Below, in pieces: positions 1 to 38,385 of a DNA stretch of 38,385 bases. The notes below the pieces were generated by a model, which was given only the letters and a program-made list of their open reading frames with translations, searched no databases and was not told the DNA's origin. Location of the stretch: the NCBI GenBank assembly GCA_019873685.1, contig JAIOAT010000035.1, forward strand, positions 1 through 38,385, in the 5' to 3' direction. Position 1 is the stretch's first letter, and the number at the start of each line of letters is the position of its first letter. The stretch comes from Chloroflexota bacterium (GTDB lineage: Bacteria > Chloroflexota > Anaerolineae > Aggregatilineales > Ch27). A program made the position numbers and the translations under genes.

Positions 1-2669
1 ACATCGTCAACCAGCAACGGTTCCCGCGTGCGTAATACTTCGGCAACCACGCCCTGGTTGATTTCGGTGTACTGGCGGTGTTGCAGGCCATTGCCGTTGG
101 CCAGCCGCCAGTACAGGCTCAGCGGGCGGTCTGAACCAGCTTCAGCTTTACCGGCGTTGAGCGGGATTGCACCCGGCTCGATCAGGGCGCAGCCCAGCAG
201 GTCGGCGCGGGTGACCGTATAGACCGCATCCAGCACTTCCCGGATAATCGAGACTTCGTCCGTGCTGACGGAAATGCGCCGCAACACATTCTGCAGCACA
301 TTGATCTCCAGGACACGGTCGCTCAATTCGGCTTCGGTCAGCTGGTGGAAGCGGGCGTTTTCCACAGCGGTGGCTACCTGAATGGCAATCGCTTCCGCCA
401 GACTGATGTCGTCGCTGCTCAGCGGGGATCGCTCCACCCTGCCCAGGATCAACGCCCCCAGCGCGTCATCCCGAACGGCCAGCGGGATGAAGATCAGCGT
501 CTGCAAGCCGGACTGGGCGAAGATTTCATGCAGGGCCGGGCTAAGGGTGGGGTCGCCGGCCATAAACGCCCGCGACCAGTGACTCTGCAACGCTTCGCCA
601 ATCTCCGGGTTGGCGGTCAGCGGGCAGAGCAGCGCAGGCGGCGGCGCAAAGCTCATATCCCGTTTGCTGGCATGGGCCTGTACAACCAGGCAGTCTTCCT
701 CACGGTTCCACAGCGTCAGCATGGCCATGTCGACATCGAGCACTTCGACCGTCCAGATCACCACCGATTCGGTGACCTTTTCCAGGGCCAGGCTTTCCGA
801 AAAGACGCGGGCCGTCTCAACCAGGTAGGCCAGCCGCTGGACATTGCGCCGGGTCTCTTCAAAGAGCCGGCTGTTCTCGATGGCAATGGCAGCCTGGTTG
901 GCGACCATTTGCAGCAGGTAGCGCTGGTTCTCGTCAGGCGTGTGGGGCCGGTCAAAGAAGATCGCCACAAAGCCCAGCGCATCCTGAACCGGCGTGAGCG
1001 TCTTGCCGTTGATCTGGTTGCGGATGGAAATGAACGGCACTACGGTCATGCTGTGCAGAGGTGTTCCGGCCAGGGAAGGCGCCAGCCAGGCCGTGCGGGC
1101 ATCGGTGTGGAGATCAGCGATGCTGACCATACGGGGCCAGGAGAGCAAAGCATCCCATCCACCCGTGTTGCTGAGCGAACCGGCCAGCGCCGCCTCCGCA
1201 CCGTCCGGCAGGCCAACGCTGTGCGCGATGTGATAAGACGCCGTCCCCGACTTGAGGAAGATCGCCGCGCCGGAGCCGCCGCTCACGTCGCAGGCCACGC
1301 TGCACACTTCCCGCAGGATCACCTCGCTGTTGAGGCTGGCGTTGACCACATTGGACACGTGGTTCACCGCCAGCAGGCCGTCGGTGAACTTCTGGGCCTC
1401 GCTGCGCAGATACAGGTTACGCAGAGCGCTGGCGGCCTGTGAAGCGATCGTCTCCAGCACGCTTTGTTCCGCCAGGGTATAGGCCCCGGCGACATCAGGA
1501 TGCTGCACAGCCAGCACGCCGTAGACAGTGTCATGCAACTGGATCGGCACGCCCAGGTAGGCGCGGCAGGGCGGCCCGTCGCCGGTGCGCAGCAGGGGGT
1601 CCCCCCCATCCAGCGATAGCAGGGCGGCCCGCCGCTGGATGATTGCCTCGATCGGCCCCTCACCCCAGGGGCGGTCCGGCCAGTGGGTGCGCCGGTAGTT
1701 TTCCACTACCAGCGGGAAGGTGATGCGCTGCTGGCCCGGTTCGGGTACAGCGATATAGAAGATCGGCGCGTCGATCAGGCGGTTGACCTGCTGGTAAAGG
1801 GACTCGAAGAGCATCTGCGGCGTGGTAGCCGTGGTCAGCGCCTTGCTGACGATGTTGAGGATGCTGAGTTCATCGATGCGGCGGTAAAGCGCGCTGCGGG
1901 AAAGAGTCAGGGCGCGCAGTCCCAGCGCGCCCAGGATAAGCGGCAACAGGCTGAGGGTGACAACCATCCGGCCCGCCTGATAGTACAGCAGGGTCATGAC
2001 CACCGCCGGGACGGTCAACAACAGGTCCAGCCCAACCCAGTACACGCGGACATAAAGCGGATAGAGGCGGTCTACCTGCCGCTTCCCCTGGATCAACGGC
2101 AGCCGCATGACCAGACTGCGCAACCCCAGCGCCACCCCCAGCAGAACGGCCAGACGCGGCAGATCAGTCTCCTGCAGGTTCACCAGCGGCTGGCTGCCCC
2201 CGGCAGCCGCGTAAGCCGCCGCACTACCCAGCAACCCTGCGCCTACCCCCATCAGCTGGGGCAGGACACGTTGCCGCAGAAAGCGGTGCTTCCCCTGCGG
2301 AACGGTAGAGATCAGCCCATCGCTGAGGTGGACGTACTGGATTACGCTGGCGAGGAGCATCCCGGCGATCAGCAGCAGAACAGCTGAAGTCAGGTCGAAG
2401 GTCAGGTAGGCAGCCAGCAACGGCAGCAACAACCCCAGCACATCGCTCGCCGGAACGCCTTCCACCGAGAGCGGGTTAAGGGCGTACAGCACGAAGGTGA
2501 TCAAATAGACCGCCCACAACAGGCGGTCAAACGTGGCGGCAGGCGCTTCATCCCCCAGGAAGGTCAGCCACAGCGCCAGGCCCAGACCGAGCAGAACCAG
2601 CGCCAGGTATGACCAGCGGAACGCCTCACGCGATGTTTTCAGGGAAACCGTCGAGGCGGTCATGTCCAT
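1..2669 (-). CDS. Multi-GAF membrane sensor protein (C-terminus beyond window)
   Basis: Reading the minus strand from an ATG at 2669 gives an open frame of 889 codons that runs off the window at base 1. GGGAGA lies about 9 nt before this ATG; a second in-frame ATG is two codons later. Residues 1 to about 255 are hydrophobic, with many leucines and several predicted membrane helices. A helical linker (LSILNIVSKAL, about residue 264) follows, then about three and a half GAF-type repeats: roughly 275-440, 440-605, 610-775, and one starting near 785. Each ends in the typical GAF exit helix, such as NQAAIAIENSRLFEE near 590 and IQVATAVENARFH near 760. GAF domains bind small ligands or sense redox state. 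The output domain (kinase, GGDEF or phosphatase) lies outside the window, so the signalling mode is unknown. Antisense frames here, including a 365-codon one, are shadows. Confidence 0.85.
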   Translation of the reverse strand, partial: MDMTASTVSLKTSREAFRWSYLALVLLGLGLALWLTFLGDEAPAATFDRLLWAVYLITFVLYALNPLSVEGVPASDVLGLLLPLLAAYLTFDLTSAVLLLIAGMLLASVIQYVHLSDGLISTVPQGKHRFLRQRVLPQLMGVGAGLLGSAAAYAAAGGSQPLVNLQETDLPRLAVLLGVALGLRSLVMRLPLIQGKRQVDRLYPLYVRVYWVGLDLLLTVPAVVMTLLYYQAGRMVVTLSLLPLILGALGLRALTLSRSALYRRIDELSILNIVSKALTTATTPQMLFESLYQQVNRLIDAPIFYIAVPEPGQQRITFPLVVENYRRTHWPDRPWGEGPIEAIIQRRAALLSLDGGDPLLRTGDGPPCRAYLGVPIQLHDTVYGVLAVQHPDVAGAYTLAEQSVLETIASQAASALRNLYLRSEAQKFTDGLLAVNHVSNVVNASLNSEVILREVCSVACDVSGGSGAAIFLKSGTASYHIAHSVGLPDGAEAALAGSLSNTGGWDALLSWPRMVSIADLHTDARTAWLAPSLAGTPLHSMTVVPFISIRNQINGKTLTPVQDALGFVAIFFDRPHTPDENQRYLLQMVANQAAIAIENSRLFEETRRNVQRLAYLVETARVFSESLALEKVTESVVIWTVEVLDVDMAMLTLWNREEDCLVVQAHASKRDMSFAPPPALLCPLTANPEIGEALQSHWSRAFMAGDPTLSPALHEIFAQSGLQTLIFIPLAVRDDALGALILGRVERSPLSSDDISLAEAIAIQVATAVENARFHQLTEAELSDRVLEINVLQNVLRRISVSTDEVSIIREVLDAVYTVTRADLLGCALIEPGAIPLNAGKAEAGSDRPLSLYWRLANGNGLQHRQYTEINQGVVAEVLRTREPLLVDD

Positions 2670-2963
2670 CGCCCAGTCTCCCTGGTCAATAATCCGGGCC
2701 GATCGCTCATACGGATAAACGCCAGGTCGATAAATTCGCTACCAATGATTCCGGCCGTTGAAAGGATAGCTGCGCCGGGCAGGCTGCCAGGCCCCCCTGC
2801 CTGCCGCCAGCGTGCGGTCTATAATGTTAATAAATCCTTACTTTACTGTAGCACACAATGCCTGCTGAATCAATGAGCCTGCCCGGATCAGTATGGCCTA
2901 AACGATTTCTTAATAGACCTATAGCGTGTTGCTCTTATCGGACTGTTAGAGAATTCGCCAGGG
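2670..2963. other. Intergenic region, AT-rich
   Basis: About 290 bases separate the glutaredoxin-like gene's stop from the sensor gene's start, both on the minus strand. The stretch around 2815-2940 is clearly more AT-rich than its surroundings and probably carries the sensor gene's promoter, but I could not pick a convincing pair of promoter hexamers. No ORF, hairpin or RNA gene is evident. Confidence 0.4.
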
Positions 2964-3305
2964 TCAAACGGCATCCGCCGCCAGCAGGCCGTGCCTGACC
3001 AGCCAGGCGGCGAGTTGCTCGGCGCTCGGCTCGGTCAGAATCGTGCCGCGATCCACGCCCCGCGGACTCTGGCCGGGGGCCAGCGGCAGGGCCGGGGCAA
3101 CAGGAGTCCTTTGCCCCGGGGCAGCGATGACCAGCGTCGGGACAGAGAGGTAGCCTACATTCTGCAGCAGCCATTCCCGCGCCGCCGGGTCAGCATCGAT
3201 GTCGATCTCCCGGCAGGGGATGCCATGGCGGGCCAGCAGAGCGCGGGCAACGCCGACGTAATAGCAGCCCCAGTTGCGGGTATACATCACCAGTTCGCGG
3301 TCCAC
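2964..3305 (-). CDS. Glutaredoxin-like thioredoxin-fold protein with a single active-site Cys
   Basis: 113-residue protein. I chose the GTG at 3305 because AGGAGG (3311-3316) sits 5 nt before it. A longer frame exists upstream but overlaps the amidase gene. The fold is glutaredoxin-like: strand VMYTR, then WGCYYV (residues 12-17) where the CxxC active site normally lies, a helix, IDIDADPAA, and a cis-proline loop LSVPTLVI with Pro56. The resolving cysteine is absent: only Cys14 remains at the active site, and Cys31 is elsewhere. It could act as a monothiol glutaredoxin or a non-redox thioredoxin fold. It starts 29 nt after the amidase stop, so the two are probably cotranscribed. Assignment to the fold is firm; the activity is inferred. 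Confidence 0.75.
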   Translation of the reverse strand: MDRELVMYTRNWGCYYVGVARALLARHGIPCREIDIDADPAAREWLLQNVGYLSVPTLVIAAPGQRTPVAPALPLAPGQSPRGVDRGTILTEPSAEQLAAWLVRHGLLAADAV

Positions 3306-3334
3306 AGCCACCTCCTCAGCGGATTGTCTGGCGC

Positions 3335-4669
3335 TCAAGACAGGCCGGGCGAAGGCAGGGGTGTAGGCGTCGATTCCAGCGTCGGCCAGGGAGTAAGCTC
3401 CGGCAACGGCGTGGGCACCGTTTGCTCCAGGAAGCACAGCAGTCCCTGGACGATTCCCTCCGCCAGCAGATCAGGCCGGTTTTCCAGCAAATCGCGATCC
3501 TCGTACAGAAAGCCCAGTTCGATAATCCCCGCCGGGGTCACCTCAGAAATCTCGTTGAAGCTATGGTACTCGGTCATGTCGCGGGTGATGCTGGGATGCA
3601 CCGGCATATTGGTGACTGCCTGGTAGCGCTGGAGCAGGCAGTCGCGCAGGCGCAGGTCGTCGGCGCGGGCGGACGTGCGGGAGGCCGGCGGCGCGACCTT
3701 GAAGCCGGTCGCGCCGGGCAGGTTGAACTGGTGGCAAGAATCGGCGTGAATGGACAGCAGCACGGAAGCCTGGTAGCCATCCAGGCGCGGGTCCCACTCG
3801 TCCAGCAGGTCAACATCGTAGCCCCGGCGGCTGAGCGCCTGGACAACAAGCTGGGCCACATTGCGGTTGACCTCAGCCTCGGTCAGACCGTCCGGGCAAA
3901 CCGCGCCGGGATCGCTGCGACCGGTGCTGGGATGCGGCCCCCAGTGCCCGCTGACGATGCCGATGCGCCGCATCCAGATCGGCGTCGGGATGGGCGTCGG
4001 CGGCGATTGGGCGCTGAGGGTGGCGTAGGCCGGGCGCAGACCCTCCCGTGTTTCGTCGCTCAGGAAGCTGGCCGGAGTCCAGAACGTGAAGATGGTGGCG
4101 ATCAGGGCGGCGGCAGCAGCAACGACCATCAGCGACTGGATCATGTTGAGCAGCGGGCTGGCATGGCGCGCCCTGGCCCGGCGCTCCCGGCGACGGCGAG
4201 CGCGGGCGGCGGCGGGGTCTTCCTGGATGGCCGCTGATGCCCCCCCTGCAGCGGTCGCCTGTATAACAGGCGCCGCCGACGCCCCCTGCCCGGCAGGCGC
4301 GGCGACAGACTCATCCGGCGCTTCAACCGGGATCGGCAGCGGCCCCTGATCTGCCGCTTTATGCATCAGCGCCGCCTCCAGCCAGGCCGGACCGGTTTCT
4401 CCGGCAGCTTCTTCCGGTCGGACGCTAACATCCTGCAGCCAGGCCGGAACGCCTTCCGCCGGTGTAGGGATATTCGCTGCGGCATGATCATCGGGGGGCC
4501 GTGCCGGTGGCGGAGTCGGAGGCGGTGATGCTGCCGCGCGCGCCCGGCGCGCCGCGGCCTCGGCTACCCGCCGGTCGCGGATGCGCCGCAGCCAATCCGG
4601 GATTTCGTCTGGCCCGCCAGCAGGCGGGGGATCGCCGGGCGTCGGGGGTTGGATGGGTTCGTCGCTCAT
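3335..4669 (-). CDS. Membrane-anchored N-acetylmuramoyl-L-alanine amidase (Amidase_3)
   Basis: 444 residues. A long Pro/Ala-rich N-terminal tail (1-170), likely cytoplasmic, contains three P-x-WL motifs (IPDWL about 23, VPAWL about 74, GPAWL about 93). It ends in an Arg-rich stretch before one membrane helix at about 175-197. The extracellular part (235-424) is an Amidase_3 zinc hydrolase, which cleaves the amide bond between MurNAc and the stem peptide of murein. Likely zinc ligands and catalytic residues are His242 (SGHWG), a Glu at 264 or 266, His308 (LLSIHAD) and Glu384 (GIIELGFL). The C-terminus is Thr/Pro-rich. The ATG at 4669 has no Shine-Dalgarno sequence but lies 8 nt after a TATGAT box, so translation may be leaderless. 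The glutaredoxin-like gene follows. Confidence 0.88.
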   Translation of the reverse strand: MSDEPIQPPTPGDPPPAGGPDEIPDWLRRIRDRRVAEAAARRARAAASPPPTPPPARPPDDHAAANIPTPAEGVPAWLQDVSVRPEEAAGETGPAWLEAALMHKAADQGPLPIPVEAPDESVAAPAGQGASAAPVIQATAAGGASAAIQEDPAAARARRRRERRARARHASPLLNMIQSLMVVAAAAALIATIFTFWTPASFLSDETREGLRPAYATLSAQSPPTPIPTPIWMRRIGIVSGHWGPHPSTGRSDPGAVCPDGLTEAEVNRNVAQLVVQALSRRGYDVDLLDEWDPRLDGYQASVLLSIHADSCHQFNLPGATGFKVAPPASRTSARADDLRLRDCLLQRYQAVTNMPVHPSITRDMTEYHSFNEISEVTPAGIIELGFLYEDRDLLENRPDLLAEGIVQGLLCFLEQTVPTPLPELTPWPTLESTPTPLPSPGLS

Positions 4670-4677
4670 GAGCGGGG

Positions 4678-4707
4678 ATCATACCAGCCCTGCCCTGCCA
4701 TCCGCAA
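4678..4707 (-). promoter_or_regulatory. Promoter of the amidase gene, leaderless type
   Basis: On the minus strand TTGCGG (4702-4707) and TATGAT (4678-4683) are separated by 18 bp. The -10 box ends 8 nt before the ATG at 4669, so a typical start of transcription would fall at or next to the start codon. No ribosome binding site is present in those 8 nt. Confidence 0.5.
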
Positions 4708-4851
4708 GCACCCGGCAGCGCAGGGATGAGACCGGAGGCCGGGAGACCGCGACGTCGGCGGTATGGACAACCGTCAGCAGGCTGGCAATCGGGGTCTGTT
4801 GGCGGTTAAGATAGTAAGGGAAGGAACGGCGAATTGCCGGGGGAAACTACG

Positions 4852-5802
4852 ATGCATGAGACTGCCGCGCCCGCTTATGTTGCGCTGCTGGAAAGCGGCG
4901 AACTGGCCCGCCGGGCGGAAGAAGCCTGCCGCCTGATGACGGCCTGCGTCCTGTGCGCGTGGAAGTGCCGGGTCAACCGCACCGCCGGAAAGATCGGCTT
5001 TTGCCGCACCGGGACGCTGCCGCGGGTCAGTTCTTACTTCCCCCACCTGGGCGAGGAAGATTGCCTGCGCGGCTGGCGCGGCTCCGGCACGATCTTCTTC
5101 GCCAACTGCAACATGCGCTGCCAGTACTGCCAGAACTACGAGATCAGTGCGCTGGGCCAGGGCACGGAGATCACGCCGGAGGCGCTGGCAGGGATGATGC
5201 TGGAATTGCAGGAGGCCGGCTGCCACAACATCAACTTCGTCTCGCCCAGCCATGTCGTCGCGCCGATCCTGGTCGCCGTGCTGATCGCGGCTCAGGCCGG
5301 GCTGCGCCTGCCGCTGGTCTACAACACCGGCGGCTACGATTCGCCGGAAGCGCTGGCCCTGCTGGATGGCGTGATCGACATCTACATGCCGGATATGAAG
5401 TACGGCGACGCCGCCATTGCCCAGAAGTACAGCAAGGTGCCGGACTACCCCCGTCACAACTACCGCGCCGTGCGGGAGATGCACCGTCAGGTCGGCGACC
5501 TGGTGATCGACCCGGCGACCGGCCTGGCCCGGCGCGGGCTGCTGGTCCGCCATCTGATCCTGCCCGGTGGGCTGGCCGGGACGAAAGCGGTCATGCGTTT
5601 TCTGGCCAAAGAGATTTCGCCAGATACTTACGTCAATCTGATGCCGCAGTACCGGCCCGCCTACCGCGCCGCAACGGAGGATATGGGCGTGCTCAGCCGC
5701 CCGGTCACCGCTGAAGAAGTGGATGAAGCCTACACAATCGCCCGGAAGGCTGGCCTGCATCGCTTTGATGCCCGGCGTCCCTTTGCCATCTGGCAGGTCT
5801 GA
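4852..5802 (+). CDS. Radical SAM protein related to pyruvate formate-lyase activating enzymes (PflX/COG1313-like)
   Basis: 316 residues from the ATG at 4852, preceded by GGGGGA about 8 nt upstream. A TTG at 4834 is an alternative start. The radical SAM cluster motif is C86-N-M-R-C90-Q-Y-C93, which holds a 4Fe-4S cluster and cleaves S-adenosylmethionine. Four more cysteines lie before it (32, 35, 39, 51), as expected for the COG1313 group of PFL-activase-like proteins. Further signatures are YNTGGYDS, DIYMPDMKYG and VNLMPQYRP. The substrate of this group is unknown. The next gene is 59 nt away on the same strand, but HEAT proteins do not clarify the role. Family assignment is strong; the target is not known. 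Confidence 0.88.
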   Translation: MHETAAPAYVALLESGELARRAEEACRLMTACVLCAWKCRVNRTAGKIGFCRTGTLPRVSSYFPHLGEEDCLRGWRGSGTIFFANCNMRCQYCQNYEISALGQGTEITPEALAGMMLELQEAGCHNINFVSPSHVVAPILVAVLIAAQAGLRLPLVYNTGGYDSPEALALLDGVIDIYMPDMKYGDAAIAQKYSKVPDYPRHNYRAVREMHRQVGDLVIDPATGLARRGLLVRHLILPGGLAGTKAVMRFLAKEISPDTYVNLMPQYRPAYRAATEDMGVLSRPVTAEEVDEAYTIARKAGLHRFDARRPFAIWQV

Positions 5803-5861
5803 GCGCCGGGTAAACAGGACCGTTGCCCGGCGAAACCCACACGAGGATTCAAGGGCAAGAG

Positions 5862-6353
5862 ATGACCCATACCCGCAACGTCGATACGCTGATCGCTATC
5901 CTGCGCGACCCGCGCCGGGGCCTGGCTGTCCAGGATGAGGCCGTGCGCCAGCTGGCCCGCTACGCCGAGGAAGCCATCCCGCCGTTGATCGCGCTCCTGA
6001 GCGACGAGGATACTGGTGTGCGCGGGCGGGCCGCAGCGGCGCTGGGCCGCTGCGGAGCCAGGGCCATCGCGCCGCTGCGGGCGGCGCTGCCGGACGCCGC
6101 CCCGCTGACCCGCCGGGGCATCGCCCTGGCGCTGGGGCTGACGCGCAGCGCGCGGGCGGTGCGCCCGCTGGTCGGGCTGCTGGCTGACCCTGACGCGGAA
6201 ACGCGCCGCCGGGCGGCTGTCGCCCTGGGCTGGCTGGGCAATGATTACGCCGTTGACGCCCTGACTGCCGCCATCAATAACGATGAAGAAGAGGCGGTGC
6301 GCGCCGCCGCTCAGGACGCCCTGGCGAAGATCTGCGCCGGGCGCAGGCCCTGA
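5862..6353 (+). CDS. Small HEAT-repeat protein
   Basis: 163 residues from the ATG at 5862, with AAGGG about 7 nt upstream; a TTG at 5823 would add 13 residues but lacks a good ribosome site. The sequence is a run of short PBS-lyase-type HEAT repeats of about 31 residues. Each pairs a helix like IPPLIALLSDED or VRPLVGLLADPD with a helix like VRGRAAAALGRCG or TRRRAAVALGWLG. Such repeats form a curved helical scaffold for protein binding, and some relatives are phycobilin lyases. No enzymatic motif is visible. It is followed after 32 nt by a larger HEAT-like protein, so the pair may be an operon. No partner can be named. Confidence 0.82.
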   Translation: MTHTRNVDTLIAILRDPRRGLAVQDEAVRQLARYAEEAIPPLIALLSDEDTGVRGRAAAALGRCGARAIAPLRAALPDAAPLTRRGIALALGLTRSARAVRPLVGLLADPDAETRRRAAVALGWLGNDYAVDALTAAINNDEEEAVRAAAQDALAKICAGRRP

Positions 6354-6385
6354 GTCTGGCTACTCCGCATCACAGGAGGACGGTC

Positions 6386-7672
6386 GTGCTGGAAGACCTG
6401 GATCGGATTGACTGGGCACACCTCAGGCATTCTCATGGTATGGCGACCGAGTTCCCCACGTGGATTCGCCAGCTTCGCTCGGATGATGCTGCTACCCGCC
6501 AGGAAGCTCAGGAGACCCTGTTCGAATACAGCAATCATCAGGGCAGCATCTACGAGGTAACCCCTTACCTCGTCCCCTTCCTCATTGAACTGGCCGCGGC
6601 AAAGGATACGCCCGATCGAGCCGCATTGCTCTACCACCTGGGGAACATCGGGCGATGCTGCAACTGGACGGTGGCCCGGAGCATCTATGGCGGCGACGAG
6701 CACGAGACATACGAGCGGATCAAGGGCGGACTGGAGCTTTACCTGGCGTTACTGGATGACAGCGATTCCGAAGTGCGGCTGGCCGCCTTCTTTGCCGCCA
6801 CCGCCGTAACGCTGTTCGTCAATATCTGGAATGTCCTGGAGCAGCTTATGACGGCCCTTGAGCGTGAGGGCGATCCTGCCGCCAGAGTCGAGATGATCGG
6901 GTGGCTGGGCGAGTACACACGCGGCAAAATCCGGCGGGACACCCCCGCCGGGCATGCCATATCAGGTCAAAAACTGGTGGCATTTCTCTGCCGGTTGACC
7001 CGACCGGAAGAGGATCGGCGGGTCAGGCTTGCCGCCGCTCTGACCTACCTGACGCTATGGGGAGATTGGACCCGGGAGGCCGCCGCCTTCCGCCCGCTAT
7101 TTCGGGATGTCCTGGCGCAACCGGAAGCATATGCGGGTTCGGATGATGGACTGGCGTGCCTGATCATGCTTGAAAAGGTCATCGAAGGGCTGATGTTCGA
7201 GCCGCGTGCTGGCCGCCTGGAAGATCTGGCGGCAGGCTTGCGGGCAGCGCGTTACCCTGAGGACGCTCACCTGATCGCACGGGCGCTGCTGGATACCCTC
7301 TTCTGGGGTGTGGTGCGTGCCGATGATGCGAGCTACGGCCCGCCCCGGACAGAGCTGCGCCTGGAACGCCGTCTCCTGGCCGACGGCGACCTGGCTGAGC
7401 GCCCGGACAACCGCGCGATCACCTTTCGGCATTATCCCTGGCAAACGCAGGAGGAAGCCCGGCGACAGGGCTGGTTTTACCTCAGCGATCCGCCCCCAGT
7501 TGATCCCGGCACCCTGTCAGCCGGTGAGCGCGACATGCTCCGGTTGGTGCTGGAAACGCCCCTGGTCTGGATGGTACACAGCAATCTACTGGCCGCTTAC
7601 GGTCTGCCGGTAAACCGCGCCGAGACCCTGCGCCTGCTGGCTGAAAGCGAACCGGGACCTTCCCTGTCCTGA
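6386..7672 (+). CDS. HEAT-like repeat protein of unknown function
   Basis: 428 residues starting at a GTG (6386) that has a strong ribosome site, AGGAGG, about 6 nt upstream. The N-terminal segment (IDWAHLRHSHG, FPTWIRQLRSDD, EVTPYLVPFLIELA) resembles a HEAT-type family common in actinobacteria, in which a histidine-rich entry segment precedes helical pairs. Helical repeats continue to about residue 300, and the last quarter is less regular. No catalytic motif is seen. Some members of the wider family occur near toxin-immunity loci, but nothing here shows such a context. It is convergent with the cupin gene downstream. Confidence 0.75.
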   Translation: MLEDLDRIDWAHLRHSHGMATEFPTWIRQLRSDDAATRQEAQETLFEYSNHQGSIYEVTPYLVPFLIELAAAKDTPDRAALLYHLGNIGRCCNWTVARSIYGGDEHETYERIKGGLELYLALLDDSDSEVRLAAFFAATAVTLFVNIWNVLEQLMTALEREGDPAARVEMIGWLGEYTRGKIRRDTPAGHAISGQKLVAFLCRLTRPEEDRRVRLAAALTYLTLWGDWTREAAAFRPLFRDVLAQPEAYAGSDDGLACLIMLEKVIEGLMFEPRAGRLEDLAAGLRAARYPEDAHLIARALLDTLFWGVVRADDASYGPPRTELRLERRLLADGDLAERPDNRAITFRHYPWQTQEEARRQGWFYLSDPPPVDPGTLSAGERDMLRLVLETPLVWMVHSNLLAAYGLPVNRAETLRLLAESEPGPSLS

Positions 7673-7750
7673 CAGGCAAAGACAACGCACGCCGGTCGTG
7701 GCGAGATTCCAACTGGTAAAGCATGAAGCACGCCGCAATGCGGCGAAGTT

Positions 7751-8131
7751 CTACTCGTCTTCGGTGCCTATGGGATCAATCCCGGCAGTTTCAACCATGA
7801 GCATCACTGTCTTCTTTGGCGCCCTTGTCCGGTGCATGACGCCTCTGGAAATCGTCGCTCCCTGATTAGGGTTAAGCGCGATCGTTTTGTCCTCCAGATC
7901 GATGAGCAATTGTCCGCTCAAGACAAAAAAGAACTCATCGTCGTCTTCATGCTTATGCCAGTGATATTCGCCTTCAACTATCCCAAGCCTGACTACACTG
8001 TTGTTGACCTTGGTTAGCGTCTGATTGAACCATTTCTCGTTGCATTCTTCGACCAGTGCAGGCACATCAATGACTTCCTGATGATCGTACTTGATGTTCA
8101 TTTGCTGTTTGTAGTTGTACTTCTTGCTCAT
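7751..8131 (-). CDS. Single-domain cupin
   Basis: 126 residues from the ATG at 8131, preceded by AGAGGA about 9 nt upstream. A longer in-frame extension to 8326 lacks a ribosome site and does not look like protein. The cupin metal-binding motif is clear: H57-W-H59-K-H61 followed by E66, then the turn FFFVLSGQLLIDLED, with the second motif ending at His100 (GVMHRTRAP). The closest functional class is small cupin_2 proteins, which may be isomerases, metal-binding or sensor proteins; the substrate is unknown. Codon use is markedly more AT-rich than in its neighbours (AAA, AAT, ATA and TTT all present), suggesting recent transfer. A TATAAT lies at 8208-8213 on this strand, without a clear -35 element. 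Confidence 0.85.
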   Translation of the reverse strand: MSKKYNYKQQMNIKYDHQEVIDVPALVEECNEKWFNQTLTKVNNSVVRLGIVEGEYHWHKHEDDDEFFFVLSGQLLIDLEDKTIALNPNQGATISRGVMHRTRAPKKTVMLMVETAGIDPIGTEDE

Positions 8132-8340
8132 TCGATGTTTTCCTCTTTCCTTCTCGAAGAGGGCGAATCGCCAGGTCCACCTGAGTGCCTTTCGATAGAT
8201 ACGGGTGATTATAACGCCCCCGCGACCGAAGCATGGCAGTGAAAACCCGATGCGCAACGGCCACGGTGGTTTGCCTGCCGCGGTCGCAAGACCTTGCCTC
8301 ACTACTGCCAGACCTGGATCAGTCAACAGTCACCCGCCAA

Positions 8341-8373
8341 CAAAAACGCGGCGGGTGAACGTCACCGCCGCGC
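8341..8373 (-). terminator. Rho-independent terminator of the SdrD-like gene
   Basis: On the minus strand a GC-rich hairpin (CGCGGCGGTG pairing with CACCCGCCGCG, one bulged base) is followed directly by TTTTTG. It lies 28 nt after the stop of the gene ending at 8401. Confidence 0.75.
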
Positions 8374-8400
8374 TGATAACATTCCGGCATGGGCAGGCCG

Positions 8401-8952
8401 TCAGGCTTTGCGGAAGCGCAGCCAGAAGATCAACAGCCCTACAGCTGCCAGGAAGACCATGATCAGCAGCGCGCCCGCCGCCGCAAAGACGACCCGCAAA
8501 AGCACACTGTCATCGCCGGTCAACAGGCTGCTGGCCGGGGCCGTCGCGGGCGATTGCGCCTGTTGCGCTTCCGGGACAGCGCCATAGTTCACCTGCAACG
8601 GGACGATCTCAGCCCCGCTGAGCGTCACTCCGAAGTCCTGCTCACCCGTCGGGGCGGCCATGCCGCCGCTGAAACCGACCAGGTAGAAGCCGGGGGCCAG
8701 GCCCTCAAAGCAATGGGGTTCGCTCCGACCGGTGGTCAGGTATGTGTCCACCACGATGGCCCGGTCGTTCTGTAATGTCACTACCACATCAGCAAGCAAC
8801 GGTTCCACTGGATCGCGCATACCGTTGGCGTTGGCGTCATGGTACGCCGCCACACAGATGCGGCCTCCGGCCTGCTGGGCCAGCGCAGGAAGCACGCCCG
8901 CCAGCAGGACGATCAGCAGCAGCGCCAGTGCGCGTAAAGGATTCACGGCCAT
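8401..8952 (-). CDS. Secreted, C-terminally membrane-anchored protein with an SdrD_B-like domain
   Basis: 183 residues from the ATG at 8952, with GGAGG just upstream; a GTG two codons later has better spacing. A signal peptide covers about residues 1-25 (hydrophobic core, ALA cleavage, then QQ). The mature part begins with ICVAAYHDANANGMRDPVE, an SdrD_B-type entry with a calcium-loop pattern (D39, N41, N43, D47). This is followed by VVVTLQND and LAPGFYLVGFSG, typical of a prealbumin-like beta-sandwich. A helix at about 155-180 followed by RFRKA would leave the domain outside the cell. It may be a small surface or adhesion-type protein. It has its own promoter and a strong terminator, so it is probably a single-gene unit. 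Confidence 0.75.
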   Translation of the reverse strand: MAVNPLRALALLLIVLLAGVLPALAQQAGGRICVAAYHDANANGMRDPVEPLLADVVVTLQNDRAIVVDTYLTTGRSEPHCFEGLAPGFYLVGFSGGMAAPTGEQDFGVTLSGAEIVPLQVNYGAVPEAQQAQSPATAPASSLLTGDDSVLLRVVFAAAGALLIMVFLAAVGLLIFWLRFRKA

Positions 8953-8984
8953 GGACCTCCGTCCTTTGGTTGCCAAGCGGGAGG

Positions 8985-9014
8985 ATTATACCACTGCGGC
9001 GGCAGCGGGATCAA
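8985..9014 (-). promoter_or_regulatory. Promoter of the SdrD-like gene
   Basis: Minus-strand TTGATC (9009-9014) and consensus TATAAT (8985-8990) are separated by 18 bp. The transcript would start near 8978, about 26 nt before the ATG at 8952. Confidence 0.6.
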
Positions 9015-9085
9015 CGCAGGTATCGATGCGTTGTACCCCATCCAACGGAGCACGGCGCTCGCCCGCCCCGGCCAGCCGCTCATCG

Positions 9086-10318
9086 TCACTGCTCGATGAT
9101 CTCTACGCTCAGCAAGCGGTCGCCCGGCGGCGGATCGGGATAGCGCAGCGGGTCCTGTGGATCGCGCGGCGTCAGAGCGCGGATGGCATCCATGCCGTCA
9201 GTCACGATGCCAAAGATCGTAAACTGGCCGTTCCATTCGCGTTCCGGCGTCAACGGGCCATAGGTGATGAAGAACTGGCTGCCCGCGCTGTTGGGGACTC
9301 CGCGCGTGCTGGCCATCGCCACCAGCCCTTCGCGGTCGAAGATCAGGCCGTTGTCGGCCTCATCGGCGATGGTGTAGCCTGGCCCGCCCAGTCCCGTGCC
9401 GCTAGGATCGCCCGTCTGGGCGAACAGGCCCGGCAACACGCGATGGAAAGTGATGTCGTTATACCAGCCCGCGCGGGCCAGAAAAACGAAGTTATTGACG
9501 GCAACGGGTGCGCGGTCGGCAAACAGGTCAATCGTGACATCGCCGCGCTCGGTGTGGAGGATGGCCCGGTAGGATTTGTTCAGATCAATGATCAGTTCCG
9601 GCTGGTCAGGGAAGTGGCGCTCCGCCAGGGCATAGAACCGCACCGCCTCATCCAGCCCATAGGTGTCGTAGCGACCGCTGTAGGGCTGACCGTTGATCAG
9701 CAGCGTGGGGATGCCCACCAGGTCAAGCGCCAGCGCCTCCAGGCGGTACTGCTCGACCAGCGGAGTCGGGTCGGCGGCCAGCGCCGCGCGGAAAGCGTCC
9801 AGGTCCAGGCCAAGCGTACTGGCATAAGCGATCAGCGTAGCGCGGAAGGACTCCGGCGAGAGATCCCGCCAGACCGCCTGCTCGGCGAAGAGCAGGTCAT
9901 GCATCGGCCAGAAAGCGCCCTGCTCGCCCGCCGCTTCCGCCCCCAGCAGGGCCAGCGGCGCTTTGTCATGGGCGACGATATCCGGGAAATGCCGCCAGAT
10001 CAGGCGCACCTTGTCCGGGTAGCGTTCCTGAATGATGGCCAGGCTGCGGGCCAGGTCAGCGCACGGCTCACACTGGAAATCGCCATAGTGGATGATCGTC
10101 ACCGGGGCGTCTTCCGGCCCCTGGCTGTGATCGGTCGCCGAGAACACGACGCTATCCAGCGCTTCCGGCGGCGGCAGGGTGATGATCAGCGGCGTAGCTG
10201 TCGGCGCCAGCGTAGCGGTCAGGGTTGGGGCGGCGACTGGCGCGGCAGCAGGAGCGCAGCCGATCAGCCCACCGCCCAGTGCCACAAGCAGGAAAAGCGC
10301 CAGTCTAACTCGCCGCAC
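9086..10318 (-). CDS. Lipoprotein fusing a DsbA-like thioredoxin domain to a cyclophilin peptidyl-prolyl isomerase
   Basis: 410 residues from a GTG at 10318. A lipoprotein signal ends at LIGC, with Cys21 as the lipidated residue, followed by a Thr/Ala/Pro linker. Residues 55-245 are a DsbA/Thioredoxin_4 domain: GDFQCEPC places the redox CxxC at 83-86, and VGIPTLLING gives cis-Pro204. Residues about 250-410 are a cyclophilin: FHRVLPGLFAQTGDP (Arg293), NSAGSQFFIT (Gln348, Phe350) and WNGQFTIFG. The usual active-site histidine of that last motif is Phe here. Together they suggest an extracytoplasmic folding factor combining thiol oxidoreductase or disulfide chemistry with prolyl isomerization. 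The start overlaps the end of the upstream gene by 14 nt, so the two are translationally coupled. Confidence 0.92.
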   Translation of the reverse strand: MRRVRLALFLLVALGGGLIGCAPAAAPVAAPTLTATLAPTATPLIITLPPPEALDSVVFSATDHSQGPEDAPVTIIHYGDFQCEPCADLARSLAIIQERYPDKVRLIWRHFPDIVAHDKAPLALLGAEAAGEQGAFWPMHDLLFAEQAVWRDLSPESFRATLIAYASTLGLDLDAFRAALAADPTPLVEQYRLEALALDLVGIPTLLINGQPYSGRYDTYGLDEAVRFYALAERHFPDQPELIIDLNKSYRAILHTERGDVTIDLFADRAPVAVNNFVFLARAGWYNDITFHRVLPGLFAQTGDPSGTGLGGPGYTIADEADNGLIFDREGLVAMASTRGVPNSAGSQFFITYGPLTPEREWNGQFTIFGIVTDGMDAIRALTPRDPQDPLRYPDPPPGDRLLSVEIIEQ

Positions 10319-11081
10319 TGCTCCCCCCGGAGTCCGCCTCGTCGTCTTCGTGCAGCACAGCCAGCAGATCTTCCGACTTCAGGGTGAAGGCATCCGGCTC
10401 CAGGGCCGGATTGAGTTCGACCCTGACCGGGGAAAGGCGCATGGCCAGCGTGTCATCCCAGTACCGTTCCAGGTACTGCGGCAGAATCAGGCCATCCACC
10501 CGGATCAGGTCTCCAGCGGGCTTAAGCCTCTGGAGCTTGACCCTGTTGTCATTCGGGTCCATCCGCTCGATTTCCACCGCCGCCAGGGTATGATCCTCGT
10601 TCAGGCGGACCAGGGCAGCGATTTGCGGCATGTCAGGGGCAAAGACGCGGAAGGCGTGGTTATCGACGCTCTGCACGCGGACGGCATGGTCGGCAATCAT
10701 GGGGCTGATAAAGTACACGGCTTCCGACCAGGCCCGCGCGCGCGCTGAATCAACGCCGTTTTCTTCCGTGTTGCGCGTAACCCGCCCGCCCTGCACTTCG
10801 TAGACCGCCTGGCCGTCAAAGGCGGTGGTGTAGCGGCTGGAGAAGATGCGCAGCATCCGCACGGTGAAATCCCAGCGGATCTGGAAGGGGAAGCGGTAGG
10901 TCGCCACAGCTTCCACAGCGGCCCGCAGCGGCAACGGCCCCAGCCGGGCGGCGCTCCAGCCCCGGTAGGTCACGCGCAGCGCGTCGAGGGCAGGCGGGCT
11001 GCCGCCATAACGCTTATCCACCAGCTTCTTGAGCAGGTCAAGGCCAATGGGATCGCCCTGAGTTAGCAGCAGAAAAGGCAT
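10305..11081 (-). CDS. Conserved hypothetical protein, possibly a LolA-like beta fold
   Basis: 258 residues from the ATG at 11081, which has GGAG 8 nt upstream; a GTG at 11090 is less well placed. I do not recognise the family. There is no signal peptide and no membrane helix. The N-terminus (FLLLTQGDPIGLDLLKKLVD) looks helical. The body is an alternation of beta-strand-like stretches with TYRGWS, RWDFTVRMLRIF, AVYEVQGGRV and LILPQYLERYWDD, loosely reminiscent of proteins with an open beta barrel such as LolA. It ends in an acidic and serine-rich tail. It is coupled to the DsbA-cyclophilin gene, so a role in envelope protein handling is possible but unproven. Confidence 0.7.
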   Translation of the reverse strand: MPFLLLTQGDPIGLDLLKKLVDKRYGGSPPALDALRVTYRGWSAARLGPLPLRAAVEAVATYRFPFQIRWDFTVRMLRIFSSRYTTAFDGQAVYEVQGGRVTRNTEENGVDSARARAWSEAVYFISPMIADHAVRVQSVDNHAFRVFAPDMPQIAALVRLNEDHTLAAVEIERMDPNDNRVKLQRLKPAGDLIRVDGLILPQYLERYWDDTLAMRLSPVRVELNPALEPDAFTLKSEDLLAVLHEDDEADSGGSSAAS

Positions 11082-11212
11082 GGGAGCCACTCCATCAAGG
11101 ACAGATGATATCCAGCTTCACCGAATCAGCAGGCCGTCAGAGGCCGGCGCCATTGTACCGCCCTGCCCGGCAGCGGCCAACTGACTGCCCGGATTATTGC
11201 GCCAGGTGGCGC

Positions 11213-12274
11213 TCAGCCTGTGCCGCCGGACTGCCCACCAGCGCCCAGTTGACCCGGCGCTTGTTCCCGGAAGAACCGCCCTGGATGGACGGCGGCCAGC
11301 GCCTGCCAGTCTTCAGCCGTGGCGTCTGCTGGCCCCACGCGCACTTCCAGGTGCAGGTACGGGCCGCAGCAGCAGCCGGTGCTGCCCGTCAGGCCGAGGA
11401 TCGTGCCTGCCTCGACCATCTCTCCGGCGGCGACAGTAACCTCCTGCAGGTGGCCATACAGCACAAAAACAGCACCGCCTGTCAGCGCCAGATCGTCCAG
11501 GCAAGTGCGCAGTCCGGGGGGCAGGTCAGCGTAACTATGACGCACAACAAGAAAAGTGCCGTAGCCAAAGCCCCAGGCCGGATCGCGGCGCAGTTCTTCC
11601 TGCCCGGCCAGCCCCAACCAGCTCGGTGAGATGCGCGGCAGGTCGCCCTCGCGTCCGGTGCAGAGCACCCGGCGGACGACTACTCCCGGCGCGGCGGCAT
11701 GGATCGGCGTGCCTTCCGGCGCAGCCAGATCGTAAGCCGGATGGCTGTTGTGGACATGCTGGATCACCCGGCCCGGCACCGGCAGGGGGAAGGCATCCTC
11801 CGCCGCTTCCGGCACGGCAAACAGCGGCTCTGGCGGTTCCGGCACCTTGAGCAGAACATCCGCGCACTCGCCGGAGATCTGCACCAGGTCGCTGCGCACC
11901 CAGCCCGCCCCGCCATCCCACTCCAGGCGGTACCAGGGTCGACCGTCAGGGTCCGGGCCGGAAACGCCGGCGATCCCAAAGGTCATCCCGCCACCCGCCC
12001 GCTCCACGCGCGGATAGGTCAGGCCCGGCCCGCTGCGCAGGTTGACCGTCCCCAGATCGGGGCGGATGGCCGCCATGCACGGCACTTCGACAGCGCGGGA
12101 GAAGGATTGAATAGTCGGAGGTGGGCCGGGTAGCGGCGGCAACGGCTCGGTGGGAACGCGGCGTTTTTCGCCGGGGTCGTCTGCTGCGCCCTTGCCGGAT
12201 GGATTGCCCTGTCCTGCAGCCGGGCCGCCCAGCAGCCGCTTGATCGCTGCCCACAGATCGGCCAGGGTAGCCAT
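11213..12274 (-). CDS. SH3-domain M23 family metallopeptidase
   Basis: 353 residues from the ATG at 12274. After a Pro-rich N-terminus, residues about 65-135 form a bacterial SH3-like domain (VNLRSGPGLTYP, WYRLEW, GWVRSDLV). Residues about 165-340 are an M23 (lysostaphin/LytM-like) domain: NSHPAYDLAAPEGTPIHA contributes His178 and Asp182, VLYGHL has His275, and GPYLHLEV contains His308. M23 enzymes cut peptide cross-bridges in murein. No signal peptide is seen (MATLADLWAAIKRLLGG is only mildly hydrophobic), which is odd for a wall hydrolase. A Cys-Cys-Cys run sits just before the last motif. It stands alone, with no close same-strand neighbour. Confidence 0.85.
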   Translation of the reverse strand: MATLADLWAAIKRLLGGPAAGQGNPSGKGAADDPGEKRRVPTEPLPPLPGPPPTIQSFSRAVEVPCMAAIRPDLGTVNLRSGPGLTYPRVERAGGGMTFGIAGVSGPDPDGRPWYRLEWDGGAGWVRSDLVQISGECADVLLKVPEPPEPLFAVPEAAEDAFPLPVPGRVIQHVHNSHPAYDLAAPEGTPIHAAAPGVVVRRVLCTGREGDLPRISPSWLGLAGQEELRRDPAWGFGYGTFLVVRHSYADLPPGLRTCLDDLALTGGAVFVLYGHLQEVTVAAGEMVEAGTILGLTGSTGCCCGPYLHLEVRVGPADATAEDWQALAAVHPGRFFREQAPGQLGAGGQSGGTG

Positions 12275-12673
12275 GGTGGTTTCTGCCTCTCGCCCACAGA
12301 AAAATGATCATCCAGGTCGAGCGCCTGCTGCCCGCAGGCCATGATCAAGTCTAGCACGGAGCCGCCTGCTTGCCTATGCCTCTACAGGCGCACAAAAAAA
12401 GAGACCGGGAGACCCGGATGCCGGGAGGCCGCTTGCTGGTAATTCCCCACCCGCCACGGCAATGCAGAAGGCGGCGTCAGTGCGCCGCCTTCCCGTCTCC
12501 GTCCCTGTATTCCAGTAAGACCCGGTTTTGTCCCGTTAAGCGCCCTTACAGTACTGCTCTTGCCCCATCTACCGGTACATCCCTGACTGTCCTTACGATA
12601 GCGCCTTCACCTGAAGGGCGCATGAGAAGGACGTAAATAATCGGTAAGAAATGCCCGCGGCGCACCATCGGCG
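12275..12673. other. Intergenic region between the M23 and P-type ATPase genes
   Basis: About 400 bases without a credible gene. It carries a perfect 10-bp hairpin (12467-12492), listed separately, and an extended -10-like TGCTAGACT on the minus strand at about 12348-12356 that might drive the M23 gene; its -35 element is poor. Nothing else stands out. Confidence 0.5.
12467..12492 (-). terminator. Hairpin downstream of the P-type ATPase gene, possible terminator
   Basis: A perfect 10-bp inverted repeat (GAAGGCGGCG and CGCCGCCTTC, 6-nt loop) lies about 180 nt after the ATPase stop. It has no T-run on either strand, so it is not a classical Rho-independent terminator and may only stabilise the transcript end. 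Confidence 0.35.
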
Positions 12674-15223
12674 CTAGCGGATCCCGCCCCCGCGCGGATC
12701 GATCTGCAGGAAGCGCTGCAGCCAGCGCCCGCGCCAGGCCCGGCGCAACACCAGCGCCCACAGCCCCGTCCAGGCCGCGATCGCCAGGTAGCCCGGCAAG
12801 CTCAGGTTCACCAGCTCAAAAAAGTGCCGGAAGGGTTCATGAGCGAGCACGACGATGAACACCCCCAGCAGCGCCAGGGCCAGGATTGTCGGACGGCGAT
12901 CCGGGCTGAGCCGGTCGCCAGCCACGAAGAACGGGATCGGCGGCTCCACAAAGACGATCAGCAGCAGCCCGGCCAGCACCACGAAGACTGTCAGCGCCGA
13001 TTGCGCCGTCAGACTGGCCACCTCCTGGGCAAAGGACGCCTGCGTCGGCAGCTCGTAGTCGATCCCGGCGTAGACCTGGAAGTTGGCGATCTCCTCCGGC
13101 GTCACCGGGGCCACCAGCACATCGGAATACATCAGCGTGAAGACCGCTGCATAGAGCAGCAGTCCGAACACGAAAACCGTGATCGCCGCCGGGAAGACGA
13201 AGTGCATGATCGACCGTAGCAGACCGCCCTCCGGCTGCCGGGGGCGCGCCCATACCGCCAGCGCCAGGGTCGGGATGCCGACCGTCAGCAGGGCGGAGAG
13301 CGAGTTGTGCTTGGGCACAAACGGGAAGCCGATGTCAATCACCATCGTCGCCAGGATCAGCAGGGTGACGGAGAGCGTCCGCGCCAGGAAGAGGCGCAGG
13401 ATATCCTGCATGCCGTTGATGATCCGCTGTCCTTCAGTGAAGGCGGGAGGCAGCGCAGCGAACGAATCGCCGAGCAGAACCATATCGGCCACGCTGCGGG
13501 TGGCGTTGCTGCCGCTCTGCATGGCGATGCCCAGCTGGGCCTTCTTCAGCGAGAGCACATCATTGACGCCGTCGCCGACCATAGCCACGTAATGCCCCTG
13601 CGCCCGCAGCGCCTCCACGATCCGCTCCTTTTGCTGCGGCGTGATCCGCCCGAAGATCGTGCCCTCGTCAACGGCGCGGGCAAACTCGGCCTCGTCCATC
13701 TCCGCCAGTTCCAGGCCGGAGACAATGCGCAGGTCGCCGGTCATCCCGGCCTGGCGGGCCAGCGCGGCGACAGTGTGCGGGTTGTCGCCGGAGATCACCT
13801 TGAGCCGGATTCCGGCCTCAACAAAGCGGGCCAGTGTGCGCTCCACATCCGGGCGCAATTCATCGCGGAAGGCGATCACGCCCAGCGCGTTCAGGCCATC
13901 CGGCAGGGCGGGCTTGCCATCGTCGTCGTACAGGCGCAGCGTATCGGCCCGCTGAGCGAAGAGCAGCACACGCAACCCGCGCGCCGACCACGCTTCTACC
14001 GGCTCGCGGATGGCTTCGGCGTTAGCCAGGTGCGGGGCGATCATCTCCGGCGCGCCCATCACAAACACGCCGCGCATCGCCTCTTCGTCAAAGGCCAGGG
14101 CGCTCCATTTGCGCTGGGAGGAGAAGGGCACCTCGTCCACCGGCTCGCGGCGTTGCCCGCCCAGCGCCTCGGCCAGCGCCTCGCCAGTGCGGTTGGTGGC
14201 GGCGGCGCTGCTGGCGAAGTCGCCCAGCAGCCGGCGCAATGTCGGCTCGTCGATCCCGATCGGGTGGATAGCCTCGAACTGGATGCGGTTGGCGGTCAGC
14301 GTGCCGGTCTTATCCATGCACAGCACGTCAACGTTGCTCAGCGATTCGACCGAGTTAGCCTGCTGCACCAGCGCGCCCAGCCGGGCGATGCGCACCGCGC
14401 CCATCGCATAGGCCACGATGACCATGAAGAACAGGCCATTGGGGATGATCCCGGCGATCACCGCCGCCATCTGCACGCCGCGCATCAACGGCACATCGTA
14501 GATGATGGCGGAAGCCAGCAACAGGAAACCAATGAACACGGCGATCAGGATCAGCAGGCGGATGACCAGGTCAATGTCGCGCTGCAGCGGCGTCCTGACC
14601 ACGCGGAAGGAACGGGCGTTGGCCACCAGCTGGCTGGCGAAACTTTCCGCCCCGACGCGGGCCGCTTCCATCACCCCCTGGCCAGTGATGCAAAAGCTGG
14701 CGGAGAAGACATCATCCCCGGCCTGCTTGCGCACCAGGTCAGATTCGCCGGTGAGCTGCGATTCGTCCACCTCCAGCGAACCTTCCAGCAGCGGGCCATC
14801 GACAACCACCTGATCCCCGGTGCGGACGACAATCAGGTCACCCAGGACGATCTCGGATGGATCGGCTTCGCGCGCCTTGCCGTCGCGGATCAGGGTGACG
14901 CGCGGGCGAGTGAGCAGGGCGATGCGGTCAAGCTGGCGCTTGGCTCTGATCTCCTGGTAGACGCCGATCACGACGTTGAGCAGGATCAGGCCGACGCTGA
15001 CCACTGCATCGCTGACGCGACCAATCAGGATCATCACCGCGCCGATGAAGAACAGCACCAGGTTGATCGGGTTGAGGAAGTTCTGGCGAAGGATATCGCC
15101 GTAGGAACGGCTGGTTTCTACGCGGATGTTGTTGCCCTGTCCACGGGCGCGGCGCGCCAGCGCCTCCGCCTCGGTCAGCCCGCGCAGGCCAGTTGCTGAC
15201 GCTGCGGTTTCGAGGGTAGCCAT
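12674..15223 (-). CDS. Cation-translocating P-type ATPase
   Basis: 849 residues from the ATG at 15223 (GGAA upstream); the longer frame to 15340 lacks a ribosome site. The order is an actuator domain with LTGES (Glu near 160), the phosphorylation site CMDKTGTLT (Asp304), a nucleotide domain, and MVGDGVNDVLSLKKAQ near 547. About 10 membrane helices are expected, four before and six after the cytoplasmic core. This is the P2/P3-like soft-cation group, related to CtpE-type or Ca/Mg exporters rather than heavy-metal pumps, because there is no CPC motif or N-terminal metal domain. The helix-4 motif reads IIPNGLF, with Asn in place of the usual PEGL Glu, so the ion cannot be named. It has its own promoter and no accessory gene. 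Confidence 0.92.
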   Translation of the reverse strand: MATLETAASATGLRGLTEAEALARRARGQGNNIRVETSRSYGDILRQNFLNPINLVLFFIGAVMILIGRVSDAVVSVGLILLNVVIGVYQEIRAKRQLDRIALLTRPRVTLIRDGKAREADPSEIVLGDLIVVRTGDQVVVDGPLLEGSLEVDESQLTGESDLVRKQAGDDVFSASFCITGQGVMEAARVGAESFASQLVANARSFRVVRTPLQRDIDLVIRLLILIAVFIGFLLLASAIIYDVPLMRGVQMAAVIAGIIPNGLFFMVIVAYAMGAVRIARLGALVQQANSVESLSNVDVLCMDKTGTLTANRIQFEAIHPIGIDEPTLRRLLGDFASSAAATNRTGEALAEALGGQRREPVDEVPFSSQRKWSALAFDEEAMRGVFVMGAPEMIAPHLANAEAIREPVEAWSARGLRVLLFAQRADTLRLYDDDGKPALPDGLNALGVIAFRDELRPDVERTLARFVEAGIRLKVISGDNPHTVAALARQAGMTGDLRIVSGLELAEMDEAEFARAVDEGTIFGRITPQQKERIVEALRAQGHYVAMVGDGVNDVLSLKKAQLGIAMQSGSNATRSVADMVLLGDSFAALPPAFTEGQRIINGMQDILRLFLARTLSVTLLILATMVIDIGFPFVPKHNSLSALLTVGIPTLALAVWARPRQPEGGLLRSIMHFVFPAAITVFVFGLLLYAAVFTLMYSDVLVAPVTPEEIANFQVYAGIDYELPTQASFAQEVASLTAQSALTVFVVLAGLLLIVFVEPPIPFFVAGDRLSPDRRPTILALALLGVFIVVLAHEPFRHFFELVNLSLPGYLAIAAWTGLWALVLRRAWRGRWLQRFLQIDPRGGGIR

Positions 15224-15268
15224 GAGGGTTCCATTCTGCGTGCGAACGTGCGGTTCATCTTCCCCGCT

Positions 15269-15297
15269 ATTGTAGGCGCCCGGCGCCTTCCTGAGAA
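15269..15297 (-). promoter_or_regulatory. Promoter of the P-type ATPase gene, with a spacer palindrome
   Basis: Minus-strand TTCTCA (15292-15297) and TACAAT (15269-15274) are 17 bp apart. The spacer contains two copies of the self-complementary GGCGCC, separated by one base, which could be an operator. Confidence 0.4.
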
Positions 15298-15477
15298 GTC
15301 GCCCGGCAGAACCGGGTGGATCAGCGTGAGAGCCATTCACTGGCCTCTGACCTCTGTATGTGGTGCCCGCGAGTTACCTGCCCCCTGCAGCATTCAGTCT
15401 AGGCAAAACGGCGCTCTTCGGGCCATAATAGGCGGTACCAAGCACCTCTTCTCTCCCCCGATTTTGGAGGAACCCTC

Positions 15478-16638
15478 ATGCGTGATTTTGTCTCGGAGCG
15501 TGTACGGAGCGTCCCGCCATCCGGCATCCGGCGTTTCTTTGACATCGCCGCCACCATGGACGACGTGATTTCGCTGGGCATCGGCGAGCCGGATTTTGTC
15601 ACGCCGCAGCCGATCCTGCAGGCGGGCATCCACTCGCTGCAGCAGGGCGAGACTCACTACACGTCTAACTCCGGCATCCTTGAGCTGCGGATCGCCCTGG
15701 CCGCTTACCTGGAGCGGCTTTACGGCGTCAGCTACGATCCCAACGACAACCTGTTGATCACCGTTGGCGTTAGCGAGGCGATGTACCTGGCCATGACGGC
15801 CACCATCAACCCCGGCGATGAGGTGATCATCCCGGAGCCGTGCTTCGTCGCCTATGCGCCGGAGGTGGTCTTCGCCGGTGGGACGCCGGTCATGGTGCCC
15901 ACCCGCGTTGAAGAAGAATTCCAGGTCACCGGAGCGGTGGTGGAAGCGGCGGTTACCCCCCGCACCAGGGCCATTCTGATCGGCTACCCCAACAATCCGA
16001 CCGGCGCGGTGATGTCCCGCGCCCGGCTGGAGGAGATCGCGGCTGTCGCCGCCCGGCATGACCTGCTGGTCATCTCCGACGAAATCTATGACCGGCTGGT
16101 CTACGGGGTGGAGCACGTCCATTTTGCCGCCCTGCCGGGGATGAGGGAGCGCACCATCGTCCTGGGTGGGCTGAGCAAGTCCCACGCCATGACTGGCTGG
16201 CGGCTGGGCTGGGCCGCCGCGCCCCGGGAACTGCTGGCGGCCATGCGCAAGGTGCACCAGTACACCATCATGAGCGCGCCAACCACCGCCCAGCATGCCG
16301 CCATCGAAGCCCTGACGCGCGGCGAAGAGCATGTCGAACGGATGCGGGCGGAATACAACCGGCGGCGGTTGCTGCTCGTCAACGGCCTCAACGCGCTGGG
16401 GCTGGCCACCTTTGAGCCGAAGGGCGCGTTCTACGCCTTCCCCAGTATCGCCGCCAGCGGCATGGACGAAAACACCTTCGCCGAAAAGCTGCTCCAGGAG
16501 GAACGGGTGGCGGTCGTGCCCGGCAGCGCCTTCGGGCAGAGCGGCGCAGGCTTTGTCCGGGCCTGTTACGCCACCGCGTACGAAAAACTGGAGGAGGCTC
16601 TGGAGCGCCTGCATCGCTTCATGGCGCGCCACGGCTGA
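15478..16638 (+). CDS. Class I/II pyridoxal-phosphate aminotransferase (aspartate aminotransferase family)
   Basis: 386 residues from an ATG with a strong ribosome site, TTTGGAGGAAC, just upstream. It is full length for the fold-type I aminotransferase family. Signatures: SLGIGEPDF near the N-terminus, YPNNPTGAV, SDEIYDRLVY, and the PLP lysine Lys234 in GGLSKSHAMTGWRLG. The carboxylate-binding arginine is Arg361 in GFVRACYAT. It transfers an amino group between an amino acid and a 2-oxo acid. The exact substrate (aspartate, aromatic or branched-chain) cannot be read from the sequence. It stands alone on the plus strand between oppositely oriented genes. Confidence 0.92.
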   Translation: MRDFVSERVRSVPPSGIRRFFDIAATMDDVISLGIGEPDFVTPQPILQAGIHSLQQGETHYTSNSGILELRIALAAYLERLYGVSYDPNDNLLITVGVSEAMYLAMTATINPGDEVIIPEPCFVAYAPEVVFAGGTPVMVPTRVEEEFQVTGAVVEAAVTPRTRAILIGYPNNPTGAVMSRARLEEIAAVAARHDLLVISDEIYDRLVYGVEHVHFAALPGMRERTIVLGGLSKSHAMTGWRLGWAAAPRELLAAMRKVHQYTIMSAPTTAQHAAIEALTRGEEHVERMRAEYNRRRLLLVNGLNALGLATFEPKGAFYAFPSIAASGMDENTFAEKLLQEERVAVVPGSAFGQSGAGFVRACYATAYEKLEEALERLHRFMARHG

Positions 16639-16649
16639 GTTGTGGCGGA

Positions 16650-16698
16650 GGGAAGAACAAACAGGCAGACAGGGGGCTTAGGCCTTCTGTCTGCCTGT
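16650..16698 (-). terminator. Rho-independent terminator of the MFS gene
   Basis: A perfect 12-bp inverted repeat (ACAGGCAGACAG at 16661-16672, CTGTCTGCCTGT at 16687-16698). Read on the minus strand it is followed by TTTGTTCTT. It lies in the 89-bp gap between convergent genes and may also help stop the aminotransferase transcript. Confidence 0.75.
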
Positions 16699-16727
16699 CG
16701 CCGTCATTCTCCGGCGTAGCCCGCCCG

Positions 16728-18050
16728 TCAGACCAGCGGCTGAGGCGTGGCAGTAGCGTCCCGGCCATCCCGCGCGATCTCCGGCGCGCCCTGCGGCGCG
16801 GCAGGCTGATAGCGCTCCAGCTCCCGCAGGGCAGGGAGCAACAGCCCGGCGACCGCCGCCACCACGGCCAGGATGCCCGCCGCCAGGTACCAGATCTGCA
16901 CGCCCACCGCGTCAGTGACCGGCCCGGCGATGGCCAGCCCGATCGGCGAAGTTAACGTCACCAGGCTGCCAAACAGCATAAAGACACGCCCCTGTATCTC
17001 CGGCGCGACAGTGCCCTGCAGGATGGCAAACAACGGGCCGTCGGTCATAGCGGCGGCAGCGCCCATAACCAGCAGCGCGCCGATGGCTACGCTCAGGCCC
17101 GTCGCCGGGAGCAGGCCGAGTAACATCATGCACGCGCCGATGACCGTGATGCCCAGCATCGTGGTGTAGATCCGCCGCTTGAAGCCTCCCCACAGGCCCA
17201 GCAGCAACCCGCCTACCACCAGCCCGATGCCCGACGCCGATTCCATGCCGGCCAGTTCCGGCGCTGCTCCGCCGAAGTGCCGGGTGACCAGGATCGGCAG
17301 CAGCGAAAAAGCGGGCGTCATGGCGATCTTGACCAGCATCGCCAGGCCAGTCAGGAGGAGCAACCCTTTCCAGCCCAGCAAATAGCGCCCGGCTTCCCGC
17401 AGGTCAGCCCAGATCGAGGTGGGTCGGCCATCGGCGCCGTTGGCCGCGCGTTCCGGCTGGGGAATGCGCACAGCGAACAGCGGCAGGATGGCCACCAGGG
17501 CAGTCACCACGTCCAGCAGCATGATCTGGTGCATGGCGGCAACAGCCAGCAGCAGCGCCCCCAGCGCCGGGCCGACGATGTTCAGCGTACCATAGAGAGC
17601 CTGGTTGACCCCGGAAACGCGAGCCAGATGCTCGCGGGGAACCATCAATGATGTGGACGCCTGCATGGCCGGCCAGTGGAAAATCCCGCCCAGTTCCCGC
17701 GCGACCATGATCACATATACATGCCAGATCTGCGCCTGGCCAGACCAGAACAGAAAGGCCAACCACAGCGACAGCAACGCGATCAGGCCGTCGGCGACGA
17801 TCATGACGGCGCGACGGTTCCAGCGATCCACGTACGCGCCAGCGATTGGCCCCAGCACGATCTGCGGCAACATGGCAAAGAGCGAGGCCAGCGCCAGAAC
17901 GGTGGCCGAACCGGTTGTCTCCGTCACCCACCAGATCAGGGCGAACATGGCGATCCGGCTGCCAAAGAGCGATAGCGCCTGGCCGGTCCAGATGGCGAAG
18001 AACGGTCCGCGCCAGGCTCCGGATGATGACTCAGCGACAGTGGTAGTCAT
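16728..18050 (-). CDS. Major facilitator superfamily transporter (MFS_3/drug-exporter type)
   Basis: 440 residues from the ATG at 18050, with GAGGGG 9 nt upstream. It has twelve hydrophobic segments, starting FFAIWTGQALSLFGSRIAMFAL. The loop after helix 2 reads GPIAGAYVDRWNRRAVM, the MFS motif A region. A polar central loop is followed by a second set of six helices, and the C-terminal tail is polar. This is the family that includes EntS and macrolide exporters, which exchange substrate for protons. The substrate is unknown. It lies 215 nt downstream of the ABC ATPase gene on the same strand, with an AT-rich leader of its own, so it is probably a separate transcription unit. Confidence 0.9.
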   Translation of the reverse strand: MTTTVAESSSGAWRGPFFAIWTGQALSLFGSRIAMFALIWWVTETTGSATVLALASLFAMLPQIVLGPIAGAYVDRWNRRAVMIVADGLIALLSLWLAFLFWSGQAQIWHVYVIMVARELGGIFHWPAMQASTSLMVPREHLARVSGVNQALYGTLNIVGPALGALLLAVAAMHQIMLLDVVTALVAILPLFAVRIPQPERAANGADGRPTSIWADLREAGRYLLGWKGLLLLTGLAMLVKIAMTPAFSLLPILVTRHFGGAAPELAGMESASGIGLVVGGLLLGLWGGFKRRIYTTMLGITVIGACMMLLGLLPATGLSVAIGALLVMGAAAAMTDGPLFAILQGTVAPEIQGRVFMLFGSLVTLTSPIGLAIAGPVTDAVGVQIWYLAAGILAVVAAVAGLLLPALRELERYQPAAPQGAPEIARDGRDATATPQPLV

Positions 18051-18265
18051 GGTGTTTCCCCTCTGCAGTGCAATGTCTTGGTGGTGTTTCCCGCCTCTCT
18101 TTCTCTATATACGCATTGAATTTCTTCAGGTTTCACCTTATGAATTTCAATATACCGGGAAGAATATTCAGGGGCAAGCGGCAGACTGCCTGAAACAGGG
18201 GAAAAGGCGAGGCGATCCCTGCCGCTACAAGGGCAAGGAAGGGAAGACCGATTTGCCGCACGGGA

Positions 18266-19126
18266 TCAGGGGATGAGGCCGGGGGCGATCGCCGCCCGCA
18301 CCTGCCCGGCGATGCGCCCCAGTTCGGCGCTGTAGAGCATCTCCAGCGTGCGCGGGCGCGGCAGGGCCACCGGGACATGCGCCACAATCCGCCCCGGACG
18401 TGCGCTCATGACCAGAATCTCGTCTGCCAGCAGCACCGCCTCGCTGATGTTGTGCGTGACCAGCAGGATGGTCTGGCCGTGCGCCGCCCAGACGCGCAGC
18501 AGATCCAGGCTCAGGCGCTCGCGGGTCAGGGCGTCCAGCGCGGCGAACGGCTCATCCAGCAGCAGCACCTCCGGGCGGGAGATCAACGCCCGCGCAATAG
18601 CCACCCGCTGGGCCATCCCGCCGGAAAGCTCCGCCGGAAAGGCATCGGCAAAGCCCGCCAGGCCGACGGCGGTGATCAGGGCGTCGGCCCGCGCCGCCCG
18701 TTCCGCCGCCGGGACGCCCGCCAGTTCCAGCGGCAGGGCGATGTTGTCCCGCACACTGCGCCAGGGCATCAGGTTGGCCTGCTGGAAGACCAGCCCGATC
18801 CGCCGCTGGGGGCGGGTGACTGGTTCACCTTCCAGCAGGGCCTGGCCCCGCGTTGGCCTGATCAGCCCGGCCAGGATGCGCAGCAGCGTCGACTTGCCGC
18901 AGCCGCTGGGGCCGACCAGGGCGACAAACGTCCCACGGCGTACGGCAAACGAGACATCCTCCAGCGCCTGCACCGGCGACCCATGGCGCCGCGCCGGGGG
19001 GTAAGTATGACTGATCGCCTGCGCTTCCAGGACCCACGGGCCGCCGCCATCCGGGGTGGGAACTGGAGGCGCGGACGCCCGGCGCAGCCGCGACGCACGC
19101 AGGGTTAACTCACGGGAGGAAGTCAT
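18266..19126 (-). CDS. ABC transporter ATP-binding protein, riboswitch-operon partner
   Basis: 286 residues, of the SsuB/TauB/ThiZ-like class that energises NMT1-type importers. Walker A is GPSGCGKST (Lys79), the Q-loop is FQQANLMPW, the signature LSGGM is at 168-172, Walker B LLLDEP is at 188-193 and the H-loop His is 225. An N-terminal extension of about 30 residues (Arg/Pro-rich) precedes the core. The start overlaps the upstream substrate-binding gene by 17 nt, so both are in one operon under the FMN riboswitch. No permease gene follows: the next gene is an MFS protein 215 nt away. The membrane component must be encoded elsewhere. Confidence 0.92.
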   Translation of the reverse strand: MTSSRELTLRASRLRRASAPPVPTPDGGGPWVLEAQAISHTYPPARRHGSPVQALEDVSFAVRRGTFVALVGPSGCGKSTLLRILAGLIRPTRGQALLEGEPVTRPQRRIGLVFQQANLMPWRSVRDNIALPLELAGVPAAERAARADALITAVGLAGFADAFPAELSGGMAQRVAIARALISRPEVLLLDEPFAALDALTRERLSLDLLRVWAAHGQTILLVTHNISEAVLLADEILVMSARPGRIVAHVPVALPRPRTLEMLYSAELGRIAGQVRAAIAPGLIP

Positions 19127-20216
19127 GGTTGTAGGCCTTGCTGAAATCCAGCGGGCCGGGCAACAGACCGGCAGCGATCAGGGTGTTCATCATAGCTTCC
19201 CAGGAGGCGGGGTCGCTCAGGCCGGGGTTCGGCCCTTCCCACAGACGGATGGAATTGAGCAACACCTGCATCTGGGTGACCTCGTCCGGGTGATAAGCGG
19301 CAGCCAGGGAATCAGCCAGCGCGCCCGCTTCCGCGGCGGAAAGGCCATCGCCCTCGGCGGCGCTGCGCAGCGCATCAACGGTCTGCGCGGCGGCCACGGC
19401 CAGCGCGATCCGCCCAGCGCCCCGGGGCAGCGTCTCCACATAGCGGCGGCTGATCTCAAACGCCTCATCCGGGTCGGCCAGCGTGTCGGCGATGCCCCGC
19501 GCCAGGGCGCGAACCATGCCGCGCACCAGCTCCGGCTCCCCGGCGATGGTCGCCTCATTCGTGATCAGGCCATTGCCGACGAGGTCAGCTTCCGGCGGCA
19601 GTTCGATCACATTGACTGCGCCGCAGGAACGGGCGATCTGAGCCGGTTCGTTGGCGATGTAAACGACGGCTGCCTCCACCCGCCCGGCGCACAGCAGGGC
19701 CGGAGCATTGTAGCCGATCTCTTCCAGCCGGATGTCCTCCTCGGTCAGGCCGCCGGAAGCCAGCAGGGCGCGCAGCCCGACATAACTGGCCCCGAAGCGA
19801 CCCGGCACGCCGACCGTCCGCCCGCGCAGGTCCTCCAGCCGGGCAATTCCGGACTCAGCCAGGGCGGCCACGGCAACCGGGTAGCGGCGGTACCACTCAT
19901 ACAGGTAGACCAGCGGTCGCCCACCATAACGGGCCAGGAGCACCTGCTCCCCGCTGAAGATGCCAAAGCGGAGTTCCCCGGCGGCGATCCGTTCCGCGCC
20001 GAGATTCTCGTCGCCATACTCCAGCGTAATGCGCACCCCGGCCTCCTGCGCGAAGTACCCTTTCTCCACGGCGACATAAACCGGAGCGAACTGAATATTG
20101 GGGATAAAGCCCAGGAACAGCGTCAGCTCGGGTAGCTCGTCCTGCGCAGCGGCAGGCAACCCCGGCGTCAGGATGGCCACCAGCAGGGCGACAGCAAGCA
20201 GCGCACGCGTGATCAT
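19110..20216 (-). CDS. ribY: Probable riboflavin ABC transporter substrate-binding protein (NMT1/THI5-like, RibY type)
   Basis: 368 residues from an ATG with AGGAGG 10 nt upstream. A signal peptide of about 24 residues ends near LPAAAQ; there is no lipobox. The body is an NMT1/THI5-like periplasmic-binding fold (LFLGFIPNIQFAPVYVAVEKGYF, then GYNAPALL and EAAVVYIANEP), the fold that in other bacteria binds pyrimidine, sulfonate or flavin precursors. The FMN riboswitch upstream points to riboflavin or a relative as ligand. The name RibY is used for such proteins of the RibXY systems described in Chloroflexi. A close ATPase follows, but no RibX-type permease. Ligand is inferred from the riboswitch, not from the protein alone. 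Confidence 0.75.
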   Translation of the reverse strand: MITRALLAVALLVAILTPGLPAAAQDELPELTLFLGFIPNIQFAPVYVAVEKGYFAQEAGVRITLEYGDENLGAERIAAGELRFGIFSGEQVLLARYGGRPLVYLYEWYRRYPVAVAALAESGIARLEDLRGRTVGVPGRFGASYVGLRALLASGGLTEEDIRLEEIGYNAPALLCAGRVEAAVVYIANEPAQIARSCGAVNVIELPPEADLVGNGLITNEATIAGEPELVRGMVRALARGIADTLADPDEAFEISRRYVETLPRGAGRIALAVAAAQTVDALRSAAEGDGLSAAEAGALADSLAAAYHPDEVTQMQVLLNSIRLWEGPNPGLSDPASWEAMMNTLIAAGLLPGPLDFSKAYNHDFLP

Positions 20217-20406
20217 CGGTCTATCTCCTCCTGTGGTACAGACCGCAGCAGGCAGTCTGTTCCAGATTGAGCAGGGGAAGGGCCGGGGAATGAGCGAGAA
20301 CGTCAGGCGCGATCCGGGTGAGCTTCCCCGGCGGCTTCCGTTTCACCGATCGTCAGGCTGGCGAGCAGGGGACAGAATGGCAGGCGCAGCATGTGGGCCA
20401 GCGACC

Positions 20407-20438
20407 AGAAATGCCCCGAACGAAAATCGCCGGGGCAT
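20407..20438 (-). terminator. Hairpin of the riboswitch expression platform
   Basis: On the minus strand ATGCCCCG pairs with CGGGGCAT across a 12-nt loop and is followed by TTCTGG. It begins about 40 nt after the riboswitch and before the ribY start. The T-tract is short, so it is a plausible but not perfect intrinsic terminator. Confidence 0.5.
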
Positions 20439-20479
20439 GAGGCAACCCATATCAGCCTGCTGCGCGTAGCAGGAAAGGC

Positions 20480-20614
20480 GACCTTCTCCCATCCGGACTG
20501 TTACCGTCGGCCCTGGCTTGTCACCAGATCCACCGGCGCTGTCTGAGCGCCGGGTTGCGGGCTTGGCGCGGACGCCTTACCGCCGGTCGGGAATTGCACC
20601 CTGCCCCGAAGGCC
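20480..20614 (-). ncRNA. FMN riboswitch (RFN element)
   Basis: The minus strand carries the conserved blocks in the right order: CTTCGGGGCAGGGTG, then ATTCCCGACCGGCGGTAA, a variable arm, GCCGGTGGATCTGGTGA, and GCCGACGGTAACAGTCCGGA followed by TGGGAGAAGG. The closing stem pairs CCTTC at the 5' end with GAAGG at the 3' end. FMN binding normally turns expression off. It precedes the substrate-binding protein and ATPase genes, so flavin availability probably controls the transporter. Confidence 0.96.
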
Positions 20615-20640
20615 AGCACTATTTCGTGATGTTACTGACG

Positions 20641-20668
20641 AGTATAACGTGCCCGACAGCCGGCGCAA
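20641..20668 (-). promoter_or_regulatory. Promoter of the FMN riboswitch operon
   Basis: Minus-strand TTGCGC (20663-20668) and TATACT (20641-20646) are 16 bp apart. The transcript would begin near 20634, about 20 nt before the riboswitch, which is the usual arrangement. Confidence 0.6.
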
Positions 20669-20774
20669 GAGTACACGCACAGGCAGAAAGGCCGGGACGC
20701 CGGGAAGCCAGGAGGTCAGGAGGCCCCGACATCTGGCGCAAGGCGACCGGCGATCCTGCTGCGGTCGGCGGCGG

Positions 20775-22670
20775 CTAACGCGGCGCGTGCGGCCCGATCA
20801 GCGGCCCGGACAGGATCAGCACCGGCTGGTCAAGCGGCGTCACCCAGCGGTTCCACGCCTCATCCCGGTAGAAGTAGCGCGGGCCGGGCGGGAACTTGGC
20901 GATCAGACTCTCGCGCAGCGCCGGAGGCATAAACAGCAGCGGGTTGACGATCCAGCGATCCCGGTAGCGAATCTCCACATGGACGTGATTCTGCCCGCCC
21001 AGTTCCAGCGTGCCCAGGACGGTATCCGGCGTGATCGCCGCGCCAGGGGCCAGCGGAGCCGGGTTGGCCAGATGGCCGAAGATCACGGTGTAATCCCCGG
21101 CTTTGACCCACATGCCGTTAGGCAGGGTGTAGCGCGTTTCCCGTTTGATGAAGACTCCGTTCAGGCCGGCGACCACCGGCACGGCCTCCTGCGAGTTGCC
21201 AAAATCCACCCCGCCGTGCAGCCCCTGGGCGTAAGCGTACGAGCGCGCCCCGCCGGCCCACAGGTTATAGGCAAAGACATTGTTGCCAAAGTACTGCCAC
21301 CAGTGCGTCTTTTCCAGCGGGATGGGCGGGCGGCTGAACAGATTATCCAGCAAGGGCAACGTCTCCGGAAGGGGGAGACCCTCCTCAAAACGCGGCCCAG
21401 GAACAGGCGGACGGTTGGCGAATTCGGCGGGATCAAAGAGGTAGCGCTCCGCCCCGCTGACGCTGCACTCGGCGCTCCAGCCGCGCTCGTGCGCCCACCA
21501 GACATAGCCATCAGCGACCGTACGCGACGATCCCCGGACGGTGATCTGCTCGCCGGGCAGCAGCCAGCCCAGATGCACGCCGCGCAGGGCGGGGATATCC
21601 CGGATGCGCACCTGTTGATGCCCCGCCTGGAAGGTGCGTGCGGCCGGTTGTTCGCCCGGCGGAGGCGCTTCCGGCGGCGTAGCGGGGGGCAGCGTCGCCG
21701 GGTCGAGCAGGTAGGTCGCTGATCCGTCCAGGGCGCGCTCGGCGCTCCAGCCCTCGGCGTGCCGCCACCAGACATAGCCATCGGCTTCTGTGCGGGAGGT
21801 GGCATCCACGTTGATCGTCTGCCCCGGCTCCAGCCAGCGCACCGGCGTCGCATTGAGGCCGGGCGCCTGTCGGACACGGACGCTCTCGACAATGGCAAAG
21901 GTGCGGACCAGCAGGATCGGCGGCGCGGGTGCAGGGCCTTCGCCCGTCGGCTCCTGCAGGTAGATCTCACCGCCGTCCAGCCGCCGCTCGGCGCTCCAGC
22001 CTTCGGCGTGCCGCCACCACACATAGCCATCAGCCTCCGTGCGGGAAGCAGCATCAACGGTCAGGCGTGTGTCGCGGGGCAACCAGCGGAGGTGTCCGCC
22101 CTGCAGCCCCGGCGCGGCCCGGACGCGCACCTGCTGAACGACCACGAAGTCGCGCGTCCCGGCAGGGGGCGCGGGCGTTTCCGCCGCCGGGGCGGGAGCC
22201 TCGGCCTCCAGCAGCACAAAATAGACCGCCGCACCGTCGAGCGTACGCTCGGCGCTCCAGCCACCGGCGTGCTGCCACCAGATATGGCCATCGAGCGCCG
22301 TGCGAGAAGCGCCATTGGCTGCGAATACCGTACCGGGCGTCAGCCAGCCGACCGGCTCCCCGCCGAAGCCAGGGGCGGCGCGGACGCGTACCGGCGCTTC
22401 CCCGACGCGGAAACGGACTGTTTCCGCCGTCAGCCCGGCGTCGATCAGGTAGACCTCAACGCCATCGAGCGTGCGTTCAGCCGTCCAGCCCCCGCCATGC
22501 TGCCACCAGACATAGCCATCGGCTTCCGTACGCGAGGCAGCGTCGACCGTGATCTGTTCCCCCGCCGCCAGCCAGCGGAGATGTTCCGCCCGCAAGCCCG
22601 GCGCACGACGGACGCGCACCTGCTGCCGGGCGCGAAAAACGCGGATGCCCTGCGGAGTTTGACCTGCCAT
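20775..22670 (-). CDS. Five-repeat SH3-like protein with a C-terminal M23 metallopeptidase domain
   Basis: 631 residues from the ATG at 22670 (AAGGGG about 9 nt upstream). The frame is open to 23021, but that part overlaps a better small gene. Residues about 10-410 are five tandem copies of a 60-75 residue module. Each begins VRVRxAPG, continues through WLxPG and SRTxADGYVWW, and ends GWSAExxLDG. The pattern is like bacterial SH3 domains that bind wall peptides. The C-terminus (about 455-600) is an M23 domain with LHGGVDF (His485, Asp489) and VHVEI (His562 and 564). There is no signal peptide at the chosen start, so export is unexplained. It is probably a wall-binding peptidase or a catalytically weak relative. 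Confidence 0.82.
   Translation of the reverse strand: MAGQTPQGIRVFRARQQVRVRRAPGLRAEHLRWLAAGEQITVDAASRTEADGYVWWQHGGGWTAERTLDGVEVYLIDAGLTAETVRFRVGEAPVRVRAAPGFGGEPVGWLTPGTVFAANGASRTALDGHIWWQHAGGWSAERTLDGAAVYFVLLEAEAPAPAAETPAPPAGTRDFVVVQQVRVRAAPGLQGGHLRWLPRDTRLTVDAASRTEADGYVWWRHAEGWSAERRLDGGEIYLQEPTGEGPAPAPPILLVRTFAIVESVRVRQAPGLNATPVRWLEPGQTINVDATSRTEADGYVWWRHAEGWSAERALDGSATYLLDPATLPPATPPEAPPPGEQPAARTFQAGHQQVRIRDIPALRGVHLGWLLPGEQITVRGSSRTVADGYVWWAHERGWSAECSVSGAERYLFDPAEFANRPPVPGPRFEEGLPLPETLPLLDNLFSRPPIPLEKTHWWQYFGNNVFAYNLWAGGARSYAYAQGLHGGVDFGNSQEAVPVVAGLNGVFIKRETRYTLPNGMWVKAGDYTVIFGHLANPAPLAPGAAITPDTVLGTLELGGQNHVHVEIRYRDRWIVNPLLFMPPALRESLIAKFPPGPRYFYRDEAWNRWVTPLDQPVLILSGPLIGPHAPR
21430..22625 (-). 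repeat. Five coding tandem repeats in the SH3/M23 gene
   Basis: Five in-frame copies, each about 190-260 bp, visible at DNA level because segments such as CCACCAGACATAGCCATC (plus strand) recur nearly unchanged. Copies 1, 3 and 4 are most alike, copy 2 (GHIWWQHAGG) and copy 5 (ECSVSG) the most diverged. Recent duplication or gene conversion is likely. Confidence 0.85.
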
Positions 22671-22735
22671 AGCGGGTTCCCCTTCTATCGGAATGTTGAT
22701 GGGAGTGATTGCCGGGGGAAGCCCGGCCGGACGGG

Positions 22736-22918
22736 TTAACCGGATGCCAGCGCACCCAGGAATTCGACGAGATCGCCGCCCGTCGTGAAGACCAGGCCGA
22801 CCAGCAGCGCCAGCAGTACGGCCAGCCCCGCCAGCGTCAGGCCGACGACCACAGCGATCAGGCCGCATTCCACCAGGCGCGTCCACGACCACACCGGATG
22901 GCCGTTGTCTGCAGTCAT
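22736..22918 (-). CDS. Small single-helix membrane protein
   Basis: 60 residues from an ATG with GGGGGAG 7 nt upstream. A polar N-terminus (MTADNGHPVW) is followed by one long hydrophobic stretch (CGLIAVVVGLTLAGLAVLLA and beyond) and a short tail. It lies 65 nt upstream of the SH3/M23 gene on the same strand, so they may be cotranscribed. It might help localise or export that protein, but that is speculative. I do not recognise a family. Confidence 0.6.
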   Translation of the reverse strand: MTADNGHPVWSWTRLVECGLIAVVVGLTLAGLAVLLALLVGLVFTTGGDLVEFLGALASG

Positions 22919-23091
22919 AGGCGGCTCCCCCGTGTGTGCGGGCGTCTGCGCCGGGGATGAACAATGCGCACCTGCCCGCAGCGACCGGCACTTTCAGTAT
23001 ACGGGGTTTGCCGCCCGGCAATCAAGGCGGCCCCTCTCCCGCGCCCATCGCCAGCCGCCCGGCAGGCCGTTGATGGGCGCGGGAAGGCTCA

Positions 23092-23607
23092 TTACACGTA
23101 GCGCGCCATGGACATTCCCAGCACGGCAATGATCATCAGAATCACGCCGATCTGGGAGTTACGGCCCATGCGCTGACCGGCAGCCTGAAGCTGAGCGCCC
23201 TGCTCCGGCGTGGGCGGGCTGTTCTGGGCCACGACGGCATCCACGATCGCTTTCTGGTCGTAGAGCGCCCTGCGGGTGCTGGCGAAGCCATGCCCGGCGG
23301 CCAGCACCCCGGCCACAGCGCCGATCGTCAGCACGATACCCCCCGGCGAGCCGAGCCAGGTGGCGTTGAAAGTCCCCGAAACACGGATGTACAGCAGGAA
23401 GCCGGCGATGACCGTCACCAGCGCCATCGCTGACATGACGTTGCCGAACGGCGTGACGTTCAGCAGGGCATGGGTGTAGCGCAGCCCGCGATCCTGCATG
23501 CTCCGCGCCGCAGGCGACCCGAAATAGAGCATGAACACGGCAAAGCCCACCCACAGAATCCCCGCGCCGATATGCAGGATGCGCAGGATAACCATATAGA
23601 GATCCAT
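23092..23607 (-). CDS. Four-helix membrane protein (possibly CopD/DUF2269-like)
   Basis: 171 residues from the ATG at 23607, with AGGGGGAA upstream. About four hydrophobic helices: residues 7-28 (ILRILHIGAGILWVGFAVFM), about 55-75, about 88-105 and 150-170. His12 in the first helix and a helix arrangement like CopD or DUF2269 proteins suggest a possible haem-binding membrane protein, but no diagnostic motif settles it. It follows the cytochrome c gene by 39 nt on the same strand, so a membrane partner of that cytochrome is the most reasonable guess. Confidence 0.7.
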   Translation of the reverse strand: MDLYMVILRILHIGAGILWVGFAVFMLYFGSPAARSMQDRGLRYTHALLNVTPFGNVMSAMALVTVIAGFLLYIRVSGTFNATWLGSPGGIVLTIGAVAGVLAAGHGFASTRRALYDQKAIVDAVVAQNSPPTPEQGAQLQAAGQRMGRNSQIGVILMIIAVLGMSMARYV

Positions 23608-23646
23608 TGGAGTCTTCCCCCTGGAAGTATGCTCTGGATGCTATGG

Positions 23647-24054
23647 CTACAGCCCCAGCAGGAACGCGATGAGATCGGCGATCTCCTGCGCGCTCAGCCG
23701 GCTGGCGTAGTCAGCGTACATGATGTTGGAGTAACCGGAGACGATGTAATGGGCCGGGGCGACGATGCTGTCGAAGGTATAGACCTCGGCGGATTGCCCG
23801 GCTACCTGCGCGCCCGCCCGGCTGCCGTACCCGGCCAGGCCGGGGCCGCGACCGGGCGCTTCATCAAGACGGTGGCAGGAACCACAGGCCGGAGCGCCAT
23901 CGACTGACCGGGCGAAGACCTCCGCGCCACGCGCCGCGTTGCGGCTGGCGGGGAGGCCCGCCACCGCCAGCGGGGACGGCTCCGGCGTGCAGGCCGCGCC
24001 CAGCAGCAGCAATACGCCCAGCAGGGCCAGGCCCGGCAACAAACGGTGATGCAT
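23647..24054 (-). CDS. c-type cytochrome lipoprotein
   Basis: 135 residues from the ATG at 24054, after AGAGGGGAAA; a longer frame upstream has no ribosome site. The lipoprotein signal ends LLGAAC, so Cys22 is lipidated. One haem-attachment site, C57-G-S-C60-H61, follows. Met112 in GYSNIMYADY is the likely sixth haem ligand. The rest matches a small class I cytochrome c (GLAGYGSR, ISAQ-like helix LSAQEIADLIAFLLG). It would carry electrons at the outer face of the membrane. It is first in a unit with the four-helix membrane protein. Confidence 0.92.
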   Translation of the reverse strand: MHHRLLPGLALLGVLLLLGAACTPEPSPLAVAGLPASRNAARGAEVFARSVDGAPACGSCHRLDEAPGRGPGLAGYGSRAGAQVAGQSAEVYTFDSIVAPAHYIVSGYSNIMYADYASRLSAQEIADLIAFLLGL

Positions 24055-24375
24055 TGTTGTGTTTCCCCTCTTTCTGGCAGTTCCTTCCGGACGGCCCTGG
24101 CCGCTGGCCGGGGACATCCGGGCTGGCGACCGGCAGGCCGGGCGTCGCACAGCCCTTTATTGAACTGCTACCTGTCATATTATAGGAGCCATTGAATCAG
24201 AAATAAAGAGTTTGTTCATCATGAATATCATCAAAATGACGCAAGACCGGGGAGCCTGACAGGAGATACTCGAAAAAAGGACAGGGAGCCTGCGCCCCGG
24301 TCTGCCGGGCCAGGCCCCCTGCCGATTCTGCTCGTGATACAACACAGTCAGGCCGTCTGCCTGACGACGCAGAGA
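24055..24375. other. Intergenic region with the cytochrome c promoter
   Basis: About 320 bases, AT-rich between 24170 and 24245, which is unusual for this window. It holds the promoter described separately. I see no gene, hairpin with a T-run or RNA in the remainder. Confidence 0.55.
24179..24207 (-). promoter_or_regulatory. Promoter of the cytochrome c gene
   Basis: Consensus TATAAT (24179-24184) on the minus strand lies in AT-rich DNA. The best -35 candidate is TTTATT (24202-24207) at 17 bp, which is weak. The leader would be about 118 nt long. Confidence 0.45.
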
Positions 24376-25164
24376 TCAGGCCAGTTCGATGCGGATCGCC
24401 CCCACCCCGCCGCTGACGTCAATATCCAGGCGCACATCCGAAGCGTCGTACGCCGCGGTCTGGTAGCTCTTGCCACTTCGGATCAGCTCGTCGTCGGCGT
24501 TGATGCCGCCCAGGCCGACGCTGGCGTTCACCCGAATCGCGGCGTCTTCCTCCAGGACGAGCACGATCTCGCCCAGGCCGCCTTCCACCCGCACCCGCCC
24601 GCTGGCGGTCAGCCCGTCGCCGGTGAACTTTGCCACGACCTGCCCGACCCCCGCGCCGATCTTGAGGTATTCCGCGTTGGCGTTCAGCAGGTTCTTGAGG
24701 GTGGTGCGCCCGGCGCCGGTGTTGATCCGCCCGTCGATCAGGCGGGTCGGGTTGGGCAGGGCAAAGTCGACGGTCATATCGCCCGCGCCGGAGGCCAGCT
24801 TGAAGCCGGTCAGCGGCACGCCGCCCAGATCAACGTCCGCTTCCGCCGCGCCGATGCTTACATCCAGGCTGTAGGGATGGGCCGTGCCCAGCAGGAACTC
24901 CCAGTCGTTAATCACCTGGCCGGTCGGTACCAGCAGCTGGAACTTCTGGCGGATGGTGACGGTGCGGTTGTGCACGCTGTAGGTCGGCTTCAGCTCGGCG
25001 ACGTTGTAGGTGACCTTGCCGCTGATCAGCGACGCTCCCCCGCCGGGCTGCAGGTTCACCCGGCCCAGCGGCACCTCCAGTTTCAGGTGCGCCGGGGCGA
25101 CATCCGGATATGGCAGGTCAACGGTGGCAGCCCGCCGCTCAATGTACGTAGCAGTCAGTTTCAT
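24376..25164 (-). CDS. Toast-rack (LiaF/DUF2154-like) beta-repeat protein
   Basis: 262 residues from the ATG at 25164, preceded by GAGAGGGGAAA. No signal peptide or membrane helix. The chain is short beta-strand repeats with polar Gly-Asp turns: SIGAAEADVDLGG, LASGAGDMTVDFA, IGAGVGQVVAKFTGDG and VEGGLGEIVLVLEED. These are the toast-rack signature seen in LiaF-like C-terminal domains, where the repeats form a beta-helix-like shape used in sensing envelope stress. The role here is unknown. The gene for a small membrane protein lies 132 nt upstream on the same strand, so the pair could be a split LiaI/LiaF-like system. Confidence 0.8.
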   Translation of the reverse strand: MKLTATYIERRAATVDLPYPDVAPAHLKLEVPLGRVNLQPGGGASLISGKVTYNVAELKPTYSVHNRTVTIRQKFQLLVPTGQVINDWEFLLGTAHPYSLDVSIGAAEADVDLGGVPLTGFKLASGAGDMTVDFALPNPTRLIDGRINTGAGRTTLKNLLNANAEYLKIGAGVGQVVAKFTGDGLTASGRVRVEGGLGEIVLVLEEDAAIRVNASVGLGGINADDELIRSGKSYQTAAYDASDVRLDIDVSGGVGAIRIELA

Positions 25165-25189
25165 TGGATTTCCCCTCTCATACCATGCC

Positions 25190-25270
25190 CTAGGATGACT
25201 GCAGTCGATAGATGCGCAACATCCTCTGCCTGCCTGTACGCAGGATCGCGCCGGGGAGTTGCGCGGTCAC
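25190..25270 (-). CDS. Possible 26-residue small ORF
   Basis: A GTG at 25270 follows a strong ribosome site (AGGAGG, 8 nt upstream) and opens a 26-codon frame ending at 25190. It lies between the small membrane protein gene and the toast-rack gene, on the same strand. The peptide, about MTAQLPGAILRTG then RQRMLRIYRLQSS, is basic at its end. There is no homology evidence, and the ribosome site could be chance. It might be a leader peptide or nothing. Confidence 0.2.
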   Translation of the reverse strand: MTAQLPGAILRTGRQRMLRIYRLQSS

Positions 25271-25296
25271 GCCCGTAACCTCCTCTCCGCGGCGGC

Positions 25297-25557
25297 TCAT
25301 CCGCCGCCGGTCAGCGCGATCAGAGTATCCCAGAAGAAGAGGGCCAGCCCGATCAGCAGGATCGCCGCCGGCCAGCCCTTGCGTTCCGCCAGCAGGAGGA
25401 AGAATGCCCCGGTCAGGATCAACCCGCCGCCGCACAGGCGCATCCAGCCAACCGTGCGGGTGAGCAGGCTGCACAGGATCAGCGCAGCGGCCAGGGCTAC
25501 GATAACGACGAACACGGTGCGGTTGGACGTATCCGGGCGACGACTGGCAGGGTTCAT
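25297..25557 (-). CDS. Small membrane protein, LiaI-like
   Basis: 86 residues from the ATG at 25557, with AGGAGG 5 nt upstream; the longer frame to 25593 is not preferred. After a polar Arg/Pro N-terminus come three closely spaced hydrophobic helices (about 17-35, 38-57 and 63-81), separated by short turns such as TRTVGWMRLCGGG and ERKGW. This small-helix arrangement is typical of LiaI/LiaF-type N-terminal domains. It precedes the toast-rack gene, which carries the domain that in LiaF proteins follows such helices. Function unknown. Confidence 0.75.
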   Translation of the reverse strand: MNPASRRPDTSNRTVFVVIVALAAALILCSLLTRTVGWMRLCGGGLILTGAFFLLLAERKGWPAAILLIGLALFFWDTLIALTGGG

Positions 25558-25692
25558 GGGAGCCTCCTGTTGTAGCGTGCTTTTGCCTGCCATTATCGGC
25601 GTCCTTCCGCCTGGACGTCAACCGCCATTGACAGCCGGGCTGCCAGGGGCGGATCATAGTGCCAGCGCGACGAATCGCGGAAGGAGCGCGGT

Positions 25693-26496
25693 ATGACCCA
25701 CCCGGAAGTGCTGGATCGGCTGGCGGCGGGGGCGCCGGACGTCCCCCCTGCACTGTGGTCGGCGTATCTGGCGGCGCACGGCGCGGCAAATGCAGCCCGC
25801 CTGGCCCAGGCGCCCGCTTACCTGAAGCTGCTCAACGCTGTCTACCGTGTGCACCGATCCGGCGGCGGCATCCACGAACTGCTCGATCTGCTCCAGATGG
25901 CTATCAATGACCGGGCGGGAGATGTCGGCGCTGCCGTCGCCGACTGGCAGGAGGCCCTCAGCGGTGACGTGCGGGTGGTGGATACCGGGATCGCCGTTGG
26001 CGGCGTGGAGGCGCTGGTCACGCTGCCACCGCGTTCTATGGCTGGCCTGCGCGGAGAAATACAGCTGGGCGATGGCGGCGGGCGACCGGGCGCCCAGTTC
26101 AACAACTGGAGCACCTGGAGCGTGCGCGAATTGCTGCGTTTGGATTGCGGCAATCCGGATGGCGACCCGCCAGCGCCGGGCGGCTGGGGCAACCGCGGCG
26201 GTTTTCATCCCCGTTTCGTGCGGGGCGGGGGCGGCAACCAGATCGCCCACTTTGCCCTGGCCCTGCGCCTGTACGTCTACCACCGCCTGCCCTACGGCGC
26301 ACTGGTTGGCCCGGTGCCGCCCCAGGACCCCGGCGGTTCCGCTGACGCCGAAGTGACTACCGCTGCCTACTGGTTCGCCGCCGGGTATACGCGCCGGGAG
26401 GAGCCGCTGGGAGAGACACGGGTGATCGTTCCGCGCCATGACGTAGCCGCGCTCAAAGAGGTGCTGCGTCGGGGGCTGGCCGCTTTCCGCGCCTGA
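25693..26496 (+). CDS. Protein of unknown function
   Basis: 267 residues from an ATG with GAAGGAG about 7 nt upstream. I do not recognise it. The N-terminal half is helical (LWSAYLAAHGAANAARLAQA, LLNAVYRVHRSGG). It then shifts to Gly/Pro/Trp-rich sequence with FNNWSTWSVRELLRLDCG, GGWGNRGGFHPRF and RGGGGNQIAHF. The last third alternates helix and strand (YWFAAGYTRREE, VIVPRHDVAALKEVLRRG). No signal peptide, membrane helix or clear cofactor motif. It is transcribed divergently from the small membrane protein gene, and its next neighbour is the arsenate reductase gene 112 nt downstream. Confidence 0.75.
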   Translation: MTHPEVLDRLAAGAPDVPPALWSAYLAAHGAANAARLAQAPAYLKLLNAVYRVHRSGGGIHELLDLLQMAINDRAGDVGAAVADWQEALSGDVRVVDTGIAVGGVEALVTLPPRSMAGLRGEIQLGDGGGRPGAQFNNWSTWSVRELLRLDCGNPDGDPPAPGGWGNRGGFHPRFVRGGGGNQIAHFALALRLYVYHRLPYGALVGPVPPQDPGGSADAEVTTAAYWFAAGYTRREEPLGETRVIVPRHDVAALKEVLRRGLAAFRA

Positions 26497-26608
26497 GGAG
26501 GCGACTTTCCTGTAACGGTTTAATCCCCTTTTAAGCTCTCCATCGTCGGAATTTAACAGCGGTCGGGTAGAATGGGCGCCACATCTCAAGTAGATTGGAG
26601 CATCTGTG

Positions 26609-27034
26609 ATGGCTACAACCAGGACGCGCGTCCTTATCCTGTGCACGGGCAACTCGGCCCGTTCGCAGATGGCCGAAGGTTTGCTGCGTGCCAGAGGCGG
26701 CGACCGCTTTGAGGTCTACAGCGCGGGCAGCCGGCCCGCCGCGCAGGTGCATCCCGGCGCGGTACAGGCCATGGCCGAGATCGGGCTGGACATCAGCGGC
26801 CAGCACCCCAAACCGCTCAGCCAGTTCCTGGGGCAGGAATTCGACTACGTGCTGACCGTCTGCAACCACGCCGCGGAAACCTGTCCTTTCTTCCCCGGTC
26901 GGGCGGAACGCTACCACCGCGATTTCACTGACCCGCCGGCCGCCCCGCCGGAGCAGCAGGCGGCGACCTTCCGCCGGGTGCGCGATGAGCTGGCGGCCTG
27001 GCTGGACGAGTTATTCTTCGCGGCTGGCCGGTGA
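26609..27034 (+). CDS. arsC: Arsenate reductase, thioredoxin-coupled LMW-phosphatase type
   Basis: 141 residues; I prefer the ATG at 26609 (GGAG 8 nt upstream) over the GTG one codon earlier. The P-loop C12-T-G-N-S-A-R18-S is that of low-molecular-weight phosphatases. A second pair, Cys85 and Cys92, sits in VLTVCNHAAETCPFF, matching the Cys82/Cys89 relay of the S. aureus ArsC enzyme, and an acidic residue follows in DFTDPP. This points to arsenate reduction using thioredoxin, not to a tyrosine phosphatase. No arsR or efflux gene is near, so the gene is outside a classical ars operon. Confidence 0.88.
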   Translation: MATTRTRVLILCTGNSARSQMAEGLLRARGGDRFEVYSAGSRPAAQVHPGAVQAMAEIGLDISGQHPKPLSQFLGQEFDYVLTVCNHAAETCPFFPGRAERYHRDFTDPPAAPPEQQAATFRRVRDELAAWLDELFFAAGR

Positions 27035-27131
27035 GGAACCCGTCACTTTGCTGCTGGCTACGCGCCGTTTCTTCCGCTACTATTGGGGCATTACCGGTAG
27101 GGGCTGGCGCGTACAGCAGGGAGAACACCTG

Positions 27132-27689
27132 ATGGGAATGATCGAACAACTGGCGGTGCTGGCCGGGCCGCTGCTGAACATCCCGGTGATCCGGCGCATC
27201 CGGCGCAATCACGGCCTGGAGCACGCCACCATCCACATGCTGGCTCAGGGTCGCCGCAACCTGCGCGTCGCCGGGCGCAGCGACAGCGCGGGATTCTATC
27301 TCTACGGCGACGTGTCTACGGCGGAAGTGGCGCGGGCGGCGGACGAGGCCCTGCGGCGGCTGCGCAACGGCCAGCACGAGCTGGCCCTGCACCCCAACTG
27401 CGGAACCAACCTGCTGACCACCGGCACGCTGGCGACGCTGGCTGCCATGGCCGGACTGGCCGGGGCGGAAGACAGCGCCGGGCGCCGGGCTGAACGCTTC
27501 CCGACCATCCTGCTGATGGTCATTGCCACGCTGATCTTCGCCCCGGCGCTGGGTATGGCGCTGCAGCGCCACTTCACAACGCTGGGCGATCCGGGCGAAC
27601 TGGAGATCGCGGCCATCGAACAGCGGGTCGTCAATACGCCGTTCGGCGGAGAAGTAGTCGTCCACCGCGTGACGACCACCGGCGGCTGA
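27132..27689 (+). CDS. DUF6391-like membrane protein
   Basis: 185 residues from the ATG at 27132 (AGGGAG about 9 nt upstream); the upstream extension to 26985 overlaps arsC and is unlikely. The N-terminal motif IPVIRRIRRNHGLEHATIHM, then LYGDVSTAEVARAADEALRRL, resembles DUF6391 proteins of cyanobacteria and Chloroflexi, which have no known function. A conserved His pair (NHGLEHATIH) might bind metal. Two hydrophobic helices follow (GTLATLAAMAGLAG and ILLMVIATLIFAPALGMAL). It starts 97 nt after arsC and may be cotranscribed, but a joint role is not evident. Confidence 0.75.
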   Translation: MGMIEQLAVLAGPLLNIPVIRRIRRNHGLEHATIHMLAQGRRNLRVAGRSDSAGFYLYGDVSTAEVARAADEALRRLRNGQHELALHPNCGTNLLTTGTLATLAAMAGLAGAEDSAGRRAERFPTILLMVIATLIFAPALGMALQRHFTTLGDPGELEIAAIEQRVVNTPFGGEVVVHRVTTTGG

Positions 27690-27712
27690 AGTACGCGGAA
27701 AGAATTCCGGCG

Positions 27713-27750
27713 CGGGCGGCCTGCCACCACAGAGCGGGCCGCCCGTTTCT
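27713..27750 (+). terminator. Rho-independent terminator after the DUF6391-like gene
   Basis: CGGGCGGCC (27713-27721) pairs with GGCCGCCCG (27737-27745) and is followed by TTTCT on the plus strand. It lies just after the gene and before the convergent MerR gene. Confidence 0.7.
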
Positions 27751-27759
27751 ATGGGGGCG

Positions 27760-28170
27760 CTACTCCCCGGCCTGCTGGCAGTAGATCCGGATCGCGCTGC
27801 GCATGAACGGCGCCAGATCGGGGTGCAGGCGCTGGAAGAACGCGGCAAAGCGCGGATCGTCGTTGTAGCCATCCGCCAGACCGAGCAGAATCTCCGTTGT
27901 CGGTTCGTAAAAGTAACGCAGGTGCTGGTGCCAGCGGGCGACGCACGCCTGCGCCTGCGGACTGGCCGGGCCGTAAGGCATGGCCGCGACCATATCACGG
28001 TAGATCGCCCCGCCTTCCTCCATGATGCGGCGCTTCTGTTCCAGGGAGTAACTGCCCCAGCGTTGCCGCGATTCATTCAGCTGGCGGTCGCCAAAGCGCT
28101 GCTCGATTTCCTGCTCGTACCGGGCCTGCTGTTCCTCGCTGAAGCCAGCGAAAAGCTCATTGTCGCTCAT
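27760..28170 (-). CDS. Alternative short product of the MerR gene (TipAS-like ligand-binding domain alone)
   Basis: In frame inside the MerR gene, an ATG at 28170 has AAGGGG (28179-28184) 8 nt upstream, in the same GGGGAAACxACC-ATG context seen at several other starts in this window. Translation from it gives 136 residues, the TipAS domain without the DNA-binding part. In Streptomyces lividans tipA, an internal start makes exactly such a product, which acts as a ligand sink. Here this is predicted only from sequence. Confidence 0.5.
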   Translation of the reverse strand: MSDNELFAGFSEEQQARYEQEIEQRFGDRQLNESRQRWGSYSLEQKRRIMEEGGAIYRDMVAAMPYGPASPQAQACVARWHQHLRYFYEPTTEILLGLADGYNDDPRFAAFFQRLHPDLAPFMRSAIRIYCQQAGE

Positions 28171-28521
28171 GGTGGTTTCCCCTTTCAGGTGGAGGATGGT
28201 GCGCTCCACCGTCTGAATCAGCCGCGCCAGCCGCGCCTGGCGTTCCCGCAGGGCCTGCCGCTGTTCCTCCAGGGCGTGCAGCAGGTCAAAGTCGGGCCTG
28301 TCCAGCGCCGTCTGAATCGCTTCCAGGCTCAGCCCCAGTTCCCGCAGGAACAGGATTTGCTGCAGGCGCAGCACATCTTCCCGGCGGTAAAGTCGGTAGC
28401 CGTTGGCCGGGTTACGCGCGGGCCGCAGCAGCCCGATCGCGTCGTAGTGGCGCAGGGCGCGCGGACTGATCCCGGCCAGGGCAGCCAGCTGGCGGATGGT
28501 GTAGCGCGGCTCGGTAGTCAT
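27760..28521 (-). CDS. TipA-like MerR-family regulator with TipAS domain
   Basis: 253 residues from the ATG at 28521. The N-terminus is a MerR DNA-binding domain (YTIRQLAALAGISPRALRHYDAIGLL, then GYRLYRREDVLRLQQ). A long coiled-coil helix (LEEQRQALRERQARLARLIQ) leads to a TipAS-type helical domain from about residue 118 (NELFAGFSEEQQARYEQE, RWGSYSLEQ). TipAS-type domains bind thiopeptide antibiotics or other hydrophobic ligands. The gene reads from a TTGACA/TAGGAT promoter with a 19-bp spacer and a palindromic operator, so it should autoregulate. An internal ATG at 28170 has a strong ribosome site, so a short form is likely made. Family assignment is firm; the ligand is not known. Confidence 0.93.
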   Translation of the reverse strand: MTTEPRYTIRQLAALAGISPRALRHYDAIGLLRPARNPANGYRLYRREDVLRLQQILFLRELGLSLEAIQTALDRPDFDLLHALEEQRQALRERQARLARLIQTVERTILHLKGETTMSDNELFAGFSEEQQARYEQEIEQRFGDRQLNESRQRWGSYSLEQKRRIMEEGGAIYRDMVAAMPYGPASPQAQACVARWHQHLRYFYEPTTEILLGLADGYNDDPRFAAFFQRLHPDLAPFMRSAIRIYCQQAGE

Positions 28522-28528
28522 GTCATTC

Positions 28529-28559
28529 ATCCTAAACGATGACGTAACGTCAATGTCAA
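28529..28559 (-). promoter_or_regulatory. MerR-type promoter and palindromic operator of the TipA-like gene
   Basis: Minus-strand TTGACA (28554-28559) and TAGGAT (28529-28534) are 19 bp apart, the long spacer typical of MerR-activated promoters. The spacer contains the perfect 13-bp palindrome TGACGTTACGTCA (28540-28552). The -10 box ends 7 nt before the ATG at 28521, so the transcript is likely leaderless. Confidence 0.85.
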
Positions 28560-28601
28560 GGGGCAAAGGCGCGGGCTGCGCTGCCCCCGCTCTGCCGGCG
28601 G

Positions 28602-28638
28602 CAAAACACAGAGGCACGGCGCTAACCGTGCCTCTGTG
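28602..28638 (-). terminator. Rho-independent terminator of the Thr/Pro lipoprotein gene
   Basis: On the minus strand CACAGAGGCACGG pairs with CCGTGCCTCTGTG (13 bp, perfect, 6-nt loop) and is followed by TTTTGC. It lies 25 nt after the stop at 28664. Confidence 0.85.
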
Positions 28639-28663
28639 GAACATCACCAGTGAAGCGCGGGCG

Positions 28664-29695
28664 CTACTTGACCTGTGTCCAGGTGCCGCCGGTCACGCCC
28701 TGCAGGCGGTACACCCGACCGTCGGGGATGTCGATGTAGATCGCGCCGCCGCCCGCTTCCACCTGCCCGGTGCGCGGGCCGGTGTCGGCATTGGGAGTGG
28801 ACGAGTACTGCAGCAGATTCTTGATCGGCTGGCCGTTGAACAGGCCGGTTTCCCAGACATTGCCCAGGATCGGATCGCCGGGCAGGTAGCGACCGGATGG
28901 CGGTGACCCGGTCGGCGTGGCATTGCCGACGTTTTCATACGCCTGCCACTGGCTGGAGCCGTAGAACAGGACGTACACCCGGTTGCCAGGGAAGTTCTCG
29001 GTGGAAGCGGCCAGGTAGATCATCATGCCGCCGTCGAAGCCCTGGAAGCGCCCATCACCGATCGCGCCCAGGTTGGCCGGGCAGGCGCCCGCCGCATACT
29101 GATTGCCAAAGAACCAGTCATAGCCGCAGGTGATGGTGATCGCCAGCGTCTGCGCGGTCGGGATGCCCTGACGGATGACGGTCAGCCGGTAGGTCACCAC
29201 CCGTCCGCTGCCCACCGGGATGGTCACGGCCTGCTCGCCGGTGACCGGCACGGAGAACGACTGGAGCAGGTTGCCCGCCGCGCCGATCTGGTCCAGCACG
29301 GCGGTATCGCCCAGCGCCTGCCAGCGCAGCACGGTCACGCCCCCGGCCCGCATCTCGTAGTTATCGGCGGTGAAGGAGTAAATCACCGGCCCTGTTGGCG
29401 TCGGCGTCGGGATCGGGGTATTGGTCGCCACGGGGGTGAAGGTCAGGGTGAGCGTCGGGGTGAGGGTGCTGGTCGGCGTCAACGTTGGCGTGAGCGTAGG
29501 GGTGGCGGTCAGGGTGAAGGTCGGCGTCGGGGTGAAGGTTGGCGTGAAGGTCGGTGTCAGGGTAAATGTCGGCGTGAAGGTTGGCGTGATGGTGGGCAAC
29601 TGGGCCAGCGTCGGGATGACGATCTCCCGCCGCTGGCAGCCAAACAGACCCGTTGCCAGCAGGAGCAGCACCAGGATAAACGTTGCGCGTTTCAC
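28664..29695 (-). CDS. Lipoprotein with a Thr-Pro repeat linker, function unknown
   Basis: 343 residues from a GTG at 29695, which has GGAGG 10 nt upstream; the longer frame is not preferred. The signal ends LFGC, so Cys20 should be lipidated. A low-complexity linker of Thr-Pro-Thr repeats (about residues 30-100) acts as a rigid spacer from the membrane. The remaining 240 residues are beta-rich: VIYSFTADNYEMRAGGVTVLRW resembles an Ig-like/PKD-type opening, and a second half has FPGNRVYVLFYGSSQW and AGGGAIYIDIPDGRVYRL. No enzyme motif is visible. It is divergent from the M14 peptidase lipoprotein, which has a similar linker. Confidence 0.78.
   Translation of the reverse strand: MKRATFILVLLLLATGLFGCQRREIVIPTLAQLPTITPTFTPTFTLTPTFTPTFTPTPTFTLTATPTLTPTLTPTSTLTPTLTLTFTPVATNTPIPTPTPTGPVIYSFTADNYEMRAGGVTVLRWQALGDTAVLDQIGAAGNLLQSFSVPVTGEQAVTIPVGSGRVVTYRLTVIRQGIPTAQTLAITITCGYDWFFGNQYAAGACPANLGAIGDGRFQGFDGGMMIYLAASTENFPGNRVYVLFYGSSQWQAYENVGNATPTGSPPSGRYLPGDPILGNVWETGLFNGQPIKNLLQYSSTPNADTGPRTGQVEAGGGAIYIDIPDGRVYRLQGVTGGTWTQVK
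29410..29600 (-). repeat. Coding low-complexity repeat (Thr-Pro linker)
   Basis: About 190 bp of imperfect tandem units (plus-strand consensus GGCGTGAAGGTCGG and variants) encode the Thr-Pro-Thr linker of the lipoprotein. Such units are prone to slippage and length change between strains. Confidence 0.7.
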
Positions 29696-29811
29696 GATAC
29701 TTCGCCTCCAGACGGTTACAGCCTGTATCGCAGCGTGCAGGCAGGGATAATCGCCGGAATCAGTTATGGTCAGCGTAGCACAGCCGCGCAGACGCGGCAA
29801 CAGGAAGTATA

Positions 29812-29820
29812 TGCTAGAAT
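29812..29820 (+). promoter_or_regulatory. Extended -10 promoter element of the M14 peptidase gene
   Basis: TGCTAGAAT is an extended -10 (TGn then TAGAAT, 29815-29820) with no good -35. It lies about 58 nt before the ATG at 29878. Confidence 0.4.
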
Positions 29821-29877
29821 GCTGCCCGTGAAAATGCGCCGCCTTCCGCGCGCCCGCGCGGCCCGTACCGTGAGCCG

Positions 29878-30954
29878 ATGAAAGCATTCTTCTCGATCGT
29901 CCTGCCGCTGTTCGGTCTGCTGGCGCTCATCCTGCTGGCCGGGACCGGCTGCGAAGTTCTGGCCCCCCGGCCCACCCTGGCCGCGCCGCTGGAACTGACC
30001 ACGCCCACGCCGCCCCCGACCCGGCGGCCCAGCCCGACGCCACGACCGATCCTCTCCCCCACGCCGCGCCCGACATCCACCGTCACCCCGACGGCGACCG
30101 TCACGCCCGATCCCCGCCTGCCGACAGCCACCCTGGAGGATGCCCCGCCGGAAGCGACCCTGCCGCCCGCCGTCCTGACTCCGCTGGCCGCCGACCTGAC
30201 GGCCACCCTGCCGCCGGACATCATCGCCTTCGGGCGGACGGTAGAGGGGCGGCCACTGCTGGCCCAGCGCCTGGGGAACGGCCCGCGCCAGCTCCTGCTG
30301 GTCGGCGGCATCCATGGCGGCTGGGAGGGCAACACAGTCGAGTTGATGCTGGCGGTCATCGAGCACTTCAGCGAGGAGCCGGAGGCCATCGCGCCGGGAC
30401 TGGCCCTGGTGGTCATCCCCGCGCTCAACGCCGATGGTCTGCTGCGCGGGCGGGTGGAGGAAGGCCGCTTCAACAGCAACGGCGTCGATCTCAACCGTAA
30501 CTGGGGCTGTGAATGGTCAGCGGAGGCGATCTGGCGCAACCAGCGCGTCGATCCCGGCAGGGCGGCGTTCTCCGAGCCGGAGACGGCGGCCCTGGCCGAT
30601 TACATCCTTCTCAACCTGCCGGCGGCGGTGATCTTCTACCATAGCGCGGCCAACGGCGTTTTCGCCGGGGCGTGCGAGGGCGATCACGGGTCGCAGGCGC
30701 TGGCGGACGCTTACGGCCGGGCGGCGACTTACCCCAGCGATGGGCGCTTCCTGGCCTACCGCGTAACCGGCGACGCTTCCAACTGGGTCGATGGGCAGGG
30801 CATCCCCGCCCTGACGGTTGAGCTGCAAAGCTGGACCGACCCGGAGATCGCCCGGAACCTGGCGGGGATCATGGCCGTGCAGTGTGAGCTAACCCGCCGT
30901 CGCGCCGACTCTGTAGCACGCGCCTGGGTGGCCGCCCGCTGCGCCGGGGAATAG
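29878..30954 (+). CDS. M14-family zinc carboxypeptidase lipoprotein
   Basis: 358 residues from the ATG at 29878; the ribosome site is weak (GTGAG). The lipoprotein signal ends LLAGTGC, with Cys25 lipidated. A Pro/Thr linker follows to about residue 105. The catalytic domain is M14-like: GGIHGGWEGN gives zinc ligands His146 and Glu150 (HxxxE, one residue longer than the usual HxxE), NGVDLNRNWG holds the substrate Arg and Asn, FYHSAANG gives the third ligand His255, and LTVELQSW contributes catalytic Glu315. M14 members of this kind trim murein peptides or other peptides outside the cell. It is divergent from the Thr-Pro lipoprotein gene. Confidence 0.86.
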   Translation: MKAFFSIVLPLFGLLALILLAGTGCEVLAPRPTLAAPLELTTPTPPPTRRPSPTPRPILSPTPRPTSTVTPTATVTPDPRLPTATLEDAPPEATLPPAVLTPLAADLTATLPPDIIAFGRTVEGRPLLAQRLGNGPRQLLLVGGIHGGWEGNTVELMLAVIEHFSEEPEAIAPGLALVVIPALNADGLLRGRVEEGRFNSNGVDLNRNWGCEWSAEAIWRNQRVDPGRAAFSEPETAALADYILLNLPAAVIFYHSAANGVFAGACEGDHGSQALADAYGRAATYPSDGRFLAYRVTGDASNWVDGQGIPALTVELQSWTDPEIARNLAGIMAVQCELTRRRADSVARAWVAARCAGE

Positions 30955-31042
30955 CGCCCGAATGGGACGAATTCAGGCACACACCTTACGCACGGGCTGA
31001 GCGCCTTTCACTCCCAGTTCCCTGTTTCCCACTTCCCCATAA

Positions 31043-31081
31043 CAAAAAAACCGCCCCCGGTTGCAATCAGCCGGGGGCGGT
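31043..31081 (-). terminator. Rho-independent terminator of the HtrA gene
   Basis: On the minus strand ACCGCCCCCGGC pairs with CCGGGGGCGGT and is followed by TTTTTTTG. It starts 9 nt after the stop of the htrA-like gene. Confidence 0.93.
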
Positions 31082-31089
31082 ATGCCGGT

Positions 31090-32328
<1,239 letters not shown>

Positions 32329-32713
32329 ACACTACCCCTCCTGAACCTGTGTGTTGCGCGAAGGCTGCCACACGGCAAAAGCGCGGCTGTTCCTGGGTCG
32401 TGGTCCAGACCGCGTCAGGTCGGGGGTGGTCTGTTGGCCGCGAGCGCCCGCTGAAGCCGGGCAATCGAGGAAACGAAGCGCGCTTTCCGGGGTGGTCTTC
32501 GCGCTATCCCTGTAAACCGCCGATCACGATAGCGCGGCAGGATTAGAATCGCTTTAACGCTGCATAGAAGTTCTGTTAGAGTTTTCCCGCCACCGGCGGC
32601 CTGGCGGAGCGCCGGGTGACGCCGCTATGGAAGTTGTCCCCGTCCCGGCTTGCGGGCATAATCAGATTGTGGCGGCGCGACGCTCCAACAACGAAGGGCA
32701 GCGGCGGGAATCC
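32329..32713. other. Divergent intergenic region between the htrA and ECF sigma genes
   Basis: About 385 bases with no credible gene. The right part carries the sigma gene promoter (32634-32662). An ATTAGAATC near 32541 is a further -10-like site on the plus strand. I see no clear promoter for htrA. Shared regulation is possible because the two units are divergent. Confidence 0.45.
32634..32662 (+). promoter_or_regulatory. Promoter of the ECF sigma gene
   Basis: TTGTCC (32634-32639) and CATAAT (32657-32662) are 17 bp apart. The transcript would start near 32669, about 45 nt before the ATG at 32714. Confidence 0.5.
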
Positions 32714-33310
32714 ATGGACGAACAGGCATTGATCGCGCAGGCGCAGCGGGGGGATGTCCTGGCTTTTAACGAGCTGGTGCTGGCCTACCAGGATCGGCTG
32801 TATAGCGCCGCCTACCGCATCCTGGGCGATCCGGCTGCCGCCGCCGATGCCACGCAGGAAGCCTTTATCGCCGCCTTCAAGGCGCTGGAGGCCTTTCGCG
32901 GCGGGAGCTTCAAAGGCTGGCTGTTGCGCATCGTGACCAACGCCTGCTACGACGAACTGCGCCGCCGGCAGCGCCAGCCCGCCGATTCCCTGACCGATCT
33001 GCCGCCGGAGGATGGAACCGAATCGCTGCCACAACTGGCCAGTGACGCCGAAGACCCGGAAGATCACGCCCAGCGCCGGGAACTGAGCGCCGGGATCGAG
33101 GATTGCCTCCGCGGCCTGCCCGCCGAGCAGCGGGCGCTGGTCATCCTGCGCGATGTCGAAGACCTGGACTACCAGGCCATCGCCGCCGCGACCGGCCTGG
33201 AACTGGGCACAGTGAAGTCGCGCCTGAGCCGCGCCCGCGCCCGGTTGCGCGATTGCCTGCGTGCACTGGGGGAACTTTTGCCGTCCGCTTATCGTCTAGA
33301 GAACGAGTAA
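32714..33310 (+). CDS. ECF-family RNA polymerase sigma factor
   Basis: 198 residues from the ATG at 32714 (GGGAAT close upstream); a longer frame to 32627 has no ribosome site. Sigma region 2 covers about 10-85 (FNELVLAYQDRLYSAAYRIL, DATQEAFIAAFKALEAFRG, WLLRIVTNACYDELRRR). Region 4 covers about 125-180 (LPAEQRALVILRDVEDLDYQ, GLELGTVKSRLSRARARLRD). There is no region 1.1 or 3, as usual for ECF sigmas. An acidic linker (DLPPEDGTESLPQL) separates them. The next gene, 46 nt downstream, encodes the likely anti-sigma factor. Confidence 0.95.
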   Translation: MDEQALIAQAQRGDVLAFNELVLAYQDRLYSAAYRILGDPAAAADATQEAFIAAFKALEAFRGGSFKGWLLRIVTNACYDELRRRQRQPADSLTDLPPEDGTESLPQLASDAEDPEDHAQRRELSAGIEDCLRGLPAEQRALVILRDVEDLDYQAIAAATGLELGTVKSRLSRARARLRDCLRALGELLPSAYRLENE

Positions 33311-33356
33311 CTCTGTGGGCCTGCGCGGGGAACGATATTGAGGCCGCAGCGGGGAT

Positions 33357-34313
33357 ATGAACGATCTGACGCCTGCCGACCTGGAATTGCTGTCGGCGTA
33401 CCTGGATAATGAACTGGCGCCTGCCGAACGGGCTGCCCTGGAGCGCCGCCTGGCAGCGGACGCCCGCCTGCGGGCGGAACTGGAGGCGCTGCGCGGGGTT
33501 GCCGCCCGTGTGCGTGCCCTGCCTGTTCTGGCGGCCCCGCGCGACTTCCGCCTGGACCCGGCTGTTTACGGCCGCCGGGAAGCTGGCAGCCTGCGCACAC
33601 CGATCCGGAGCGTACCGCTGCGCCGGTTCTACGGCTGGGCCAGTGCCCTGAGCGCCGCTGCTGCCGCACTTATCCTGCTGGTTGGCGTAGCAGGCCTGCT
33701 GGGATCGGGCGCACTGCCCTACGCGGTAGCCCCCACCGGGCAACAGGCTGCCGCGCCGCTTACCCTGACCGGCGAAGCGCAGATCGCCATGGCCCCGACC
33801 GCCACCATCCCGTTGACGCTAACGCCTCTGGAAACCGGGGAGACACCTGAAGCAGTGGGAAGCACCCCCCTGCCGCCGAATGCGCTGGCAGCGGAAAGCG
33901 CGATCGCCGGCGCAGAAGCAGCGGCGCCCGCCGCTGAGGCTACCACGTTCGATGGCGTTGCTGCCGCTTTCAGCGCCGCCGACGCTGCCGCCAACGGCGT
34001 CGAAACCGACAGCGGCGAAGAAGAAGCGCCGCCCGCCGTGTTGCTGGCGCCCGGCCTGCGCGCCGGCGAAGCGCCCGCCACCAAGAGCGGGGTCGCACTC
34101 CCAGAAGCGACGGCGCTGCCCACAGCGACCGCAGTGCCTACCGCGGTCGCCATCGTCCCGGCGGGTGGTGGACTGCCAGCGGTCGAACCTGCCGCCGAAC
34201 TGACGCCCACCCCCTCAATGCCGCCCAGCGATCCGGAAGCGCTGATCGGCGCCGGGTGCGCCCTGATGGCGCTGGCGGTGATGTTCTTCGCCCTCAGCCG
34301 CCGGGCCAGATGA
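33357..34313 (+). CDS. Anti-sigma factor candidate with two membrane helices
   Basis: 318 residues from an ATG with a GGGG-type ribosome site. The N-terminal region (DLELLSAYLDNELAPAERAA, then LERRLAADARLRAELEALR) is the anti-sigma helical domain that clamps the sigma factor. It lacks the HxxxCxxC zinc motif of ZAS anti-sigmas. A membrane helix spans about 83-110 (WASALSAAAAALILLVGVAG), followed by an about 180-residue Ala/Pro/Thr-rich extracellular part. A second membrane helix lies near the C-terminus (GAGCALMALAVMFFALS). Release of the sigma factor could involve cleavage by an envelope protease, and htrA is adjacent, but this is inference. Confidence 0.85.
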   Translation: MNDLTPADLELLSAYLDNELAPAERAALERRLAADARLRAELEALRGVAARVRALPVLAAPRDFRLDPAVYGRREAGSLRTPIRSVPLRRFYGWASALSAAAAALILLVGVAGLLGSGALPYAVAPTGQQAAAPLTLTGEAQIAMAPTATIPLTLTPLETGETPEAVGSTPLPPNALAAESAIAGAEAAAPAAEATTFDGVAAAFSAADAAANGVETDSGEEEAPPAVLLAPGLRAGEAPATKSGVALPEATALPTATAVPTAVAIVPAGGGLPAVEPAAELTPTPSMPPSDPEALIGAGCALMALAVMFFALSRRAR

Positions 34314-34335
34314 GCGGCAGCGCCGCCCCGCCCAA

Positions 34336-36012
34336 TCAGGTTTTGTCCCCATCAGGTTCAGCCGCCGCCAGTGCGGCGGCGATGCGCTCCCCCTCGTCCA
34401 GCGGGCGGCCAGTCGCATCAACGGCCAGCATCGCCCCGTCGATGGCCCGCGCCCGGACGCGCCCCGGTGCATAGGGATTGTTGACAAGCTGCGGTGCGTC
34501 CAGCAGGCCCAGCGCCACCGCCCGCGCCAGCACGTCCGGGCTGGTCAGCGGATCGTCGCTTTCGCCGGCGTCCAGCGCCCGGATCGCCGCGATCAGGCGC
34601 TGCGTGTCCGCGATCAGGGCCGCCTTACGGGCCTGGACAGCCGGGTCAGCGGCCATGTCCAGGTTGCCGCGCAGGGCCGTTTCCACCACTTCCTGCGTCA
34701 TCACACAGGCCTCGATCACCTCGTCGGCAGTGGCGGCGTGATGCGCTTCTGTGTGGCCGACCACATGGATGATGTGCGGGCGCAGGGCCATCTGCAGCAT
34801 GGTGCTCTGGGCCAGGTGCGCTCGCGCCCGGCGCAGATCAACCGGATGGCTCAGGAGGCCGGTGCGCGTCTGCCGCCAGATGTGGAAGTCGTCGCTGGCG
34901 AAGGATTCGGTCAGCTCGACAATCGCCAGCGCACGGGCCAGGTCCATCCGGTTGGAAAGCTGCGGCGGACTCTGGAACATGTAGGTCATGATGTAGTCGC
35001 GCACGCCGCAGCGCCGGGCGTTGTAAGCGTAAAGATACGCCGAGGCGCACACGATCACGTCCGGCGCGTCGCGCATCCCCCAGTGATAGGACTCGTTGCC
35101 CTCCACCGGGATGTCGCGTTCGCCATGCCAGCGCATCAGCGCCTGGTGCTCGGCGATGGACTGCGCCAGCGGCGATGGCCCACGCCCGTCCATAGCGTTG
35201 AACCAGAACAACGACGTGGCGCACCAGGCGTTATCGATGGTGCGGACGAGCATCTCGGCGTAGCGCAGATGATCAGCGGTGCCGGAGTAGGCCCGCAGCA
35301 GTGGGTAGTTGCCTCGTCGGCTGGCGGCGTACAGCGCGCGCAGGTCGTCTTCAGTGCGGAGGGGCACACCGCCCGCGCCTTTGCTGCGCGGGTTCTGGCG
35401 GGAGGGGTGGAAGAAGTTCTCCTGCGCGTCCTGGTCGGAGCCGAGCGAGATCACATCCAGCGCGCCGGATTCGGCAATGCGGGCGATGCCCTCCACCGTC
35501 GGCGCGATCGTCTGCGCAGGCAGGCCGAAGTGGTGGCGTAGAAGCGGGTAGGGAGCCTTCCAGCGGATGCGTTCGACAGCCCGCTGAGGGAAAAACTCCG
35601 GTCCGGCCTCGGCCAGGGTCTCGCCACGCAGGGCGGCGCGGATGGCGTGCGGCGGTTCCTCGCCGGAAAAGACGGCGTCGAAGTAACCCATCTCGCGGGC
35701 GACCTCGGCTACCGGCGGCGTCCCGCCGAAGAAGATGCGCTTACGGCCCAGCACACCTGCCGCTCGCAACATACCTTCCAGTTCCCGCAGGAGCGTCCGG
35801 GCGTTCTCCGGCGTCAGGCGATAACTGACACCGATCACGTCGGGGTCAAAGGCGACGATTGCATCAACGAAGACCTCCGGATCGGTGGCCGGGCCGGTGA
35901 AATACGTCTGGCAACCGGCTTCCTCAGCGATCGCCAGGAAGCGGGTCACGCCGGCGACATGGACGCAGTCGCCCAGGCTACCGGCCAGCACGCGACTGGG
36001 CATCCCGGTCAT
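34336..36012 (-). CDS. Cobalamin-binding protein with a mutase-like C-terminal domain
   Basis: 558 residues from an ATG with AGGAGG 5 nt upstream. The N-terminus (LAGSLGDCVHVAGVTRFLAI) looks like a B12-binding domain in which His18 could coordinate cobalt (H-x-x-G). The usual DxHxxG is changed to D-C-V-H. Segments GVSYRLTPENARTLL and IFFGGTPPVAEVA follow. The C-terminal part (about 230-480), with NAWCATSLFWFNAMDGRGP, ESYHWGMRDAPDVIV and VGHTEAHHAAT, resembles the barrel of B12-dependent mutases such as GlmE, without matching any I can name. It lies 32 nt after the opine dehydrogenase gene in one operon. A B12-dependent step on an amino acid is plausible but unproven. Confidence 0.82.
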   Translation of the reverse strand: MTGMPSRVLAGSLGDCVHVAGVTRFLAIAEEAGCQTYFTGPATDPEVFVDAIVAFDPDVIGVSYRLTPENARTLLRELEGMLRAAGVLGRKRIFFGGTPPVAEVAREMGYFDAVFSGEEPPHAIRAALRGETLAEAGPEFFPQRAVERIRWKAPYPLLRHHFGLPAQTIAPTVEGIARIAESGALDVISLGSDQDAQENFFHPSRQNPRSKGAGGVPLRTEDDLRALYAASRRGNYPLLRAYSGTADHLRYAEMLVRTIDNAWCATSLFWFNAMDGRGPSPLAQSIAEHQALMRWHGERDIPVEGNESYHWGMRDAPDVIVCASAYLYAYNARRCGVRDYIMTYMFQSPPQLSNRMDLARALAIVELTESFASDDFHIWRQTRTGLLSHPVDLRRARAHLAQSTMLQMALRPHIIHVVGHTEAHHAATADEVIEACVMTQEVVETALRGNLDMAADPAVQARKAALIADTQRLIAAIRALDAGESDDPLTSPDVLARAVALGLLDAPQLVNNPYAPGRVRARAIDGAMLAVDATGRPLDEGERIAAALAAAEPDGDKT

Positions 36013-36044
36013 GGCATCCTCCTGGGGAATATGTAGAGAACGGC

Positions 36045-37184
36045 TCAGTCCGAGGACCGGTGATTGGCTTCGGCGCGGCCAGTATTCACGAGATTGGTGA
36101 TCTCCGTCAGGGAAAGGCCCTCCAGCCCCATACGGGCCAGCGTCCGGCCCCGGTAACGGTAATCCGTGCCATGCAGGACACAGGCCAGCTGGATCATGGC
36201 CTCCATACCCCACACATCCACGCCGAAGCGCCGCCCCAGCTCGGCGATAGGCACCATGCTGTAAGGCACATCCTCGAAGATATAGCGGTGACGCAGGGTG
36301 GAAGGAGCATTGATGCCCTTGTAGCCGGGGTTATCGTGGATGGCCTCGTAGAGGTCCTCGCCGTGGGCGGAGTAGGCGCGGGCCAGCCATTCCTGGGCGC
36401 TCTGCGCCCGGACGCCCATCGCCGTCGCCACGGTGACGCGCTCGCGGTCAAGCCGTTCCAGCAGGCGGGCGGTTGAGGGGGTCACGCCGTCGATATAGAA
36501 CTCGAACTCGCCGCCGGTGGCCTCGATCCAGCCGGCGTTGAGCAGGGTCAGGGCGGGGTGAAAGATCGCGCCCATGTTGTTCAGACTGGTGTAGAGCACG
36601 TTCGGCGCAGCGATGAAACTGGGGTAGATCTCCTGGACGAGATCGAGCACCTGGGCGGTCCGTGTGGCGGGCAGGGCAGCCAGCGGCACGGCGTCCTTGC
36701 GGCGGAAGATCCGCGCCTCCGCTGGCCCCATACTGCGACTGGCGAAGATGAAGGTCTCCGCCTCGGCAATGGTCACGTCGGCGGTGCAATTCTGCTCGGC
36801 CAGCACCTGGCGGAACTCCAGCGCGCCGCCAGTGCGCCCCGGGTTGAGCACCACGATCTGGCCGTCCTGCAGGTGCGGGGCACAGGCCAGGGCTACATCG
36901 CGGTGGGCCGAGGCCGGGACGACAACCATGATCAGCTGCGATCCGGCCAGCGCCTGGGCCATATCGCTGGTGACGCGGTGCAGATGGCCGAAGACCTGAC
37001 GGCCATCTTCCAGATCAACCGTGATCCCGCCGCGGGCGTCGATGGCAGCGATGTTCTCATAGCTGCGGTTGTACAGGCAAACGCGGTAGCCGCGCACGGC
37101 CAGGTCGGCGGCCATCGCTTTGCCGCCGTGCCCGGCCCCGATGATCGTGATCTGTAGTTCCTGCGGGTACTGTTGATCGGTCAT
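36045..37184 (-). CDS. NAD/NADP-dependent opine (octopine/nopaline-type) dehydrogenase
   Basis: 379 residues from the ATG at 37184 (AGGGAGCG upstream). A Rossmann fold opens ITIIGAGHGGKAMAADLAVRG (positions 12-32; the Gly-x-Gly-x-x-Gly is IGAGHGGKA). The C-terminal octopine_DH domain starts about residue 200 with NNMGAIFHPALTLLNAG, whose His209 is the expected catalytic histidine. Opine dehydrogenases reduce the imine formed between an amino acid and a 2-oxo acid, or run in reverse. The gene is first in an operon with the B12 protein. A hairpin with a T-run sits in its leader. The amino-acid and oxo-acid partners are unknown. Confidence 0.92.
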   Translation of the reverse strand: MTDQQYPQELQITIIGAGHGGKAMAADLAVRGYRVCLYNRSYENIAAIDARGGITVDLEDGRQVFGHLHRVTSDMAQALAGSQLIMVVVPASAHRDVALACAPHLQDGQIVVLNPGRTGGALEFRQVLAEQNCTADVTIAEAETFIFASRSMGPAEARIFRRKDAVPLAALPATRTAQVLDLVQEIYPSFIAAPNVLYTSLNNMGAIFHPALTLLNAGWIEATGGEFEFYIDGVTPSTARLLERLDRERVTVATAMGVRAQSAQEWLARAYSAHGEDLYEAIHDNPGYKGINAPSTLRHRYIFEDVPYSMVPIAELGRRFGVDVWGMEAMIQLACVLHGTDYRYRGRTLARMGLEGLSLTEITNLVNTGRAEANHRSSD

Positions 37185-37194
37185 GCTCGCTCCC

Positions 37195-37242
37195 TGGAAA
37201 CAAACGGGCGAGGGTTGTCTGTTCGGCAAGCTCCTCGCCCGT
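37195..37242 (-). terminator. Hairpin with T-run between ychF and the opine operon
   Basis: On the minus strand ACGGGCGAGG pairs with CCTCGCCCGT (19-nt loop) and is followed by TTGTTTCC. It can terminate ychF transcription. A TATAAT lies upstream of it, so it may also act as an attenuator of the opine operon. Confidence 0.7.
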
Positions 37243-37262
37243 GGGCGCTGTGCTATACACTT

Positions 37263-37268
37263 ATTATA
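37263..37268 (-). promoter_or_regulatory. -10 element upstream of the opine operon
   Basis: Consensus TATAAT on the minus strand, 18 nt after the ychF stop. No convincing -35 element is seen. Transcripts from it would pass through the hairpin at 37204-37242 before the opine gene's start. Confidence 0.4.
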
Positions 37269-37286
37269 CCCGCTGCCGGGCCATTC

Positions 37287-38366
37287 CTAGATATTAAAGC
37301 GGACTGTAATAATGTCACCGTCCTGAACGACGTAGGTCTTGCCTTCCAGCCGCTGCTTGCCCGCCGCCCTGACCGCCTTCATATCGCCCAGCGCGCGCAG
37401 GTCCTCAAAGGCCGTGACCTCCGCCCGGATGAAACCGCGGGCCAGATCGGTGTGGATGACGCCCGCCGCCTCCACCGCCGTCGCCCCGACCGGCACACTC
37501 CAGGCCCGCACCTCGTCCTCGCCAACGGTGAAGAAGGACTGGATGCCCAGCAGCTGGTAGCTCAGGCGGATCACGCGGGATGCGCTCGGCTCGGCAATGC
37601 CGTATTCTTCCAGGAAGAGAGCGCGGTCGTCCGGTTCCAGCTGGGCGATCTCGGCCTCAACTTTGCCCGGCAGGCTGATCATGTGGGCCGGATCGTGCCG
37701 GTCGTCGTTCAGCAGTTCGCCCGGCGGGACGACCGTATCCCCGCAGTTGAACAGCAACAACATCGGTTTGAGCGTCAGCAGCCCGTAGCCGCTGATCAGC
37801 TTGATCTCGTCGGCGGTCAGCGCCAGCTCGCGCAGGGGGCGTTCCGCCTCCAGCTGGGCGCGCAGGCGTTCCATCAGCGCCGTCTCGATCTCGTTCTGGC
37901 GGCGGGTGTCCGGCTTCTTGGTCCATTCGTCCTTCAGCCGTTCCAGCCGCCGCTCCACGGTGATCAGGTCCAGCAACAGGAACTCGCCATCCAGGATAGC
38001 CACATCGCGGGCAGGATCAAGGCTGCCCTGCGGGTGCGCCACGCTGTCATCGGCAAACACCCGCACCACATGCACAAAGCCATCGGCCTGGGCCAGCTCA
38101 TTGCGTAGCGGGCCGCTCAGCCCGCCTTCGCCCATGCCGCTTTCCAGCCCGCCGATGTCCCGGTAGGTCACGGTAGCGTAGGTGGTCTTCTTGGGCCGGT
38201 AGAGGGCGCTGAGGAAGTCCACCCGCTCGTCGGGCACGGGTACGACGGCGGTATGGACTTCCATCTGACCGGAGCCGCCGAAGCCTGTCGGCAGGTTCTG
38301 GCCGGTCAGGGCGTTGAAGATGGTCGTTTTGCCGCTTTGCGGCAGGCCGATAATGCCTAAGCGCAT
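37287..38366 (-). CDS. ychF: YchF-type P-loop NTPase (OBG family)
   Basis: 359 residues from the ATG at 38366 (GGAGAG upstream). The P-loop is GLPQSGKTT and Walker B is YRDIGGLESG (DxxG, with an extra Gly). The Gln in the P-loop and the absence of a typical NKxD (here LLLFNCGD) match the adenine-preferring YchF group, which binds ATP over GTP. A helical insert, LERLKDEWTKKPDTRR, is followed by the C-terminal TGS/DUF933 domain (VIHTDLARGFIRAEVTAFED, DGDIITVRFNI). YchF associates with ribosomes and is linked to redox stress. It is the last gene in the window and has a terminator downstream. Confidence 0.94.
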   Translation of the reverse strand: MRLGIIGLPQSGKTTIFNALTGQNLPTGFGGSGQMEVHTAVVPVPDERVDFLSALYRPKKTTYATVTYRDIGGLESGMGEGGLSGPLRNELAQADGFVHVVRVFADDSVAHPQGSLDPARDVAILDGEFLLLDLITVERRLERLKDEWTKKPDTRRQNEIETALMERLRAQLEAERPLRELALTADEIKLISGYGLLTLKPMLLLFNCGDTVVPPGELLNDDRHDPAHMISLPGKVEAEIAQLEPDDRALFLEEYGIAEPSASRVIRLSYQLLGIQSFFTVGEDEVRAWSVPVGATAVEAAGVIHTDLARGFIRAEVTAFEDLRALGDMKAVRAAGKQRLEGKTYVVQDGDIITVRFNI

Positions 38367-38385
38367 TGGTGGTTTCTCTCCAGCC

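Follow-up and report, generated by a model that had tools for sequence, protein, structure and literature searches.

What might an opine dehydrogenase (ODH) and a B12-dependent mutase-like protein accomplish together, given that they are encoded side by side? The question is raised by two minus-strand genes of the window, by which we mean the whole 38,385-nucleotide stretch of Chloroflexota DNA analysed here. An earlier note on this DNA had described the genes as lying 32 nt apart, each with its own ribosome site, and this layout was confirmed on the minus strand: 32 nt separate the ODH stop codon from the ATG of the B12 protein, and plausible ribosome sites are found 5' of both start codons, GGGAG for the ODH and AGGAGG for the B12 protein (see table). 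A YchF-type GTPase gene lies upstream of the pair, also on the minus strand. No Rfam match was obtained around the operon, and searches for a terminator or promoter at the operon returned none that was convincing. Downstream of the pair and convergent with it, a sigma-factor-like ORF is followed by an anti-sigma-like ORF (window 32627-34313, plus strand). Also identified in the window was a 748-aa ORF (20775-23021, minus strand) comprising several SH3-like 'VRVRxAPGL...GWSAER' repeats and then a peptidase-like end.

Table. Features of the ODH/B12 mutase operon, in window positions.
Feature	Position	Strand	Basis
Opine dehydrogenase (ODH) gene, 379 aa, predicted acidic-amino-acid subclass	36045..37184	-	PF02317 E 1.7e-49; PDB 1bg6 E 9.3e-79
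Intergenic gap of 32 nt, AGGAGG ribosome site ahead of mutase ATG	36013..36044	-	sequence
B12 mutase gene, 558 aa, one chain: cobalamin-binding domain at the N-terminus, then GlmE-type barrel	34336..36012	-	
Cobalamin-binding domain, residues 3-132, G-D-C-V-H-V-A-G motif	35617..36006	-	PF02310 and VIA
GlmE-type barrel, residues 137-546	34375..35604	-	VIA to 1cb7_B and alignment

The window ODH is closest to the Arthrobacter enzyme ArODH/CENDH (1bg6; 38% identity), and combines an Octopine_DH domain with a Rossmann NAD(P) domain, the catalytic dyad H209/D305 and the active-site residue W266. Among 33 aligned ODHs, R40, R117, G205, H209 and W266 are invariant, while D305 is represented by 27 Asp and 6 Glu residues; R40, R117 and G205 correspond to positions 35, 111 and 198 of ArODH, respectively. 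According to Telek 2024 (PMC10787698), Arg at position 111 and Gly at position 198 govern the preference for acidic amino acids, with double mutants swapping Phe and Asp preference in both directions, and Arg at position 35 accompanies NADPH use; the same study reports that six hot-spring metagenomic ODHs (mODHs) use L-Asp and L-Glu with pyruvate. From these signature residues, the window ODH is predicted to belong to the acidic-amino-acid subclass.

All 83 mutase-paired ODHs combine R111 with G198, even the octopine-type members, which share just 21-25% identity with ArODH and for which the position-111 column is less certain; the combination was absent from 12 distinct ODHs unlinked to a mutase. 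Judged from these residues, the mutase is thus associated with one kind of ODH and not with the ODH family as a whole. The few unlinked ODHs that do carry R111 and G198 are mostly found at contig ends or in mutase-containing genomes, the main exception (L164) belonging to a genome that is 73% complete. A different gene set surrounds unlinked ODHs lacking the acidic signature at two loci (L142:13570-19047, and L153 at about 3898-8100). Both sets include an MmgE/PrpD protein and a FAD protein that is sarcosine-oxidase-alpha-like and contains a [2Fe-2S] domain, accompanied in L142 by a saccharopine-dehydrogenase-like protein, and look like genes for the catabolism of N-substituted amino acids.

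For the second gene, Pfam searches identified a B12-binding domain (PF02310, E 1.2e-10) at residues 7-118, together with a match of the C-terminal half to Met_asp_mut_E (PF06368) at E 9e-4, which is below the Pfam cut-off. In an alignment of 36 full-length sequences of this family, 25 members individually matched Met_asp_mut_E with E 0.1 or better, the best at E 2e-10. Consistent with these matches, an AlphaFold2 model (mean pLDDT 85.6) placed GlmE as the best PDB match of the C-terminal barrel (1cb7_B; VIA Z 31.3, rmsd 3.1 over 376 residues), and N-terminal residues 3-132 gave VIA Z values of 15-17 to the cobalamin domains of 1y80, 4jgi, 2yxb and 1i9c_A. A comparison of the predicted barrel with those of GlmE, lysine 5,6-aminomutase and OraE, which the earlier note had proposed, thus yielded a mutase-class fold with GlmE closest, the barrels of ornithine 4,5-aminomutase and lysine 5,6-aminomutase following at Z 25-28. 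Because of these Met_asp_mut_E matches and VIA Z values, the C-terminal half can be assigned to the GlmE type, and the modelled protein as a whole is a GlmS-GlmE-like enzyme in a single chain, with the B12 domain first. The view that this half fits no named enzyme therefore no longer holds for its fold, and it remains apt in that the protein is not a standard glutamate mutase.

The latter point emerges from the active site. Three arginines of glutamate mutase, R66, R100 and R149, hold the substrate glutamate (PMC10947579). When 20 barrels from two clades were aligned with three GlmE sequences using MAFFT, the columns of these arginines were found to be occupied by invariant His, Gln and Tyr (H161, Q197 and Y242 in the window protein), and GlmE D96 and E330 to be conserved (D193 and E422); the mapping was made at 15-16% identity and is firmer for E330, which HH-suite also recovers, than for strands 1-4. 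MAFFT was used because the HH-suite alignment with GlmE was confined to the barrel's second half, and its global run was not relied on for strands 1-4. The equivalent of GlmE E171 is ambiguous, being D275 by alignment and A265 by motif reading.

The cobalamin domain is likewise modified. The canonical cobalamin motif is DxHxxG. In keeping with the earlier note, which had reported an N-terminal His and an altered motif reading D-C-V-H, we found H18, a candidate cobalt ligand, to be invariant among relatives, and the window motif to read G-D-C-V-H-V-A-G. Alignment of relatives places Cys at the position of the canonical Asp, which turns the motif into CxHxxG; among sequences whose N-terminus is intact, L037 is the sole exception, with N-D-V-H-V-A-G (DVHVAG), and the His and Gly of the motif are retained. 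With Cys instead of Asp, the usual His-on chemistry might be changed or lost altogether. Given both this motif and the replacement of the arginine claw, we refrain from calling the protein a glutamate mutase. A decayed standard glutamate mutase was ruled out, the changed residues being invariant over two clades.

These residues bear directly on whether the mutase may work on a free acidic amino acid, through an interconversion resembling that of glutamate and 3-methylaspartate, with the ODH storing, exporting or breaking down the product as an opine. The fold of the barrel and B12 domain, closest to that of glutamate mutase, would suit such a role, as would the acid-specific ODH signature, which fits Asp, Glu or methyl-Asp (PMC10787698). 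However, invariant His, Gln and Tyr stand in both clades where glutamate mutase has its substrate-holding arginines (PMC10947579), and methylaspartate ammonia-lyase (PF05034) was not found in the window genome, which is 97% complete, in a search that detected the family in two control plasmids. We consider a free amino acid unlikely as the substrate, though far from negligible. Thus, of the operon that the earlier note had envisaged, comprising an ODH and an amino-acid-rearranging B12 mutase, the conserved pairing (see below) and the mutase fold stand, whereas the replacement of the glutamate-binding arginines makes a free amino acid no more than one candidate substrate beside the opine.

Further insight into the B12 protein was provided by its relatives. 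In one locus (L039), a MutL/GlmL gene lies directly upstream of the mutase and overlaps its start, and loci L147-L150 combine the mutase with GlmL and a tandem pair of ODHs, followed in two of these loci by oligopeptide-type transporter genes. With 593 bits, the GlmL of the L148 module scores above the NCBIfam equivalog cut-off of 475. In twelve further loci, which form a second clade, the B12 domain, barrel and MutL are fused into a single polypeptide of some 1210-1264 aa, and 11 of these 12 fused genes have an ODH on one side or the other. No GlmL adjoins the module in the window genome; a distant MutL-like protein of 703 aa, whose MutL domain is N-terminal, is encoded elsewhere (L062:6615-8723; contig C46:20641), away from any mutase gene. 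The same genome possesses a PduO-type adenosyltransferase gene. The linkage or fusion of GlmL to the mutase in relatives argues strongly, if indirectly, for the B12 protein being a genuine AdoCbl mutase. The same observations bear on a role as a B12-dependent methyl carrier or sensor built on a mutase-like fold, which would accord with the Cys in place of the Asp of DxHxxG and with the scores of the B12 domain near those of the corrinoid methyl-carrier proteins 1y80 and 4jgi. Set against this are the mutase-class barrel (Z 31 to GlmE), the conservation of E330 and the presence of GlmL, a mutase reactivase, in the gene clusters or fused chains of relatives, and we regard such a role as very improbable.

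The composition of these extended modules varies among clades. Many second-clade loci possess an RpiR-type regulator and an SBP_bac_5-type transporter, an Orr-like racemase and a gamma-glutamyltransferase occur in two loci of the fused clade and in L150, and an amidohydrolase is found at L145. In the first clade, an asparagine-synthase-type amidotransferase lies beside or between both genes in twelve loci. At L091, within a complete genome of the phylum (G206, 5,801,598 bases), the mutase, ODH and asparagine-synthase-like genes are consecutive. Clades with transporter genes point to uptake followed by breakdown, and loci with the amidotransferase to synthesis; the direction of the pathway may differ between lineages. 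A purely catabolic module, in which the ODH would split an opine-like or N-substituted amino acid after its import and the released amino acid would be rearranged for degradation, would account for the importer, regulator, racemase, gamma-glutamyltransferase and amidohydrolase beside the module in sister clades. Against it, the window clade lacks such neighbours, and the amidotransferase of the 12 loci points to synthesis. We treat a purely catabolic role as a tentative possibility.

Whether the two genes belong together at all was addressed by surveying their neighbourhoods, the earlier note having named conserved pairing in relatives beforehand as one of the observations on which its proposal should stand or fall. 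A first survey covered 38 loci from public genomes and a further 27 after a phylum-wide search, and in nearly all of them an ODH adjoins the B12 gene. Across 249 genomes of the window organism's class, a mutase was found in 83, an ODH in 89 and both in 81 (Fisher p 2.5e-53, a value which ignores relatedness and so overstates independence); pairing is thus strongly conserved, with 81 of 83 mutase genomes possessing an ODH. An ODH lies within 6 kb of 77 of the 90 mutase matches, some of which are fragments, and on one strand with the mutase in all 77. Because most of the 249 genomes have neither gene, the ODH-mutase pair is an accessory module. In a tree of 77 rows, built by a quick method, an ODH adjoins the mutase in 72 cases, and three of the other five mutases lie at or near contig ends. 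Two lone mutases (L035 and L050) occur in genomes with an ODH bearing the R111 and G198 signature elsewhere. One locus (L154; G455:C26:36968-37321) retains only a B12-domain piece of the mutase of about 120 aa and no ODH, possibly reflecting joint decay of the module.

Such proximity might be a by-product of shared ancestry, devoid of functional meaning. All pair-bearing genomes that we found are indeed from Chloroflexota; a search of a plasmid collection gave no match to the window mutase, the fused protein matched GlmL only, and no relative was identified there from outside the phylum. However, adjacency and strand have been kept despite an inversion of gene order, which is ODH-mutase in the window clade and mutase-ODH in the other clades. 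In addition, two ODH subfamilies of about 25% identity both pair with the mutase, and neighbours outside the module are mostly unconserved. We therefore find an origin by shared ancestry alone scarcely credible, and functional coupling of the two genes strongly supported.

Taken together, these findings lead us to propose, with a probability of about 0.6, that the AdoCbl mutase and the acidic-amino-acid ODH constitute one two-enzyme pathway, so far undescribed. Arrangement, pairing, fold and ODH signature were established directly, and it is from these that we infer cofactor use, substrate, reaction and direction. The ODH would join or split an amino acid of the Asp/Glu type and an oxo acid, probably pyruvate, in a reaction that is probably NADPH-linked. 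The mutase would form a 5'-deoxyadenosyl radical and carry out a 1,2-rearrangement of a substrate drawn from the same small pool. With the glutamate-binding arginines gone, that substrate could as well be an opine, and the order we would prefer has the mutase acting on such an N-carboxyalkyl amino acid, because the glutamate-holding residues have been replaced, the pairing with an acid-specific ODH is nearly absolute and tandem ODHs occur in one clade. It is conceivable, at somewhat less than even odds, that the B12 protein represents the first AdoCbl mutase known to act on an opine: the ODH would add an oxo acid to an acidic amino acid, the mutase would rearrange the conjugate, and a dehydrogenase, in one clade the second tandem copy, would release the rearranged amino acid, or the reverse. 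The sister-clade module with GlmL and an oligopeptide-type importer looks catabolic.

A search of open-access papers returned none linking an opine dehydrogenase with a B12 mutase. The folds and families of the parts are already known; no description of the mutase family, of its pocket or of the pathway seems to exist so far. To our knowledge, there is only a small number of AdoCbl carbon-skeleton mutases, each of which founded a pathway. Here, a conserved single-chain mutase with a rebuilt pocket is tied to an assayed ODH subclass, leaving a short list of candidate substrates, and the acidic ODHs of hot-spring metagenomes gain a likely physiological partner. If correct, the proposed pathway would make opines metabolically relevant in a major, mostly uncultured phylum.

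Comparison with known systems places the module among three sets of enzymes. The ODH resembles the mODHs and ArODH/CENDH (1bg6) in its R111, G198 and R35 signature and its His-Asp dyad; the mODHs in the literature were characterized singly, as biocatalysts, and the part of Telek 2024 (PMC10787698) consulted mentions no genomic partner. With glutamate mutase (GlmS/GlmE, EC 5.4.99.1; PDB 1cb7 and 6h9e), the B12 protein shares a Rossmann-type B12 domain, a GlmE-type barrel that keeps E330 and D96, and a GlmL partner, here in related loci. It differs in its single-chain layout, which starts with the B12 domain, in CxHxxG and the exchange of R66/R100/R149 for H/Q/Y, and in having an ODH as partner in a genome where methylaspartate ammonia-lyase was not found. 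The OraSE and KamDE operons offer a parallel in overall organization, namely an AdoCbl enzyme with an NAD(P)-dehydrogenase neighbour and a GlmL-like protein, and an Orr-like racemase is present in some sister loci of the module described here. OraSE and KamDE use PLP, diamino acids and other dehydrogenase families, and fold ranking puts the barrel of the window protein nearer to that of GlmE.
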